NCBI GenBank assembly: GCA_022821905.1 | Contig: JAJECS010000013.1 | Span: 1 to 64,000 of the forward strand | Reading direction: 5' to 3' | Source of the DNA: Chloroflexota bacterium | GTDB taxonomy: Bacteria; Chloroflexota; UBA11872 | Length of the DNA: 64,000 nucleotides | Part shown: piece after piece, positions 1 to 64,000 of the stretch | How the letters are laid out: each line of letters begins with the position of its first letter | Position numbering within the stretch: position 1 is the first letter of the stretch | Translations under genes and position numbers: made by a program | Notes under the pieces: generated by a model | What the model was told of the DNA's origin: nothing | Database searches by the model: none | Seen by the model: only the letters and a program-made list of their open reading frames with translations

Positions 1-1410
1 CTCCTCCGCCGCCGTGCGAATCGAGGCGGGGAATCGCTCGGGCACAAGCTGCGCCTTCTCGTCGAGGAGCGCCCACCCCACCGTGGGCAGCACGTAGGCC
101 GCGAGCCCCACGCCAATCGCGACGGTCTGCACGGTTCCGACAATGGGATAGCGTCGCGGCGCGTCGCGGGCGAACATGACCGGGGCGTGGGCGATGCCCA
201 CGAAGAGCGCGAGCGCCAGCGCGCCCGAGAGCTTGCCCGGTTCCGTCACCGCCCATCCATAGGGCGCACTCTCCACCAGCGCCAAATACACGGGGCGCGT
301 CGCCTCGTCGTACGTGGCAATCTGAAAGAGCGCCGTCACCCCACCGAGCACGACGGCATAGCCTAGGACCAGCCGGTGCCCAGGCAGTCGGAAGAGGGCC
401 AGCAGCAACAACGCCGCCGGAATCATGGCCGCCAAGCGCCAGCCGGCCAGCGCACCTGGGACGGTTGGCTTCTGGAACTGACCCAGCGACCTCTCCCCGG
501 TAAGCGTGAGGGTGTGGGCGACTGATTTGACGGGCCAGGCGACGGGGAGGCTCTCGTATGTCGCGAGGTACGCAGGTCCCGTTGCCAATCCGCCAACATT
601 TGCCACGACGAAGGGCACGAGCGTGAATGCGGCGAAGACCGCATAGCCGAGCACGAACACGGCAGCCGTCGTCAAGATGGGGCGGCGCGAGCCGCGCGCC
701 CCTATCGCCGCGTAGGCGAACCAGCCGACGCCGACAAGCACTCCGACGGCCATGTAGTGCGGCGAGGCGGAAATGGCAAACGCAAGCACGGCCGCTGCCG
801 CCAGCGCCCGCTGCGCTCGTCCCCGACGGGTGGACGTTCGTGCCGCCGACACGATCAAGCCCAGGAACAGGGGAAGCATCAGGGCGCTGACCCACACATG
901 CAATTGCTCGGAACGCGGCAGAATCCACGGATTGAGGACCCAAAAGAGTCCCGCGAGCCAACAACCGGTGCGGACGGCCACCGGATGTGCGGCCCGAGCT
1001 TCCGGGCCGACCAAGAACCGCGCGCCGACGTACGCCGCGAAGAATCCGAGGAGGTGCCAGCTCGTCCAGTGGAACTTGCCCGCCACCTCGGTCGAGAGCC
1101 CGAATGTCCAAACGATGAGCCCCCAGGGAGCGTCTGCGTACGTCCGCGATACGTAGATGAGCGTGCTGCCACTCGACGTGTCCCACGCGGTGACGAACAT
1201 TCGGAGCCACAGTTCCGCAGCGAACGGATACTCCCGATCCCCAAAAATGATCTCGCCAGGCGTCGCCACAACGCGCCAGGCGACCGAGAGGGTGATCAGC
1301 AAGCCCAAACCCACCCAGAATTCGTCGCGGGCGAGAACTCGGGACGCGGCTGCCGCCGAGAACGTCAGCGCCGATTTCCTCGGTAGGCGAAGACGCCTTC
1401 CTAGAAACAT
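1..1410 (-). CDS. Multi-pass membrane protein, GT-C-like, C-terminus cut by window edge
   Basis: This frame stays open from an ATG at 1410 to the left edge, giving 470 codons without a stop. It encodes at least eight hydrophobic segments. The first loop after the first membrane segment carries GDREYPF and, further on, AWDTSSGS, which recalls the acidic first external loop of GT-C glycosyltransferases that use polyprenyl-phosphate sugars. NPWILP and ASPHYMAVG follow in later loops. A CTGAGGTG stretch lies upstream of the ATG. The gene sits 99 bases downstream of, and in the same direction as, the radical SAM gene. The membrane topology is clear, but the glycosyltransferase idea rests only on loop resemblance and could be wrong. 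Confidence 0.6.
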   Translation of the reverse strand, partial: MFLGRRLRLPRKSALTFSAAAASRVLARDEFWVGLGLLITLSVAWRVVATPGEIIFGDREYPFAAELWLRMFVTAWDTSSGSTLIYVSRTYADAPWGLIVWTFGLSTEVAGKFHWTSWHLLGFFAAYVGARFLVGPEARAAHPVAVRTGCWLAGLFWVLNPWILPRSEQLHVWVSALMLPLFLGLIVSAARTSTRRGRAQRALAAAAVLAFAISASPHYMAVGVLVGVGWFAYAAIGARGSRRPILTTAAVFVLGYAVFAAFTLVPFVVANVGGLATGPAYLATYESLPVAWPVKSVAHTLTLTGERSLGQFQKPTVPGALAGWRLAAMIPAALLLLALFRLPGHRLVLGYAVVLGGVTALFQIATYDEATRPVYLALVESAPYGWAVTEPGKLSGALALALFVGIAHAPVMFARDAPRRYPIVGTVQTVAIGVGLAAYVLPTVGWALLDEKAQLVPERFPASIRTAAEE

Positions 1411-1509
1411 CGCGCTGGCACCTCAGGAAGCTTCAGATTGGGGAGTATCCGTTGTGGGCACGGCGCGGCGTCGCAGGCCCCAATGTCCGAGCGCGGGGAG
1501 CGATCGGCG

Positions 1510-3234
1510 CTAGCTGACGACAATCGCTGGATCAGACTCTGGCGCGGAGGGCTGGAGCAGGCTGGCGTCAATTGGTGCGGTCGACCCGCCCGCCGTGAAC
1601 AGCCGGGCAGGAAGCTCGGCCACGCCGGTGTCGGACGGAGCGACGCCCGTCTCGCCATCCTCCAGCTGCCCCTTCCGAAAGTCGAGCATGTGGCCCACGA
1701 TGTAGCGCGATCCGCGCACCACGTAGTAGCGGAAGTGGTCGCGGCTTTTGCCCGCGTGCAGCAGCTTGCGGGTCACGTAGCGCGGCGTCAGAAAGCTGGT
1801 GTAGAGCGACTGCACCAATCCCATGATTTCCGCCGTCGGAATTGGCGACCGCAGCACCGGCTCTCGCATGTCGTAACGTTCCCAGTGCTCCGGGCCGTCA
1901 AACCGGAGCCAGTCGTGCTCTCGCGCCTGCGCGTAGAGCTGTGTGCCCGGGTAGGGGATGACGATCGTGCCCTGCAGGGTGTTGATCCAGCCGCGGTCGA
2001 AGGTCTCGCGCGTGAAGTCGATGGTCCGCTTGGCCTCGTCGAACGTCTCCCAGGGGTAGCCGACCATGCACGTCACGTGGGGTTCCAGCCCAGCCTCGCT
2101 GGCCCACTTCACCGATTCCCACTGCTGGCGAACCGTCGTGCCCTTGTTGAGCAGATCGAGGCTGCGCTGATTGGCCGACTCGATGCCGTAGAGGATGAAG
2201 CGAAAATTGCTGGCCCCGAGCATCTCGTACTCGGCCTGGGACAGGGCGTCGGCCCGCATGTTGCAGCCCATCATCAAGACCTTGTCCAGGCCGCGCTCGC
2301 GGTACCCGGTGCAGAAGTCGGTGAGCCAGCGCCCCGCGGGGAAGGTGCCCGTGTCATCGAACACCTCTTCGACGCCGAGATCGACGAGCTGCTCCAGCTC
2401 GTCCAGATAGTCGTCAACAGGCCTGACGGACCACGTCGGGAGCATGCTGGTCCATGAGCAGAAAGTGCAGCCACCGCCGCCGCGCCGCGGCCCGCCCGGC
2501 ACCCGCCGCCGCCACCAGCAGTCCGCGCTGGTCGCGCCGGTGGCCCAGCCATAGGTGCCCTTCTTCAGGAAGTTGCCGTTGCGATAGGCGTAGAGCTCCC
2601 ACTTGGCCAGCTGGCGGTCGATGTGCGGCCGGACCGCTTCCCGAACCGGCGGGTTCGGCTCTTCGCCGGAGTTGACGATCTCGGTCTCGTCATGACGCCA
2701 GAACACGCCGCCGCCAAGGTCGTCGCGACCCTCCAGGAAGTCGGCGAGATTCAATATGGCGAAGTCGAATTGGCCACCCCGGATCACATAGTCGACCGGG
2801 CAAAAGAGAAACGGCTCTTCCGGAAACGCGGTGACGTGGTCGCCCACCAGCGCGATGGTCATGGTCGGAAATCGCGACTTGAGGTCGCCGATCGCCTGGT
2901 AGAGCGGGGGCGCGCTGGGGGTCTTGGTTTCGATCATCATCAGGTCGGGCTGTGCCAGCTCGACCTCCCGGCAGTAGGCTTCCCAGTCCCAGCCTTCGGC
3001 GATCCCGTCCAGCCAGACGGCCTCGTGGCCATGCCGTTGCAGCAGCGTGGCCGCCAGCGCCGGCAGCACGGGAAAGATGACGGTGGCGTTGTCGCCGACG
3101 AACCGGTTCAGCGCACCCACGAGCCCCTGGCCCTCGCTGCGTCCGGTCGAAAAGACCTGATACTGCCGGTTTTGACTGAGAAGCGGGATGCCCTTGGCGC
3201 TCTCGAACGGCGGAAAGCTGATGGCAACTCTCAC
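1510..3234 (-). CDS. Cobalamin-binding radical SAM protein with atypical cysteine spacing
   Basis: The 574-residue product starts at a GTG (MRVAISFPP). Residues of about 45-180 look like a Rossmann-type B12-binding domain (LAATLLQRHGHEAVWLDG, then PDLMMIETKTP). No DxHxxG motif is visible, so any cobalamin would be bound without the histidine ligand. Radical SAM features follow: CTFCSW near residue 256, MMGCNMRADAL, GIESANQRSLDLLNKG and HVTCMVGYPWET. The usual CxxxCxxC is not there; the nearest third cysteine is C239, giving C239-x16-C256-x2-C259. Such proteins often methylate unactivated carbons or act in lipid or natural-product pathways. The substrate cannot be told from sequence. The preceding gene on the opposite strand is a glycosyltransferase. 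Confidence 0.85.
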   Translation of the reverse strand: MRVAISFPPFESAKGIPLLSQNRQYQVFSTGRSEGQGLVGALNRFVGDNATVIFPVLPALAATLLQRHGHEAVWLDGIAEGWDWEAYCREVELAQPDLMMIETKTPSAPPLYQAIGDLKSRFPTMTIALVGDHVTAFPEEPFLFCPVDYVIRGGQFDFAILNLADFLEGRDDLGGGVFWRHDETEIVNSGEEPNPPVREAVRPHIDRQLAKWELYAYRNGNFLKKGTYGWATGATSADCWWRRRVPGGPRRGGGGCTFCSWTSMLPTWSVRPVDDYLDELEQLVDLGVEEVFDDTGTFPAGRWLTDFCTGYRERGLDKVLMMGCNMRADALSQAEYEMLGASNFRFILYGIESANQRSLDLLNKGTTVRQQWESVKWASEAGLEPHVTCMVGYPWETFDEAKRTIDFTRETFDRGWINTLQGTIVIPYPGTQLYAQAREHDWLRFDGPEHWERYDMREPVLRSPIPTAEIMGLVQSLYTSFLTPRYVTRKLLHAGKSRDHFRYYVVRGSRYIVGHMLDFRKGQLEDGETGVAPSDTGVAELPARLFTAGGSTAPIDASLLQPSAPESDPAIVVS

Positions 3235-3335
3235 GCGGGTTTATCGTTCCAAGGGTGGTGAAGCGGCCGCATCAATGGACTGGCGCCAGGCTTGTTCCGC
3301 CGCGCAACACGTCGGCTTTATGATTCTAGAACACC

Positions 3336-4376
3336 ATGGGTGACTCCGAACCCCCGAACCAAGAGACGGCAGAAGAGCGTCACGGACGCCACGCGCCGCC
3401 TGCGTCAGCGTTCGTGGACGTATCGATCATCATCGTCGCGGCGCGCCGCACCGCCTACCTCGACGAGGCGCTGTCGGCGATCGCGCGCCTGACGCGCCCG
3501 CCGCGGGAAACGATCGTCGTCCTCGACGAGGCGCCGGCGGACGGACTGGCCGCGGCGCGCTGCATGGCGAGCGGACCGATTGGACCGGCGCAAAAGCGCG
3601 ACATGGGTGCGGCAGCCGCCACCGGCGCGTGGCTGGCGTTCCTCGACGACGACGCGTATCCCGCCCCCGGCTGGCTCGAAGCGTCCGCGCCCCACTTCGC
3701 GAACCCAACCGTTTCGGCGGTCGGGGGTCCGGGCGTCACCCCGCCGAACGACGGATTCCACGCGCAGGTTTCCGGGTGGACCTACGCGTCATGGATCGTG
3801 TCCGGCCCGGCTCGCTTCCGCTATGTCGCTGGGCGGCGCCGGGCCGTGGACGACTATCCATCGATGAATCTGATGGTGCGCCGCTCGGCGTTTGAGGCCG
3901 TTGGCGGGTTCGACAGCGCCTTCTATCCCGGGGAGGACACCAAGCTGTGCCTGGAGATCGTTCGCGGCGGCGGCGGCATCGTGTATGAGCCCGGCGCGCA
4001 GGTCTATCACCATCGGCGGCCGGTGATGCGCGGCCACCTGCGGCAGATCGCCCACTATGGGCGGCATCGCGGCTATTTCGCGCGGGTGTTTCCGGAAACC
4101 TCGCGCCGATTCCAATACTTCATCCCCAGCCTGTGGCTGCTGTGGCTGGTGATCGCCGCGCTGGCGTCAGTTTGGGTTGAGCCGATTCGTTGGGTGTTCC
4201 TTGGCAGCGTGGCGCTCTACGGCCTTGCGGTTGCCGGAAGCGCGATTCACGCGATGCGCGGCTCGGGCAGCGCGGGAATCGGAGCGGCCGTCGCCCCTAC
4301 GATTGTCGCCAGCCACCTCTGCTATGGCTGGCACTTCTTGGGCGGTTTGGTGCGGCCGCGTCCACCGTCGTCCTAG
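3336..4376 (+). CDS. Glycosyltransferase family 2, membrane-anchored
   Basis: The 346-residue protein has a GT-A fold starting at VDVSIIIVAARR near residue 28. The metal-binding acidic motif is LAFLDDDAYP near residue 107. An acceptor-side motif, FDSAFYPGEDTKLCLEI, matches the ED..L signature of processive and rhamnosyl-type family 2 enzymes. After residue 255 come two to three hydrophobic helices that would hold it at the inner membrane. It is transcribed divergently from the radical SAM gene across about 100 bases, which must hold both promoters. The sugar and acceptor cannot be assigned. Confidence 0.85.
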   Translation: MGDSEPPNQETAEERHGRHAPPASAFVDVSIIIVAARRTAYLDEALSAIARLTRPPRETIVVLDEAPADGLAAARCMASGPIGPAQKRDMGAAAATGAWLAFLDDDAYPAPGWLEASAPHFANPTVSAVGGPGVTPPNDGFHAQVSGWTYASWIVSGPARFRYVAGRRRAVDDYPSMNLMVRRSAFEAVGGFDSAFYPGEDTKLCLEIVRGGGGIVYEPGAQVYHHRRPVMRGHLRQIAHYGRHRGYFARVFPETSRRFQYFIPSLWLLWLVIAALASVWVEPIRWVFLGSVALYGLAVAGSAIHAMRGSGSAGIGAAVAPTIVASHLCYGWHFLGGLVRPRPPSS

Positions 4377-4472
4377 CCTTCGTTCCATCGCGTGAGATTG
4401 GGCGAACGATGCGGCGCAGCGCTGCAGTCTCGGCCAACGAAGCCGTCCGTCAGCCGCCGCCTCGATCTCAGG

Positions 4473-5639
4473 CTAAGCGTCCACGCTGGCGCGAGTTTCG
4501 GTGAGCACCAGATCGACGACCCGGCGCAAGGCCTCTTCGCGGGCGTCCCCTTCCAGCCGCCGGAGGCGATACAGATCGAGCTGCCGGTCGGCGCCGGTTC
4601 CTTCGCGGATGATGGTGCGCGCGTGGCGCAGCTCAGTCTCGCAGCCGAGCGCGCGAGCGTCCTCGGTCAGTTCGTCCACGAGCTCGTCCGTCAAGTCGCT
4701 GATGTCTTTCCGCCCGCCGCCCCGCACGTCGCCAAAGAAGGCGAGCACGCCGTAGCGCTGGGCCAGCCAGCGGTTCTCGGCAATGATCTCGGTCGGTGGC
4801 TCCGGCGGCAGCGCATCGTCTCGGAGCTGGCGGAGCAACCGGCGGACAAGCGACGCGTAGGTGGCCACAATGGACATCGCATCGTCGACGCGCGTGCAGA
4901 CATCGCAGATGCGCATCTCGATGGTCGGATGCGCATGGGAAGGGCGAATGTCCCACCACAGCTCGCTGCCGTCGGTGATGAAGTCCATACGCTGATAGTC
5001 GGCAACCAGCCGGTCATACTCGGCCCGCGACCCTAGGGGGCCGGGCAGGCTGGTCCGCGGCAAGCTGCCCACCAGATTCAAGCGGTAGGACTTGAAGCCG
5101 GTGTCGTGGCCTCCGTTGAACGGCGAGTTGGTGGAGAGCGCGTGGAGCAGCGGCAGGTAGCGCCGCATGGCGGTCATTACGCGAACACGCTCATCCGGAT
5201 CGCCGAACCCCGCGTGGATGTGCATCCCGCCGATCAGGAACCGACGAACACTCTCCTGGTACGTGGTGGTGAAGCGTTCGTAACGCTCGCGCGGGGTGGT
5301 GGCCTGCTCCCTCCATTGCGCAAACGGATGGGTGGAGGCCGCCATCACGGCCGCCCCATAGGTCTCAGCCGCCTGGGTGACGATCCGGCGGGTCTCCAGC
5401 AGTGCGTCGCGAACCTCAGCCACCGTCGCGCACACGCGGGAAATCGCCTCGACCTGCGTGCGCAGCAGCTCCCGCGAAATCTCGTGCGGCCCACTGTGCT
5501 CCGCGGACGCTTCAAAAATGCGAATGTCAGGGTCCACGAGGAGGTCGCGCGACGCGGGATCGACGAGAAAGAACTCCTCCTCGATCCCGAGCGTGATCGC
5601 CAGGTCGTCTTGGGCCTCGCCGCCCGTCTGGGACTGCAT
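4473..5639 (-). CDS. Carboxylate-amine ligase, YbdK/GCS2 family
   Basis: The protein belongs to the glutamate-cysteine ligase family 2, which joins a glutamate-type carboxylate to an amine with ATP. The N-terminal ITLGIEEEFFLVDP carries the conserved GxExE metal/ATP motif. HIHAGF, TNSPFNGG and SHAHPTIEMRICD also fit the family. The chosen start at 5639 (MQSQTGGEAQ) has GGAAGGA about 12 bases upstream and gives 388 residues, close to E. coli YbdK (372). An ATG 60 bases earlier would add a poor extension. Its real substrate is unknown: YbdK-type proteins often have only weak glutamate-cysteine ligase activity. It ends convergently near the upstream glycosyltransferase. Confidence 0.88.
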   Translation of the reverse strand: MQSQTGGEAQDDLAITLGIEEEFFLVDPASRDLLVDPDIRIFEASAEHSGPHEISRELLRTQVEAISRVCATVAEVRDALLETRRIVTQAAETYGAAVMAASTHPFAQWREQATTPRERYERFTTTYQESVRRFLIGGMHIHAGFGDPDERVRVMTAMRRYLPLLHALSTNSPFNGGHDTGFKSYRLNLVGSLPRTSLPGPLGSRAEYDRLVADYQRMDFITDGSELWWDIRPSHAHPTIEMRICDVCTRVDDAMSIVATYASLVRRLLRQLRDDALPPEPPTEIIAENRWLAQRYGVLAFFGDVRGGGRKDISDLTDELVDELTEDARALGCETELRHARTIIREGTGADRQLDLYRLRRLEGDAREEALRRVVDLVLTETRASVDA

Positions 5640-5774
5640 CGCTAACCCGGTCCTTCCATCGCTTGCACTGATACCGGCATGGCCAACGTCAAAACACACC
5701 CCGCGGCGGCGCGAGTCGTGAGCGCCCGGCGACAGCGCCGGTTAGCAGGTCGACGCGCCCGACCGTTCGCCGGC

Positions 5775-6545
5775 CTACTCGGGATCGAACCGGCGCAGGC
5801 GACCCGCCACCATGAGCGTCTCAATGAACATCGTGGCGACAGTGGTCGGTCGGATCGTGCTCGGATATCGGTCACGCACGATCACGGGCGCCTCGACGAT
5901 GTCCCGAAACCCGAGGCGGATTGCGAGAGCCAGAGCCTCGATATCAAAGGCAAAGCCCGACGTGCGCACGTGCGGAAAGACCTGCTCGACGACCGGGGCC
6001 GCGTAGATCTTCAAGCCGACCTGCGTGTCGCGCACGGTGAGGCCGAAGAGCATTCGGGTGAGCTGGCGGTAGCCCCAGCTATAGATGCGGCGCGCCGGCG
6101 GATACTCGACCACCGACTCGGCGTGCAGCTTTGACCCGACCACGATGTCCGCCGCTGACGCGACGTGGAGTCGATAGGCGTCCAGGAGGCACTGTGCGGG
6201 AATGTCTCCGCCGCCGTCGAGAAAGGCCCGCGCACGACCGGCAGCCGCCAGCAGACCCCGGCGCACCGCCTCGCCCTTGCCTGAGTTTCGCTCCTGCACC
6301 GCAACGCGCAGCCGCTCGTGCTCGACCTTTGCGAGCACGTCCGACGTGCCGTCCTCATCGCCATCGACAACGACCAGCACCTCGTAGTCGCAGCCGAGGC
6401 CGTCAAGCGCCCGGAGCACCTCACCGACCTGGTGGCCGATGACGTCGGACTGACGATAGGTCGGTATGACGACCGAAAGGTCGGGGAGCTTTTCGGTTGG
6501 CATGTAAACCTGCTCGGACGGTTCGAAGCACACGTCGTCCGTCAT
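5775..6545 (-). CDS. Glycosyltransferase family 2, dolichyl-phosphate glucosyltransferase-like
   Basis: The 256-residue soluble GT-A protein begins with LPDLSVVIPTYRQSD. VVVDGDEDGTSD is the first acidic motif. NSGKGEAVRRGLL is typical of ALG5/DPM-type enzymes that load a sugar onto a polyprenyl phosphate. The second acidic motif reads FLDGGGDIPA, whereas family members usually have DADG or similar. There is no C-terminal membrane helix. The start at 6545 has AGGA about 10 bases upstream; an earlier in-frame ATG would add an unrelated arginine-rich tail. Its likely role is supplying lipid-linked sugar for a GT-C enzyme such as the one suspected at the left edge (inference). Confidence 0.83.
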   Translation of the reverse strand: MTDDVCFEPSEQVYMPTEKLPDLSVVIPTYRQSDVIGHQVGEVLRALDGLGCDYEVLVVVDGDEDGTSDVLAKVEHERLRVAVQERNSGKGEAVRRGLLAAAGRARAFLDGGGDIPAQCLLDAYRLHVASAADIVVGSKLHAESVVEYPPARRIYSWGYRQLTRMLFGLTVRDTQVGLKIYAAPVVEQVFPHVRTSGFAFDIEALALAIRLGFRDIVEAPVIVRDRYPSTIRPTTVATMFIETLMVAGRLRRFDPE

Positions 6546-6746
6546 CGCCAATCCTGGCTCGGCCGGGGCATCCCGTTCAGTGCTGGAGGGTTTTCGACCA
6601 TGGTGCTTGCCCAGAGCCCGAAAGCCGACTCTGATGCGACGGATGATACGCAATGGTCTGCGCCGCGGCAGGCGAGCCTTCGCGCGGCATTGGGAAACCG
6701 GCGACGGGTCGTCATCGTCGACGACCCGCCCCGTCCAAGGTCCCCG

Positions 6747-8084
6747 CTACGACTCTGTCGGGCCGTTGCGCGCCTGACATCGCCACAGGACGCTGCCGGC
6801 GTTGTGCATGACGAAACGGTCGTCGTCGATCACATCGGCCGGGGCCGCGTCGATCTCGCGCGCCACCTGATCCGGGTCCTCATAGCCCACGTCGAGGGCG
6901 CGGCACTCATCCGGTGGAATGGCGGTGGCCAGGCGGACTTGGATGCGCGGGGCTTCACGCCCGTCAATCATGGGCGCGTCGCCCTTGATCAATACCCCGA
7001 GGGTAAGCGCCAGGGGACTGACGCCGTGCGGCTGCCAGACCTCCGGATGGGCCAGGAGATATGGCCAACCGTGGAGCCCCACGTGCCGGATCGCGCGGCC
7101 ATGCGTCGCGGAGATCTCCCGCACGCCGGGGGCGTAGAGGACTAGCTCGCCGCCGTCGGCCACCGTGTCGTCGCCGCGGAAGACACCCTTGGCGCCGGTC
7201 CACAGCTCGGGATACATCCACGAGCCGTCCGGCAGGCGCGGAGTTGCCGCCACCGCGCGTGAGACGCGACGGGCGGTGTAGCGAATGTTGACCTCGGCGC
7301 TGAGCGCCGCGGCGGCCCGCGTGGCCTCGCGCCACCCATCCGGCTGCACGAACACTCCGCGCGTGGTCCCCGACGCGTCATCGACCACCAGGGCAATGGT
7401 TGTGAGGGGAACTGGAACCTGGCGGGTCATGTCGTCGATCAGCTCGCGCACCGGGTTGTCGAGTTCGCCCTGAATGGCCCGCGCGCCGCGCAGGCTGCCG
7501 ATGGTGTGGAGCAGGTTGATCATCTCGGGCCCGGAAACGCCGGGGAAGATCTGCTTGGCGCCCCCCGCGAAGCCCGCCCCTTCGTGCGGTTGCACGCGCG
7601 TGAGCAGGATCACGCGGTCATAGTCGAGCAGCCGGCGGTTGATCCGCACCGGCATGTCCCGGTCGAAGCCCAGCCCCGGCGCGAGGTCTCCGTAGTCGCC
7701 GAATCGGGCCCGTTGCTCGGCCTGCGTCACGGAGCCGATGTCGACCAGGGCGTCCGCCCGCGCCCACTCGTGGTCGTAGATTGGGACGTCGGGGTAGGCG
7801 TGGGCGCCGAACACCCATTGCCGTTTGGTGGCTGCGGGCATCGACGCGTGGGTGCCCTGCGCGATCATGACGTCCACCGAGCCGGCGCGCCCTTGGAGCG
7901 CCTGCCATACGGCACGAAAGGTCTGGCTGACCGGGATCTTGCGGGTGTCGTCGGGCGCCAGCACGAGCACTCGAGATGCGTCGCGCCGAGTCTCGGCCAG
8001 CGCGTCGGCGATCACGGCCGCGGCATCCGCCGGAGTCACGGCCGGCGACGCCGAAGCCTCGAGAACCTGGCGCCGGTCGTTCAT
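6747..8084 (-). CDS. LarA-like (DUF2088) nickel-pincer-type racemase/epimerase
   Basis: The 445-residue protein matches the lactate racemase LarA family, whose characterised members use a nickel-pincer nucleotide cofactor covalently held by a lysine. LVLAPDDTRKIP corresponds to the conserved D-x-TR motif. IAQGTHASM carries the expected histidine. PHEGAGFAGGAKQIFPG contains both the second histidine and the candidate anchoring lysine. The start overlaps the pepF stop (ATGA, 8081-8084), so translation is probably coupled. LarB, LarC and LarE, needed to make the cofactor, are not in this window. LarA homologues act on many 2-hydroxyacids, so calling this a lactate racemase would be too specific. 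Confidence 0.85.
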   Translation of the reverse strand: MNDRRQVLEASASPAVTPADAAAVIADALAETRRDASRVLVLAPDDTRKIPVSQTFRAVWQALQGRAGSVDVMIAQGTHASMPAATKRQWVFGAHAYPDVPIYDHEWARADALVDIGSVTQAEQRARFGDYGDLAPGLGFDRDMPVRINRRLLDYDRVILLTRVQPHEGAGFAGGAKQIFPGVSGPEMINLLHTIGSLRGARAIQGELDNPVRELIDDMTRQVPVPLTTIALVVDDASGTTRGVFVQPDGWREATRAAAALSAEVNIRYTARRVSRAVAATPRLPDGSWMYPELWTGAKGVFRGDDTVADGGELVLYAPGVREISATHGRAIRHVGLHGWPYLLAHPEVWQPHGVSPLALTLGVLIKGDAPMIDGREAPRIQVRLATAIPPDECRALDVGYEDPDQVAREIDAAPADVIDDDRFVMHNAGSVLWRCQARNGPTES

Positions 8085-9883
8085 GTGGTCCCGGAGGCCA
8101 GCGTCTCCGCCTGCGACACCATGTCGTCCAGAATCGCCACCCCGCCCGACCAGAAGCTTGGGTCGTTCAGATCGATGCCCATCGGACGGACCAATGCCTC
8201 GGGCGAGATTGAGCCGCCGCGGCTCAGCATCTCAGTGTATGCGGGCGCGAAGGCGTCACCCCGCGCGTCATAGACCTGGAGCAGCGCCAGAACGAGCAGC
8301 TCGCCGAACGCGTAGGCATAGACGTAGAACGGCGAGTGCACGAAGTGCGGGATATAGCTCCACCAGGTGCGGTAGTCGTCGGTGAGAGTGACCGCGTCGC
8401 CATGCATCGGCGCATTGGCCTCGATCCACAGCTCGCTCAGGCGCTCCGCCGGCAGCTCGCCCTCAGCGCGGCGAGCCGCGTGGGCGGATTCCTCGAAGCG
8501 GTGCATGACGATCTGCCGGAACACCGTGGCGAAGCTGTCTTCAATTTTGCTTGCCAGCAACGACAAGCGCGCCTGGTCGGACGGCTGGGCCTCCAGCAGA
8601 CGGCGAAAGACCAGCATTTCCCCGAACACCGAGGCGGTTTCCGCGGTGGTCAAAGGCGTGTGCGCTTGCAGGTAGCCCACCCCGCGCGACAGGAACTGGT
8701 GCGCGGCATGGCCCAACTCGTGGGCCACGGTCATGACGTCGCGGATGCGATCGGTGTAGTTGCAGAGCACGTACGGGTGGGTCTTGGTCGTCGACCCGGC
8801 GCTGAACGCTCCGCCACGCTTGCCGAGGCGCAACTCCGCGTCGATCCAGCGCTCCTCGAACGCCTGTGACGCGATGCCGCCGAGCGTCTCCGAGAAGGCG
8901 GCGTAGCTTTCAACCACGATCTCGCGGCATCGGTCCCACGAGTAGACGGTGTCGTCGGCCCGAATGGGCGCATAGCGGTCGTAGTCGAACAGCTCGTCGA
9001 GGCCGAGCAGGCGCCGCTTGAGGCGGTAGTAGCGCTGCACGATGCCGAACCCGGCCTCGCAGGCGGCCACCAGCGCCTCCACGGCGGCCGGCTCGATCTC
9101 GTTGGCCAGGTTGCGGGACGAGATGGGCGCCGGGTAGTGCCGCAGCCGGTCGTCGATGGCGTGATCCTGCAGGCAGACGTTGAAGACGTAGGTGAGTGGA
9201 TGCTGGTGGGCCGCGAGCGCGGCGGTGAGGCCGGCCGCGGCGCTGCGGCGGGTGTCGCGGTTAGGGTTGTACATCTGGGCTAGCGTCTCGGCTTCGGTCA
9301 GGGTGCGCCGCTCGCCGTCGATCTCCACCTCGCAGGTGATGCGGCTGGTGATTTCGTCGAACAGGCGTGACCACGAACGCGCGCCGGTGTTGGCCTTCTC
9401 ATCCATCACCTGCTCTTCGCCTTCGGCCAGGCGATGCGGCTTGGTGCGGCGCTCGCGCTCCAGCAGGTAGGCAAACTCGGCCAGCCGCGGGTCCGCCATC
9501 AACTCGCGGGCGCGCTCGTCGTCCAGATGCACCCACTCCAAGTCGAAGAAGATGAGATGGCGGCGAATCTCGGTGCTGCGCGCCTGGGTGCTGTTGAGCA
9601 GTCGCCCCGCGGCGGGGTCGTCGCTGTGGGCCGCGTGCTGCAGATGCGCGAAGATCACCGGCGCGTCCATGAGCTCGTAGATGTCTTCAAGCTCCTGGAG
9701 AGCCTCGCGCAGGCCGGACGGGGAGAGCTCCCCGAGCCGCCCTCGATAGCGCGTGGCGAACTCCTGGGCGCGGGTGTCGGCGGCGTCGTGGTCGCGCTCG
9801 ATGCGTGGATCGTCGAGACCGCTATACAGCGCGGACAGATCCCAGACGACGCCATCGGCGGTGCTTGAGGGTGCGACGGTCAT
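8081..9883 (-). CDS. pepF: Oligoendopeptidase F-like M3 metallopeptidase
   Basis: The 600-residue protein is the usual length for PepF. The zinc motif HELGH is at about residue 388 (MTVAHELGHAAHQFL), with the glutamate ligand downstream in TTAETASVFGEML. These cytoplasmic zinc enzymes cut short peptides and help recycle them. The ATG at 9883 has AAGGA six bases upstream. It lies 56 bases after proS and overlaps the LarA-like gene, so it probably belongs to the transcription unit that begins at the cysteine T-box. Other in-frame glycine- or proline-rich frames here are antisense shadows. Confidence 0.93.
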   Translation of the reverse strand: MTVAPSSTADGVVWDLSALYSGLDDPRIERDHDAADTRAQEFATRYRGRLGELSPSGLREALQELEDIYELMDAPVIFAHLQHAAHSDDPAAGRLLNSTQARSTEIRRHLIFFDLEWVHLDDERARELMADPRLAEFAYLLERERRTKPHRLAEGEEQVMDEKANTGARSWSRLFDEITSRITCEVEIDGERRTLTEAETLAQMYNPNRDTRRSAAAGLTAALAAHQHPLTYVFNVCLQDHAIDDRLRHYPAPISSRNLANEIEPAAVEALVAACEAGFGIVQRYYRLKRRLLGLDELFDYDRYAPIRADDTVYSWDRCREIVVESYAAFSETLGGIASQAFEERWIDAELRLGKRGGAFSAGSTTKTHPYVLCNYTDRIRDVMTVAHELGHAAHQFLSRGVGYLQAHTPLTTAETASVFGEMLVFRRLLEAQPSDQARLSLLASKIEDSFATVFRQIVMHRFEESAHAARRAEGELPAERLSELWIEANAPMHGDAVTLTDDYRTWWSYIPHFVHSPFYVYAYAFGELLVLALLQVYDARGDAFAPAYTEMLSRGGSISPEALVRPMGIDLNDPSFWSGGVAILDDMVSQAETLASGTT

Positions 9884-9939
9884 TCGGAGTCCTTCCTCGG
9901 AGCTAGCGGGCGCGCCCCAGCTACTGTTCGCACGGCCGG

Positions 9940-11685
9940 CTATCCGAGCGGGGCATCTGGGCTAAGCGCGGCCAGCAGCGCGTCGTGCTCCGCCACGACC
10001 CTGGCGACCGACTCCGCGGAGGCTACTTGCTCTCGCTCATCCTGGTGGCGGAGCTTGATCTCGACGGCGTCGGCCCGCACCGTGCGCCGGCTGACCGTGC
10101 AGCGAATGGGTATTCCCAGGAGGTCGGCATCGTTGAACTTGACTCCCGCGCTCTCATCACGGTCGTCCACCAACACCGTGAGGCCGGCCGCCTCGAGGTC
10201 GTGGGCAAAGCGTTCCGCGGCCTCCCGCACCTCGTCGGCCTGCCCCAGCTGCACCAGGTGCACGTCGTAGGGCGCCACGCTGGCGGGCCAGATGATCCCG
10301 TGCTCGTCGTGATGCAGCTCCACGACGGCCGCGGCCAGTCGCGTGATCCCGATGCCGTACGAGCCCATCACGATGGGCTGCGGCGATCCGCCTTCGGAGA
10401 GGAAGTTGGCATCGAGCTTGTCGCTGTAGTAGGCGCCGAATTTGAATGTGTTCCCGATTTCGATACCGGTCCGCAACTCGAGCGCCGCACCACACTTCGG
10501 GCACGGATCTCCGGCCGCAACGGCGGCGATATCGGCAACGTGATCGGCGGCAAAGTCACGCGGATAGTTGACATTCAGCAGGTGAAAGCCAGGCATGTTG
10601 GCCCCGGCGACCAGATTGGACGTGCATTCCACAGAACGATCCACGACGACCATCACCTGGTTGAGCCCTACCGGCGAGGCGTAGCCCGGCACGAGACCGG
10701 CGGCGGTCAGTTCTTGATCGGCCGCGAGACGAAGGTCGGGGGCGCCCAGCGTCCCCCGCAGCTTGGCCTCATTCACCTCCAGATCGCCGCGAATGGCCAC
10801 GAACGCTATCTGGTCACCGGTCCAGTAAAAGACGGCCTTTAGCGTGCGGTGAGCCGGCAAACCGAGAAAGCCGGCCACGGCGGTGATGGTCTCCTGCCCA
10901 GGAGTTTCGACCTTTTCCATCGGGAGCGGCTCGGCGTCGTCGGGCTCGGGCGGCTGCGTGGTCGCCACTTCCTGGTTGGCCCCATAGTCGCAACTGGTGC
11001 ACACCACGATCGTGTCCTCGCCGGCGGACGTCATCGCGTGAAACTCGTCCGCGTCCGAGCCTCCCATCGCGCCGGCGTCCGACTCGACGACGAGGGGCTC
11101 GATCCCGCAGCGGCGGAACGCGCGCACGTACGCCGTGACGAACTGCCGATAGGTCGCGTCAAGACTCTCCGGCGACGGGTCGAAGGTGTAGGCGTCCTTC
11201 ATGGTGAACTCGCGGGTGCGCAGCAGCCCGCCGCGCGGGCGCGGCTCGTCGCGGAACTTGGTCTGAAAGTGGTAGACGCTGACGGGGAGCTGGCGGTAGG
11301 AGCCCACGAGTCGCGCGGCGAGATCGAGGGCGATCTCCTCATGGGTGAGGGCCAGCACCATGTTGCGTTCGGCGCGATCCTTGAAGCGCACAAGCTCGGG
11401 CCCGAGCGAGGCGAAGCGGCCAGTGCGTTCCCATAGCGTGGACGGATGCACCACGGGCATGAGGAGCTCTTGGCAGCCGACGGCGTCCATCTCTTCGCGA
11501 ACGACCTGCTCGATCCGCCGCAAGGTCCGCCAGCCCAACGGCAGGTAGCTGAAAATCCCAGCGCCAAGCGGACGAATGAACGCTCCGCGCACCATGAGCC
11601 GGTGGGACGCGATCGTGGCGTCGGCGGGGTCTTCACGCAGAGTGCGACCGAAGAGCGAAGACAAGCGTTGCACGGACAGCCTCAC
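9940..11685 (-). CDS. proS: Prolyl-tRNA synthetase, bacterial type with editing insertion
   Basis: This class II synthetase charges tRNA-Pro. Its 581 residues match the long bacterial ProS (about 570). Seen in order are the N-terminal catalytic half with PLGAGIFSYLPLGWR, motif 2 in TREFTMKDAYTFD, an inserted YbaK-like editing domain (about residues 230-400) and motif 3 in MGSYGIGITRL. The C-terminal anticodon-binding domain starts near APYDVHLVQLG. Translation starts at a GTG at 11685 with GAGG five bases upstream. Only 36 bases separate it from cysE, with no visible terminator, so it may be read through from the cysteine T-box leader. Confidence 0.97.
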   Translation of the reverse strand: MRLSVQRLSSLFGRTLREDPADATIASHRLMVRGAFIRPLGAGIFSYLPLGWRTLRRIEQVVREEMDAVGCQELLMPVVHPSTLWERTGRFASLGPELVRFKDRAERNMVLALTHEEIALDLAARLVGSYRQLPVSVYHFQTKFRDEPRPRGGLLRTREFTMKDAYTFDPSPESLDATYRQFVTAYVRAFRRCGIEPLVVESDAGAMGGSDADEFHAMTSAGEDTIVVCTSCDYGANQEVATTQPPEPDDAEPLPMEKVETPGQETITAVAGFLGLPAHRTLKAVFYWTGDQIAFVAIRGDLEVNEAKLRGTLGAPDLRLAADQELTAAGLVPGYASPVGLNQVMVVVDRSVECTSNLVAGANMPGFHLLNVNYPRDFAADHVADIAAVAAGDPCPKCGAALELRTGIEIGNTFKFGAYYSDKLDANFLSEGGSPQPIVMGSYGIGITRLAAAVVELHHDEHGIIWPASVAPYDVHLVQLGQADEVREAAERFAHDLEAAGLTVLVDDRDESAGVKFNDADLLGIPIRCTVSRRTVRADAVEIKLRHQDEREQVASAESVARVVAEHDALLAALSPDAPLG

Positions 11686-11721
11686 GGCGACCTCAAGCAG
11701 CCGCTCAGTGTATCGGCCAGC

Positions 11722-12387
11722 TCAGATCACGTAGTCGGGCGGATCGCGCCGCTCGCCAAGCTGACGGATCGGTTGCCGTCGAACCGGCTCGCCGCGACGC
11801 TCGACGTAGCTGGCGCGAGGCCCAACGACCGTCGAGCCGGGGGGGACGTCTTCGGTGACGATCGACAAGGCGCCAATGCGGCTGCCGGCGCCGACGGTGA
11901 CCGGGCCAAGGATGCTGGCCCCGACGCCGATGGTCACGCCGTTCTCCACGATCGGGTGCCGCCGCTTGCCGCCGATGCCGTCCTCACGCCACCACCCGGT
12001 GGCGCCCAGGGTCACCTGGTGGTACAGCATGACGTCGTCACCCACGCGTGCGGTCTCTCCGATCACCACGCCTGAGCCGTGGTCGATAAAAAAGCGACGT
12101 CCGATCAGGGCGCCCGGATGAATCTCGATGCCGCCGGTTGCCAGTCGCGCGAACTGACTGATGGCGCGGGGCAGCACGGGCACGCCCCGCACATAGAGCC
12201 AATGGGCAATCCGATGGAAGAAGAGCGCGTGCACGCTGGGATAGAGCAACACCTCCAGCACGTTCCTGGCGGCTGGATCCTTGTCGAGCACGACGCGCAT
12301 CCACTCCGGCCCGCGGCGTTTCCTGGCCGCGGAGTCCGGCGCCTGGTCCGCACCGCCGTTTCCCGGGTCGATCTTCCAATCCTCCAT
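11722..12387 (-). CDS. cysE: Serine O-acetyltransferase (CysE/EpsC type)
   Basis: The enzyme acetylates serine with acetyl-CoA, the first step to cysteine. [20 protein letters not shown] opens the short helical domain. The left-handed beta-helix follows with [39 protein letters not shown] and [19 protein letters not shown], which hold the catalytic aspartate and histidines. The short N-terminus is the EpsC form. The start is uncertain. ATG 12387 lies eight bases after the T-box hairpin, while ATG 12300 (MRVVLDKD) has a GGAG in front and would give a shorter protein. The gene is headed by a cysteine-specific T-box and followed closely by proS. Confidence 0.95.
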
Positions 12388-12395
12388 TACGCCAA

Positions 12396-12660
12396 GAGCG
12401 CCCATCCCGAAGGACGGGCGCTCCCGTGATTCCACCTTCCTGCGCTGCGGCCTCGCGGCACGCAACCTCAGCGGGTGCCAAGGCACCCAAGCCCGCTACC
12501 GGGGGCCAACCGGCTCGGCCTACCCACGCCATTGCTTCGGCCGAGCGGCTCACGAGGGCAATTCGCCGTCCGACGCGTACCGGCCTCGCACCGCCGCCGG
12601 CTCGCTGTCCGCGTGAAGGACGGCTACTGGTCTCGCTCAGCGCCGCACATTTGCTTGTTC
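12396..12660 (-). ncRNA. Cysteine T-box riboswitch leader of cysE
   Basis: Read on the minus strand, the leader has T-box landmarks in order. GACCAGTAG is the AGTA element. The distal stem I region is CAGCGAGCC (12596-12604) and GGTGCGAGGCCGG. The specifier loop GAATTGCCCTCGTGAG holds the codon TGC (12558-12560), which is cysteine. The antiterminator is GAAGG (12435-12439), a seven-base bulge TGGAATC (12428-12434), ACGGG, loop AGCG, CCCGT and CCTTC (12409-12413). The bulge begins TGGA, which pairs with the acceptor end of a tRNA with discriminator U, as in tRNA-Cys. A competing 12-bp hairpin with a TTCG loop (12396-12423) uses the same CCCGTCC strand. No U-tract follows it, so control could be at translation or at termination. 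Confidence 0.93.
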
Positions 12661-12664
12661 CCCG

Positions 12665-12693
12665 TACTTACGCCGCAAAGACGCGGATGTCAA
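12665..12693 (-). promoter_or_regulatory. Promoter of the T-box/cysE transcript
   Basis: On the minus strand a perfect -35 TTGACA lies at 12688-12693. It is followed after exactly 17 bases by TAAGTA (12665-12670), which can serve as a weak -10. Transcription would begin near 12658, just before the T-box stem I. The -10 is poor, so this is a prediction from spacing, the consensus -35 and position. Confidence 0.65.
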
Positions 12694-12767
12694 CCGCTAG
12701 GCCGCCGATCTCCGCGCAGGGGGCTGCGTAGAATGCTCGTTATGCACCGACACGCATTGCCGTCGCC

Positions 12768-13511
12768 ATGACGGCTGGCAGCCCAGAGGGCCCGACCCAA
12801 GGTCCCCGCCCGGCCTCCGACGACGGCGGGACGCCCAATGCGCCGCGATCGATTGAACGGCCTGCCGACATGGACTCCGGCGCGCCCGAGGCGTCGCGGT
12901 CGACGGATGCACCACGCGACCTCGACCGTCCGCTAACGCTGGCTGAGACCTGGAACGATTTCGCGGGGTGGCTGCGCCGCACGCGTTGGCAACGTCCCAT
13001 TGCCGCCGCGACGCTGGTCATTGCGGGCGCCCTGACGTGGGCCGTGATCTCCGCCATCGTGCCCTGGCCGGAGGGAATCCCAGGAACCGTGCAGCGCGTG
13101 CTGGCGATGGACATCGGCTGGGCGCCGCTGCCAATTCCGGACGATCCGCGGCTCACCGCCGATCTGAGCCTGGTGACCGCGGCCTGGGTGGGGGCGCCCT
13201 TGGTTTTGAGCGCGTTCTGGTTTGCGGCGGCGTATCACCTGGATCGCGAGAGTCGTCGGACGTTTGGCGTCAGTCGCATCCCCGGAGTGCGGCACTCCAC
13301 CGGCTACACGGCAATGGCCGTGCTGCTCGTGTTTCCGCTGATGGTGCTCGGACTCGCCAGCGGCGCCTGGGGCGTGTTCATGCTCGGAACATGGGCCATC
13401 GCCTTCGGAGCGTGGGGACCCGCGGGATTCCTGATCGCGCTGCTGGCGATCTTTGGGCTGGTGGTCCGGCTGGCCAATGCGGCGCTCGATCGTCGGGCGG
13501 GAGTGCCATAG
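12768..13511 (+). CDS. Membrane protein of unknown function, four transmembrane segments
   Basis: The 247-residue product has a polar, proline- and acidic-rich N-terminus of about 65 residues. Four hydrophobic helices follow, at roughly residues 80-100, 140-160, 180-205 and 210-235. I do not recognise the family. No convincing ribosome-binding site precedes the ATG; TAGAAT at 12729-12734 could be its -10 element. It is divergent from the T-box-cysE unit. An in-frame later start near TLAETWNDF would remove the disordered tail and cannot be excluded. Confidence 0.65.
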   Translation: MTAGSPEGPTQGPRPASDDGGTPNAPRSIERPADMDSGAPEASRSTDAPRDLDRPLTLAETWNDFAGWLRRTRWQRPIAAATLVIAGALTWAVISAIVPWPEGIPGTVQRVLAMDIGWAPLPIPDDPRLTADLSLVTAAWVGAPLVLSAFWFAAAYHLDRESRRTFGVSRIPGVRHSTGYTAMAVLLVFPLMVLGLASGAWGVFMLGTWAIAFGAWGPAGFLIALLAIFGLVVRLANAALDRRAGVP

Positions 13512-13536
13512 CCGGACCGAGATTCGGTGCGGCGCG

Positions 13537-13743
13537 CTACCCCTCGATGGCCGGTCCGAGGACCAGTCGATCGCTTTCGGGATCTTCGACGAGCAAGAAC
13601 TCAACCGTCGTATCGCTTGTAACCACAAGCCGCAGCCGATCACCCACGCGCTCGCACCCCACGGCCTCTTCGGGTGTGACATCGACGCGACGACAGGCAT
13701 CGGCATATAGGTCACTCAGTGATACGCGACGTCGTGTGGCCAA
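13537..13743 (-). CDS. Small acidic hypothetical protein
   Basis: A 68-residue frame begins at TTG (13741-13743) with GGGGGGAG seven bases upstream, a strong ribosome-binding site for this genome. The product (MATRRRVSLSDLYADACRRV...) is charged, with a beta-rich second half (DRLRLVVTSDTTVEFLLVED). It ends convergently 25 bases from the membrane protein gene. I do not recognise it; the ribosome-binding site and protein-like composition are the reasons to keep it. Confidence 0.5.
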   Translation of the reverse strand: MATRRRVSLSDLYADACRRVDVTPEEAVGCERVGDRLRLVVTSDTTVEFLLVEDPESDRLVLGPAIEG

Positions 13744-14010
13744 GAGCTCTCTCCCCCCTGCACGGTGTTTGGACGCGCACCCGGCGCCCGCCCCTACTGT
13801 GCCCCACCATACGCTGCGGAGGCGGCCCCTTCCTAACGCTGGGGAGCGGAACGACGCGCATCGCGGGGCGAAACTGCTACAGTATCGGGCGGCTCCGGGC
13901 GCGTGTAGAATGTCGGCAGCGTCTAGTCGACGTCAGATGTGCGTGCCTTCCGGGCGTACGGAGTCGCTGGGCGCAGGGGGGGCATTGGGATAGCAGTCGC
14001 TTGCCCATGA

Positions 14011-15294
14011 ATGGGGGCCTCCTTGAACAGCTTGCGTAGGTATCGGCTGTTCCTCACGCTACTTGTTGGACCGGCGCTGGTCATTGCCATCATCGTGGTG
14101 CTGATCATCACCTTGTTCGGCGGCGACGGCGAGACGGATACCACTGCCGACTCCACGACACCGACCGCAACGGCCCAACCGGGAACCGACGGCGGGTCGA
14201 CGCAACCGACGACCACCCCGCCAACGCTGCAGGTGCTGCCAACCCAGACACCAGTCATCGTGGTCACGCCGACGCCGACGGTGCCGGCCGAGCCCACGGA
14301 GACGCCGACACCGACGGCGACGCCGACACCCACCGGACCCATCGAGCACACGGTCCAGCCAGATGAAACGCTGTCCGGGATCGCCGACCTATATGGCGTG
14401 TCCCTGGATGACATCGTCGCGTTCAACGAACTGCCCAACGCCGAAGAGATTTTCGTGGGACAGATCATTGAAATCCCGACAGACCCGAGCCAACTCGCCG
14501 AGCGGCTCGACGCGCGACCCGTCGCCCTGACGGGCGTGGTGATTCCGAGCGATGGGCTGAACGTTCGCGACCAACCCAACACCGCCACCAGCACGGTGCA
14601 GTACGTCGCGCGCGCCGGGTCGCAGCTCAACCTGACGGGTGTCTTCGAGGACATCGACCAGATCCGGTGGCACGAGGTCGAGGACGGCAACTGGGTGCAG
14701 AGCCAATACCTGGAGCTGGGCGCCACGGCGGCCCCGATCCCGGACGCGCCGGCCACCGGGACCAGCACGGAAACCGGCGCGGCGCTGACGGGCGTGGTGA
14801 TTCCCGACGACGGGCTGAACGTGCGCGACCAACCCAACACCACCACCAGCACGGTGCAGTACGTCGCGGCCGGCGGGCAGCAACTCAACCTGACCGGCGA
14901 CGTGCAGGAGATCAACGGCATCCGCTGGCACGAGGTCGAGGACGGCAACTGGGTGCAGGGCCAGTACCTCGAACTGGGTGGTTCGGCTGCTCCCGCGCCC
15001 ACACCGGCACAGACTGAGACTGCCACGCCAGCGCCAACCGCCGCCGCAACGGCGGTTGCCACCGAGCCGCCGAGCGATGACGAGATCACCGCCGTGGTAG
15101 CGTCGCCGGGCGGGATCAACGTGCGCACGGAACCGCGTGTCCCCGGCGCCGACGAAGAGAGCAACGTCGCCTACGTCGCGCCTCAGGATTCGCGCCTGGA
15201 GCTGACCGGCGAAAACACGGTGGTCGACGACGTGACGTGGTGGGAGCTCGAGGACGGGAACTGGGTCCAAGGCCAGTACCTCCGGTTCGGCTAG
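14011..15294 (+). CDS. LysM protein with three SH3-like repeats, wall-anchored
   Basis: The 427-residue protein has a signal anchor at about residues 12-37 (FLTLLVGPALVIAIIVVLII). A threonine/proline linker of about 70 residues suits crossing a cell wall. The LysM domain (about residues 111-157, HTVQPDETLSGIADLYGVS) would bind N-acetylglucosamine polymers such as peptidoglycan. Three bacterial SH3b-type repeats follow at about 172-237, 258-323 and 360-427, each ending GNWVQ.QYL. No catalytic domain is present, so this looks like a wall-binding or scaffolding protein. The first two SH3b units are nearly identical in DNA as well, a sign of recent duplication. Confidence 0.85.
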   Translation: MGASLNSLRRYRLFLTLLVGPALVIAIIVVLIITLFGGDGETDTTADSTTPTATAQPGTDGGSTQPTTTPPTLQVLPTQTPVIVVTPTPTVPAEPTETPTPTATPTPTGPIEHTVQPDETLSGIADLYGVSLDDIVAFNELPNAEEIFVGQIIEIPTDPSQLAERLDARPVALTGVVIPSDGLNVRDQPNTATSTVQYVARAGSQLNLTGVFEDIDQIRWHEVEDGNWVQSQYLELGATAAPIPDAPATGTSTETGAALTGVVIPDDGLNVRDQPNTTTSTVQYVAAGGQQLNLTGDVQEINGIRWHEVEDGNWVQGQYLELGGSAAPAPTPAQTETATPAPTAAATAVATEPPSDDEITAVVASPGGINVRTEPRVPGADEESNVAYVAPQDSRLELTGENTVVDDVTWWELEDGNWVQGQYLRFG

Positions 15295-15386
15295 CCGCGC
15301 CAGCATCGACGGCGCTCAGGTCGTCGCGCTGACGTCAGGCTTCGCCTAGGGTCCTACTCGGGGACGTGCGTCCCGCGCGCGGTGGC

Positions 15387-16403
15387 TCACCGCGCGCGCA
15401 GCCACCGATCCATGAATTCCAGGGGCGACTCGGGCAGGAGCTCGTGGCCCCCGTCAAACTCGTCGCGGGCGAGCCGGTCGCTCGCCCCGGCTGCCGCGTA
15501 GATGGCCGCAAGCCGCGCGTGGGCCTGCCGCGACGCCTCGATAGCGAAGCCGCGATCGGACCGTCCCGCCTGTATGAGCAACGGACGTGGGGCGATACAG
15601 CCGTGGATATCGGGCACGTCGGCAAGGGCATAGATGCCGGGAAGAAACTGGGCGCCACAGAAATTGCCGGCGTCCAGGGCATAGGAGCGGAATGTGGTGA
15701 GGTAGCCGCTCACCACCACGGCCGCCGGGCGGTCATCGAGCGCCGCCAGATACATGGCGCGGGTGCCGCCGAAGGACAATCCGGCAACGCCGATGCGGCT
15801 GGCGTCCACCTCGGGCCGGGCCTGGAGGACATCGAGCGCGCGTTGGTCGTCCCAAAGGGCGAGCGCCATGATGTTGCGCCCGAAGAGGGCCAGCTTGAGA
15901 AAGTTGACGTTGCAACCGTCGCGACCGCCGTAGCGGCGGAATCCCTCGGCACGCTCGCCGAAGCCCGGCGCGTCGGGGGCCAGCACCACATAGCCGCGCT
16001 GGGCGAAGCGCTTGGCATTGGCGTGATAGATGCCCGGAGTGACGAGGTCGCCCTTGCCCCCGCCGTGGCCGTGCAAGGCGAGGATGGCCGGCGCGGGATG
16101 GTCGGCATCGACGCCGTCGGGCACGAGCAGCAAGGCCGGCACGTCAACGTCAGCCGCCGTGCGAAAGACGAGCTTGGTTTGCACATAGCCGGGGCCAACG
16201 GTGCGTTCCACCGCCACGGGCTCGGGATCGATGGGCGTCGGCAACGGACCGAGCAGTTCCGTCATGGCCTCCCGCAGATTGCGGCGCCATGTGGCGAAGT
16301 CGACGTCGGGTCGGAAGGCGTGGCTGGGCCGGTGCGCGTCATCCAGTCGCATGACCTGATCGTCAAACGCGAATTGCCAGTCTGGCGGCGCCGGCGCATT
16401 CAT
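15387..16403 (-). CDS. Alpha/beta hydrolase, dienelactone hydrolase/acetyl esterase-like
   Basis: The 338-residue protein has the oxyanion region LALHGHGGGKGDL and the nucleophile elbow GVAGLSFGGTRAMY (serine in GLSFGG). The likely acid is in IQAGRSDRGF and the histidine in DEFDGGHELLPE. Fold and triad place it with dienelactone-hydrolase or acetyl-xylan-esterase type enzymes. No signal peptide is seen, so it is cytoplasmic. Its start overlaps the stop of the TIM-barrel gene (ATGA, 16400-16403). The pair is probably translated together and acts in the same catabolic route, likely on a sugar or sugar ester (inference). Confidence 0.85.
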   Translation of the reverse strand: MNAPAPPDWQFAFDDQVMRLDDAHRPSHAFRPDVDFATWRRNLREAMTELLGPLPTPIDPEPVAVERTVGPGYVQTKLVFRTAADVDVPALLLVPDGVDADHPAPAILALHGHGGGKGDLVTPGIYHANAKRFAQRGYVVLAPDAPGFGERAEGFRRYGGRDGCNVNFLKLALFGRNIMALALWDDQRALDVLQARPEVDASRIGVAGLSFGGTRAMYLAALDDRPAAVVVSGYLTTFRSYALDAGNFCGAQFLPGIYALADVPDIHGCIAPRPLLIQAGRSDRGFAIEASRQAHARLAAIYAAAGASDRLARDEFDGGHELLPESPLEFMDRWLRAR

Positions 16404-17182
16404 CGGCGGAGATGCGCTTGCAAATAGGCCAGCGCCTGTGGCGCCTGCCGACTGAAGCTGTCGAACCGCTTGCCGTTGTCTTCAATGCTGACGCGGCCGG
16501 TGTAGTTCGCCGCGGTCAGCGCGCGAAGGAAATCGGGGAATCCGGCATCCGTTGACTGCGGCGGAGAGCCGGGGAGCGGCGGGACGGGCACATGAACATG
16601 GCGCAGTCGATCGCGTGACTCGGCCAGGTTGGTGAGGGGCTCATGCTCGCGCGCCATGTGCCACCAGTCGGCCAGCGCCGCCACGCGCGAGATTCCGGAT
16701 TGGCGAGCCACGACCGCCGCCTCGAGGACGGTGTTGATGTTGTCGCAGACCTCGCGCCAAAGCGGCTCGATGACGATTTCCAGGTCGTATGGCGCGGCGG
16801 CGTCGGCCGCCAGCGCCAGGAATTCGAGAATCTGGCTCGGTACCTGGTGCCGGTCGAATCCGCGCGGCGTGGCTCGGGCCGGCCCGCTGCCAAAGATCAC
16901 CTGCCGGGCTCCCAACTCGGACATGCGTCCCATCGCGGTATCCACATAGGCGCGCAGCGCCGGGACGTCGCGCTTGGGCCCGACCACCGGGTGGTGCGCC
17001 GGCACGAAGACGTTGAAGGCTTCCGCGGGCAATCCCGCATCCTCGATACGCCGCCGGATCGGCGCGTAGACCGTTTCGTCTTCGTCGGGAACCAGGTCCA
17101 CCACCCGGGGCTCGACGTAGGCGAAGCCCGCATCTCGCACCGCATCCAGCGCGTCGAGCGACGCGCAGCATCCCAGTCGCAT
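16400..17182 (-). CDS. Sugar phosphate isomerase/epimerase-like TIM barrel
   Basis: The 260-residue protein fits the xylose isomerase-like / AP endonuclease 2 fold. Metal-site candidates are the glutamate in EIVIEPLWRE, DWWHMARE, RHVHVPVPPLPG and VSIEDNGKRF. It starts MRLGCCASLDALDAVRDAG, a typical first strand and helix. It is the first gene of a two-gene unit with the downstream esterase. Such proteins isomerise or epimerise keto-sugars; the exact substrate cannot be told. Confidence 0.82.
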   Translation of the reverse strand: MRLGCCASLDALDAVRDAGFAYVEPRVVDLVPDEDETVYAPIRRRIEDAGLPAEAFNVFVPAHHPVVGPKRDVPALRAYVDTAMGRMSELGARQVIFGSGPARATPRGFDRHQVPSQILEFLALAADAAAPYDLEIVIEPLWREVCDNINTVLEAAVVARQSGISRVAALADWWHMAREHEPLTNLAESRDRLRHVHVPVPPLPGSPPQSTDAGFPDFLRALTAANYTGRVSIEDNGKRFDSFSRQAPQALAYLQAHLRR

Positions 17183-17274
17183 GCCACCACCGCCTCACGC
17201 CGCCGCGGACGATTCCGGTTCGCAAACGCTAGAGTGCCACGAGCCCCAATGCCGTTTCTGCCCGGAGATGCCGC

Positions 17275-17976
17275 ATGGCGTCGAATCCTGCGTCCGGCGC
17301 GTCGGAGGACGACGAGCAACTCGCGGTGACTCATCCCGATGGGACGCCGACCGGTCTCGTGAAGTCGCGCGCCGCCGTACACAGGGACGGCGACTGGCAT
17401 CGCACGCGCACCGTGTGGGCGCTGCTTCCGACGGCGGGCGACGCGGGTCCAACGCTGGTGCTGCAGCAGCGCGGGCCGTTCAAGGCGTCCTGGCCGAACC
17501 GCCTCGATGCCAGCTCGGCCGGGCACCTGCGGGTTGGCGATCCGGATCCATGGCGCGAGGCCGAGGAGGAGCTCGGCCGGCGACCGGTCGCGGGCGAGGT
17601 GCTGCCGCTGGGCGAGCGGCAGAGTGGGAGTCGGCTTCCCAACGGGCAGATCGACCTCGAGGTCCAGGAGCTATGGCTCTGGCGCTGCCCCTACGATTTG
17701 CTTGAGCTTCGCCCGCCCTATCCCGAAGTGGCGGCGCTGCTGGCGGTCGCGCCGGACGCCCTGCGGCGTCTCGCCGGCGGCGAGGCGCGGCGCATTCCGG
17801 CGCTGATTCGGCGACCCGGCGCGTCCCAATTGGAGGCTGGATACGCCGTGGCGGATCAGTTGATTCCGGGCGAAGAGCCTTACATCCGGCAGGTGGGCGA
17901 GATCACGCTGCGTCTCTTGGCGGGCCGGAGTTGGTCGCCGCTGGCGGTGGATCCGGAGTCTGAGCTCGAGGTGTAA
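17275..17976 (+). CDS. NUDIX hydrolase, isopentenyl-diphosphate isomerase-like subgroup, shortened Nudix box
   Basis: The 233-residue product opens with DEQLAVTHPDGTPTG and HRTRTVWALLPT, as in IDI-like NUDIX proteins (YfcD group). The Nudix box region is SAGHLRVGDPDPWREAEEEL. It keeps REAEEELG but has D instead of the first E, and four residues instead of seven before RE. ELWLWRCPYDLLEL follows. The ATG has GGAG seven bases upstream. A fold assignment is safe, activity less so because of the shortened box. The substrate is unknown. Confidence 0.75.
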   Translation: MASNPASGASEDDEQLAVTHPDGTPTGLVKSRAAVHRDGDWHRTRTVWALLPTAGDAGPTLVLQQRGPFKASWPNRLDASSAGHLRVGDPDPWREAEEELGRRPVAGEVLPLGERQSGSRLPNGQIDLEVQELWLWRCPYDLLELRPPYPEVAALLAVAPDALRRLAGGEARRIPALIRRPGASQLEAGYAVADQLIPGEEPYIRQVGEITLRLLAGRSWSPLAVDPESELEV

Positions 17977-18022
17977 CGGAGCGGACGTCGTAGACCCCGC
18001 CGTCGTCAGCCGAGGCGCGTGG

Positions 18023-18559
18023 TCACCGGCGCCTGATGACGAGGAATGCGCCGAAAGCGATCAGGATCAGCGGCCACAGCCGCCACGCATCGAACTGCGC
18101 GAGGAGCCCGAGCGAATCCAGCAGCGCCAGCACGCCGATGACGACCAACGCGAGCCCGACGAATGCCGCACCGCCCACGCGGCGGCGGTCCGAGGGCTGT
18201 TCGGGCGCATGGGGCTGATACGTTTGCGCGGCGCCGGGAGCCGTCGGCTCGGATGCCGGCTGCGGCGCGGCTTCCCCACCCGCGGGCTCGTCGCCCGGCG
18301 CCGGCGCTTCGCCGGCGTCGGCGGGTTCGTGATCCGCTCCAACCGCGCCAGGTTCGATTCCCGGGGCGTGCGCGGCGCCCGCGGGCACAACGACCACCAT
18401 GACGAAATAGATGATGATGGCGACCCCGCCGGTGAAGATCGCCAACAGCACCCAGAGCAGGCGCATGAGCGTGGGATCAACGTCGAAGTAGTCCGCCATG
18501 CCGGCCGAGAGTCCCGTGAGCAGGCGATCGTCCTCGCTGCGATGCAAACGACGCTGCAT
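18023..18559 (-). CDS. PspC-domain membrane protein
   Basis: Residues 1-60 are a clear PspC domain: RLLTGLSAGMADYFDVDPTLMRLLWVLLAIFTGG followed by a membrane helix. A proline/alanine/glutamate-rich linker of about 65 residues then leads to two C-terminal helices with a short RRR end, as in LiaF/DUF5668-like proteins. PspC proteins sense or buffer inner-membrane stress. GGAGGA is seven bases before the ATG. It is divergent from the pseudouridine synthase gene, which starts 57 bases away. Confidence 0.88.
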   Translation of the reverse strand: MQRRLHRSEDDRLLTGLSAGMADYFDVDPTLMRLLWVLLAIFTGGVAIIIYFVMVVVVPAGAAHAPGIEPGAVGADHEPADAGEAPAPGDEPAGGEAAPQPASEPTAPGAAQTYQPHAPEQPSDRRRVGGAAFVGLALVVIGVLALLDSLGLLAQFDAWRLWPLILIAFGAFLVIRRR

Positions 18560-18616
18560 GACGAGGTCCTCCGCGCGCGTATGCTCCCCAGGTCACTCTA
18601 AATCTGGAGGCACCGT

Positions 18617-19441
18617 TTGTCACCGCGCACCAGCCGCACGCCGGCGTCCGACGCTGATCGCGACGAACGACAAGACAGCCGCGGCTTGCGGCTACAGGTG
18701 TTTCTGGCGCGAGCGGGGCGTGGGTCGCGACGAACGATGGAGCACGCGATACGCAGCGGACGGGTGGCCGTCGACGGCCGGACCGTGACGACGCTCGGGG
18801 TTCGGATTGATCCCGAGACGCAGGAGGTCCGGTTGGACGGGAAGCTCGTTGAACCGAATCGAGAGCCGGGAACCGTCATCGCGCTGCACAAGCCGCCGCG
18901 CGTGCTCACCACCACCCACGATCCGCACGGCCGACCAACGGTGCTGCACTTGCTGCCACCGGCGCTGCGGCGCGAACGTCTCTATCCCGTCGGTCGGCTC
19001 GATTTCGCTTCCGAGGGCCTGGTGCTGTTGACCAACGACGGCGAGCTGGCGTTTCAGCTCATGCACCCGCGCTTCGGCCATGAGCGCGAATACGTGGTGA
19101 CGGTTCGCGGGCCCGAACCGGCCGATCTGGCCCGGCGGCTGACCGAGGGCGTCGATATCGGCGACCGACGGCCGGCTCGCGCCCTACGCGCGACGCGGGT
19201 GAGGGATGGCTGGCGACTGGTGCTGACCGAAGGCCGCAAGCGCCAGGTGCGGCGGATGTTCGAGGCGGTGGGAATGCGCGTCACCCGGCTGCAGCGGGTG
19301 CGGATTGGCGCGGTGGTTCTTGGGGACCTGGCGCCCGGCGCGGCGCGACAGCTGGCAACCGACGAGCTCTTGGCTCTGCGCCGAGAGATCGCCCGAGCCT
19401 CGGACAGCCCCAACTCGGACGGCTCCGATCCGAGAGGCTAG
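18617..19441 (+). CDS. RNA pseudouridine synthase, RsuA/RluB family
   Basis: The 274-residue protein has an S4 RNA-binding domain (about residues 24-70, LRLQVFLARAGRGSRRTMEHAI). The catalytic domain contains VGRLDFASEGLVLLTNDGEL, with the catalytic aspartate of the RLD motif. The C-terminal LVLTEGRKRQVRRMFEAVG is the family's RNA-contacting signature. It would convert a specific uridine of 16S or 23S rRNA to pseudouridine; which one cannot be told. Translation starts at TTG with GGAGG six bases upstream. The stop shares the palindrome CTAG with the stop of the next, convergent gene. Confidence 0.93.
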   Translation: MSPRTSRTPASDADRDERQDSRGLRLQVFLARAGRGSRRTMEHAIRSGRVAVDGRTVTTLGVRIDPETQEVRLDGKLVEPNREPGTVIALHKPPRVLTTTHDPHGRPTVLHLLPPALRRERLYPVGRLDFASEGLVLLTNDGELAFQLMHPRFGHEREYVVTVRGPEPADLARRLTEGVDIGDRRPARALRATRVRDGWRLVLTEGRKRQVRRMFEAVGMRVTRLQRVRIGAVVLGDLAPGAARQLATDELLALRREIARASDSPNSDGSDPRG

Positions 19442-19857
19442 GCGCTCTCCGCGGGGCGCATGTTGGAGCGCCTCCGCTGGACGAGGACGGTGATGCCCAG
19501 CACGATCCAGGCCGGAAGCGAGAGGACCAGCGGGTAGAGCACGACGCCCACCGGTCCGAAGAGTCCGCCGATCACCGCCCCATAGACCGTGAGCGGTGCG
19601 AGCAATACGCCGCACACATAGGCCAGCACGCGGACGCGCCGATGCAGAAAGGCCACGGCCAGCGTCAGCGGAAACGCCGCAATCCAGGCGAACAGGACCA
19701 TCAGCGCGACCATCGCAACCGCGCTCGGAATCCCGCCCGGTTCCTCGCCGGCCGACAGGGTGGCGAAGCGGATCGCAGTCACCACCAGAATCGCCGCCGG
19801 GAGCCAGAGGGGAAGAATCAGCAGCCGAAGTCTGGGTCGAGTCGTTGACCAGCGCAT
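19438..19857 (-). CDS. Small membrane protein, four transmembrane segments
   Basis: The 139-residue product is almost entirely hydrophobic, with about four helices (LLILPLWLPAAILVVTAI, AVAMVALMVLFAWIAAFPL, VLAYVCGVLLAPLTVYG, YPLVLSLPAWIVLGITVLV) and a basic C-terminus. No family is recognised. Its composition is protein-like and it abuts the pseudouridine synthase tail to tail, sharing four bases. It could be a transporter fragment or a stress-related small membrane protein. Confidence 0.55.
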   Translation of the reverse strand: MRWSTTRPRLRLLILPLWLPAAILVVTAIRFATLSAGEEPGGIPSAVAMVALMVLFAWIAAFPLTLAVAFLHRRVRVLAYVCGVLLAPLTVYGAVIGGLFGPVGVVLYPLVLSLPAWIVLGITVLVQRRRSNMRPAESA

Positions 19858-20050
19858 GTGCTCGCCAGCGTGCCACGCCTGCGGAGCATTCTATCGCCGA
19901 CCTGTCGCGGCTCGACCGTGGGGTTTTTCACCTAAGCATGGGCGCCCGACGCGCGGCCGCCCAGCCAGGCGAGAATCGGCGCATGCGCTCCGGCATGTAG
20001 GCTAGCGTCGGCCGCGCCGTTGCGGCGCGAGTGCAGGGCGAGGAGTCCGC

Positions 20051-20761
20051 GTGGAGACGGAATTTGCGACAGGTCTCGGGCAGATCATTCTGTTCGACCT
20101 GATCCTCAGCGGCGACAACGCCGTGGTGATCGGGGTGGTGGCGAGCCGGCTGCAGGGGCGGCAACGGCGACTGGCCATTCTGTTCGGCGCGGGCGGCGCG
20201 GTGGTGTTGCGGATTGCGTTTGCATCCATCGCGACGCTGCTGCTGCAGATTCCGATTATCTCGCTGGTCGGTGGGCTGGCCCTGTTCTGGGTGGGCTGGC
20301 GTCTGCTCGCGCCTCACGGAGACGACGAGCACCACGAGGCGGCGACAACCTTCTGGCAGGCGCTGCGACTGATCATCCTGGCAGACGTGGTAATGAGTCT
20401 GGATAACGTGCTGACCATCGCCGGCGCGGCCCACGGCGACATCCTGCTGCTGGTCATCGGGCTGGCGCTCTCGATCCCGCTGCTGTTCGTGGGCTCGGGT
20501 CTGATTGCGTTCGCCACCGAGCGGCTGCCGATCATCATCTACGCGGGAAGCGCGCTGATCTTCCGCATCGCGGTGGTGCTGATCATCGAGGATCCGGCGC
20601 TGCACGACCGGCTGATCGTTGCGGATCGCGAAGCGCTGAACGTCATCATCGAGCATGTCCTCCCGTGGCTGGCGGCATTCGCCGGTCCGGCGCTGTACAT
20701 ACTGCTGGCGCGACGGTGGGGACGGCCCGTGCTGCCGTTTTGGTCCCGTAAGTCAAATTAG
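20051..20761 (+). CDS. TerC family (YjbE-like) integral membrane protein
   Basis: The 236-residue protein shows the two TerC signature stretches with acidic residues in membrane helices: FDLILSGDNAVVIGVVAS and DVVMSLDNVLTIAGA. About seven helices are present. Characterised relatives (TerC, Alx, YceF/MeeF) handle Mn2+ export or metallation of exported enzymes. A GTG start has AGGAG about five bases upstream. I looked for a yybP-ykoY manganese riboswitch in the 190-base leader and did not find its conserved core. Confidence 0.9.
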   Translation: METEFATGLGQIILFDLILSGDNAVVIGVVASRLQGRQRRLAILFGAGGAVVLRIAFASIATLLLQIPIISLVGGLALFWVGWRLLAPHGDDEHHEAATTFWQALRLIILADVVMSLDNVLTIAGAAHGDILLLVIGLALSIPLLFVGSGLIAFATERLPIIIYAGSALIFRIAVVLIIEDPALHDRLIVADREALNVIIEHVLPWLAAFAGPALYILLARRWGRPVLPFWSRKSN

Positions 20762-20845
20762 GCCGATGCACCGGACGAGCCCCCGGACGCACCAACGCAC
20801 GAGGCGTGAGACTATTGATCAGCGCTGCGTGAGGAGGTCCGACTG

Positions 20846-21229
20846 ATGGCTCAACTGCTGCACACGCGCATCCGCGTCAGCGACCTTGACCGTTCGATTC
20901 GGTTTTACGAGGACTTCCTAGGCTTCAGAGTCATCAGCCGGACGGATCGATCGCCCTCCGGCAACCACATCGTGCACCTGGAATTGCCGGGCAACGAGCA
21001 CACGATCGAGTTCACCTGGTCCGAGGACTATGTGCTCAACGTTCCCGAAGACCTGATGCACTTCGCCATCGGCGTGCCCGACCTGATCGCGTTTTGCGAC
21101 GACCTGGAGCGCCGCGGAATCGAAATCTGGCCCGACGGCTGGCGGGAGAAGTTTCCGCTCGGGCGGAAGATGGCCTTCATCGACGATCCGGACGGGTATG
21201 AGATCGAGCTGCTGGAGCGCGCGGAATGA
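20846..21229 (+). CDS. VOC/glyoxalase family protein, lactoylglutathione lyase-like
   Basis: The 127-residue protein has the beta-alpha-beta-beta-beta repeats of the vicinal oxygen chelate fold. Candidate metal ligands are the histidine in LLHTRIRVSDLDRS, glutamate in NEHTIEFTW, histidine in LMHFAIGVPD and glutamate in DGYEIELLER, the glyoxalase I set. A GAGGAGG site is in front. Its stop overlaps the start of the next gene (ATGA, 21226-21229). That gene is a metallo-beta-lactamase protein with glyoxalase II-like features, so a linked aldehyde-detoxifying pair is plausible. Confidence 0.88.
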   Translation: MAQLLHTRIRVSDLDRSIRFYEDFLGFRVISRTDRSPSGNHIVHLELPGNEHTIEFTWSEDYVLNVPEDLMHFAIGVPDLIAFCDDLERRGIEIWPDGWREKFPLGRKMAFIDDPDGYEIELLERAE

Positions 21230-22086
21230 GCGATGCCGGAATGACGACGATTCCGCTGGAAGACGAGTTTGGCGACGTCATCGGCAAGGCGCGCCGGGGG
21301 CTCGGGCTTGAGCCGGCGGATGTTGCCCGGCGGGCAGATCTCGACGAGGCCACGTTGGAGAGCATGGAGGACTGTGAGCGCCAGCCGACGCAGGCCGAGA
21401 GCGAGCGCCTGGCGGCGGCGTTGGATCTGCACGCGCCGAGCCTCTGGGATGTCGCCACGGAGGCGTGGCGACCGCAGGCGCAGGCGCCCGCGCTGGCCGG
21501 AGGCCTGCAGGTGCGCATGATTCCGCACCCGCCCATGCGCGTGACGATGTATATCGTCGGCGACCCGGCGACCGGCGACGCGCTGGTGGTGGACCCTGGC
21601 GCGCTGCCGGAGACTGTGCTCGAAACCGTGCGGGAAGCGGGATGGCGCGTGACGGCCTACCTGATCACGCACGGCGACGCCGACCACATCGACGCGCTGG
21701 CGGCGGTCTACGCGCAGGCGCCCGCGCCGCTGTGGGTGCACGAGGGCGCACGGTCCCTGGTGCACGGCGTCGACGAGGCGAACCTGAACGTCCTGACCCG
21801 CGACGGACCGTTCACCGCGGGCCCCTTTGCGCTCGAAGCGCTGGAAACGCCCGGTCATGCGCCCGGCCACACGGCCTTCGCGCTGCGCGACGGGGTGCTG
21901 GTGGGCGACACGGTGTTTGCGGGATCGATCGGCGGCACGCGGACGGGCAATCTCGGCTTTGCCGGGCAGCTGGCCGCCATCCGCGCCAAGCTGATGACCC
22001 GCGACGACGACACGAAGTTCTTTCCCGGTCACGGGCCGCCGACTACCGTGGGCGAGGAGAAGCTCCACAACCCGTTCTTGGCCTGA
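21226..22086 (+). CDS. Fusion of XRE-type HTH with a metallo-beta-lactamase fold hydrolase
   Basis: Residues of about 12-75 form a Cro/XRE-like helix-turn-helix (IGKARRGLGLEPADVARRADLDEATLESME). Residues 85-286 are an MBL domain. Zinc ligands visible are THGDADH, PGHAPGHTAF, GDTVFAG and FPGHGPPT. In the first motif the second histidine of HxHxDH is aspartate, so metal binding may be altered. The rest resembles hydroxyacylglutathione hydrolase/glyoxalase II. It is translationally coupled to the VOC gene. It could be a regulator that senses its substrate, or an enzyme with a degenerate HTH. Confidence 0.82.
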   Translation: MSDAGMTTIPLEDEFGDVIGKARRGLGLEPADVARRADLDEATLESMEDCERQPTQAESERLAAALDLHAPSLWDVATEAWRPQAQAPALAGGLQVRMIPHPPMRVTMYIVGDPATGDALVVDPGALPETVLETVREAGWRVTAYLITHGDADHIDALAAVYAQAPAPLWVHEGARSLVHGVDEANLNVLTRDGPFTAGPFALEALETPGHAPGHTAFALRDGVLVGDTVFAGSIGGTRTGNLGFAGQLAAIRAKLMTRDDDTKFFPGHGPPTTVGEEKLHNPFLA

Positions 22087-22170
22087 GGGAGCGCCTGTAG
22101 GCCAATCTGGGCGGATGCGCGACAATAGGGCGGCAGCCTGCCGCTACGGCGCGCCTCGTAACGGGAATCG

Positions 22171-22923
22171 ATGTTCGTCTACGACATATCCACCCGACTC
22201 GCGTGCTCGACGCTCTTGTTCCGCGCGCAGTCGCTGGACCGGGCGTTGGATGGGGTGAAGGCGGCCGGCATCGATCACGTCGATCTGTGGGCGGCGCCGA
22301 CCGTGCTGGCCCACGTGGACCCGGCAACCGAGAGCGCGGCGGATATCCAGGCCGGCCTCGAAGCGCGGGGGCTGCGCGCCTCGTCGGTGACGGCCGTCGC
22401 CACGTCCGGCGACGACATGCTGCAGCGCATTAGCTTTGCCGCGGAGCTGGGCGCGCGCGTGGTGATCGCCACCGCGCCGGCGCGCGACTACGACCGCCGC
22501 GAGGCCGCCGACGACGTCCGCGCCTACGGGCGTACGGCGCAGGAGGCGGGCGTGACCCTCTGCCTGGCGCACCAAACCGATACCTGGATGGATACGGCTG
22601 AAGAGGTGGCGTCGTTCCTGGACGACGTGGGCCATCCCCGCGTGCAGCTAAGCCTCGATCCGGCGCAGGCCGCGCGCGACGGTCTGACGTTCGAGGCGCT
22701 GGCCGACGCCGCCGGCACCCGCATCGGCCACGTGCACCTCGCCGGCGCGGATCCCGGCAACTCAGACGCCCTCGGCGCCATGCTCGACCAGCTCGAGGAG
22801 CGCAGCTACTACGGCATGTTCACCTTCAGCTGGGACGGCACGGACGACCTCCCGCCCGAGGAGGTGGAAGCCGGCGTGCGCGAAGCCCGGGCGCACGTGC
22901 TGGAGGTCTCGAAGGCCGGGTAG
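22171..22923 (+). CDS. Sugar phosphate isomerase/epimerase-like TIM barrel
   Basis: The 250-residue protein has the xylose isomerase-like barrel pattern: FDHVDLW-type first strands (GIDHVDLWAAP), AAELGARVVIATAP, GVTLCLAHQTDTWMD and HVHLAGADPGNSD. The typical metal glutamates are not all obvious, for example CLAHQTD occupies a place where Glu is common. It starts at ATG 22171. Its substrate is unknown. A hairpin repeat lies just after its stop. Confidence 0.75.
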   Translation: MFVYDISTRLACSTLLFRAQSLDRALDGVKAAGIDHVDLWAAPTVLAHVDPATESAADIQAGLEARGLRASSVTAVATSGDDMLQRISFAAELGARVVIATAPARDYDRREAADDVRAYGRTAQEAGVTLCLAHQTDTWMDTAEEVASFLDDVGHPRVQLSLDPAQAARDGLTFEALADAAGTRIGHVHLAGADPGNSDALGAMLDQLEERSYYGMFTFSWDGTDDLPPEEVEAGVREARAHVLEVSKAG

Positions 22924-22938
22924 GGGCAGCGCCCTTCA

Positions 22939-22966
22939 GTCATTCCGGCGAACGCCGGAATCCAGG
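22939..22966. repeat. Hairpin repeat, family A
   Basis: The sequence cattccggcg-aac-gccggaat is an imperfect palindrome flanked by gt and cca. It is the reverse orientation of the gattcc(c/g)gc...gcgggaatgacgg element found at several other intergenic sites in this window. It lies 16 bases after a stop codon. Confidence 0.75.
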
Positions 22967-23087
22967 TCTCTGAAAGGTACGCAGCGGCTCCGTGGCAGCA
23001 CCCGCCGAGGTGTTGCACTTCGTTTGAGAACTCCGGGCAACCGGACCGTCGGCCGGCAAACGGCAGCCGGCCGCCTACACTTATCCC

Positions 23088-23378
23088 GTGCACGTGGGAA
23101 CCCTGGAGTTGGTGCTGCGCGTCCACGGCGCGGAATCCCTGAAGGACCGGCGCCGCGTGGTGCGGGCGCTCACGGCGCGGTTGCGCAACAAGTTCAACGC
23201 GGCGGTGGCCGACCTGGAGCAGGACCCGGCGCCGCACTCGGCGCGGGTGGGCGTGGCCTGCGTCGCCAACGACGGCCGGTACGTCGACGGTCAGCTCACC
23301 GCCATCGTCAACTTCGTCGAGGCCCTGCACCTGCCGCTGGAAGTGGTGAGCGACGCCCGCGAGATTGTTCGCCTCTAG
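23088..23378 (+). CDS. DUF503 (YlxP-like) protein
   Basis: The 96-residue product starts at GTG (MHVGTLELVLRVHGAESLKD) and carries the family pattern SLKDRRRVVRALTARLRNKFN, then ADLEQDPAPHSARVGVACVAND. Members are often found in the nusA-infB-rbfA operon; here the gene stands apart. Its exact role is unresolved. Family assignment is firm. Confidence 0.9.
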   Translation: MHVGTLELVLRVHGAESLKDRRRVVRALTARLRNKFNAAVADLEQDPAPHSARVGVACVANDGRYVDGQLTAIVNFVEALHLPLEVVSDAREIVRL

Positions 23379-23508
23379 CGGGGACAGCGCCCGCACAACG
23401 GTCGACGCTCCGGTACACTGCGCGCCGAATAGCGGCGAAGGGCTTGGAGTTGCAGCGGTGGCCGTAGTTGCTCATCCGGGAAACCGGCGGAGCGTAGGAG
23501 GCATGCCG

Positions 23509-23598
23509 TTGGCAGTCGAAGCCATTCTTGGTCTAGTAGCCTTTCTAGGCCTCTTCCTGATGTGGGCCGTAGTTCCGGCCCAAATCCGAAAGCGATAG
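23509..23598 (+). CDS. Tiny single-span membrane protein (29 residues)
   Basis: A TTG at 23509 is preceded by GGAGG with a seven-base gap. An ATG two codons earlier lies only one base from GGAGG and is too close. The product has one hydrophobic helix (AILGLVAFLGLFLMWAVV) ending PAQIRKR, a positively charged cytoplasmic-looking tail. The DNA has less GC than its neighbours. I do not recognise it, but such small membrane proteins are often subunits or stabilisers of larger membrane complexes. No partner is next to it. Confidence 0.45.
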   Translation: MAVEAILGLVAFLGLFLMWAVVPAQIRKR

Positions 23599-23816
23599 CC
23601 GAACCGGGCACTTCCCCGTAGAAGCAGGCGCCGCACAGACGCGCATTGGGCAACGCTTGCCCAAGCCAGCTCGATGGCACAGAGCCTGGTAGGTCGCCCC
23701 GCGACTCCACGCCCTCGCCGCGTTCAAATTCGACCGGCCGCAAGCCAAGCTGAATACCGATCCGACCGACGGCTAAAGTCCGACACCCGCCATCCGCAGC
23801 ACCGTCGCCGCGACGG

Positions 23817-24071
23817 CTATTCGCTCAGGTCAGCCACGACCTGGTCGTGCGGCACGTAATCGGAGACATCGCCGCCAGCGAGCCGTTCGCGCACGATCTC
23901 CAAATCCGCTTCGTCTTCAAGCCGTTGAAGGAGCTCGGCGTCCGCCACGGGGACCAAGACCGCACAACCTTTGCCGTGGCGCGTAAGCACGATCCGCTCG
24001 TTCCTGTAGGCAACGCGGTTGACATGCTCGGCGAGATCCCGCCGAGCATCCGAGACACGCACCTCAATCAT
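23817..24071 (-). CDS. Phd/YefM-type antitoxin
   Basis: The 84-residue protein has the Phd/YefM beginning: MIEVRVSDARRDLAEHVNRVAYRNERIVLTRHGKGCAVLVPVAD, in which R-GK-AVLVP is diagnostic. The C-terminal acidic stretch would wrap a toxin. GGGGAGG lies seven bases before the start. The nearest toxin candidate, a RelE/ParE-like gene, is divergent rather than downstream on the same strand, which is unusual for this family. Confidence 0.85.
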   Translation of the reverse strand: MIEVRVSDARRDLAEHVNRVAYRNERIVLTRHGKGCAVLVPVADAELLQRLEDEADLEIVRERLAGGDVSDYVPHDQVVADLSE

Positions 24072-24132
24072 CAGTCTGCCTCCCCTACCGAGACTGCCCT
24101 TCGCCGCTGATGCACCTGAAGTTCACTCCTGC

Positions 24133-24201
24133 GCCTACCGTACGTATCGTACGTTTTTTACTCTTGCATCAAAAAGCTTTAATTGCATCAATTGTACAAT
24201 T
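24133..24201. promoter_or_regulatory. Shared operator/promoter of divergent toxin-antitoxin genes
   Basis: This AT-rich stretch differs sharply from the surrounding GC-rich DNA. It contains the 12-base perfect palindrome aattgtacaatt (24190-24201) and a direct repeat ttgcatcaa at 24164 and 24183. It also holds the palindrome aaagcttt and the inverted set cgtacgtatcgtacg near 24139-24153. TACAAT (24195-24200) resembles a -10 element. Phd/YefM antitoxins autoregulate by binding palindromes, so these are probable operator sites. Confidence 0.6.
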
Positions 24202-24206
24202 AGCTC

Positions 24207-24506
24207 GTGAAATATGAAATCCGCTGGCATAGGGCCGCGCGCCGGGAGCTCAAGCGGCTCCCACGACATGACCAGCGGCGCATCGCTACCCGGGTGACTG
24301 GGCTCGCCGACGAGCCGCGACCTCCGGGATGCGAGCGTTTGGTCGGCCTCGACGATGCCTGGCGGATTCGGATTGGCGCATACCGGGTGCTGTATCAAGT
24401 TCAATCAGGCGCCGCGCTGGTACTCGTCGTCCGGGTGGCCAGGCGCGGAGCAGCCTACGCGCACCTTGAAACGCTGCGTCAGCGCATGGGCCGGCCCGAG
24501 CCATAG
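24207..24506 (+). CDS. RelE/ParE-type toxin
   Basis: The 99-residue protein starts at GTG (MKYEIRWHRAARRELKRLP). The helical pair, the G-DDAWRIRIGAYRVLYQV core and the strand LVLVVRVARRGAAY fit RelE/ParE. RelE members cut mRNA on the ribosome; ParE members poison gyrase. The RxxxRIGxYRVxY pattern favours RelE. No good ribosome-binding site precedes the start; the 12-base palindrome ends five bases before it, so a repressor bound there would also hide the start. Confidence 0.85.
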   Translation: MKYEIRWHRAARRELKRLPRHDQRRIATRVTGLADEPRPPGCERLVGLDDAWRIRIGAYRVLYQVQSGAALVLVVRVARRGAAYAHLETLRQRMGRPEP

Positions 24507-24529
24507 CGGCGTCGCGAGGAGCGGAGTGA

Positions 24530-25120
24530 CTAACCGTTGCTTCTTCCCGCGTCAGGGGCATCGGGTTCGCTCGCCGGAGGCTCCGGCGCCCCCCAACGGC
24601 GGTCGGCGAGGAGGGCGCCGGCTAGGGCCAGGGCGGCGAGGAGGGCGCCGACGGGGGCGGTGAGGAGGACCACGGCGGCGACGATGCCGCTGGTGAGGTC
24701 GGCGTAGGCGCCCAGGACCAGGCGGCCGAAGCCGAGCATTCGCCATTGAAGCCTTCGGCGCAGGTGGAGACGTAGGCCGTGGATGCCGGCGGCTGCCGCG
24801 GCGCCGAGCGCGAGGCCGCCGACGATCGCGGCGGGGTGATCGGGCATGACCGCGGCGCCGGCCAGTCCGCCGGCCACGGGTCGCAGCACCCAGCCCACGC
24901 GGTCCATGAGGCCGCCGCTGCCGGGGAACTTGTCGGCGAAGAGGTCGATCGGCAGGAGCAGCAGGGCGATGAGGAACACGGCGCTGGTGCCCACGAATTC
25001 AAAGGCGGGGTTGGGCGTGACGAAATCCGAGCGCCAGGCGAAGAGCGACGTGAGCGCCACGGTTACGTAGGGGTTGAGTCCCGCCGCCACGCCGAGGACG
25101 GGCGCTTGGAGGAATTCCAC
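24530..25120 (-). CDS. DUF4126 membrane protein
   Basis: The 196-residue protein starts MEFLQAPVLGVAAGLNPYVTVALTSLFA. The AAGLNPY..L motif and the GxxxDR-type segment KFPGSGGLMDRVGWVLRPVAGG are typical of DUF4126. About five membrane helices are seen, with a polar proline/acidic tail. The function of the family is unknown. It converges with the RelE-like gene. Confidence 0.85.
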   Translation of the reverse strand: MEFLQAPVLGVAAGLNPYVTVALTSLFAWRSDFVTPNPAFEFVGTSAVFLIALLLLPIDLFADKFPGSGGLMDRVGWVLRPVAGGLAGAAVMPDHPAAIVGGLALGAAAAAGIHGLRLHLRRRLQWRMLGFGRLVLGAYADLTSGIVAAVVLLTAPVGALLAALALAGALLADRRWGAPEPPASEPDAPDAGRSNG

Positions 25121-25762
25121 TTAGGGGGTCCGGCCTGTGCGACGACGCCGCGTGCTGGCGGTCATTTGGCCTGGATTCCGGCTTCCGCCGGAATGACGGA
25201 GGGGGCGGGAATGATGGACGGACAACCTCTCACCCTCAAGGGAAAAGGGTGTCGGAGACGCGGAGGTGACGGTGGGGTGGATTCCCGCCTCCGCAGGAAT
25301 GACGGACGGGACAGGCTCTGCGGGAGTGACGGGTGCCGGTCCCACGCTGCAAGCAGCGCGGGCCACCGGAATTGACCAATTCGGAGTAGGGGAAGCCCTA
25401 GTGGCTGCCCTAGTCGATCTCGGAGGGCGCCCACTAGGGGCGCCCCTACACGGATAGGCCAGATGTAAGGGCGTCTCTGGCGGCTGCCCGGCGTGCGGTT
25501 TCACATGGGGGGTGGATTCCCGCCTCCGCGGGAATGACGAACGGAACGGGCACGGTGTGGGACTACGCAACGGTCGTCTCATGCCGGCTCCGTAGGTTTA
25601 CCTGCTGATTGGGTCAGCCTACCGATTTACGATCCGCGTCGTGCGTGTCGATCGCAGGCATTGGCACGTCTTGGCCGTGTAGGGTGGGCGCCGCGCACAT
25701 CAACGAGCCGGACAGGCAGACCGCACCGACATTGACCACGAGCACGCGGGAGGAGCAGTGAG
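25121..25762. repeat. Gene-free region packed with hairpin repeats
   Basis: No convincing gene occurs in these 640 bases. Three copies of the family A hairpin occur: 25173-25200 (ggattccggcttccgccgg...), 25279-25305 and 25514-25540. One family B element sits at about 25424-25455, reading cactaggggcgcccctacac. A further tagt/ccctag mosaic lies just upstream of it. The downstream end (25740-25762) holds the GGAGGAG ribosome-binding site of the next gene. Confidence 0.8.
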
Positions 25763-26128
25763 ATGGCAAACAGCGTGGTGCATTGGGAGATCAACGCCAA
25801 GGACGGGCCGGCGATGCAGAAGTTCTACGGCGACCTCTTCGATTGGGAAATCACCGCCGACAACCCCATGGGCTACGGGGTGGTCAGCGCGCCCAGCGAG
25901 GGGCCGGGCATCGGCGGCGGAATCATGGGCATGGGGGACGTTGAGCCGCCGACCCGGGTGACGTTCTACGTGGGCGTGGACGACGTGACCGAGTACCTGG
26001 AGAAGGCCGCGAGCATGGGCGGCAGCGTGATCATGCCCGAAATGGAAGTGATGGAAGACGTGGTGATCGGGATCTTCGCCGACCCCGAGGGACATGTGAT
26101 CGGATTGGTCAAGAACGTGCCGATGTAG
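25763..26128 (+). CDS. VOC family protein
   Basis: The 121-residue protein has the bleomycin-resistance/glyoxalase-like fold: VVHWEINAKDGPAMQKFYGDLFDWEI, then VTFYVGVDDVTEYLEKAASMGGSVIMPEMEV and FADPEGHVIGLV. The KFYxxLFxWE pattern is typical of the subgroup annotated as VOC or extradiol-dioxygenase-like proteins of unknown substrate. GGAGGAG lies seven bases before the ATG. Confidence 0.88.
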   Translation: MANSVVHWEINAKDGPAMQKFYGDLFDWEITADNPMGYGVVSAPSEGPGIGGGIMGMGDVEPPTRVTFYVGVDDVTEYLEKAASMGGSVIMPEMEVMEDVVIGIFADPEGHVIGLVKNVPM

Positions 26129-26163
26129 CCAGCGACGCGAAACCAGCCTGCGCAGCGCCTCTG

Positions 26164-26586
26164 TCAGTGTCCGGCAAACGGATTCCGGATGGTGAGCTGT
26201 TCAACTTGCTGGCCGTGCTGCAAGTCCTCGCTGTAGAGGCGCGTGCACCCGGCCTCGAGCGCGGCCGCCACGATGAGGGCGTCGTAGAAGTTGAACCCGT
26301 ATCGGGCGTGAAGGCGCAGGCTGCGTTCGTACAACGAGCGCGTTGGGTTGACCTGCCAGAGCGGCGCGAGCACATCGTCGAGCAGCAAACGCGCGCGTTC
26401 CGGCGGCGCCCCCAACTTGCGGATAACTACGTTTAGCGTTTCCTGAACGACTTGGTAGCTGATGCAGCCGCTCCCGTTTTCCAGGCAGCGGCGCACGAGC
26501 CGCTCGGCGCGCCGGCGTTTGTCGGGGGCGGTTTCATCGAAGAGGTAAACGAAGACATTCGAATCGATGAAGGCTTCAACGCTCAT
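26164..26586 (-). CDS. vapC: PIN-domain toxin, VapC family
   Basis: The 140-residue ribonuclease-type protein has the four acidic positions of PIN domains: D in AFIDSNVFVYLFD, E in VVQETLNVV, D in NFYDALIVAAAL and D in LYSEDLQHG. VapC toxins cut tRNA or rRNA. The start overlaps the antitoxin gene by 11 bases, the usual coupled arrangement. Confidence 0.92.
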   Translation of the reverse strand: MSVEAFIDSNVFVYLFDETAPDKRRRAERLVRRCLENGSGCISYQVVQETLNVVIRKLGAPPERARLLLDDVLAPLWQVNPTRSLYERSLRLHARYGFNFYDALIVAAALEAGCTRLYSEDLQHGQQVEQLTIRNPFAGH

Positions 26587-26800
26587 TCATTTCGTCCCGC
26601 GTGAACCGACGGCCGCCGGTCGCGACTTCGCCGCGCAACAGGCGAATGGTTGCCATGGCCGCGTCGGCTTGCTGGACACGCCCGGCGTAGTCCTCCAGCC
26701 ACCGGCGAAACTCTGCGTTGAGAGTGGTTCGCTCGGCCGCGGCGCGCTGGCGCGCGGCTGCGATCAGCCCCTCATCGGCGCTAAGGGTGATGTTTTTCAT
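26576..26800 (-). CDS. Ribbon-helix-helix antitoxin of the VapC toxin
   Basis: The 74-residue protein begins MKNITLSADEGLIAAARQRAAAERTTLNAEFRRWL, a ribbon-helix-helix pattern with a helix rich in alanine and arginine. Its C-terminal half would bind the PIN toxin. It precedes and overlaps vapC. The leader has TATACT and two small inverted repeats, consistent with autorepression. Confidence 0.85.
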   Translation of the reverse strand: MKNITLSADEGLIAAARQRAAAERTTLNAEFRRWLEDYAGRVQQADAAMATIRLLRGEVATGGRRFTRDEMNER

Positions 26801-26818
26801 TGGTTTCTTCTTGGCGGG

Positions 26819-26856
26819 TCATACACGAGTATAGTGCACACGAAAATCGTGCTCCG
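26819..26856 (-). promoter_or_regulatory. Promoter/operator of the vapBC-like module
   Basis: Just upstream of the antitoxin start, the forward strand reads atac-acga-gtat and then cacga-aaa-tcgtg, two short inverted repeats. The complement of gtatag gives a TATACT-like -10 on the minus strand, but no good -35 is visible. Antitoxins of this type normally repress their own promoter by binding such repeats. Confidence 0.45.
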
Positions 26857-26885
26857 AGCGGGTCGCGCCTAGCACCGAGTCGGTC

Positions 26886-27215
26886 CTACTTGGGCGGCAG
26901 CGAGCGGGCGAACGACACGCCGAGCTCCAGCCAGCCGGCGAGGTCCGCGTCGTCCGCCGTGCCGGGCGGCGCCACCAGCACCCATCCGTTCATGGGACGC
27001 CCGCTCATATCGAAGATGCGGGCGTGAGGACGCGCCAGGGCCTCGTCGAACCGATCGGGGCCAGCGCGCACCATCAGCTCGTCGTTGGAGACCCCCACGG
27101 CCATGTTGCCGTCCAGCATGAAGGCGATGCCGCCGAACATGCGTCGCTCGCTCAGTCCGTTTTCGTCCGCGAGGGCCTCGCGCAGTCGCTGGGCCAGTCC
27201 TTCGTCGTAGGCCAT
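26886..27215 (-). CDS. TfoX N-terminal domain protein
   Basis: The 109-residue protein has LSERRMFGGIAFMLDGNMAVGVSNDELMVRAG, the core signature of the TfoX N-terminal domain, followed by RPMNGWVLVAPPGTADDADLAGWLELG. Stand-alone TfoX_N proteins are common outside naturally competent Gammaproteobacteria and their role is unclear. A link to comEC, about 25 kb away, is tempting but unsupported. Confidence 0.88.
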   Translation of the reverse strand: MAYDEGLAQRLREALADENGLSERRMFGGIAFMLDGNMAVGVSNDELMVRAGPDRFDEALARPHARIFDMSGRPMNGWVLVAPPGTADDADLAGWLELGVSFARSLPPK

Positions 27216-27329
27216 TCAGTTCCCGGTTCGATGGGTCGGTCGCTGCGTCATTCTGCACGCGTCGATCGCCAAGCGCGCTGGAGCACCGTGGTTGCTGGGC
27301 GCCAGAACGACCCAGGCAAGCGTGCTCCG

Positions 27330-27400
27330 GCCCCTCACCCCGACCCTCACCCCGTGGGAGAGGGAGCCGGACCCGACCCGCTGTCCGTGGGGGAGATAGC
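27330..27400. repeat. Degenerate family C repeat
   Basis: The stretch cccctcaccccgaccctcac followed by gtgggagagggagccggac matches the left arm and the gggagaggg-accgga right arm of the elements at 41649 and 43936. The central palindrome is largely lost here. Confidence 0.55.
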
Positions 27401-27503
27401 CGGACGACGCCTCAGGCGACCCCGAGGCTGGGCGGGTGGGGCGGGCGCATTGGGTGGTGCGATACTTCACCGGCTGAACGCATCGCTTGCCGGGAGATTT
27501 CCG

Positions 27504-27803
27504 ATGGCCACATTCATCGCTCTGCTTACCTTGCCCAACGAATCCGCCGAGGAGGGCTCCCTCGCCCACAAACTGGAAGAAGGAGCGCCCGAGACGCGCA
27601 AGGTCCTGGAGGCGCACGGCGGGAAGCTGATCTCCATCTACCTGACGATGGGGCAGTTCGACGGCGTGGCGGTCATGGAGTTTCCGAACACCGTGGCCTG
27701 CGCGCAGGCGATGATGGCGTTCCGGGAGCGCTTCGGCGGCGGCACGCAGACGATGGAGGCGTTCCCCGAAGGTCAGTGGGCGGAGCTTGCCGCCGGGATC
27801 TGA
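27504..27803 (+). CDS. GYD-domain protein
   Basis: The start at 27504 has GGGAG about seven bases upstream and gives 99 residues: MATFIALLTLPNESAEEGSL, then GGKLISIYLTMGQFDGVAVMEFPN. This is a short alpha/beta dimeric-barrel GYD protein, in which the usual GxYD reads GQFDGV. Its role is unknown. A longer upstream open frame is non-coding in composition. Confidence 0.85.
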   Translation: MATFIALLTLPNESAEEGSLAHKLEEGAPETRKVLEAHGGKLISIYLTMGQFDGVAVMEFPNTVACAQAMMAFRERFGGGTQTMEAFPEGQWAELAAGI

Positions 27804-27907
27804 GTCCGACGGCCTTGTGAGTTCACCGGTTCGCGGCGGACGGTCCGCTGGTAGTCACGCGAGCGGTGGATGCGCGCGCCTGATTCCTGCACGGGTAAGC
27901 GGTGACT

Positions 27908-28012
27908 GGATTCCCGCCCCGTATCGAGTACGGGGCAGGCTCTTCGCGGGAATGACGGAGGGGTTACGCACAGGTCTCACTTCGCGGGGACAGGCTCCTC
28001 GGGAATGACGGA
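27908..28012. repeat. Expanded and partial family A repeats
   Basis: At 27908-27958 the family A arms ggattcccgcc and gcgggaatgacgg are separated by an extra palindromic insert, cccgtatcgagtacgggg, plus caggctctt. A second, damaged copy follows at 27981-28012 with caggctcctcgggaatgacg. The shared caggctc block suggests the two have recombined. Confidence 0.7.
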
Positions 28013-28071
28013 CTCGATGCGATCCGCCTGCTGATTGCGCATGGCGCGGCGCGCGGGCCTATCATGCGGCC

Positions 28072-29259
28072 ATGCGCGGAGAGTCGGCAGCGACCGAACA
28101 GGACGCGATCGAGCTTCTGACGGACTTGGTCGGCACGCCGAGCGTGTCGCCCGAGATTCCCGGAGGCACCGGCGAGGCGGCCGTGGCGGCCAAGGTCGCG
28201 GCCTATGCCGAAGCCTGCGGCGCGGACGTGATCTTCCAGGAGGCACTGCCGGGCCGCGCCAATGTGGTGGGCACGCTGGAAGGCGACGCCGGCGGGCCAG
28301 TCCTGATGCTGGAAGCGCACATGGACACGGTGGCCCTGGGCGCCATGACGCGCGGGCACGAGCCGTGGCTGGACGATGCGGGCCTGCTGCATGGCCGCGG
28401 GTCCTGCGACACCAAGGGCTCGCTGGCGGCCATGATGCTCACGCTGCGCCGCGCATCGCGTGAATCGGTGCGGCCCTGCACGCTGGTGCTCGCGGCAACC
28501 GTGGACGAAGAGACGGGCAGCACCGGGGCCGACACGCTGGCCGCCTCAAGCGTCACCGCGGACGGCGCGATCGTGGGCGAACCGACGAGCCTGGAGATCG
28601 TGCGCGCGCATCGCGGCGGGCGCTTCTGGCAGATCACCACGTCCGGCAAATCGGCGCACAGCTCGCGTCCGGACCTGGGCGTCAATGCGATCTACCACAT
28701 GTCCGACGTGATCCAGGTGCTGCGCGAGGAGTTCACGCGGCGTCTGGCCGGGCGCTGGCACCCGCTGTGCGGGGACTCCACGTTTTCCGCGGGCACAATT
28801 CGCGCAGGCACCTCGTTCAACGTGGTGCCGGACCGCTGCAAGCTGGTCTTCGACCGGCGCTTTCTGCCGGATGAACGGCTCGAGGACGTGGACGCCGAGC
28901 TGGCCGAGGTGCTGGACATCGCGCGGCGGCGGTTCCCCGGTCTGCAGGTGCAGGCCGAACCCGAGGTTGTCGCCGGCTCGCTAGACACGCCCGAGGACGC
29001 CGGCGTGGTGCAGGCGCTCACGGCGGCGTGCGAGGCCGTGACCGGGCGCGCAGTCATTGCCGGGGCGCCCTACGGCTCGGACGCGGCGTCCCTGGCGGCC
29101 GTCGGGATTCCCAGCGTGCTGTGCGGGCCGGGCGACATCGCCGTGGCGCACAGCGAGGACGAGTGGGTGCCGATCGCCGAGGTCGTGCAGGCGTCCGAGG
29201 TGTACTACAGCACCTGGCGTCATTTCGCCGACATCGAGGCGAACGGACCCACGAGCTAA
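28072..29259 (+). CDS. M20 family zinc peptidase/deacylase, ArgE/DapE-like
   Basis: The 395-residue protein has the M20 metal and catalytic residues: LEAHMDTVALG, LLHGRGSCDTKGSLAAMM, TVDEETGSTGAD and VAHSEDEWVP. GKSAHSSRPDLGVNAI marks the dimerisation/lid domain. Such enzymes remove acyl groups from amino acids or diaminopimelate, or cut dipeptides. The specific substrate is not readable. It is followed by an M29 aminopeptidase 86 bases downstream, so the two may jointly feed on peptides. Confidence 0.92.
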   Translation: MRGESAATEQDAIELLTDLVGTPSVSPEIPGGTGEAAVAAKVAAYAEACGADVIFQEALPGRANVVGTLEGDAGGPVLMLEAHMDTVALGAMTRGHEPWLDDAGLLHGRGSCDTKGSLAAMMLTLRRASRESVRPCTLVLAATVDEETGSTGADTLAASSVTADGAIVGEPTSLEIVRAHRGGRFWQITTSGKSAHSSRPDLGVNAIYHMSDVIQVLREEFTRRLAGRWHPLCGDSTFSAGTIRAGTSFNVVPDRCKLVFDRRFLPDERLEDVDAELAEVLDIARRRFPGLQVQAEPEVVAGSLDTPEDAGVVQALTAACEAVTGRAVIAGAPYGSDAASLAAVGIPSVLCGPGDIAVAHSEDEWVPIAEVVQASEVYYSTWRHFADIEANGPTS

Positions 29260-29345
29260 GCGGCCCTTCGTCCGCAGAAATCACGGTGCTGGGGCGACCA
29301 AGGCCGGTGCTAGTCTGAACCATTCCGCGCCCCGCCCGAGGCGAC

Positions 29346-30416
29346 ATGCTCAACGACCCCCGAATCGACCGTCTGGCCGAGATCCTGGTGCACCACTCGA
29401 CCAAGCTGCAGGCCGGCGAGCTGGTGGCGATCATGGGGCCGGCCGAGGCCAAGCCGCTGATGCTGTCCTGCTTTCGCCTGGCGCTCGAGGCGGGCGCCCA
29501 TCCCCGCATGAGCGTGACGTTCGAGGAGACCGAGGGCCTCTTTCTGCGCCATGCCTCCGACGAGCAGCTGAGCCACCTGGACCCGGTGCGCAAGTTCGAA
29601 GCCGACACCATCGACGCCGCCATCCGAATCCGGGCCGCCAGCAACACGCGGGCGCTCACCAGCAGCGACACGAGCAAGATCGGCAAGGTGATGACCGCGT
29701 CGCGTCCGGTGATGAACCAGATCATCGAGAACGTGCGCTGGGTGCTCTGCGACTACCCCACCAACGCCTTCGCGCAAGAAGCGGAGATGGCGCTGGACGA
29801 GTACGCCGACTTTCTCTTTGGCGCCACCAACATCGACTGGACGGCGATGGAAGCCGATCTGACCCGGATCAAGGGGCGACTGGAAGCCGGGAGTGAAATT
29901 CGCATCGAGGCACCCGAGACGGACCTGACGCTGCGCGTCGAGGGGCGAATCTGGGAGCCGGCGGCCGGCTCGCACAACATGCCGGACGGCGAGATTTTCA
30001 CGGCGCCGATCGAGGATGCCACCGAGGGGCGCATTCGCTACGAGTTTCCCGCCATCTACCAGGGACGCGAGGTGCAGGGCATCCGTCTCGAGTTTGCCGG
30101 CGGCAAGATCGTGGCGGCCACGGCGGACAAGGGCGAGGAGTTTCTGACGGACATTCTCGACACGGACCCCGGCGCGCGCCGGCTGGGTGAAATCGGCATT
30201 GGCACCAACTTCGGCATCCAGCGCCACACCAAGAACATCCTGTTCGACGAGAAGATGGGCGGCACGGTGCACCTGGCCATCGGCCGGGCCTATGAGTTCA
30301 CGGGCGGGCGCAATGAGTCCGCCGTGCACTGGGACATGATCAAGGACCTGCGGCAGGACGGCAGGCTTTATCTCGACGGCGAGCTGATCCAGCAGGATGG
30401 CCGGTTCTTGATCTAG
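29346..30416 (+). CDS. M29 family aminopeptidase (AmpS/AmpT-like)
   Basis: The 356-residue protein starts LNDPRIDRLAEILVHHSTKLQAGELVAI. Later motifs NMPDGEIFTAPIEDATEGRI, GEIGIGTNFGI, NILFDEKMGGTVHLAIGRAY and ESAVHWDMIKDL contain the glutamates, histidine and aspartate that bind two metals in thermophilic aminopeptidases. Slightly shorter than typical (about 370-410). GAGG lies four bases before the ATG. Confidence 0.95.
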   Translation: MLNDPRIDRLAEILVHHSTKLQAGELVAIMGPAEAKPLMLSCFRLALEAGAHPRMSVTFEETEGLFLRHASDEQLSHLDPVRKFEADTIDAAIRIRAASNTRALTSSDTSKIGKVMTASRPVMNQIIENVRWVLCDYPTNAFAQEAEMALDEYADFLFGATNIDWTAMEADLTRIKGRLEAGSEIRIEAPETDLTLRVEGRIWEPAAGSHNMPDGEIFTAPIEDATEGRIRYEFPAIYQGREVQGIRLEFAGGKIVAATADKGEEFLTDILDTDPGARRLGEIGIGTNFGIQRHTKNILFDEKMGGTVHLAIGRAYEFTGGRNESAVHWDMIKDLRQDGRLYLDGELIQQDGRFLI

Positions 30417-32756
<2,340 letters not shown>

Positions 32757-32779
32757 GCGGAGGTTGCGCTCTGCATCTC

Positions 32780-33781
32780 GTGGCTCCCCGAATCGCGCTC
32801 GATGCGATGGGCGGCGACTACGCCCCGGCGGAGACCGTGCGCGGCGCCCTTGTCGCACAGCGCGAGGCCGGCGTCACGCCACTCCTGGTCGGCGACGAAG
32901 CCGCGCTCCGCGCGCAGCTGGACGCCGAGGGTGTCGAGGCGGCGCCCTGGCAGATCGTGCACGTCCCCGAGGCCGTGGCCATGGACGAGCACGCCGTAGA
33001 AGCGGTGCGCTCGCGGCGGCCGACGTCGATTCGAAAATCGGCCGAGATGCTGGGCGCGGACGAGGTCGATGCGGTGGTCACCATGGGCCACACCGGGGCG
33101 GCCGTGGCTGCCGGCGTTCTGATCGTAGGGCGCCTGCCCGACGTCGAGCGCCCGGGACTGGGCGTGCTGCTGCCGGCACACGATCCGCGCCCGCTCCTGA
33201 TTGACGTTGGCGCCAACGCCGAGGCGCGCGCCCGGCACCTGGTGCAGTTCGCCGTGATGGGTCGCGTCTACCAGGAGCGCCTCCAAGGCCTCGAAAGTCC
33301 CCGCGTCGGGCTGCTGAGCATCGGCGAGGAGGAGTCCAAGGGGAATTCGCTGGTGCACGAGGCGGCCGCCATGCTCGCGTCGGGCGGCGTCAACTACGTC
33401 GGGCACGTCGACCCGGCCCACATCTTTCACAATGAGGCCGACGTGATCGTGTGCGACGGGTTCACCGGCAACGTGGTGATCAAGACGGCGGAAGCCACGG
33501 CGGAGTATGCGTTCGGCGAGCTGCGAGCCGAGGTGGTCAAGCGCCCGCTGGCGAAGCTGGCGGCGCTGGGTCTGCGGCCCGCGTTCCGCGCGCTGCGGCG
33601 GCGGATCGACTATGCGGAGATCGGCGCGACACCGCTGCTGGGCCTCAAGGGCCTGCTGCTGATCGGCCACGGCCGATCCAAGGCTCCGGCCGTGACGAAC
33701 GCGCTGCTGGCAGCCGACCGCGCGGTGCGCGCGAAACTGGTGCCGACCATCGCCTCCGGACTGGAATCGGCGACAGCCTAG
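32780..33781 (+). CDS. plsX: Phosphate acyltransferase PlsX
   Basis: PlsX makes acyl-phosphate from acyl-ACP for phospholipid synthesis. The start region IALDAMGGDYAPAETVRGAL is diagnostic. MGHTGAAVAAGVLIVGRLP, LLSIGEEESKGNSLVHEA and VIVCDGFTGNVVIKTAEA follow. GTG 32780 gives 333 residues, the usual size, but lies 16 bases after GGAGG. A CTG at 32771 in the same frame is seven bases after GGAGG and may be the real start. The gene directly follows gyrB and is probably co-transcribed; the usual partners rpmF and fabH are absent. Confidence 0.96.
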   Translation: MAPRIALDAMGGDYAPAETVRGALVAQREAGVTPLLVGDEAALRAQLDAEGVEAAPWQIVHVPEAVAMDEHAVEAVRSRRPTSIRKSAEMLGADEVDAVVTMGHTGAAVAAGVLIVGRLPDVERPGLGVLLPAHDPRPLLIDVGANAEARARHLVQFAVMGRVYQERLQGLESPRVGLLSIGEEESKGNSLVHEAAAMLASGGVNYVGHVDPAHIFHNEADVIVCDGFTGNVVIKTAEATAEYAFGELRAEVVKRPLAKLAALGLRPAFRALRRRIDYAEIGATPLLGLKGLLLIGHGRSKAPAVTNALLAADRAVRAKLVPTIASGLESATA

Positions 33782-34317
33782 CGGCACTTGACGACCATTC
33801 GCTGAGGGTGTCGGTCGTGCGTGCGTCACGACCGGACGCGGCTGAGCCTTCGCGCCTCGCGATGCGCCGGTTTGCCACCCTCGCGGATGCAGCGTGGCGG
33901 CGGTGCCCCAGCGAGCTTGATCGGCCTGGGCGGACCGGCGTGATCGACGCGCTTCCCGCTAAACAGAGACGCCGATTCGGTGAGCGGACCGCATCGACCG
34001 GGACGGGGTGCCGACGCGACCTTTCTGTGTTGCCGTGACGTGACCTTCACATTGACGACGACGTCCCAATCCTCTCGGAAAGCACGAGGACTACGACGGA
34101 TTTGCAGGCGCTCTCGTGGGCCGGAAGTTTGCGCGGGATGCGCCGGAATCACGCGACACGCCGACGTGACGACGTGAACATCAATTCACTCGAGGCGGCC
34201 GAGGGTTCTGCTACTCTTCGCGTAGCATCGCGCAGCGTCATGGGGCGCCGGGAGGCGCCGATGCTCGGTAACGCCTGCGGCTGACTCTAGCCGCTGATCG
34301 AGCAGGAGCATGGCAGC
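33782..34317. other. Gene-free region with repeat and leader hairpins
   Basis: No convincing coding frame is seen. A 45-base element at 33802-33846 contains the inverted repeat ggtcgtg...cacgacc; a related copy lies at 35251-35294. Close to the next gene are three short hairpins: gctac/gtagc (about 34209-34227), ggcgcc-ggga-ggcgcc (34243-34259) and gcggct/agccgc (34276-34294). They could form a structured leader, but no known riboswitch core was recognised. Confidence 0.5.
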
Positions 34318-34944
34318 ATGCGACGACGGATTCTCGCGCCCGTTCTGGCTTTGGTATTGGCCCTCACGACCGGGGGCGTGGTGTTCGCCGTCAACTACTT
34401 CGGCGAAGACTTCTGCCGGGACACCAAGGCGTGGCCCGGCGGCTCCTACCTGGGCCAGATGCACCCCTTCCACGTCGATACCTATACGGCCCACGCCGGC
34501 GTCACCGGCCAAGACCCGTGTAACCTCTGGGCGCTCGACCAGCGCTATTCCGCCGTCCGCGGGCTGCGGGAGCTTGGCTATACCGTCTTCGGACCCGGCG
34601 AGTTCGCTTGGCCGGAGTCCCCGCCGCTGATCAGCGTCGCCCCCGACGACCTCGTCTACCGAGAAATCTCCGGCTACGGCGCGAGCAGCGGCACCCTGCA
34701 CCTGCTGCGCGGGGTCCATACCATCAACTCGGAGTTTGGCGGGTGGCAAGCGGGTCCCATCCAGATTGTCATGCACCGGCCGGACGGCACGGCAGTGGTC
34801 GTGCATGACGGACCGAGGCATTACAGCGGCGCGTTGCGCATCGAGGTCGAGCGCGCCGGCAGCCACCATTTCAGCGTCCAGACCGAAGGACCGTGGCGCA
34901 TGTGGACCGGCAAGCGGCCGGAGATCATCGAAGTCCCCGCCTAA
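34318..34944 (+). CDS. Exported protein of unknown function
   Basis: The 208-residue protein begins with a signal peptide or anchor (RRRILAPVLALVLALTTGGVVFA). The mature part has an even beta-rich look, with two cysteines (DFCRDTKAW and QDPCNLWAL) that could form a disulfide outside the membrane. The C-terminal half (GPIQIVMHRPDGTAVVVHDG...GSHHFSVQTEGPWRMW) resembles a jelly-roll or carbohydrate-binding strand pattern, a guess only. AGGAG lies about nine bases before the ATG. It is flanked by copies of a 45-base repeat. Confidence 0.65.
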   Translation: MRRRILAPVLALVLALTTGGVVFAVNYFGEDFCRDTKAWPGGSYLGQMHPFHVDTYTAHAGVTGQDPCNLWALDQRYSAVRGLRELGYTVFGPGEFAWPESPPLISVAPDDLVYREISGYGASSGTLHLLRGVHTINSEFGGWQAGPIQIVMHRPDGTAVVVHDGPRHYSGALRIEVERAGSHHFSVQTEGPWRMWTGKRPEIIEVPA

Positions 34945-35452
34945 GTCGACGTCGGGGTCGAGATCGAAGTGCCGGCCGAACTGACGGTGGAATCTTGTAG
35001 CGCCTTCTTCAACAGCTTGTAACACCTAGTCAGACTCGCGCTGGGCCGGCCCCGCACGCCTGCTCGTCGCGGCTTCCGTGAGGGTGGTTTCGGCAGCTTC
35101 CAAAATGGGGCAACCAGCACCGCGAAGGGGCCCAAACGCGCCGTCGCGACAGGCAACTGAGCGGACGGAGACACGCAAATCATCCGGTCTCCGTAGGCGA
35201 ATTCCGCATTCCACGGCAAAGGGCCGGCAGGCGCGCTCGCCGGCCGTCCACCGAGGGCGTCGGACGTTCGTGCGTCACGACCGGAGACGGCTGAATTGCC
35301 GCGCAGCTTGATGTGTGGCCTTGCCCACGGCAGCGGCGTCGACCGCATGCCACGATGAGGAGATCCATGAGCAGGATGGCCAGTCACGTTTACGCGGACT
35401 GGCGGAACCAATCGTCGTGAGGCCGCCGTTAAACTCGCGTGCAATCAGACCC
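34945..35452. other. Gene-free region containing a repeat
   Basis: These 508 bases carry a second 45-base element (35251-35294, including cgtgcgtcacgaccgg) in the same orientation as the copy at 33802. A long open frame on the minus strand exists here, but its arginine/serine/proline-rich product looks like a by-product of high GC and of the repeat, so it is not annotated. No promoter could be assigned with confidence to the hydrolase that follows. Confidence 0.5.
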
Positions 35453-36433
35453 ATGAAGCGCTCGGGAAACGACCGAATGCGGAAATTCCGACTATCGCGA
35501 CGCCGTCTGCTACAGGGGGGCGGCGCGGCCCTGGCGGCCGGCGCCACACAGGCATGCGACGCGTGGTCGGTGGTGGGCAATGCCGACGACCGCTATCCCG
35601 GTGGGTCGCCGTTCGCCATCGAGGCGCTGCGGGCACGGGACTATCGCGCCGGCGACATTCGCTTGCACCGCACGCTCAACCAGCGCACCAGCTATGCGAC
35701 GTACGCCATGACGTACCGCTCGGACGGGCTGCTGGTCACAGGCGTGGCGACGATTCCCAAATCGGCCGGACCGCACCCGGTCGTGGTGCTCAATCATGGT
35801 TTCACGCTGCCGGTGCAGTACGAAAGCGGGGATGGCACGCGCGCCTTGGCCGCCGAGCTGTCTCCGCGAGGCTTCATCACGCTCGCCAGCGACTATCGGG
35901 GGCTTGGCGGTTCCGAGGACGACTCGCGGCTGAACACCGGCGCACGGCTCGACTTCGCGATCGACGTGCTCAATCTCGTCGCCTCGATCCCCTCGCTGCC
36001 GGACGCCCAACACGAGCGAGTGGGCATGTGGGGCCATAGCCTGGGATGCGACCTGGCCCTGCGCGCCGCCGAGGTTGACGCGCGGGTGAAACCCGTGGGC
36101 ATGTGGGCGCCGCTGAGCGCCTGGGCCGAGGACCTCGTGGACTACTACCGGCTACCGACGCTGTCGTCTTCGGAGAACCTCCGCTATCACCTGTCGCCGG
36201 GAAACTTCCTGAAGTACCTCGCTGGGCCGGTGGCCATTCATCAAGGCTCGGCCGATCTCGCGGTCAAGCCGAACTGGGCGTCGCGACTTCACGCCGCCCT
36301 CGAAGAGGCGGGCGTGGAAAGCGAACTGACGATTCATCCCGGCGTGGGGCACTACCTGACCCGGAACGCGCGCTTGGCAGTCACCGCAACGGCGGACTTC
36401 TTCGAGCGCGAGTTCATGGGGCGCGGCGCATGA
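35453..36433 (+). CDS. Tat-exported alpha/beta hydrolase
   Basis: From ATG 35453 the product has 326 residues. A twin-arginine signal, RLSRRRLLQGGGAALAAGATQAC, sits at the N-terminus; the final ATQAC is a poor lipobox, so release is more likely than lipid anchoring. The hydrolase core shows VVVLNHGFTLP, the nucleophile elbow MWGHSLGCDLAL, the acid in HQGSADLAVKP and the histidine in GVGHYLTRN. It is probably a periplasmic or extracytoplasmic esterase or peptidase. The stop overlaps the start of the adenosyltransferase gene (ATGA), an odd functional partner. Confidence 0.85.
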   Translation: MKRSGNDRMRKFRLSRRRLLQGGGAALAAGATQACDAWSVVGNADDRYPGGSPFAIEALRARDYRAGDIRLHRTLNQRTSYATYAMTYRSDGLLVTGVATIPKSAGPHPVVVLNHGFTLPVQYESGDGTRALAAELSPRGFITLASDYRGLGGSEDDSRLNTGARLDFAIDVLNLVASIPSLPDAQHERVGMWGHSLGCDLALRAAEVDARVKPVGMWAPLSAWAEDLVDYYRLPTLSSSENLRYHLSPGNFLKYLAGPVAIHQGSADLAVKPNWASRLHAALEEAGVESELTIHPGVGHYLTRNARLAVTATADFFEREFMGRGA

Positions 36434-36969
36434 CCACTCACCACGGCGATCACGGCGAGACGAGCCTCTTTGACGGGGCGCGGGTGGGAAAGGTCGACGA
36501 GCGGATCGAGGCGCTGGGCTCGGTGGACGAACTCAACTCGTGGCTGGGATTCGCCGCGGCACAGCCGGATGTCGCCGACGTCGGCGACCGGCTGCGGTGG
36601 GTGCAGGAACGGCTGCTGGAGGTCGGCGCCGACCTGGCGAATCCGGGTGGCCGCGCCCGCAGCACCTCGCTCGCGCCCGGTTCGTTGCAAACGCTCGACG
36701 ACTGGCTGGCCGAGTATCGAGATGCATTGCCGCCGCTGCGGCATTTCATCCTGCCCGGCGGGCACGCGCTGGCCGCCGCGCTGCAGGTGGCCCGCTCGGT
36801 GTGCCGCCGCGCCGAACGCGGCGTGTGGCGCGTGGTGACTGACCCCGCGCCGGAAGGCTCGCCGGTGTTTCTCAACCGGTTGTCGGACGTGCTCTTCGAG
36901 ATGGCCCGCGCGGCCAACGCCGCCTCGGGGACCGAGGATCCCCAGTGGCGCGGACGGGGCGACGCCTAA
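36430..36969 (+). CDS. Cob(I)alamin adenosyltransferase, PduO/MMAB type
   Basis: The 179-residue protein has GARVGKVDERIEALGSVDELNSWLG (ATP and cobalamin side), FILPGGHALAAALQVARSVCRRAER and VFLNRLSDVLFEMAR, all hallmarks of PduO-type enzymes. It transfers adenosine from ATP to cob(I)alamin. This fits a B12-using organism, in line with the cobalamin-binding radical SAM protein at 1.5 kb. Translation is coupled to the upstream hydrolase. An N-terminal TxxGDxGET pattern (THHGDHGETSLFDG) is also present. Confidence 0.94.
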   Translation: MTTHHGDHGETSLFDGARVGKVDERIEALGSVDELNSWLGFAAAQPDVADVGDRLRWVQERLLEVGADLANPGGRARSTSLAPGSLQTLDDWLAEYRDALPPLRHFILPGGHALAAALQVARSVCRRAERGVWRVVTDPAPEGSPVFLNRLSDVLFEMARAANAASGTEDPQWRGRGDA

Positions 36970-37230
36970 CTTGCCGGCCCTAACCTAAGTACCCGCCGAC
37001 CCCTTCGAGCTTCCCGTTACACGTCGTCAGTCGCTCGCGGTCCCGGGGCGAGCTTCGGCCCACACATCCCCACCGCGAAGCAGTGCCGGGTGATCGAATT
37101 CCCGATCCACTGCCGTCGCCCTGGCCGGATGTCCTGCTGAAACTGCCGTCCAGCCACAGCTTTGCCGCGGGTAAGAAGGCCAACCGTTGTATGATCTCGG
37201 GTTATATGCGGATCAGACGAGGATCGACCT

Positions 37231-37752
37231 GTGAATACGCAACTATTTGGCGAGCGGATTCCACCTCGGATTCGCAATTTCTTTAGCTTTCCAAACCCGG
37301 TCAACGAAGTGGCTGCAAGGATCGTAGCCGGAATGGTAGTCATCCTATCCATTATCGTGTTGATAACCGGTCAGTGGTGGCTAATGTTCCTCATTGCATA
37401 CGGCTTCTTGGCCAGGGTAGCCACCGGACCGACGCTTAGCCCGATGGGCCTGCTGGCGACCAGGGTGATCGCGCCGCGAATTGCTCAACCGCGGCTCGTC
37501 CCGGGACCGCCCAAGCGCTTTGCTCAAACGGTGGGGCTCATCTTCTCGGTGACCGCACTGGTGTTGCACTTCGCCGCCGGATTGTCGGTGGCGGCTGGCG
37601 TCGTATTGGCGGTGCTGACGGCATTTGCCGCGCTCGAGTCATTTCTGGGTTTCTGCGCCGGGTGCTTTGTATTCAACTACATGATTCGCTGGGGGCTGGT
37701 GCCGAAGTCGGTCTGCGAGGAATGCCTCAAGTTTGACTCGACTCGGACTTAG
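37231..37752 (+). CDS. DUF4395 membrane protein
   Basis: The 173-residue product starts at GTG (MNTQLFGERIPPRIRNFFSF) with GAGG eight bases upstream. VNEVAARIVAG, GPTLSPMGLLATRVIAPRI and the cysteine pair region FLGFCAGCFVFNYMIRWGL are typical of DUF4395. A further CEEC lies at the C-terminus. The CAGC pair in a membrane segment suggests redox activity, and relatives are often next to thioredoxin-like or rhodanese genes, but none is adjacent here. TATGAT at 37190-37195 is a likely -10. Confidence 0.88.
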   Translation: MNTQLFGERIPPRIRNFFSFPNPVNEVAARIVAGMVVILSIIVLITGQWWLMFLIAYGFLARVATGPTLSPMGLLATRVIAPRIAQPRLVPGPPKRFAQTVGLIFSVTALVLHFAAGLSVAAGVVLAVLTAFAALESFLGFCAGCFVFNYMIRWGLVPKSVCEECLKFDSTRT

Positions 37753-38431
37753 GCCGCTCGTTGACCACCGAATCAAGCGTTCCGTATCGCGCGAACATTG
37801 GCGAGGCGCATCGCGGCTGGAGCGCCTGAATCGAGCCGCGCCGCCCGAATTGCAGAGCGTCCGTCCCGAACTCGAGCCCTCGTATGCCCGGTTTTCCGCT
37901 CGCGATTTCAATCTGCGCTGTCGCTTCCGCCTTCCAAGAGCCGACCGCACTCAGAAGAGCCTTGATCTCCTCGGCCACCAGGGACGCCGATGTGGCAATG
38001 GTCTCCCCGGTCCGTATCCGCCCCCTGACCTTTTCGAGGGCGCAGCCCTCCCCCACTCTGCGTTCAGGTCGCGGGCGGTGCACGTGGCCTCGTCCGCGGC
38101 GGCAGGCTTTCGCACATGCCGTGGGCGAATCTCCAACCGTTGGCCCCCTGGCTGTTGGCCGGCTCCGCTTTATCGTTGATCGTGGCGACAACCGTGAGTC
38201 TGTTCGCCGATCTTCCGAGGCGCCACCCTCGCACTCGGTAACAATCGTTCCGAGGGTGATCGCTGGTTGAGCGCGACAGCGCCGGTGTGTACCATCGACG
38301 GGCCTATTATTGAGACGATATCGCAACACCATCCGAGTGCGGTTCTGGATGGACACGCCGAGCAAGCGAAGGGCTGTCGAATCCGCGGGCCATCCGGGCT
38401 GGTTTCGCCATCTCGAGGGAGGGGCGACCGA
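37753..38431. other. Region without a recognised gene
   Basis: I see no convincing gene in these 679 bases. A 212-codon frame on the minus strand (37727-38365) ends in a segment that looks more protein-like (RTGETIATSASLVAEEIKAL), but its first half is arginine/proline-rich and no ribosome-binding site is present. It may be a decayed gene. Near the right end TTGAGC (38267-38272) and TACCAT (38290-38295) have 17-base spacing. A short palindrome, cgatatcg, is at about 38316. Together they could drive the downstream operon. Confidence 0.45.
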
Positions 38432-38740
38432 ATGTTGATCAACACATCACCACGCCGCCCGAACCTCGAACGGGCTCGACGTATCAAGAAGGCAATGCGC
38501 GAAGCGCTGAGTCTTTCCGATGACATGACGGTCACGGTCACCGAGCTGGCGTGTCTCGAAGAAGGCTGCGCCCCCCTCGAAACCGTGATTGGTCTGCTTC
38601 GGCCCGATGCGCCACAGCTTCAGCGTAAGCTACGCAAACCGATGGACGACGTTGACGCATCGGACCTTGTCCAGGTCTGCGCGGCGTGGGGATTCGACGT
38701 AGAGATTCCGGTGCTCGCACGGCCGCGCCAGGAGGACTAG
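38432..38740 (+). CDS. 102-residue protein co-occurring with CobW-type GTPase
   Basis: The start has GGGAGGGG about nine bases upstream. The product (RARRIKKAMREALSLSDDMTVTVTELACLEEGCAPLETVIGLLRPD...) has two cysteines in ELACLEEGCAPLETV and a basic KLRKPMDDVD stretch. From memory, small proteins with a similar ELaC-EpGCpp-ETV core lie next to CobW genes in other bacteria, but their function is not established. The paired cysteines with flanking acids could bind a metal such as zinc (inference). The stop codon is immediately followed by the CobW start (TAGATG). Confidence 0.75.
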   Translation: MLINTSPRRPNLERARRIKKAMREALSLSDDMTVTVTELACLEEGCAPLETVIGLLRPDAPQLQRKLRKPMDDVDASDLVQVCAAWGFDVEIPVLARPRQED

Positions 38741-40123
38741 ATGGACACGCCTCGAAACATACCTGTGACGATCCTTACCGGCTTCCTTGGCTCCGGCAAG
38801 ACGACCCTGCTCAACCGGATCTTGCGGGAGGAGCACGGCAAACGCATCGCCGTGGTCGAAAACGAATTCGGGGAGGTCGGCATTGATCAGGCGCTCGTCA
38901 TCAACGCTGACGAAGAGATCTTCGAGATGTCGAACGGCTGCATCTGCTGCACCGTGCGCGGAGACCTGATTCGCGTGCTCGGCAACCTCATGAAACGCCG
39001 AGACAAGTTCGACTACGTGTTGGTGGAGACCACGGGGCTCGCCGATCCCGGTCCGGTCGCTCAAACCTTCTTCATGGACGACGAGATTCGCGCGGAGTAC
39101 GCGCTGGACGGGATCGTCACGCTCGTCGATGCCGCCCACATCGAGCAGCAACTCGGCCGCAGCGACGAAAGCACGGAGCAAATCGCATTCGCGGACGTCC
39201 TGGTGCTCAACAAGACGGACCTCGTCCATGACGACGCGCTCGACGGGCTCGAGGCTCGGCTCCGCGACATGAACCGCATGGCGCGAGTCGTCCGCAGCAA
39301 GCGGGCGGAGGTCCCCGTCGATACGGTCCTCAACCTCGGCGCCTTCGACCTGGACGAGGTGCTCGGGCGTCGGCCCACGTTTCTCGAGCCGGAATACCCG
39401 TTCGAATGGACCGGCGTCTATTCGCTCGATGTCGGCCGCTACGAGCTCAGCCTGGACGATGGGCCCGATCCGTCGATGTCGCTCGTCGTCGTACCCGACC
39501 AGGGCACGGATGACGCCGCACTTCGCGAGGGCGCGGAATGGTGTGTACGTCGGTACGCCGAACCTGCGGATCTCGTTCGCCCCGGGGACCAGATTCGTGT
39601 CGGCGAGCACCTGAACCTCGAGCTTGACTCCCCAGGGCGCAAGCCGTTCTTCTTGGAGGTCGATACCCCCGTGCGGGTTGGCGTCTTCACCCAGCACACC
39701 GCGGAGGAGTTCGATCTGCAACTGACGAAGGTGGATGGCGCGACCCCCACAGCGAACGGGGCCCCGCGCACCGAGGAAGCGGTCCCAGTCGAGGTCGAGC
39801 GAACCTGGGTGGCCCAGCATGAGCACGACGACGAAGTCGGATCGATCGCCATCGAGGTGGAGGGCGACGTCGATCCCGACAGGCTCAACCTGTGGCTGGG
39901 CCAGCTGCTCAGTGAACGCGGGGTGGACATCTTCCGCATGAAGGGTTTCATCAGCCTCGCGGGTGAGTCGCGCCGCTTCGTCTTCCAAGGGGTGCACATG
40001 CTCTTCGATGGACAGCCGGATCGGCCCTGGGGGGACGCGCCCCGCCGCAATCAACTCGTATTCATCGGACGCAACCTCGACGAGCCGTCCATGCGGCAGG
40101 GATTCGAGGCCTGTCTGACTTGA
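38741..40123 (+). CDS. CobW/P47K-type GTPase, putative metallochaperone
   Basis: The 460-residue G3E GTPase has Walker A GFLGSGKT (residues 14-21), [13 protein letters not shown], the metal-binding [11 protein letters not shown] near residue 66, [12 protein letters not shown] and NKTDLV. The CobW C-terminal domain runs from about residue 220 and ends with [23 protein letters not shown] and [21 protein letters not shown]0523 proteins of this kind deliver zinc (ZNG1/ZigA types) or other metals to target enzymes. It is the middle gene of a tight three-gene operon. No zinc-uptake regulator site is certain upstream. Confidence 0.93.
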
Positions 40124-41154
40124 GTGTCGACAGGCCGCAGGGTGTGCTTCGCCGGGGCTGGTCGGCGGAGGTCGGCGACTACGCCATCGCCGGGGGCTGG
40201 ACCCGGCGCGGTGAGGCGCTGGTGGTCGGGGATGCCGCGGGTGGCGTCTACGCATTCGACGGCACGTCTGGCGCGACCATCTGGACGCAGCGCGAAGTCC
40301 ATGAAGGCGGGGTGCTCGCGGTGGCGATGCACCCAAACCGCCCCGAGTTCGCGACGGCCGGCCAGGACGGCCGAGTCTTGGTCTGGAGCGCCGCCGACGG
40401 TCGGGTCCGGGAGGCTCTCGACGTCGGAAACGGTTGGGTGGAGCACGCGGCGTGGTCGCCGGACGGCACGTGGTTGGCAGCCTCCTGCTCCCGGCAGGTT
40501 CACACGTATGGGCCGGATGGAGAGAAAGCCTGGCAGTCCGACGATCATCCCAGCACCGTCAGCGCGATCGCGTGGTCCAGCACCGGGGATCTGGCGACGG
40601 CCTGTTATGGGCGGGTGACGTTCTTCGACGCGTCCACCGGGGAGGTCCGCCAGCAGCTGGAGTGGATGGGGTCCCTGGTGTCGCTGGTCCTAAGCCCGGA
40701 CGGAGACATCGTGGTCTGCGGCAGCCAGGACAACTCGGTGCACTTCTGGCGCCGCTCCACGGAGCAGGACTCGATGATGTCGGGGTACCCGGCGAAGCCG
40801 TCGGCCCTGGCCTTCGATGACAGCGGCACCCTGTTGGCCACCGGCGGAGGCGAGGAAGTGACGGTCTGGAGCTTTCAGGGCAGTGGTCCCGAAGGCACGC
40901 GGCCCGGCGTTATGGAGCATCATGTTGAAAACGTGACCGCGCTCGCCTTTGCTCGCCGCGGGATGCGCTTAGCCTCGGGAGCTCGGGACGGCGACGTCGC
41001 GGTGTGGTCACTAAGGCGCGATGGACACGGCGATCCGATCGGGGTTGCGCCGGTGGCTGATGTGGTCGGCGACCTGTATTGGCGGCCGGATGGACGCGCG
41101 CTTGCTGCGCTCGACGCTCAGGGTGGCGTGACGGTTTGGCGAGTGAGCAAGTAG
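40120..41154 (+). CDS. WD40 repeat beta-propeller protein of the CobW operon
   Basis: The 344-residue product starts at TTG overlapping the CobW stop (TTGA, 40120-40123). It contains about seven WD-type blades, for example [54 protein letters not shown] and [26 protein letters not shown]. There is no signal peptide, so it is cytoplasmic and probably a protein-binding platform. Translational coupling to CobW suggests it acts with that GTPase, perhaps in recognising its client (inference). Confidence 0.9.
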
Positions 41155-41319
41155 TGAAGCACGACCCAAAGCAGTGAAACAGTGTTCCACCAAAGATCAC
41201 TAAGGCGAACTCAAGCCAGTCCTCGCTGCCAATGTGTTTTGCCGCAAAGAACTCAAGCGGCGCTGCAAGACTGGGCCTGCCTGCACAGGCTGGCACTCAT
41301 GATTGTTCGTCCTCGCCAG

Positions 41320-41456
41320 TCAATCCCCTAGTCGCCGGAGACGCGGGTCCAGCAGGTCCCGCAGGCCGTCACCCACGAGGTTGACCCCCCAACACCGCGA
41401 CAAAGATCGCCGCTCCCGGAAGCAGCAAGAGATGCAGCCCGGATTGCAGGTGCGGG
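41320..41456 (-). pseudogene. Remnant of an OppC/DppC-type permease C-terminus
   Basis: On the minus strand the fragment reads LHLLLLPGAAIFVAVLG, then after a one-base frame change VNLVGDGLRDLLDPRLRRLGD and a TGA at 41320-41322. The GDGLRD-LDPR ending is the hallmark of dipeptide/oligopeptide ABC permease subunits. Only about 45 codons remain. The frame change falls in a run of six G (C6 on the forward strand, about 41385-41390), where five would keep the frame. The rest of the gene is missing and tRNA-Glu begins 22 bases away. Confidence 0.75.
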
Positions 41457-41478
41457 CGGAATCTGCTTGAGAGATGGG

Positions 41479-41552
41479 TAGGGCATGCGGGATTCGAACC
41501 CGCGATCTCCGCCTTGAGAGGGCGGTGTCCTAGGCCGCTAGACGAATGCCCC
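41479..41552 (-). tRNA. tRNA-Glu (anticodon CTC)
   Basis: The minus strand reads GGGGCATTCGTCTAGCGGCC at the 5' end. The anticodon arm is CCGCC-CTCTCAA-GGCGG with CTC at the anticodon. The T arm is GCGGG-TTCGAAT-CCCGC and the acceptor end ATGCCCT pairs with GGGGCAT (one G-T pair). CCA is not encoded. The CTC anticodon reads GAG codons. Confidence 0.97.
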
Positions 41553-41648
41553 ATGCGGCCTTGGCCGCCCGCCATGCTACCGAACCGGCAATGATGGGTG
41601 CAGCCGCGTAGAATCGAATGAGGGGTTCTGGCTGGCTGCCGGGACCTT

Positions 41649-41693
41649 CACCCTCACCCTAGCCCTCTCCCATCAAGGGAGAGGGGACCGGAC
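41649..41693. repeat. Hairpin repeat, family C
   Basis: The core ccctctccc-atcaa-gggagaggg (41663-41685) is a perfect 9-base inverted repeat. It is preceded by ttcaccctcaccctag and followed by gaccgga. Related copies lie at 43936-43980 and, degenerate, at 27330. Confidence 0.8.
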
Positions 41694-41765
41694 TGATCTC
41701 GCCGGCGATTCCGGCAGGGGCCAGAGTTTGCAGGAGAGCTACCACGCCTAGCCAAATCACCGCCG

Positions 41766-43103
41766 ATGTTTGAGACCCTGACCGAGCGGCTGGGGGGCGT
41801 GTTTCAGCGCCTCGGTCGGCGCGGGCGGCTTTCGGAGAAGGACGTCACGGCCGCCCTGCGCGAGGTGCGCATGGCGCTGCTCGAGGCCGACGTCAACTTC
41901 AAGGTGGCGCGCGACCTGGTGGCGGGCATCCGCGAGCGGGCCGTCGGCGCGGAGGTTCTAGAGAGCGTCACGCCGGCGCAGCAGGTCATCAAGATCGTCA
42001 ACGATCAGCTCGTCGACTTGCTGGGCGCCGAGGCGGTGCCCCTGCAGACCGCGTCGACGCCGCCCACTGTCGTGATGCTGGTGGGCCTGCAAGGTTCGGG
42101 CAAGACCACGACGGCGGCCAAGCTGGCGCTGGGCGCCAAGGGACGCGGCGGCACCCCGCTGCTGGTGGCTGCCGACACGCAACGTCCTGCCGCGATCGAC
42201 CAGCTCGTCACGCTGGCAGGACAGGTTGACCTTCCCGTGCACGAGGAGGGCACCCGCCCCTCGCCGCTGGATATCGCCGTCAACGGCGTGGCGCGCGCCC
42301 GCGCCGGGGGTCACAGCCACGTGATTCTCGACACCGCCGGTCGCTTGCAGGTTGACGACGCGCTGATGGACGAGATCGGGCGCATCTCGAAGCGCATCAA
42401 GCCCGACGAGACGCTGCTGGTCGCCGACGCCACCACCGGCCAGGAGGCGGTGGCCGTGGCGGAGGCCTTCCATGCCCGCAGCCCGCTCACGGGCCTGATC
42501 CTCACCAAGCTCGACGGCGACGCCAGGGGTGGCGCCGCACTTTCGGTGCGCGCCGTGACCGGGGTGCCGATCAAGTTCGTCGGCACCGGGGAAACCGTCG
42601 AGCCGCTCGAAACGTTCCATCCCGACCGCATGGCCTCGCGAATCCTGGGGATGGGCGACGTGCTGTCGCTGGTCGAGCGGGCCGAACAGGTCATCGACGA
42701 GCGCCAGGCCAAGGAGATGCAGCGCAAGATGCGCGAGGCGTCCTTTGGGCTGGACGACTTCCTGGATCAGCTGGAGCAGGTGAAGAAGATGGGGTCGCTG
42801 AGCCAGGTGATGAGCATGCTGCCGGGCATGAGCGGCGCGATGAACGATCCAAGCGTGCGGGAGGCGGTCGAGGGCGAAGGACTGCGCCGGTTCGAGGCGA
42901 TCATCCTCTCCATGACGCCCCAGGAGCGCGCCTCGCCGGACATCATCACGGGCCGGCGGCGGCGGCGCATCGCGGACGGCAGCGGTACGTCGGTGCAGGA
43001 CGTGAATCAGCTGCTGAAGCAGTTCAAGCAAGCCCGCCAGATGATGCAGATGATGAGCAGCGGCAAGATGCCGGCGGGATTAAAGGGGCTGTTCGGGGGC
43101 TAG
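41766..43103 (+). CDS. ffh: Signal recognition particle protein Ffh
   Basis: The 445-residue GTPase has the N domain, G1 GLQGSGKTTTAAKLA, AADTQRPAAIDQL, ILDTAGRLQVDD, LTKLDGDARGGAALSV and FVGTGETVEPLETFHPDR. The methionine-rich M domain ends QARQMMQMMSSGKMPAGLKG. With SRP RNA it delivers nascent membrane proteins to the translocon. No SRP RNA gene is recognised nearby. The stop codon shares CTAG with the stop of the convergent DUF1445 gene. Confidence 0.97.
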   Translation: MFETLTERLGGVFQRLGRRGRLSEKDVTAALREVRMALLEADVNFKVARDLVAGIRERAVGAEVLESVTPAQQVIKIVNDQLVDLLGAEAVPLQTASTPPTVVMLVGLQGSGKTTTAAKLALGAKGRGGTPLLVAADTQRPAAIDQLVTLAGQVDLPVHEEGTRPSPLDIAVNGVARARAGGHSHVILDTAGRLQVDDALMDEIGRISKRIKPDETLLVADATTGQEAVAVAEAFHARSPLTGLILTKLDGDARGGAALSVRAVTGVPIKFVGTGETVEPLETFHPDRMASRILGMGDVLSLVERAEQVIDERQAKEMQRKMREASFGLDDFLDQLEQVKKMGSLSQVMSMLPGMSGAMNDPSVREAVEGEGLRRFEAIILSMTPQERASPDIITGRRRRRIADGSGTSVQDVNQLLKQFKQARQMMQMMSSGKMPAGLKGLFGG

Positions 43104-43912
43104 CCGAGCGCCGGCGCGTCGCCGGCCAGCTCATGGTCGCGCCAATCGGTCAGGAACATGTGGCCGGGGGCGTGGGTGATCATCAGCGGCGGGCGCGAGG
43201 CCTGCGCCACCGCCTGGGGCGTGACGCCGCAGGCCCAGAACACTGGGACTTCGTCCTCCCGCATCTCCACAGGATCGCCCCAATCCGGTGTCGCGATATC
43301 CGCAATGCCCAGCGCCGCCGGATCGCCGGAGCACACCGGGGCTCCGTGGACACGCGGATAGCGGGCCGTGATCTCGTGGGCCTCGTCCACCCGATCGGCG
43401 GGGATGGGCCGCATGCTCACGACCATGGGACCGGCGAACGGACCCACTGGCGTGCAGTCGACGGTGGTGCGGTACATCGGCACGATCACGTCCTGCTCCA
43501 GGTGTCGCAGCGGAAACCCGGCGTCCTCCAAGGCGGCCTCGAAGGTGAAGCTGCAACCGAGGAGGAATCCCACCATGTCGTCGCGCCAGTGCGCCAGCGC
43601 ATCGGTGGGCTCCCCGCCGAGCGCCTCCCCGTCGACGTAGACGCGGTAGCGAGGCGCGTCGCGGCGGATATCGGCGCCGGGTGCGAACTGCCGAGGCTCG
43701 GCGTCGCCAACGGCGGTGCGCTCCAATAGCGGGCACGGTTGTGGATTGGCGATGCAGAAGGCCTCGAAGTCGTCGGCCATCGCCGACGGCAGCATCACCA
43801 GATTGGCCTGGACATATCCCGGGGCCAGACCGGCGGTGGTGGAGCGCCAGGATCCATCGCGGCACGCCGCCCGCACGGCGGCGCCGGTTTCGAGTCGAGC
43901 GGTGGTGGTCAT
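43100..43912 (-). CDS. DUF1445 protein, D-glutamate cyclase N-terminal-like (putative hydro-lyase family)
   Basis: The 270-residue product has GLAPGYVQANLVMLPSAMADDFEAFC, CPLLERTAVGDAEPR, DMVGFLLGCSFTFEAAL, PVGPFAGPMVVSMRPI and APGHMFLTDWRD, the conserved blocks of the DUF1445/UPF0317 family. In mammals the same domain forms part of D-glutamate cyclase, which turns D-glutamate into 5-oxo-D-proline. The start at 43912 (MTTTARLETG) removes a repeat-derived extension. It follows the DUF4392 gene on the same strand, about 200 bases downstream. Confidence 0.9.
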   Translation of the reverse strand: MTTTARLETGAAVRAACRDGSWRSTTAGLAPGYVQANLVMLPSAMADDFEAFCIANPQPCPLLERTAVGDAEPRQFAPGADIRRDAPRYRVYVDGEALGGEPTDALAHWRDDMVGFLLGCSFTFEAALEDAGFPLRHLEQDVIVPMYRTTVDCTPVGPFAGPMVVSMRPIPADRVDEAHEITARYPRVHGAPVCSGDPAALGIADIATPDWGDPVEMREDEVPVFWACGVTPQAVAQASRPPLMITHAPGHMFLTDWRDHELAGDAPALG

Positions 43913-43935
43913 GCCGGTGCCCGTAACGGGTTTCC

Positions 43936-43980
43936 CCCTCATCCTAACCTTCTCCCTCCAGGGGAGAAGGGACCGGACCC
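43936..43980. repeat. Hairpin repeat, family C
   Basis: The core ccttctccc-tccag-gggagaagg (about 43949-43971) forms a 9-base inverted repeat. It is preceded by ccctcatcctaa and followed by gaccggaccc, matching the element at 41649. A further gagaagggaccggactg half copy is at 44043-44059. Confidence 0.75.
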
Positions 43981-44114
43981 TGCCTGCTCGCCGCTAGCCA
44001 GGGAAGCGGGCATTACAGCGTTGCCACTCGCCGTTCGCGAGCGGAGAAGGGACCGGACTGAAGCTGATCGCCAGTCCCCGAGGGAATAATCACTCGATCA
44101 ATCGGGCGTGACGT

Positions 44115-44975
44115 TTAGCGGTAACGGACCACGATCTCCCGCAGGCTGGCGAGCATTTGCGCGTTCACCTCGAGCGAGTGCCCGTCGACCATGGCGATGT
44201 TCGAGCGCGTCATGCCATCCACCGCGCCGGCTGCCACGAGCCGCTCGATCCAGCGCGCCTCGGCGGCGGCGGCGGGGAGCGTGTCGCGCCCCGTCACGAT
44301 GTCCAGCATGGCGACCAGGCCGTAGGCGCCCCAATTGCTCACCTCGGCCAGCAGCAGGTGGTCGGCCCGGGTCACGCTGACACCTGGGATCAGGCCCTTG
44401 GCCTGGAGGTACGGCGCGATGGCGCCCATGCCGATCTCATTGCCGCCGTCACCGACGGCCACCGAAAGGGGCGCGCGCATGAGGGAGTCCAACGCGGCGG
44501 CAATGCCGGTGATGTCCTCGCCGCGCATGGTCAGGCGACGTCCGTCCGCGGTGGCGCCCGGCCGCTCGATCGCCACCACCAGTTCCGGCGCGTATTCGCG
44601 GCGCAGGGCCTCCCATGTCGCCTGCGCGCCGCGCTCGGTGCTCGGCGCGGCAATGACCCGGCCGATGTCGGCGAGCAGCGCATCGACGACGGGAACAGTG
44701 GTGTCGCAGGCCACAGTGACGACGTCCCAGCCGAGCGCCGCGAGCGTTTGGCCCACCGCCATCGCCCCCGGCGGCCCGTCGGTCTCGCCGATCCCGCCGA
44801 CAGGGAACCCCGTGAGGAGCATGGCCCGCGAAGGCGGCCGACCAGCGATCGCGGTCGCCGCGCGGGCATAGGCGTCGCCGGGCAGCAGCCCGCGGCATGC
44901 GCCAAGGCCGCGGCTGTCCGTGGGGAAGACGGCAGCGGCTATTGCCTCTGCCGCGTTGCGGTGATACTCCTGCAT
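44115..44975 (-). CDS. DUF4392 protein, D-glutamate cyclase C-terminal-like
   Basis: The 286-residue protein carries the DUF4392 pattern: LLTGFPVGGIGETDGPPGAMAV, ELVVAIERPGATADGRRLTMRG, VAVGDGGNEIGMGAI and VTRADHLLLAEVSNWGAYGL. It corresponds to the C-terminal half of mammalian D-glutamate cyclase, while the neighbour at 43100 corresponds to the N-terminal half. Together they probably form one enzyme or pathway acting on D-glutamate or a related compound. No strong ribosome-binding site is seen. Confidence 0.88.
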   Translation of the reverse strand: MQEYHRNAAEAIAAAVFPTDSRGLGACRGLLPGDAYARAATAIAGRPPSRAMLLTGFPVGGIGETDGPPGAMAVGQTLAALGWDVVTVACDTTVPVVDALLADIGRVIAAPSTERGAQATWEALRREYAPELVVAIERPGATADGRRLTMRGEDITGIAAALDSLMRAPLSVAVGDGGNEIGMGAIAPYLQAKGLIPGVSVTRADHLLLAEVSNWGAYGLVAMLDIVTGRDTLPAAAAEARWIERLVAAGAVDGMTRSNIAMVDGHSLEVNAQMLASLREIVVRYR

Positions 44976-45133
44976 GATTTGCGTCGGCCGGTCGTCCTTC
45001 GAATCCCGAGCGAGTGTACGCCGACTCTACTAGGGCGCGACCGTTGCATGCGGATCAACCGGCGACGGCCTCACGATACATTCTCGATTGTCGATCGCGG
45101 CCCCGAACGCAAGACCCTGCAGAAAAGAGAAAT

Positions 45134-45697
45134 TCAAGACTCTCCTGCAAAGCCACTGAAAACGTCGATCCAGTGCACGATACCGATCAATACAATAGTA
45201 AATTCACCTTTGCCCAAGGGCGCTATACCTGACCTCGGAAACGACTGCCAATAGCGATTTAAGTCCTTCTGTATATACGACAAGAGCCAAGCCGTAGCTA
45301 ACACATTGATTAGAAATACCACTGGAACAATTACAGCCATACCAAGGATTTGGATGTCCATCCCGATTTCCCAGCGATATATCCACGTCATGCCGGAGAA
45401 TATATACACATATGCAAATACAAATGCAATCACAGCTAGCACAGGATTGATGGATGATGCCAATCCTCGTGCTTCCATAAGACCATTGTACACTCGCACG
45501 TGCTTATGAACTTGAAATAGGCCATAAATCGGCACCAAAAACATCAGTGCGTGCAAGAATGGGTGTGCTATTCTTCCGGTATGGTCACAATAGTGCTTCC
45601 AGGTAAGGAATGCCCAGTACAAGAGGTATAGACCTCCTGAGGTTAGTGCGATAAGAGCTACACCTCTCACTGGTATTACGTATTGGTTTGAGTACAC
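45134..45697 (-). CDS. Low-GC membrane protein of unknown function
   Basis: The 187-residue product starts at GTG (MYSNQYVIPVRGVALIALTS) and has five or so hydrophobic segments. GGLYLLYWAFLTWKHY loosely recalls DUF4234 proteins, a weak match. Base composition is the striking point: about 40% G+C over much of the gene, against about two thirds nearby, with AT-ending codons. It was probably acquired recently. It is flanked by non-coding DNA of similar low GC (45040-45790). Confidence 0.7.
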   Translation of the reverse strand: MYSNQYVIPVRGVALIALTSGGLYLLYWAFLTWKHYCDHTGRIAHPFLHALMFLVPIYGLFQVHKHVRVYNGLMEARGLASSINPVLAVIAFVFAYVYIFSGMTWIYRWEIGMDIQILGMAVIVPVVFLINVLATAWLLSYIQKDLNRYWQSFPRSGIAPLGKGEFTIVLIGIVHWIDVFSGFAGES

Positions 45698-45817
45698 TCT
45701 CAGCAGATCTCGTAACTAGCGTCTATCCTTGATGCTAATGGCGTAGCTCGAACTTTAGCATAAGGCTCGATAAACGTCGGCCCACGTAGGCCCGTCAACG
45801 CCGACGCCACCGCCCGA

Positions 45818-46852
45818 CTACAGCTCCAAGTTCACCGGCTCCCACTGGCGCGACTTGGCGCTGCGGTAGGCCGCGTCGATCACCATGTTGGCGATGTAGC
45901 CGTCGACGAAATCCTCGTCGGATGGCTTGCCCTGGCTTAGGGCCTCGACGAAGTGGAACATCTGCCCGTGGTAGCCGTATTGCCACGCCTCGTCGGCCTG
46001 GGGGAAGGTCCAGCCGGTGTCGGAATCGGCCTTTTCCTGCACGTAGCCGATGGAGTTGAGGCTGAACGCGCGGATCGGGGTGCCGTGCGTGGAGTTGATG
46101 TGGATCAGCCCGTCGGTGCCGTAGACCTCCGTGCGCACGTCCATGCCGCCGTGGTTGCTCCAGCCGGCCTCGACCTGGCCCAGGCTGTCGTTCTCGAAGC
46201 GGATCAGGGCGATGGCGTTGTCCTCGAACGGCACGTCGTGTTCCAGGGTGTCGGCCCAGCAGAACACTTCCTTGGGCATCACGTCCTTGCCGACGAAGAT
46301 GCGACAGGCGGCCACGGCGTGAATGCCCATGCCCAGGAGCGGTCCGCCGCCGCTCTTTTCGACATCCCAGGCATAGCTGGCGTGGGAGCCGGTGTGCGCC
46401 TCGCGCGCGCGGACGATGAGCACTTTGCCGATGGCGCCGTCCTCCACCGCCTGCCGCGCCCGCAGCACGTCGGGCATGAAGGCTTCGGTCTCGGCGTAGC
46501 CGTGCCACACGCCGTGCTCGCGCACCGCGTCGAGGATGGTCTTGGCCTCGGGGCCGTTGCGCCCCAGCGGCTTGGTGCAGACGACGGCCTTGCCCGCCTC
46601 GGCGGCCGCAATGCAGGCGGGCGCGTGGGCGTCGTTCGGCAAGCCGACCGCGACCAGATCGACATCGTCGCGGGCGACGGCCGCATGCATGTCGGTGGTC
46701 CACTCCGGTATGCCCCACTCGGCCGCGAACTTCGAGGCCCGAGCCTCGCTCCGCGAGAAGTTCACGACGACCTGCTGGCCCGGCACGTAGCGCAGCGCGC
46801 GCATGAAGAAGTCACACACGAACCCGCTGCCAATCATGGCGATTCGAATCAT
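45818..46852 (-). CDS. Gfo/Idh/MocA family oxidoreductase
   Basis: The 344-residue protein has an N-terminal Rossmann fold (RIAMIGSGFVCDFFMRALR), VGLPNDAHAPACIAAAEAGKAVVCTKPLGRNG, where the usual EKP reads TKP, and the second domain with GGGPLLGMGIHAVAACRIF carrying the catalytic histidine. Such enzymes oxidise or epimerise sugars and inositols with NAD(P). Substrate unknown. A transporter gene lies 21 bases upstream on the same strand and may supply its substrate. Confidence 0.92.
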   Translation of the reverse strand: MIRIAMIGSGFVCDFFMRALRYVPGQQVVVNFSRSEARASKFAAEWGIPEWTTDMHAAVARDDVDLVAVGLPNDAHAPACIAAAEAGKAVVCTKPLGRNGPEAKTILDAVREHGVWHGYAETEAFMPDVLRARQAVEDGAIGKVLIVRAREAHTGSHASYAWDVEKSGGGPLLGMGIHAVAACRIFVGKDVMPKEVFCWADTLEHDVPFEDNAIALIRFENDSLGQVEAGWSNHGGMDVRTEVYGTDGLIHINSTHGTPIRAFSLNSIGYVQEKADSDTGWTFPQADEAWQYGYHGQMFHFVEALSQGKPSDEDFVDGYIANMVIDAAYRSAKSRQWEPVNLEL

Positions 46853-46873
46853 CTGGACGGTCCCCCTTTGGGT

Positions 46874-48691
46874 TTATGAACCTCCGGCGCCGAACACCAG
46901 CGCCAGCATGCCGAAGTCGACGAGCAACACAAGCAGGGCGATGGGGATGCCGGCGCGCACGAAGTCGCGCGGACGGAAGTTTCCGGGTCCCATCACGAGC
47001 AGATTGACCGGGTGCGCGTAGGCGGTGATGAATCCGATCGAGGCCGCCAGCGCCACTCCCATGGCGAACATGCGTGGATCCGCTCCCACGAGAGCGGCGG
47101 CGCTGAGCGCCACGGGCGCCATGAGCACCGCGGTGACGTGATTTCCCAGGACGTGGGTGAACATGGCGGTGAGCAGGAGCATGCTTGCCAGCACGATCCA
47201 TGGTCCTCCGTCGCCAAGCGACTCGGCCAGCGACTCTCCGACCAGCGCCGCCGCGCCGCTCTGACGCATGGCCTCGGCCAGGGTCAGCATGCCGCCAATG
47301 ACCACGATGGCGCGCCAGTCGACGGCGGCCAACGTTTCGCGGCCGCGAACGCAGCCGGTGGCGACCATTGCCGCCGCCGCCGCCAGCGCCACGATCGCCA
47401 CCGGCGCCAGTTGAAGCATGAGCGCCGCAACGAATCCGGCCACGATCGCGATGGCCAGCGGCGCTTGCCGCGGGCGCAGCGTCAGGCCCACCCGCTCGGT
47501 CACCACCACGAAGTCAGGGTCGTCGCGCAGCTGGGCGATTCGCGGCAGCGGCCCCAGCACCAGCAGAGCGTCCCCGACCCGCAGCGGCATATCGTCCAGA
47601 TGCGTTCGGCGGGGCGCCCCATCACGCCAGATGCCCAGGACACTCAGCCCATAGCGGTCCCGAAAGTTGAGTGAGGGCACCGTCTCGCCCTCCAGCGTGC
47701 TGCGCGGGGCCAATGAGGCCTCGGCGAACTCCACGTTCTCCGTTTGCAGCGCAGCGGCGCCCAGCGTCGACGGCCGTGGCTCCGGCAGGGCGAATCGCTC
47801 CCTGAGCCGGGCGATGTCGCGGTTGCGGGCGCTCATGACCAGCACGTCACGCGCGTGCAACATCATCTCGGGCGCGGGTGCGATGTCCGTTCGACCCGTT
47901 CGCTGGATTGCCACGATCGAGATGCCGAAGTCGGTGCGGATGCCGCTCTCGCGCAGGGTCAGGCCCACGAGCGGGCTCACGGGAGGCACGGCGACTTCGT
48001 AGAGACGCTCCTCGAGCCGATAGGGCACGTGGTCGTCGCGGGTCCGTGGCAGCAACGCGTCACCGGCGGCTCCGGACGCGTGCCGCGGAAGCAAGCGGCG
48101 CCGTCCCAGCACCAGCGCCAGAGTCCCGGCAACCAGAATTGCCGCCCCGAACGGCGTGAACTCCAGGAGGCCGAACGGCTCGATGCCCTCCTGGGCGACC
48201 ACGCTGTTCACCAGCAGATTCGACGGCGTCCCCACCAGGGTGAGCGCGCTGCCGAGCAGGGTGGCGTATGACAGCGGCAGCAGCACGCGCGAAATGGGGA
48301 TCCTGAGCTCGCGGGCGGCGGCCACCGCGGCCGGAAGCAGCACGCCGCCGGCGGCAATCGCGTTCATGAAACCGGAAAGCAATCCAGCGGCGAGCACCGT
48401 GACGGCGATGAGCCGCGCTTCGCTGTTCCCCGCGAGCCGTCCGATCAGCCGGCCTATCAAGTGGGCCACACCCGTATTAGCGAGACCGGCGCTCATCACC
48501 ATGACCGCGCCGATCGTCACGACCGCGCTGTTCGAGAACCCGCGCAGGGCCGCCTCCAGGTCGATGGCGCGGCCCAGGAATAGGACCAGGAGCACGCAGA
48601 TGGCCGTCACCTCGAACGGCACGCGTCCGCTCGCCAAGGCCACCACCGCCACGCCCACGACCACCAGCACGAAGACGATTTCGCCGGTCAT
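46874..48691 (-). CDS. SLC13/DASS-type transporter with two RCK-C (TrkA-C) domains
   Basis: The 605-residue protein has an N-terminal membrane half with NAIAAGGVLLPAAVAAAREL and TLLGTPSNLLVNSV-type loop (TLVGTPSNLLVNSVV), the duplicated SNT/TPSN ion-binding signature. Two soluble TrkA-C domains follow (about residues 215-290 and 320-405), then the second membrane half with MFTHVLGNHVTAVLMAPVAL and TAYAHPVNLLVMGPG. Bacterial members move sulfate, dicarboxylates or other anions with sodium. Upstream of the Gfo/Idh/MocA gene. Confidence 0.92.
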   Translation of the reverse strand: MTGEIVFVLVVVGVAVVALASGRVPFEVTAICVLLVLFLGRAIDLEAALRGFSNSAVVTIGAVMVMSAGLANTGVAHLIGRLIGRLAGNSEARLIAVTVLAAGLLSGFMNAIAAGGVLLPAAVAAARELRIPISRVLLPLSYATLLGSALTLVGTPSNLLVNSVVAQEGIEPFGLLEFTPFGAAILVAGTLALVLGRRRLLPRHASGAAGDALLPRTRDDHVPYRLEERLYEVAVPPVSPLVGLTLRESGIRTDFGISIVAIQRTGRTDIAPAPEMMLHARDVLVMSARNRDIARLRERFALPEPRPSTLGAAALQTENVEFAEASLAPRSTLEGETVPSLNFRDRYGLSVLGIWRDGAPRRTHLDDMPLRVGDALLVLGPLPRIAQLRDDPDFVVVTERVGLTLRPRQAPLAIAIVAGFVAALMLQLAPVAIVALAAAAAMVATGCVRGRETLAAVDWRAIVVIGGMLTLAEAMRQSGAAALVGESLAESLGDGGPWIVLASMLLLTAMFTHVLGNHVTAVLMAPVALSAAALVGADPRMFAMGVALAASIGFITAYAHPVNLLVMGPGNFRPRDFVRAGIPIALLVLLVDFGMLALVFGAGGS

Positions 48692-48718
48692 CCGAATGCC
48701 CCGCGCCGCATCCGGTGG

Positions 48719-49672
48719 CTAGCCCTCGTCCTCTTCCGGTGTGAGCAGCGTCGCGGCTCCCTCGACGTAGGTCGGGTAGCGCAGCTCGACGCCGAGTTCC
48801 CTTCGAACCTTTTCGTTGGAGGTTGGGTAGGAGCCGGTCACCAGGCCGAACAGGCTGGAGGAGATTGACGCCCTGGTGCGCGTCACGCGAGTGAAACCTT
48901 CGTGCAGCTTCACCAGCCCCTGCACCAGGAACTTGGGCGACGACCGCGGCGAACGCGCCCCGACCTGCGCCGCCAGGTACCCCAAATACTCGCCGGCCGG
49001 GGCCGGATGATCATCGACCGCCAGGTACAGCTCGCCGGAGCGTCCTCGGAGCGCGACGGCCTCGAGAATCGCGGCGGCGTCCTCCACGTGTATGCGGCTG
49101 GTCGGATGCTTGCCGCCGCCGATAAGTCGCAGGTTGCCGCCCCGCAGCGACTCGAGCGTCCCACCGCCCGGGCCGTAGACCGTCCCCGCTCGCACGATGC
49201 GCGCCGGAAGCCCCTCGGCTTCGTGCTGCTCCTGAAGGTATTGCTCCGTCTCAAGATTGAGCCGTCCCAGGAGGGTATTCGGCGCCGACGGCGACTCTTC
49301 CGTCAACGTGTCACGCGAGCCGGAGCCATACACGGCCATGGTGCTGCCATAGGTGAACGAAGCGATCTCGGTCCCGTGCAGCGCCTCGACGACGTTCATC
49401 ACGCCGCGGATGGTGCGCCGCTCCATGTCGTCCTCGGTGTCCGAGACGCTGCGCATCACGTAGAAGACGTGGTCCCCGTCCCGGCCGAGGTCTTCCAGCT
49501 CGTCCGGGTCGCCCACGTCGGCGAGCTCAATCGCGACGCCAAGCTCGTCAAGCTCGGGCGCCGCGTCTTCGTGCTCGTCAATGCCGCGGACATCCCAACC
49601 CGCGGCCGCCAGCCGGCGCGCCAATGCGCTGCCGGTGAAGCCGGTAATGCCGATGATGAGCCCACTGGGCAT
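48719..49672 (-). CDS. Extended SDR-fold NAD-binding protein lacking the usual Tyr/Lys pair
   Basis: The 317-residue protein begins GLIIGITGFTGSALARRLAAAGWDV with a good GxxGxxG. The serine position TYGSTMAVYG is kept. At the place of the catalytic YxxxK the sequence is NTLLGRLNLETEQYL, with no Tyr-x3-Lys. RAGTVYGPGG and SRIHVEDAAAIL are typical epimerase-like segments. It may be an atypical reductase, a nucleotide-binding regulator, or use other residues. It is divergent from ddl. Confidence 0.85.
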   Translation of the reverse strand: MPSGLIIGITGFTGSALARRLAAAGWDVRGIDEHEDAAPELDELGVAIELADVGDPDELEDLGRDGDHVFYVMRSVSDTEDDMERRTIRGVMNVVEALHGTEIASFTYGSTMAVYGSGSRDTLTEESPSAPNTLLGRLNLETEQYLQEQHEAEGLPARIVRAGTVYGPGGGTLESLRGGNLRLIGGGKHPTSRIHVEDAAAILEAVALRGRSGELYLAVDDHPAPAGEYLGYLAAQVGARSPRSSPKFLVQGLVKLHEGFTRVTRTRASISSSLFGLVTGSYPTSNEKVRRELGVELRYPTYVEGAATLLTPEEDEG

Positions 49673-49760
49673 GCGTTCGCGACCGGGTGGAGAGGGCGCC
49701 TACATCGTGACGCCACGTCTTGCGCCCGTGCAAGCCGCGCGGAGTCGCTAGGCTAGGGAC

Positions 49761-50858
49761 ATGGAGTCTTCCGGCGAACGCCTGCGAATCGGCGTGATCT
49801 TCGGCGGACGCTCTGGCGAGCATGAGGTTTCGCTGCGCTCCGCGGCGTTTGTGATGGACTCCCTCGACCGCGCCATCTACGACGTGGTGCCGATCGGCAT
49901 TGGCAAGCAGGGCGAGTGGCTGTTGGACGCCGATCCGATGCGCCAGCTCAGCGCGGCTCCCGCCACCGACTCCGGCGCGTCGCTGCCGGTGACACTGCCG
50001 ACGGCGCACCTCCCCGCCGCGGGACGGGCATCGGTAGGGGCGCTCGACGTGGTGTTCCCGGTGCTTCACGGCACCTACGGTGAAGACGGCACGGTGCAAG
50101 GGCTGCTGGAGCTGGCCGACTTGCCGTATGTGGGCTCGGGCGTCACGGGCTCGGCGGTCGCGATGGATAAGGGCGTGGCCAAGGCGATCCTGCGTGATCA
50201 CGGTCTTCCCGTGGGCCTCTGGCACGTCGTGACCGTGTCCGCGTGGCGGGCCGACCCAGAGGCCGTGCGCGCCGAAGTCGAGGCACGGCTGACCTATCCG
50301 CTCTTCACCAAGCCCTGCAACCTGGGGAGCAGCGTGGGGGTGTCCAAGGTCCATCACGCCCGTGAGCTGGATGCCGCCATGGCCGCCGCCGCCGAATACG
50401 ACCGCCGGATCATCGTCGAGCAGGGCATCCCGAACGCGCGGGAGATCGAGGTCAGCATCCTCGGCAACGACGAGCCTGAGGCATCAGTGTGCGGAGAGAT
50501 CGTTCCCGCGACGGAGTTCTACGACTACGCCGCGAAGTACGAGGACGATCGATCACAGGCCATCGTGCCGGCCGATCTGCCACCGCGGCTTGCCGATCGC
50601 ATTCGCGCGGACGCCGTGCGGGCCTTTCGCGCGCTCGACTGCGCCGGCTTCGCGCGGGTGGATTTTCTGGTCGACGCCGAGACGCTGGAGCCGGTGATCG
50701 GCGAGATCAACACCATTCCCGGATTCACCGAGATCAGCATGTATCCCAAGCTATGGGAAGCCAGCGGCGTTCCCGCGCGCGAGTTGATGGACCGGCTGAT
50801 CCGTCTGGCGGTCGAGCGCCACCAGGAACGCCGGAGCCTGCGGACGTCCTACACGTAG
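49761..50858 (+). CDS. ddl: D-alanine--D-alanine ligase
   Basis: The 365-residue ATP-grasp enzyme starts RIGVIFGGRSGEHEVSLRSA. HGTYGEDGTVQGLLELADLPYVGSGV, FTKPCNLGSSVGVSKV, EIEVSILGNDEPEAS and FLVDAETLEPVIGEINTIPGFT with the final SMYP are all conserved. It makes the D-Ala-D-Ala end of peptidoglycan precursors, so the organism should have a peptidoglycan wall, in line with the LysM protein at 14 kb. Monocistronic here; murein cluster genes are absent. Confidence 0.97.
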   Translation: MESSGERLRIGVIFGGRSGEHEVSLRSAAFVMDSLDRAIYDVVPIGIGKQGEWLLDADPMRQLSAAPATDSGASLPVTLPTAHLPAAGRASVGALDVVFPVLHGTYGEDGTVQGLLELADLPYVGSGVTGSAVAMDKGVAKAILRDHGLPVGLWHVVTVSAWRADPEAVRAEVEARLTYPLFTKPCNLGSSVGVSKVHHARELDAAMAAAAEYDRRIIVEQGIPNAREIEVSILGNDEPEASVCGEIVPATEFYDYAAKYEDDRSQAIVPADLPPRLADRIRADAVRAFRALDCAGFARVDFLVDAETLEPVIGEINTIPGFTEISMYPKLWEASGVPARELMDRLIRLAVERHQERRSLRTSYT

Positions 50859-50868
50859 GGGCCCGAGA

Positions 50869-51555
50869 CTAGAGCCCGGTCAACTCCCGGAGCTTGGCCA
50901 CGGTGAAGCCCGGCTGCTGCGCGAACTCCTTGCGCCCGGCCTCGTAGGCCAGCACCTGCCGCGACGCTTCCGCGAGCTCGCCCGCCACTTCGTCCGGGAT
51001 GACCACCACGCCGTTTTCGTCGGCGTGCACGAGATCGCCCATCTTGATGGGCGTGCCGTCAATGATCACCGGCTCGCCGGGCTCCAGGGACACCGACGTT
51101 CCATGAGACACGGTCACGCCGCGGGCGAAGTACTGCACGCCGATCTCGCGCACCTCCGAGAGGTCGCGCACGCACCCGTCGGTGACCACGGCCACGCCGC
51201 CCAGCGCGTGGAAAATCGTGGCCATGACGTCGCCGAAATGGCAGGACTTGGCCGGATTGTTTCCCGCGTCCTGGATCACGAGGACCGTTGGGCTCGGAGA
51301 CTGTTCGACCAGCTCCCACAGGTCCATCTGCAGCGAGGGATTGCGGCGGCGCCCGTGGGTCGTGCTATCGCCTTTCACGGTGACCGCGTAGCCGACCACG
51401 GCCTCGCCGATCTCCGGGAACAGGCAACGCACGTCGCTGCCGATATACCCCTCGGTCTTGTCCCGGACGTTGAACTCTTCGATCGCGTTGGCGATCGTGG
51501 CTGAATCGATCTGGCGCAGCTCTTCGAGCTGTTCGGGCGTCAAGTTGACGGCCAA
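50869..51555 (-). CDS. RraA-like protein (HMG aldolase/RraA family)
   Basis: The 228-residue product has the family core HFGDVMATIFHALGGVAVVTDGCVRD and GVTVSHGTSVSLEPGEPVIIDG. GDxxA and DGxxRD bind metal and substrate in 4-hydroxy-4-methyl-2-oxoglutarate/oxaloacetate aldolases; the same fold is used by RNase E inhibitor RraA. Aldolase-like use is more likely in a catabolic genome. Start chosen at TTG 51555 with GAGG six bases upstream; a GTG at 51600 has no such site. Last gene of the operon that begins with moeA. Confidence 0.87.
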   Translation of the reverse strand: MAVNLTPEQLEELRQIDSATIANAIEEFNVRDKTEGYIGSDVRCLFPEIGEAVVGYAVTVKGDSTTHGRRRNPSLQMDLWELVEQSPSPTVLVIQDAGNNPAKSCHFGDVMATIFHALGGVAVVTDGCVRDLSEVREIGVQYFARGVTVSHGTSVSLEPGEPVIIDGTPIKMGDLVHADENGVVVIPDEVAGELAEASRQVLAYEAGRKEFAQQPGFTVAKLRELTGL

Positions 51556-51642
51556 GGGGCACCTCGTGGCGTCCTTCACACGCGGGGCAAACCGTAGCAC
51601 GGGTCCGATTGGGTCGCCGGGTCTGGACGGTCCTTGGAGCCT

Positions 51643-52446
51643 CTAGCCGAGCTCTTGCGATCGGCGGTAGGCCGCGTCCACGGCGGCGACGAACGCCGCG
51701 CGCAGGTCCCGCTCCTCGAATACGTCGAGCGCGGCCGCGGTGGTGCCGCCGGGCGAGGTGACGGCATGCCGCAGGGCCTCCGCGCTCATGTCGCCGGCGT
51801 TCCAAAGCTCGGCCGAACCGATGAGGGTCTCCCGCACGAGCGTGGTGGCGATCTCCCGGTCGAGCCCGACGGCCACGGCGGCGTCGATCCACGCCTCGGC
51901 GACCAGAAAGACGTAGGCGGGGCCGCTGCCGTGCACCGCCGTCGCGGCGTCCAGCATGTCTTCGGCGTGCACCTCGATCTCGGCGCCAAACGATCCCAGG
52001 ATCCGACGGGTCCGACGGCGGTCGGCATCGTCGACGCCGCCGCCCGCCATCCAGACCGTCATGCCGCGGCCGATCTGGGCCGGCGTATTGGGCATCGCGC
52101 GAACGACGCGGGACGCGCCCAGCGCGGATTCCATGGTTTCGAGGCGCACGCCGGCCATGATCGAGATCACCAGCTGCGACGGGATTAGCGCGGGCCGGAG
52201 GACCTCCGCGACCGCGGCAAACGACTGCGGCTTCACGGCCAGCACCAGTGCCTGCGCGCCGGCTACGTCGTGCGGCAGCCCCTGGCCGGCGGTGGCGCCG
52301 CTTGCCGCCGCCACGGCCTCGCGGCGCGCGTCGTCGATCTCGCTGACGACGATCGACGCGGCGGGAACCGTGCCGCTCGCGGCCAGGGCTGAAATCACCG
52401 CTCCGCCCATCGCCCCGGCGCCGATAACGGTGACGCGCTCACTCAC
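51643..52446 (-). CDS. proC: Pyrroline-5-carboxylate reductase
   Basis: ProC reduces pyrroline-5-carboxylate to proline with NAD(P)H. GTG 52446 with GAGG nine bases upstream gives 267 residues (VSERVTVIGAGAMGGAVISAL). VKPQSFAAVAEVL, RVVRAMPNTPAQIGRGMT, AVHGSGPAYVFLVAEAWIDAAV and the C-terminal TSPGGTTAAALDVFE are the family signatures. It follows comEC by 63 bases. Confidence 0.95.
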   Translation of the reverse strand: MSERVTVIGAGAMGGAVISALAASGTVPAASIVVSEIDDARREAVAAASGATAGQGLPHDVAGAQALVLAVKPQSFAAVAEVLRPALIPSQLVISIMAGVRLETMESALGASRVVRAMPNTPAQIGRGMTVWMAGGGVDDADRRRTRRILGSFGAEIEVHAEDMLDAATAVHGSGPAYVFLVAEAWIDAAVAVGLDREIATTLVRETLIGSAELWNAGDMSAEALRHAVTSPGGTTAAALDVFEERDLRAAFVAAVDAAYRRSQELG

Positions 52447-52509
52447 GGGTCGCGACCTCGAGGAAGAACCGACGCTGGCGATCCTACCTGCTGATCGGCC
52501 GGGCAAGGC

Positions 52510-54747
52510 TCAGCGCCGCACCTCGATGGTTCCCCGGTCGGCACGGAGCCGGGCGCTGCCGATGAGCCGCGCGGGGTCGGCCTGGGACTCGGGCACGACG
52601 ATTTCGCCGGCCTCATCCACGGCTCGCGCAACGATTTCGGGGAGTCGCGGATGTGGGGCGATGACCATCGCCACGCCCGCATCCCGCACTGCGGAGGCGG
52701 GCATGGCTCCGAGAGTGGTGGTTCGCCCGAGCACCAGCACGTCGGCGTGCAAACCCGGTGGAATTGACGGCTGCGCCACCGTCGGCGGGGCGACGGCGAA
52801 CGTCGCGTCGCTTGACCTCACCAGCACCCACGCGCCGCCTTCGGCAGCTATTAGCTCGGTTTCCAGAGCGCCGGTGGTCCGGCTCGCGTCCGCGACGACG
52901 GGCGCGCGGCCAGCGCGATTGGGCGCGACGAAGTGCGCCCCGAGCGCGTGGGTGGGCGGCGCCTGCACCACGGCTACGTCTCGGGCAGCCACGAGGTCGA
53001 GGGCCATGTGCGAGAGCTCGCCGCCCGACGAAGCAACAGCCAGATTGTCGACCCGGAGATCCCAGCGCGGCAGCGCGCGGTCGAGCAACAACCGGTCCAG
53101 CCGGCTTCCCGCGACGACCACCCGGTCATCGCCTTTCCTGACGTAGACCGTGGGGGCACGCCCCGAGAGGTCGACAGTCGCCAAGGTGGCGCCGTCGTCA
53201 AACAGGCGAGGCATTCCCGCGACCGCCATCACTGGCGTCGCGACGAACGCCGCGAGCGCAACGCCGTACACCGCACGCCGGGGCAGAGCCAGACTCCCCA
53301 GACTCCAGAGGCGTGCGCGAACGAGACGCAGCGGCGGGCGCCCAAGCAGGACCAGCGCCGCGCCAATGCAGAGATACGAGGCCAACGCCTGCGGGAAGTC
53401 GAATCCGGTGGTCGCGAGCGAGGCGCCCGGCAACTGCGCGGCGAGCCGTCCCGCTTGAATCAAGTACTCGAGCGGCAGCCATGCGACCCACCCAACCACA
53501 TCGGCGGCCGGCCACCCGGCGGACGCCCAAATGGCGACTGGCGCACCGGTGGCCATGATGGCGGCGGGCGCCGCGAGGGCAAGCAGATTGGCCGGCACCG
53601 CCATGAGCTGAAAGCGCTCGAACGTGTGGGCGATGATCGGGGTCACCATCAGGCTCGCGGCCACGGTGGTGGCGACCAGCTCGGCGCTCCACCTGGGGAA
53701 TCGGATGCGCTCGGTAAGCACGCCCGCAAGGCGAGGCGCGATCACAATCAGTCCCAGCGTTCCGGCGAATGACAGTTGGAACCCGACGTCGCCGAGCGCC
53801 TGGGGCTGCACCAACGCCATGCCGGCGCCCGCCAGACCCAGGGCAGTCAGGGCGTCGGCGTCACGCCCGATGATCCAGGCTAGGAGCACCAGGTCGCCCA
53901 TGATGGCCGCCCGAATCACGCCCGGCTCGGCGCCGGCCAGCACCGCGTAGAGCGGCAGCAACACGGCCGCCAGGCCGACTCCGTAACGGCCGAGCCCCCA
54001 GCCGGCAAGCCTCCGCACCCAGAGCGCGATCAACGTGATGTTGAAGCCCGAGATGGCGACGATATGAATCAAGCCCGAGGTCAGGAAATCGTCTCGCAAC
54101 TCGTCGGGCAGCCGTTGACGAATGCCGACGAGCATGGCCGAGAGCAGCGAGGCGTGGGGCTCGGGCAAGGCCGAGCGAATGCTGGCATCGACGTGGCGCC
54201 GCAGCCGCAGAAGCGCCGGGGGATCGGCAGCCGTACCGGCCTCGATGACCGCAAGCTGGGCGTCGTCGAGCGTCCCCGCCCAGGTGTCGGCGTGTCCGGC
54301 AAGGGGATTCGTAACCCGCGGGCGCGCCGGCACGAATACCCCGCTGACCGCCACGCGCGCGTCCGGCAGCGCCAGTGCTCGGGGAGCAAAGACCTGTAGG
54401 CGCCCGGCGGCTGGCCGCGGCTCCTGATTCTCACCAGTCGCCGCAGCCTCGACTTGCAGTGTTCGACGAGGTCCCGGCGCGTCGTCGAGAACCGTACCCA
54501 TCACCGTCAGCGCCGCGCCGGCAGGCGCCTGCAGCACGGGCGGCTGCGAGGCGACGTGATGTCCGCCGCGCGCCAAGCCGAGGGCCAGCGCGGCGACGAC
54601 GGCGCCCACCAGCAGGGGGCGGCGTCCGGTCAGGGCGGCCGCCGCGCCTACGACGGCGAGGCCGATGACCGCCCAGGCCGGTGCCGGACCCAACCATCCT
54701 GCGAGCGCAATGCCGAGCAGGATCGCCGCCGCCAGCCAGGCCGTCAC
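52510..54747 (-). CDS. comEC: ComEC/Rec2-family DNA uptake channel
   Basis: The 745-residue protein has N-terminal helices, a DUF4131-like beta region (about residues 80-170), then the competence core with HIVAISGFNITLIALWV and LAGAEPGVIRAAIMGDL. A C-terminal soluble region (from about 525) resembles the metallo-beta-lactamase domain of other ComECs but lacks a visible HxHxDH set, so nuclease function is doubtful. It would carry single-stranded DNA across the inner membrane. Overlaps the stop of comEA by four bases. Confidence 0.92.
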   Translation of the reverse strand: MTAWLAAAILLGIALAGWLGPAPAWAVIGLAVVGAAAALTGRRPLLVGAVVAALALGLARGGHHVASQPPVLQAPAGAALTVMGTVLDDAPGPRRTLQVEAAATGENQEPRPAAGRLQVFAPRALALPDARVAVSGVFVPARPRVTNPLAGHADTWAGTLDDAQLAVIEAGTAADPPALLRLRRHVDASIRSALPEPHASLLSAMLVGIRQRLPDELRDDFLTSGLIHIVAISGFNITLIALWVRRLAGWGLGRYGVGLAAVLLPLYAVLAGAEPGVIRAAIMGDLVLLAWIIGRDADALTALGLAGAGMALVQPQALGDVGFQLSFAGTLGLIVIAPRLAGVLTERIRFPRWSAELVATTVAASLMVTPIIAHTFERFQLMAVPANLLALAAPAAIMATGAPVAIWASAGWPAADVVGWVAWLPLEYLIQAGRLAAQLPGASLATTGFDFPQALASYLCIGAALVLLGRPPLRLVRARLWSLGSLALPRRAVYGVALAAFVATPVMAVAGMPRLFDDGATLATVDLSGRAPTVYVRKGDDRVVVAGSRLDRLLLDRALPRWDLRVDNLAVASSGGELSHMALDLVAARDVAVVQAPPTHALGAHFVAPNRAGRAPVVADASRTTGALETELIAAEGGAWVLVRSSDATFAVAPPTVAQPSIPPGLHADVLVLGRTTTLGAMPASAVRDAGVAMVIAPHPRLPEIVARAVDEAGEIVVPESQADPARLIGSARLRADRGTIEVRR

Positions 54748-55148
54748 GGTGCTGCGGGCACTTGAACCGGGAGCTGTTGCACCACGCGCGCGGGTATGCC
54801 CAGGTCGATGAGCGTCCGAGCTTCGGTGATTGAGCCGAACAGGCGGCGATGCGTGGTGATTCGCTCCGCATACAAGGGGCCGATGCCGGGCAGCTCATCG
54901 GCCAGCGCCTCGGCGGGCGCCGTGTTGATCCACTGGAGCGTCGCGGTCGAGAGCTCGATCGCCAAGGGCGATGGCGCGACCTCAGGGGAAGCAGTTTCCG
55001 GCTGGGCACCGGGCGTGAGGACCGCCAGCGCCACGACCGCAGGCACGAGAATGAGGCCGATCCAGCGATAGACCCGCAGATGCGGCCGGGACTCGGTGTC
55101 AACGGACGGTCCGTCCACCGCCTGCGCGTGCTCCGACGTATTCGCCAA
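54744..55148 (-). CDS. comEA: ComEA-like DNA-binding protein
   Basis: The 134-residue product has one membrane anchor (WIGLILVPAVVALAVL) and a C-terminal helix-hairpin-helix domain: IELSTATLQWINTAPAEALADELPGIGPLYAERI. ELPGIG is the key hairpin. Start is taken as TTG 55148, right after the MoeA-PBP stop, but there is no clear ribosome-binding site and a later GTG is possible. ComEA binds incoming double-stranded DNA and hands it to ComEC, encoded next. Confidence 0.85.
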   Translation of the reverse strand: MANTSEHAQAVDGPSVDTESRPHLRVYRWIGLILVPAVVALAVLTPGAQPETASPEVAPSPLAIELSTATLQWINTAPAEALADELPGIGPLYAERITTHRRLFGSITEARTLIDLGIPARVVQQLPVQVPAAP

Positions 55149-55149
55149 G

Positions 55150-57159
55150 CTAGGGCAGCGATTCGCGGGTCGGCGACTCTGGAAGCTCGGCGGCGATTTG
55201 CCCCATCCGCGACGTGTCGTAGCCGCCCATGGCCTCGACCTGGCGCGCAAACGCCGGGTCGCGCAGCACCTCCAGCACGGGCCGCAGCACCGGCGATTCG
55301 TAGTGCTCGCGCGGGATGACCAGGTCGTAGCGCTCTTCGAGCAGCGGGATGAAGTCGAGCTCGAGCGCCCGGGCCGCGGCCAGCACGCCGAGCCCGGCGT
55401 CCGCGCCACCGGCGGCCACGTCGGCTGCCACCGCGACGTGGGTATATAGCTCGCGGTCGTAGCCGCCAATTGCCGCGCCTGCGAGACCGCGGCGCTGCAA
55501 CTCGTAGTCCAGCAGCATCCGGGTTCCCGAGCCTCGCTGCCGGTTTACAAAGACGACGTCTTCGCGCATCAAGTCATCGACTCCGTGGACTCGCTTGGGA
55601 TTGCCCGGGGCGACCATGAGTCCTTGTTGCCGGTGCGCAAAGGTGACGAGGACAACATCGCGACCGGGAAGGATGCGCTGGACGTCCGCGACGTTGTAGG
55701 CGCCGGTGACCGGGTCGATGAGGTGGCAGCCGGCGGCATGCGCGTTGTTCCGTCGCAGCGCCACCAGCCCACCCTGACTGCCGACGTTGGTCGAGGCCAC
55801 CGCCGCCGGGGCAAACCGCCGGTGGACCTCGTTGGCCAGGAGGTCGAGGGCGGGATCGTGGCTGCCGATGAGCACCGCCGTGTGGTCGACGGCGTCCGGA
55901 TCGGTGAGCAGGTCCACATCGACCGACGATCCAGCCGCGAGACCCTCGGACATCCTGGGAATGCGGATGACGCCGTCGGCGCGCACCATCGAGGTGATCA
56001 TGCCGGCGCCGCGCGCGAGAGGGGCGGCGATGGTGCGCTCTCCGACGCGTCCGATCTTCACGCGCACGAATTCGTCGTCGCCCATGGGCGATACCACGGC
56101 TCGCGGGACCACCGCCTCGAGCGTTGGCCGGCGGCCTCGCCGACGCCCGAGCATGGCGTCGATGAGCGGTGCGACGAACAGCTCCATCGCCAGCGCCGCG
56201 GACACCGGATACCCCGGAATCCCCACGACGGCGCGCCCGCGAGCAACCCCTAGGACGACCGGGTGGCCCGGCCGGATCGCCACGCCGTGCACCAGCACCT
56301 CGCCGTGCTCGGCGATGACGCGCGCCGTGAAGTCCTCCGCGCCCGCCGATGAGCCGGCATTGATCACCACGATGTCGGCGCAGTCGAGCGCCGCATCCAC
56401 CGCCGCTCGGAGGCGCGCGAAATCGTCGGGTATCGGCGGCAACCGCTCGGCCTCGGCGCCCCACTCACGTGCGGTTGCGGCCAGCATGAGCGAATTCGAG
56501 TCCACGATCTCGCCCGGACCGGCCTCGGCTCCCGGAGGCACCAACTCCGAGCCCGTGGGGAGAACCGCCACACGTGGAGGCCGGCGGATTTCGAGCGACG
56601 CGTGGCCGGCCGCGGCGGCGGCGGCGACATCCACCGGGCGAAGCGTGTGGCCGGCGGGAAGCACCAGCTCGGTGGCGACGATGTCCTCGCCGAGCGGACG
56701 CACATGCTGCCAGGGCGCGACCGCCGCCAGGATCTCAACGCTGCCGTCGCCGACCTCGTGCAGGTCTTCCAGCATCACCACCGCGTCCATGCCCGAGGGC
56801 ATGGCGTCGCCGGTGTCGATCCACACGGAGTCCCGGCCCAAGCCAAGGCGCAGCGGCGACGTAGGCGACGCGCCGCGGGTCGTCTCCGCCGCAACCGCGA
56901 CGCCATCCATGGCCGCGGCGTGATAGTGGGGGTTCGACGTCCGGGCCCAGACCGCCGCGGCCGTCACCCGTCCAACCGCGGCTTCGAGGGGCACTGAAAG
57001 CGTAGGCCCCGGCGCCAGGGCGCCCGCGCCGCGCAGCGCCTCATCGAAACGCGCCCGCGCCTGGTCGAGCGGCACGTCCTGCAAATACGGCAAGCGCCCG
57101 CCGCCCCCAGGTGGAACGTCGTGGCTCGGTCGCTCGCCCGATATGGAGGACGCGGTCAT
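55150..57159 (-). CDS. MoeA fused to a periplasmic-binding-protein-like domain
   Basis: The 669-residue protein has a full MoeA part (about residues 20-425) with AAMDGVAVAAE, DTGDAMPSGMDAVVMLED, VVINAGSSAGAEDFT and GIPGYPVSAALA, where the usual PGNPVS asparagine is tyrosine. The C-terminal 220 residues resemble the PBP-like domain of ModE/LysR-type molybdate-linked proteins (HDPALDLLANEVHRRF, VFVNRQRGSGTRMLLDYEL, VAAGGADAGLGV). The fusion is known from archaea and some bacteria and is thought to serve Mo or W cofactor formation. Start overlaps the preceding moeA stop (ATGA, 57156-57159). Confidence 0.92.
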   Translation of the reverse strand: MTASSISGERPSHDVPPGGGGRLPYLQDVPLDQARARFDEALRGAGALAPGPTLSVPLEAAVGRVTAAAVWARTSNPHYHAAAMDGVAVAAETTRGASPTSPLRLGLGRDSVWIDTGDAMPSGMDAVVMLEDLHEVGDGSVEILAAVAPWQHVRPLGEDIVATELVLPAGHTLRPVDVAAAAAAGHASLEIRRPPRVAVLPTGSELVPPGAEAGPGEIVDSNSLMLAATAREWGAEAERLPPIPDDFARLRAAVDAALDCADIVVINAGSSAGAEDFTARVIAEHGEVLVHGVAIRPGHPVVLGVARGRAVVGIPGYPVSAALAMELFVAPLIDAMLGRRRGRRPTLEAVVPRAVVSPMGDDEFVRVKIGRVGERTIAAPLARGAGMITSMVRADGVIRIPRMSEGLAAGSSVDVDLLTDPDAVDHTAVLIGSHDPALDLLANEVHRRFAPAAVASTNVGSQGGLVALRRNNAHAAGCHLIDPVTGAYNVADVQRILPGRDVVLVTFAHRQQGLMVAPGNPKRVHGVDDLMREDVVFVNRQRGSGTRMLLDYELQRRGLAGAAIGGYDRELYTHVAVAADVAAGGADAGLGVLAAARALELDFIPLLEERYDLVIPREHYESPVLRPVLEVLRDPAFARQVEAMGGYDTSRMGQIAAELPESPTRESLP

Positions 57160-58394
57160 GCCAGCGGACGGATATCGACGAACGCGCCGGCTTGGAGGCC
57201 GTTGGCGTCGGCCGGGATCCGGACCAGCGCGTCGGCGCGTACGAGCGTGAAGATGAGGTTCGATGCACCGAAGATGGGCTCCGCCCACAGGCAGCCGTCG
57301 CGCTCGGTGAGGCGCGCGGGGATGAAATCCAGGCGGCCCGCGGTGGATGCCACGTTGCGCGCCAGCCGGACACGCAGCGGTGATTCGGGACTGTCGGCCG
57401 GGGCGCCTTGCAGCCGGCGAATCGTGGGCGCCACCAGCAGGTCGAACACGACCAGCGCCGAGACCGGATTTCCGGGTAATCCGAATACTGGCTTGCCGCC
57501 GGCGAGGGCCACGATCGACGGCTTGCCGGGCTTGAGGGCCAACCCGTGCGCCAGGATGCCGGGCGTCCCCAGTGACCCGATGACGTCCGCCGTGTGATCG
57601 CGCGTGCTCACCGAGCTTCCGGCGCTGACGACGACGATGTCGCACTCCCGCTGCGCGTCGCGCACCACGGTCGCCAGCGCGGCGCGCACATCGGGCACGA
57701 TGCCGTAGGTTCGCGCCACGCCGCCCGCGCGCTCCACCTCCACGGTGAGGGTGATCGAGTTCACGTCCCGGACTTCGCCCGGTTCCGGCGTCTGGTCGGG
57801 CGGCACGACCTCGTCCCCGGTCGCGATGAGCCCCACGATCGGAGCCTGGGCAACCGAGACGTGCGTCACGCCAAGCGCGGCCAGCCCGCCAAGATCCTGC
57901 GATCGCAGTCGTGCGCCCCTGTGGATGATCACCGCCCCCTCGGCGACGTCGTCACCGCGCCGGATCACGGCGTCCCGGGCCGCGACCGGCCGCATGACTT
58001 CGATCATCCGGTCATCGATCCACTCGGTGTGCTCCACCATCACGACGGCATCGCTGCCCGGAGGCAACATGCCGCCGGTGTGGATGAGCATGGCCTCGCC
58101 GGGCGCAATGCCCCTGGTCGGCGGCGCGCCCATGGGCACCTCGCCGATCACGGTGAGGGCGGCGGGCAAGGACTCGGTCGCGCCGAAGGTGTCTGACGCG
58201 CGCACGGCGAACCCGTCCATCAAGGACCGGTCGAAGGACGGACTGGGTTCGGGTGCTCGAACCGGCTGCGCCGACACCCGACCGGCAGCGGACGACAACG
58301 GCACGGTTTCCGCGCGAGGCTCGGGCAAGCCGGCTTCGAGCAACCGTGCCAACGCCGTTTCGGGCGAAACGACGTCGAATAGCTCAGTTGCCAT
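57156..58394 (-). CDS. moeA: Molybdopterin molybdenumtransferase MoeA
   Basis: The 412-residue enzyme inserts molybdenum (or tungsten) into adenylated molybdopterin. Signatures: FDRSLMDGFAVRASD, HTGGMLPPGSDAVVMVEHTE, GDDVAEGAVI, IATGDEVVPP, VVSAGSSVSTRDHT and FGLPGNPVSALVVFD. ATG 58394 (MATELFDVVS) is preferred to an upstream ATG. First gene of the six-gene minus-strand operon. Having both a plain MoeA and the PBP fusion is common in organisms using two metals or two steps. Confidence 0.95.
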   Translation of the reverse strand: MATELFDVVSPETALARLLEAGLPEPRAETVPLSSAAGRVSAQPVRAPEPSPSFDRSLMDGFAVRASDTFGATESLPAALTVIGEVPMGAPPTRGIAPGEAMLIHTGGMLPPGSDAVVMVEHTEWIDDRMIEVMRPVAARDAVIRRGDDVAEGAVIIHRGARLRSQDLGGLAALGVTHVSVAQAPIVGLIATGDEVVPPDQTPEPGEVRDVNSITLTVEVERAGGVARTYGIVPDVRAALATVVRDAQRECDIVVVSAGSSVSTRDHTADVIGSLGTPGILAHGLALKPGKPSIVALAGGKPVFGLPGNPVSALVVFDLLVAPTIRRLQGAPADSPESPLRVRLARNVASTAGRLDFIPARLTERDGCLWAEPIFGASNLIFTLVRADALVRIPADANGLQAGAFVDIRPLA

Positions 58395-58508
58395 GCCCGG
58401 GGCACTCTTCGGATGACGGCGGTGTGCCTGATTCTGTCGTGCGAGCGGCGCGGCGTCCACGCCGGCCGGCCCGATACACTCTGGCGCCGTTCACCCCTGG
58501 CAACGCCG

Positions 58509-58787
58509 ATGTGCGACGCGCCGGAATCTCGCGACGATCCCCGAGCGGCAGCCGCGCTCGATCTGGGAGGCGTTGAGGTGGAGGTATCCGTGTGGCGCGG
58601 TGGTTCCACCTGGCACGCCGCCGCGCAGATTGGCCGGCGGGAGGTGATGATCCTGGACGGCGCGAGCCGCGACGATGCGCTTGCCCGTCTGCGCGAGAGC
58701 CTGCTGGCCAATGCCGAGGTCGCGCGGGCGCTCGGGCTGGCGCCGGTCAGGCGGTGGTCGGCCAATCCCTATTGGAAGGGGCGCTAG
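58509..58787 (+). CDS. Small hypothetical protein
   Basis: From ATG 58509 the product has 92 residues (MCDAPESRDDPRAAAALDLG). It contains a compact alpha/beta pattern, VEVEVSVWRGGSTWHAAAQIGRREVMILDGASRDDALARLRESLL, resembling a small double-stranded beta-alpha domain. No family recognised. It is divergent from moeA and precedes groEL by 170 bases. Confidence 0.55.
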   Translation: MCDAPESRDDPRAAAALDLGGVEVEVSVWRGGSTWHAAAQIGRREVMILDGASRDDALARLRESLLANAEVARALGLAPVRRWSANPYWKGR

Positions 58788-58848
58788 CCGTGCCGGCGGC
58801 CGATCGAACTATCGGCGGTTCGTTCTGTTTTGCTCCATGCCTCTGCGC

Positions 58849-58854
58849 TACAAT
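58849..58854 (+). promoter_or_regulatory. Probable -10 element of groEL
   Basis: TACAAT fits the -10 consensus with one mismatch and lies about 100 bases before the groEL start. The -35 region (TGTTTT at 17 bases) is poor. No CIRCE element (TTAGCACTC-N9-GAGTGCTAA) is visible in this leader, so HrcA control is not supported by sequence here. Confidence 0.4.
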
Positions 58855-58956
58855 TTGGCGCTAACGAAGCCAATCATCGGCTGACCCGCGCGCCGGGCCC
58901 CGCAATTGCCCGCGCGCCTTTCCCACACAGCTCACACATTCAGGAGGCTGCCGAGT

Positions 58957-60594
58957 ATGCCTGGCAATCCCAAAGAGCTCCGATTCAGCGCCGAGGCCCG
59001 CAGCGCCCTGCTGCAGGGCGTGGACGCGGTCGCCAACGCCGTGCGCGTCACCCTGGGTCCCCGGGGACGCAATGTCGCGCTGGGCCGAAATTTCGGGGCT
59101 CCCGTGGTCACGAACGACGGAGTGACGGTCGCCCGAGACATCGAGCTCGGAAGCAACTTCGCGAACATGGGCACCCAGCTCATCAAGGAAGCGGCCAGCA
59201 AGACCAACGACATCGCCGGCGACGGCACGACAACCGCCACGGTCCTGGCACAGGCCATGATTCACGGCGGCTTGCGCGCGATCGCGGCCGATCTGAACCC
59301 GATGATCCTCAAGCGCGGGATCCAGAAGGCGCTCAAGGCGGCCGACGAGGCGATTGGCGAACAGTCGCGCGAGGTGGACGACCCGCGTCAGATGGAATGG
59401 GTCGCAACGATCTCGTCGGGCGATCCCGACGTCGGTCGCATGATCGCCGAATCCCTTGACCGCGCGGGCAAGAACGGCGCGGTTTCGGTGGAAGAAGGCC
59501 GGACGAACGCGCTCGAGCTCGAGCTGGTGGACGGCATGCAGCTCGACCGCGGCTATATCTCGCCCTACCTGATCAGCAACACCGACCGCATGTCGGCGGA
59601 GCTTGAAGATGCCAGCATCTTCGTGACGGACTGGCAGCTCAAGAGCGCCCAGGACATGCTGCCCTTCCTGGAGCGCCTGGTGCAGGGCGGACACCGCAAC
59701 GTGCTGTTCATCGCCGAGGACGTGGAAGGCGACATGCTGGCGACGCTGATCGTCAACAAGGCCCGCGGCCTCCTCAACTCGATTGCGATCAAGGCGCCGG
59801 CCTACGGCGACCGTCGAAAGGCGATCCTCGAGGACATCGCGATCTTGGCCAATGCCACGGTGGTGGCGCGCGATTTGGGCGAGGACCTCAAGGACACGCC
59901 GCTGTCCGTGCTTGGCAAGGCTCGCCGCGTCATGGTGACCAAGGACGAAACCACCATCGTCGAGGGCGCCGGATCGACGCGCGACATCAACGCCCGGATC
60001 GAGCAGATTCGAGCGGAGATGGACAACACGGACTCGGCCTACGACCGCGAGAAGCTCCAGGAGCGCGCGGCCAAGCTGGCCGGCGGCGTGGCGGTGCTGC
60101 GCGTGGGCGCCCCGACCGAGGTGGAGCTCAAGGAGAAGAAGCACCGCGTGGAAGACGCCCTGTCGGCGACGCAAGCCGCCGTGGACGAGGGCATCGTGCC
60201 CGGCGCGGGCACGGCGTACGTCCGCGCGATGGCCGCGGTCGACCAGGTGCACAAGGAGCTTTCCGGCGACGAGGCGATCGGCGCCCGGATCGTGCGCGAC
60301 GCGCTGCCGGTGCCGCTGCGGCAGATTGCCGTCAACGCCGGCGAGACGGGCGATGTCATCGTCCAGCGCGTCGCCGACGCCGAAGGCCCGATGGGCTACA
60401 ACGGAGCGGATGGGCAGATTGCGGACCTCACCGAGGTTGGCGTGGTCGATCCGACGAAGGTGGTTCGGGCCGCGCTGCAGAACGCCGGCAGCGTGGCGAT
60501 GATGATTCTCTCGACGGAGACGCTGATCGCGGACCTGCCGCCGAAGAAGAAGGCGTCGCCGATTCCGCCCGCCGGCGACCTGGGAATGATGTAG
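58957..60594 (+). CDS. groEL: Chaperonin GroEL
   Basis: The 545-residue protein starts at ATG 58957 with AGGAGG nine bases upstream. [76 protein letters not shown]-like ATPase contacts and [15 protein letters not shown] are canonical. The tail ends DLGMM, a short form of the GGM repeat. groES is not upstream, although it normally is in a groESL operon. A strong terminator follows. Confidence 0.97.
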
Positions 60595-60608
60595 CCGACG
60601 AGCGGCTT

Positions 60609-60645
60609 GCACGAGGCCCGGCGCGCTAGGCGCCGGGCCTCGTGC
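60609..60645 (+). terminator. Terminator hairpin after groEL
   Basis: gcacgaggcccggcgc and its exact complement gcgccgggcctcgtgc form a 16-base-pair stem around the loop gctag. It starts 14 bases after the groEL stop. Only short T pairs follow, so it may end transcription from the right as well as from groEL. Confidence 0.85.
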
Positions 60646-60878
60646 GTTCAGGCGGGGACGCGGCGAGTGGATTGGGGTTCCTACGCACGTCTGGGCATTT
60701 GCTTCCACTACGAAGCAACACTGGGTCGGTCCAGGTGATCTCCAGCCCGTAGACACTCGGGCTGCTCCGTGGTTCCCGGCATTCCGAATCACGCTTGGGC
60801 GGTCCCTGCACGCAGACCCTGGTGATATCCGCCGGAGTGTCCAGAATCGGCTCCGGCATCGTCGGTTCGCGCTGGCGG

Positions 60879-61157
60879 CTACGCTTCAGGCGCCGCTTTA
60901 AGCGCCCCTCGCATCTTGCGCATCCGCTCAATAAGACCGCGTCGGCCCCAACCCGTTTGCTTGGGTCCTAGAATCTGGCCAAGCGTGGTGCGAGGGATCG
61001 GGCTGTGCTTTTCTGGAACCGTGGTTCGACGGTAGGTATCGCCCTTCCCGGTAGTGAACAGCCGCCCATGACGGCTCTGACGCTCGGTCCATCCCTCATG
61101 TCGCAGGATCTCCATCAACTCTCTTGGCGAGATCGTAAGCCGCCCACCTGATCCCAC
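60879..61157 (-). CDS. hicA: HicA-like toxin
   Basis: The 92-residue product (from GTG 61157) contains ISPRELMEILRHEGWTERQSRHGRLFTTG and VPEKHSPIPRTTLGQIL, the double-stranded RNA-binding-like HicA fold. The catalytic histidine is in SRHGRLF, where most HicA proteins have GSH. HicA toxins cleave mRNA. It starts 14 bases after the hicB-like stop. The longer C-terminal tail (GWGRRGLIERMRKMRGALK) is beyond the usual HicA length of about 60-80. Confidence 0.75.
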   Translation of the reverse strand: MGSGGRLTISPRELMEILRHEGWTERQSRHGRLFTTGKGDTYRRTTVPEKHSPIPRTTLGQILGPKQTGWGRRGLIERMRKMRGALKAAPEA

Positions 61158-61171
61158 GTCCGCGCGCGATG

Positions 61172-61573
61172 CTATGCGACAGCCGGAGCCAACGACAGCT
61201 GGTATTGCGGCAGCCACGGCGGCAAGGTTTCCGATGACACCGTTTCAAGCGCCGGCAACGGAGACTGCTGTACGTCGCGCAGACAGTCGAGCACCATTTC
61301 CGGTAGCGGAAGAACCTCGATACCGCCGGACGCGAAGACGCTGGCGCGCTCGCCGTCGGCTTCAACGGCGTTGAGTTCGAATAGCACTAGCTCCCTTAGT
61401 TCGTGCGATACCTGGTCGAGATCGTTCCCATACGTCGACGTGCCAAGCTCTTCGCACACGCCCACCCACACCGCGTCTTCATAGGTGTACGTCATACGCA
61501 GCGCAATCAACACCGGCGGGTCAAGCTCAGGATTAAAGTAGAACTCGATCGAGCACCTCCGGTTGTCATCCAT
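61172..61573 (-). CDS. hicB: HicB-like antitoxin
   Basis: The 133-residue protein has a HicB-type partial RNase H fold: IALRMTYTYEDAVWVGVCEELGTSTYGNDLDQVSHELRELVLFEL, in which VGVCEELGTST matches the wvaeCpELgvsTqG core. No C-terminal HTH/RHH motif is obvious, so DNA binding may rest with another part. GGGAGGGGGG precedes the start. It is upstream of hicA, opposite to the commonest hicAB order. Confidence 0.75.
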   Translation of the reverse strand: MDDNRRCSIEFYFNPELDPPVLIALRMTYTYEDAVWVGVCEELGTSTYGNDLDQVSHELRELVLFELNAVEADGERASVFASGGIEVLPLPEMVLDCLRDVQQSPLPALETVSSETLPPWLPQYQLSLAPAVA

Positions 61574-61913
61574 GGTCTCGACCCCCCTCCCTTTCGTTTC
61601 TCGCCGGCAGTTTTGGAGTATACAAATCGGTCAAATTGACAGCCGCAGCGGAAATTACCTTCCATTTCGCTTGGTCGACTACGCCGGACGACCCTTCGTC
61701 AAGCTGTCGAAGGTCGGCCGCTTGCCCACAGTTCCATGTATCGTCGCCGGCATTCGGTCCACCGTGTCAAGCGACGGCTGCCCAGCAGCCGGTGGACGCG
61801 CACTTGCTTAGGACGAGAACCGACGCGGCCGGTCTGACAAGCGCGAGGCGTCCCGGACACGACCGGTAGCCCCAACCGCCCCAAGTTGTCAACACCACTC
61901 ATGGGAAGTGCTG
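61574..61913. other. Leader of the hicBA module / 3' region of rpoD
   Basis: This 340-base gap follows the sigma-factor stop on the minus strand and precedes the hicB-like start. Next to hicB the minus strand shows TTTGACC and TATACT only six bases apart, and a GGGAGGGG ribosome-binding site. No strong terminator hairpin after rpoD was found. A long reading frame crossing rpoD on this strand is an antisense-frame shadow. Confidence 0.5.
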
Positions 61914-63026
61914 CTAGGCCAGGAAGTCCTTGAGGCGGCGGGCGAGGCGGGGATGGCGGAGCTTGCGCAGGGCCTGCGATTCGATCTGGCGGATGCGTTC
62001 GCGGGTCAAACCGAACTCCTGGCCGACCTGATCCAGCGTGCGCGGGGTGTCGTCGTCGAGGCCGTAGCGCAGCCGCAGGATCTTCTGCTCGCGCGGGTCC
62101 AGCATCTCCATCACGTTGTCGAGCTGCTCGGTCAGCAGCTGCCGGGTGGCGGCCTCCATGGGCTCCACCGCGTCGTCGTCGGGGATGAGGTGCCCGATTT
62201 CGGTATCGCCGTCCTCGCCGATCGGGGTTTCCAATGAGATGGGCAACCTGGCCGCCTGCTTGAGCTCGCCGATCTGGTCCTCCGACATTTCCATCTCGCC
62301 CGCGATCTCGTCGTCGGTGGGCTCGCGTCCAAGCCGGAGCTGAAGGTCGCGCTGCACGCGGTAGGACTTGGTGAGCTTTTCGTGCACGTGGACGGGCAGG
62401 CGGATGGTGCGGCTCTGCTCGGCGATGGCGCGCGTGACGGCCTGCCGGATCCACCAGGTGGCGTAGGTGCTGAACTTGTAGCCGCGGCGCCAGTCGAACT
62501 TCTCGGCGGCGCGCATGAGCCCGGCGTTGCCTTCCTGGATGAGGTCCAGCAACGGAATGCCGTGGCCGGTGTACTTCTTCGCCACGCTCACGACGAGGCG
62601 CAGATTGGCCGTGATCAGATGCTCGCGCGCGCTTTCGTCACCGCGTTCGATCCGCTGCGCGAGGTCCACCTCTTCCTTGGCGGTGAGCAGCAGGATGCGG
62701 CCGATCTCGTTGAGGTAGCTGCGCACGGTGTCCTGGCTCGCCGATTCGAGCTCGAACTGCTCTTCGCGCTGACTGCGGGCCGTGGTGATCGGCGCCGGCT
62801 CTTCGGTGCGTTCCTCGGGCCGCTCGTCGCGCAGCTCGATTTCTTCCTCGGCAAGCCGCTCGCGGAACCACTGCACGATGTCGTCGGGGATCTGCGTGGT
62901 GTCGGGCAGCACCCGGTTGATGGCGTCGCGATAGATGAATCCAGGCTCGGCGCCGAGCGCCACCAGCTCAGCCAAGCCGTTTTCGAGGGTTTCTTCGTCA
63001 AGGACGAGGGCTACTTCAAGCGTCAA
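61914..63026 (-). CDS. rpoD: Primary sigma factor RpoD/SigA
   Basis: The 370-residue protein contains region 1.2 ([32 protein letters not shown]), region 2 ([54 protein letters not shown]), region 3 and region 4 ([43 protein letters not shown]). The [20 protein letters not shown] block is that of vegetative sigma factors. It would recognise TTGACA/TATAAT-type promoters such as the one before the T-box. The N-terminus is short and lacks the long 1.1 region of proteobacterial RpoD. Confidence 0.96.
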
Positions 63027-63391
63027 CGACAGCCAACCTTTGTCTTCAGCAGTGCGTCAATTCCCATCCCTGCGTGAACGGTTCCGGTCCGAGGCCGACG
63101 CGCGGCGCGAGCACCCGGCAATCGCGGAAGCTGCATCTGCCGATCCGGAGCAGAGGGGTCAGTTTAGACTCGGGCGTTCGCCCGCGAGGTCCGGTCGAGG
63201 CGTGGACGCAGCAACTCCATCCAGCGCACGGATACCAATCTCCACGCAATTGTATACACCCGAGCACGGGCGGCGTAGGCGAGATTCAGTGGAATCTCCT
63301 TGTCGTTGCACGGCGCGGGAGCGCGCTCCTATGCTTGACCGTCGGCGATCGATTGCCGACCAACTTTCGAGGTCCTCACATCCTGACACCG
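63027..63391. other. Divergent regulatory region between rpoD and the cupredoxin gene
   Basis: No convincing gene is seen. The forward strand contains attgtatac (63249-63257), giving TACAAT or TATACA-type -10 elements on either strand, but without a good -35. Reading frames crossing this region toward the cupredoxin gene are arginine/serine-rich and probably not translated. Confidence 0.45.
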
Positions 63392-63814
63392 GTGCGTCGC
63401 GCGACGATTCCGCTGCTGCTGGTCGCGTCCTTCCTCGTCGCGGCCTGCGGCGAGGGGTTGGCGTATGCGGTGGCCGAGAATCCGCCGCCCGACTTTCTGA
63501 CCGCGCCGACCACGGCATGCGAGCTCCCGAGATGCCAGGTGATCGACGTGACCATGTCGGACTTCAAGATCGTGCCGTCGACCATGACCACGAGCGCCTC
63601 GCGGGTTCGCTTCCGCATCACGAACGAGGGCACGTTCACCCACTCGCTGGAGCTTGCGGTGGATCGCGATCCCGTCACGTCGCCGAATATCGGACCGGGA
63701 CAGGTGGGGTATCTGGACGTCGACGTCCCGCCGGGGACGCATGCGCTGACGTGTCCGATCGTGGGACATGCGGTGCGGGGTCAGCGAGCGACGCTCGAGG
63801 TGACCGGCGGGTAG
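63392..63814 (+). CDS. Cupredoxin-like lipoprotein
   Basis: From GTG 63392 the product has 140 residues. It starts VRRATIPLLLVASFLVAACGE, a lipoprotein signal with lipobox VAAC. The mature domain has the type 1 copper pattern: first histidine in GTFTHSLELAVD, then HALTCPIVGHAVRGQ with cysteine and second histidine. The usual axial methionine is absent; the glutamine in VRGQ takes its place, as in stellacyanin-like sites. It could carry electrons or copper at the outer face. The ribosome-binding site is weak. Confidence 0.78.
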   Translation: MRRATIPLLLVASFLVAACGEGLAYAVAENPPPDFLTAPTTACELPRCQVIDVTMSDFKIVPSTMTTSASRVRFRITNEGTFTHSLELAVDRDPVTSPNIGPGQVGYLDVDVPPGTHALTCPIVGHAVRGQRATLEVTGG

Positions 63815-63860
63815 CGGCCGAGTCATCTCCGCTGCCAGCCAGGCACCGGGGACGCCGGAC

Positions 63861-63891
63861 GGGCACCCAATAGGGGCGCCCCTACACGGAT
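63861..63891. repeat. Repeat family B
   Basis: cccaataggggcgcccctacacggat is nearly identical to cccactaggggcgcccctacacggat at about 25430-25455. The core aggggcgcccct is a 12-base perfect palindrome. Confidence 0.8.
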
Positions 63892-63930
63892 CGCGGGATA
63901 GCCTGCGCGGTTAAAGCATGAGTGGGGATT

Positions 63931-63957
63931 GGATTGCCGCCTCCGCGGGAATGACGG
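63931..63957. repeat. Hairpin repeat, family A
   Basis: ggattgccgcc-tccgc-gggaatgacgg matches the family A elements at 25279, 25514 and 30490, with one change (ttg for ttc) in the left arm. Confidence 0.75.
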
Positions 63958-64000
63958 ACTCGGCAACGCGAGAGGACGGCTGAATCCCACGCTGCGCGCA

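Follow-up and report, generated by a model that had tools for sequence, protein, structure and literature searches.

The cysE–proS locus and its leader

The 64,000-nucleotide stretch of Chloroflexota DNA analysed here (the window) carries on its minus strand cysE, encoding serine O-acetyltransferase, followed by proS, encoding prolyl-tRNA synthetase, and upstream of both a structured leader with the features of a cysteine T-box (Table 1). The CysE product also matched TIGR01172, with 193.7 bits and thus under the cut-off of that model (210.65). A cysKM-family protein scoring above cut-off is encoded elsewhere in the source genome. In the following, G000 denotes the source genome and G000–G005 the six genomes of its genus; the class sample comprises 41 genomes. 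The G001 leader and its cysE are found in record JAPPNP010000063.1 (Chloroflexota bacterium RHO3_bin_74).

Among the 11 CysE-encoding genomes of families f1 and f2, the source genome included, 10 have cysE and proS side by side. The pair also occurs in G019 and G021, for which no T-box was found; for G022, the 1.5 kb examined beside cysE did not show proS. The T-box probably heads an operon-like pair that spans window positions 9940–12372. A possible promoter precedes the leader, its −10 element TAAGTA (12670–12665) being poor; since a promoter scan returned no site, the candidate is regarded as weak.

Table 1. Features of the cysE–proS locus (positions in the window).
Feature	Position	Strand	Basis
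Possible −35 element TTGACA, 17 nt before poor −10 TAAGTA	12688..12693	-	invariant in 6/6 genus genomes
T-box leader, Stem I to antiterminator	12407..12649	-	RF00230 covariance match
Stem I, long form with distal loops	12547..12644	-	cmscan alignment and RNAalifold consensus
AGUA, 5′ side of specifier loop	12625..12628	-	direct reading and covariance alignment
Specifier codon UGC (Cys), 3′ side of specifier loop	12558..12560	-	same place in 9/9 aligned leaders
Stem II	12513..12546	-	cmscan alignment and RNAalifold
Antiterminator/antisequestrator GAAGG-UGGAAUC-ACGGG / CCCGU-CCUUC	12409..12439	-	cmscan alignment, RNAalifold; −10.5 kcal/mol
T-box bulge UGGAAUC; UGGA complements UCCA-3′ of tRNA-Cys	12428..12434	-	tRNA-Cys(GCA) with U73, G000:C6:127169-127240
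Competing 12-bp UUCG hairpin, no U-tract	12396..12423	-	−25.1 kcal/mol, z −7.1, invariant in 6/6
AUG, start in the first-pass annotation	12385..12387	-	absent in 5/5 congeners
Shine-Dalgarno GGAGG	12381..12385	-	strong anti-SD pairing in 6/6
Likely CysE start AUC	12370..12372	-	invariant and in frame in 6/6
Alternative start AUG	12298..12300	-	invariant; SD weak in 5/6, lost in G005
cysE, serine O-acetyltransferase	11722..12372	-	NF041874, 195.4 bits (cut-off 150)
proS, prolyl-tRNA synthetase, next gene	9940..11685	-	NF006625, 690 bits

Covariance and conservation of the T-box

With cmscan, the T-box model RF00230 aligned end to end (model positions 1–219) with the minus strand from 12649 to 12407, at 60.3 bits and an E-value of 8.4e-13. 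This score, with a bias of 21.8 bits, is below the Rfam gathering score of 93, and a gathering-threshold Rfam scan of the window accordingly lists just a tRNA. For comparison, RF00230 matches occurred in 5 of 14 control genomes and were above the cut-off in 2 of the 14. A Twister-sister match (E 0.024, 21.9 bits, cut-off 34) was taken as chance.

The T-box parts named in the first-pass annotation were all confirmed by reading and covariance search, namely the AGUA element, the UGC codon, the bulge between the GAAGG/CCUUC and ACGGG/CCCGU helices and the 12-bp UUCG hairpin. Against 200 shuffled sequences the whole leader was only modestly more stable (z −1.94, 7 shuffles as stable), and for the antiterminator by itself z was −0.77, 46 shuffles being as stable. 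It is therefore the covariance model and conservation that carry the case for a T-box. By contrast, the UUCG hairpin stood up fully, no shuffle out of 200 being as stable. Its bases 12423–12409 are shared with the antiterminator, so that the two are predicted as alternative structures.

In an alignment of nine leaders, with Stem I of G020 and G023 imperfectly aligned, the RNAalifold consensus fold contained Stems I, II and III together with the antiterminator, and 16 of 66 pairs had both partners altered in one or more sequences. One antiterminator pair covaries, being A-U in seven leaders and G-C in two. Within the genus a run of 49 bases (12444–12396) is invariant in all six genomes and reaches exactly to the hairpin's last base, which argues that selection acts on the hairpin; the linker on its 3′ side is variable in length, and of the first 36 cysE codons 17 differ at the third position.

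Specificity for tRNA-Cys

The tRNA-Cys of the source genome has anticodon GCA and ends in UCCA, and hence has U73. Specifier UGC and bulge UGGA both fit this tRNA, in support of the earlier assignment to tRNA-Cys. Because U73 is also present on tRNA-Gly and tRNA-Thr among the listed tRNAs of the genome, UGGA fits all three alike and it is the codon that decides specificity. UGC and UGGA are found in all nine aligned leaders. The 3′ side of the specifier loop reads GAA-U-UGC-C in the genus and GAA-G-UGC-G in G016 and G020. The base after the specifier is thus C in all six genus genomes and G in G016, G020 and G023; a purine is usual at this position, according to the accessible part of a published account (PMC7583486). 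In the source genome the T-boxes of trpE and ileS, too, have a C at this position when read by eye.

Three other RF00230 matches are present in that genome (107.3, 77.2 and 36.8 bits). Their codons, read by eye as far from the lower helix as in the cysE leader, fit the genes that follow (GUC with ilvB-like, UGG with trpE, AUC with alaX-ileS), these genes being named from their translations. Specificity for proline, considered on account of proS and of a CCC readable in the loop, was rejected: UGC alone is shared by the genus with G016 and G020, and tRNA-Pro has ACC(A) at its end instead of UCCA. As a separate observation, ARAGORN called a tRNA-Thr (CGT) at window positions 18296–18373 on the plus strand, within an ORF region; it is absent from the Rfam scan and probably a false call.

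Translation start of cysE

In the first-pass annotation the hairpin was placed eight bases before a start codon. The AUG at 12387 does exist in the window, but it is missing from all five congeners (G005 has UUG at this position) and was rejected as the start. The 3′ arm of the hairpin contains an AUG, which shares the cysE frame in three of six genomes only, and a further in-frame AUG, 42 nt before AUG 12300, occurs only in G002 and G004; both were likewise discarded. In-frame start candidates common to all six genomes are AUC 12372 and AUG 12300, and the stretch between them (12372–12301) is 72 nt long in each. Shortly before the 12387 position, G001 and G003 carry a TGA in frame with cysE, after which no ATG, GTG or TTG occurs ahead of the AUG matching 12300.

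The 3′ end of the 16S rRNA, GGCTGGATCACCTCC, was found once. With the anti-Shine-Dalgarno (SD) letters the best 8-base SD window pairs at −9.3 to −10.7 kcal/mol in the six genus genomes. The SD core starts 9–11 nt past the hairpin in all six, and the SD window lies 6–8 nt ahead of AUC 12372, itself 23–27 nt downstream of the hairpin. Pairwise codon differences within 12372–12301 numbered 43 synonymous versus 104 non-synonymous in the cysE frame, as compared with 29/120 and 17/124 in the other frames, and thus lean towards coding. Judged from these sequence data, CysE of the genus is likely to start at AUC 12372; AUC is rarely used as a start codon, and the SD ahead of it is strong.

The competing hairpin

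The earlier remark that the hairpin lacks a U-tract was borne out: a T-run of at least four follows it in none of the six genus genomes, as opposed to a hairpin with such a run in all 18 other T-boxes of the genus. A laxer test for a hairpin plus U-rich stretch was passed by these 18 and failed by five of the six cysE T-boxes, the exception being G003, which has a broken stretch of 6 T in 8 bases (TTGTGTTT). A terminator scan of the window likewise found no intrinsic terminator with a U-tract. Across the class sample, 104 of 129 T-box matches have a T-run of at least four and 25 have none; the latter include partial and doubtful matches and the trpE T-box of G019, and the measure scores a UUUU within the 3′ arm of the G016 hairpin as a run. 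The match on G032:C40 gave no hairpin, as its contig ends there.

Genome-wide use of U-less terminators was looked for in 28 convergent gene gaps from about 464 kb of the source genome, and there was no sign of it. U-less hairpins of −20 or below occurred in 0 of the 28 gaps versus 3 of 28 in one mononucleotide shuffle set, and U-tract hairpins occurred in none (shuffled, 0). The test relied on crude gene calls and one shuffle for each gap; the 18 T-box terminators, all detected, served as positive control. Ordinary gene ends of G000 thus seem to be without intrinsic terminators, as seen in 20 stretches plus the window (28 gaps).

The SD lies beyond the hairpin in the genus, and Stem I in the cmscan alignment is long, as in transcriptional T-boxes. 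Opening of the SD was computed with RNAfold for the unconstrained fold, in which the hairpin forms, and for the fold with the antiterminator forced. The respective values were 0.29/0.02 (G000), 0.58/0.09 (G001), 0.25/0.24 (G002), 0.78/0.04 (G003), 0.40/0.56 (G004) and 0.33/0.60 (G005). There was thus no consistent switch between the two states, and the direction was wrong in three genomes. Neither textbook form of output fits the cysE T-box of the genus.

Orthologous cysE T-boxes in relatives

Of the 27 class genomes with CysE, nine have a T-box match directly before cysE, namely the six genus genomes plus G016, G020 and G022; of the other 18, with CysE and no adjacent match, 6 were rescanned with laxer filters. 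The match in G016 is full-length and, at 95.6 bits, above the gathering score. Its competing hairpin (L186:1368-1404) holds the SD AAGGAG (L186:1388) in the 3′ arm and the GUG start (1402–1404) at its end, and it has a stability of −11.1 kcal/mol (z −3.05), which 2 of 200 shuffles matched. SD opening there is 0.20/0.43 and thus in the expected direction. The cysE T-box of G016 is therefore likely to be translational, with a hairpin that sequesters SD and start, whereas the hairpin of the genus does not include the SD.

In G020 the leader has a GC-rich hairpin followed by UUUUGUUGAUUUU, and its output looks like termination. The G023 leader closely resembles that of G020, U-tract terminator included, and lies on a contig that ends before the gene. 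Both differ in this respect from the genus, whose hairpin is without a U-tract. Common to the genus and to G016, G020 and G023 are UGC and UGGA, and also the cysE-proS pair, which is not visible in G023. In G022 (L050) the Rfam match spans 160 nt only and the antiterminator looks degenerate by eye. Thus, the output half differs among orthologous cysE T-boxes while the sensor is kept.

Other T-boxes in the class also drew attention by eye. The trpE T-box of G019 (L051:709-1075) has no U-tract, and its leader GCCAUU can pair with an AAUGGC that contains the start codon. GAC-codon T-boxes before an Asp/Asn-tRNA synthetase-like gene on L275 (G038) and L267 (G040) have a strong hairpin and three or four U, with an SD immediately after.

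Discussion

We conclude that the cysE leader, which probably serves both cysE and proS, very probably contains a cysteine T-box riboswitch of the Chloroflexota that is on when cysteine is short. Its identity, specificity and target are, as judged from sequence, the most secure part of this model and almost certainly correct. By analogy with the known T-box mechanism, uncharged tRNA-Cys would pair through anticodon GCA with the specifier UGC and through its UCCA end with the UGGA of the bulge. Such pairing would favour the antiterminator and block the competing hairpin, so that cysE is on when cysteine is short. With charged tRNA the hairpin would win and cysE expression would fall.

A chance match of a GC-rich leader, in keeping with the score under the gathering score, the bias and the modest stability of the whole leader, is refuted for practical purposes by the end-to-end match with its E-value, by the nine T-boxes directly before cysE among 27 genomes and by the strong match in G016. 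The C after the specifier, where a purine is usual, also counts against a cysteine T-box, as does the score.

How the hairpin acts is a question on which we are more cautious. Our tentative first choice is that it stops transcription without a proper U-tract. The long Stem I, the hairpin plus T-run of all 18 other genus T-boxes, the terminators of G020 and G023 and the G003 sequence that passes the laxer test point in this direction; the missing T-run in all six genomes, the failure of five of them in the laxer test and the 28 convergent gaps without a U-less hairpin argue against it. A possible second choice is that the hairpin hinders translation initiation, impeding ribosome loading at the SD and at the start just after it. 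Such a role would agree with the missing T-run, with a strong SD starting so close to the hairpin in six of six genomes and with the G016 orthologue, where the hairpin includes the SD and ends with the start. However, in the genus the SD and both common starts lie outside the hairpin, with AUC 23–27 nt away, computed SD opening reveals no consistent switch, and Stem I is long, unlike in most translational T-boxes as described in the accessible text of PMC7583486. Control of translation, raised in the first-pass annotation, is thus retained as an option, minus the argument from the start codon at 12387. We consider it rather unlikely that the hairpin acts by another route or not at all, i.e. 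that the switch behind a preserved sensor is in decay or depends on a further factor, for instance Rho or RNA decay. The lack of a T-run, the SD outside the hairpin and the variable linker are compatible with this, as are the 28 convergent gaps devoid of U-tract hairpins; given that the same test detected all 18 T-box terminators, Rho may dominate in the source genome. The 49 bases that are invariant through the last base of the hairpin speak against such decay.

While the sensor is ordinary, the output is mildly interesting. It is conceivable, if still doubtful, that the output of one orthologous T-box has shifted between closely related genomes, with a terminator in G020 and G023, sequestration of SD and start in G016 and a third arrangement in the genus, that is, a strong U-less hairpin 23–27 nt before an AUC-started cysE. 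U-less terminators are a class of disputed existence, and if the U-less hairpin terminates it would provide a clean case for it. G020, G016 and the genus form a natural series in which the sensor is kept and the output half differs, and which makes shifts of T-boxes between control of transcription and of translation testable. If true, the third arrangement would be a T-box output type undescribed in the literature compared here, as far as its accessible text goes.

The first-pass annotation had considered a probable non-Firmicute host worth mentioning. The host is indeed one, but T-boxes are not unusual there: under Infernal's stricter filters, matches were found in 40 of 41 class genomes (E ≤ 0.001) and in 127 of 151 genomes sampled from the phylum (E ≤ 1e-12). 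Together with a 2008 survey, whose accessible text reports six T-boxes in two Chloroflexi genomes (PMC2494555), this makes a non-Firmicute T-box unsurprising. The Dehalococcoides ileS, trpE and trpB-like T-boxes of that survey share phylum and T-box with our case; in the part of the source at hand no cysteine case is named and cysE has no occurrence. The open-access literature, as far as its text was accessible, yielded no report of a cysE T-box for Chloroflexota, the entries of TBDB (PMC7778990) being outside this search. The present leader adds cysE of Chloroflexota to the known cysteine T-boxes.

Translational ileS T-boxes of Actinobacteria, as portrayed in the available portions of PMC1262725 and PMC7583486, resemble the genus leader in having no U-tract terminator; they differ in that their SD is in the hairpin and their Stem I mostly shortened, whereas the cysE leader of the genus has a long Stem I and an SD not enclosed by the hairpin. 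Cysteine T-boxes of Firmicutes precede, according to the accessible text of PMC2940859, cysK, cysP1 and cysP2 of Clostridium perfringens and cysS or cysES elsewhere. Those of C. perfringens end in a terminator, unlike the cysE leader with its U-less hairpin, and the gene pair cysE-proS and the phylum Chloroflexota set our case apart from the Firmicutes examples in the same text. Common to both are UGC, AGUA, the bulge UGGAA and the control of cysteine genes including cysE.
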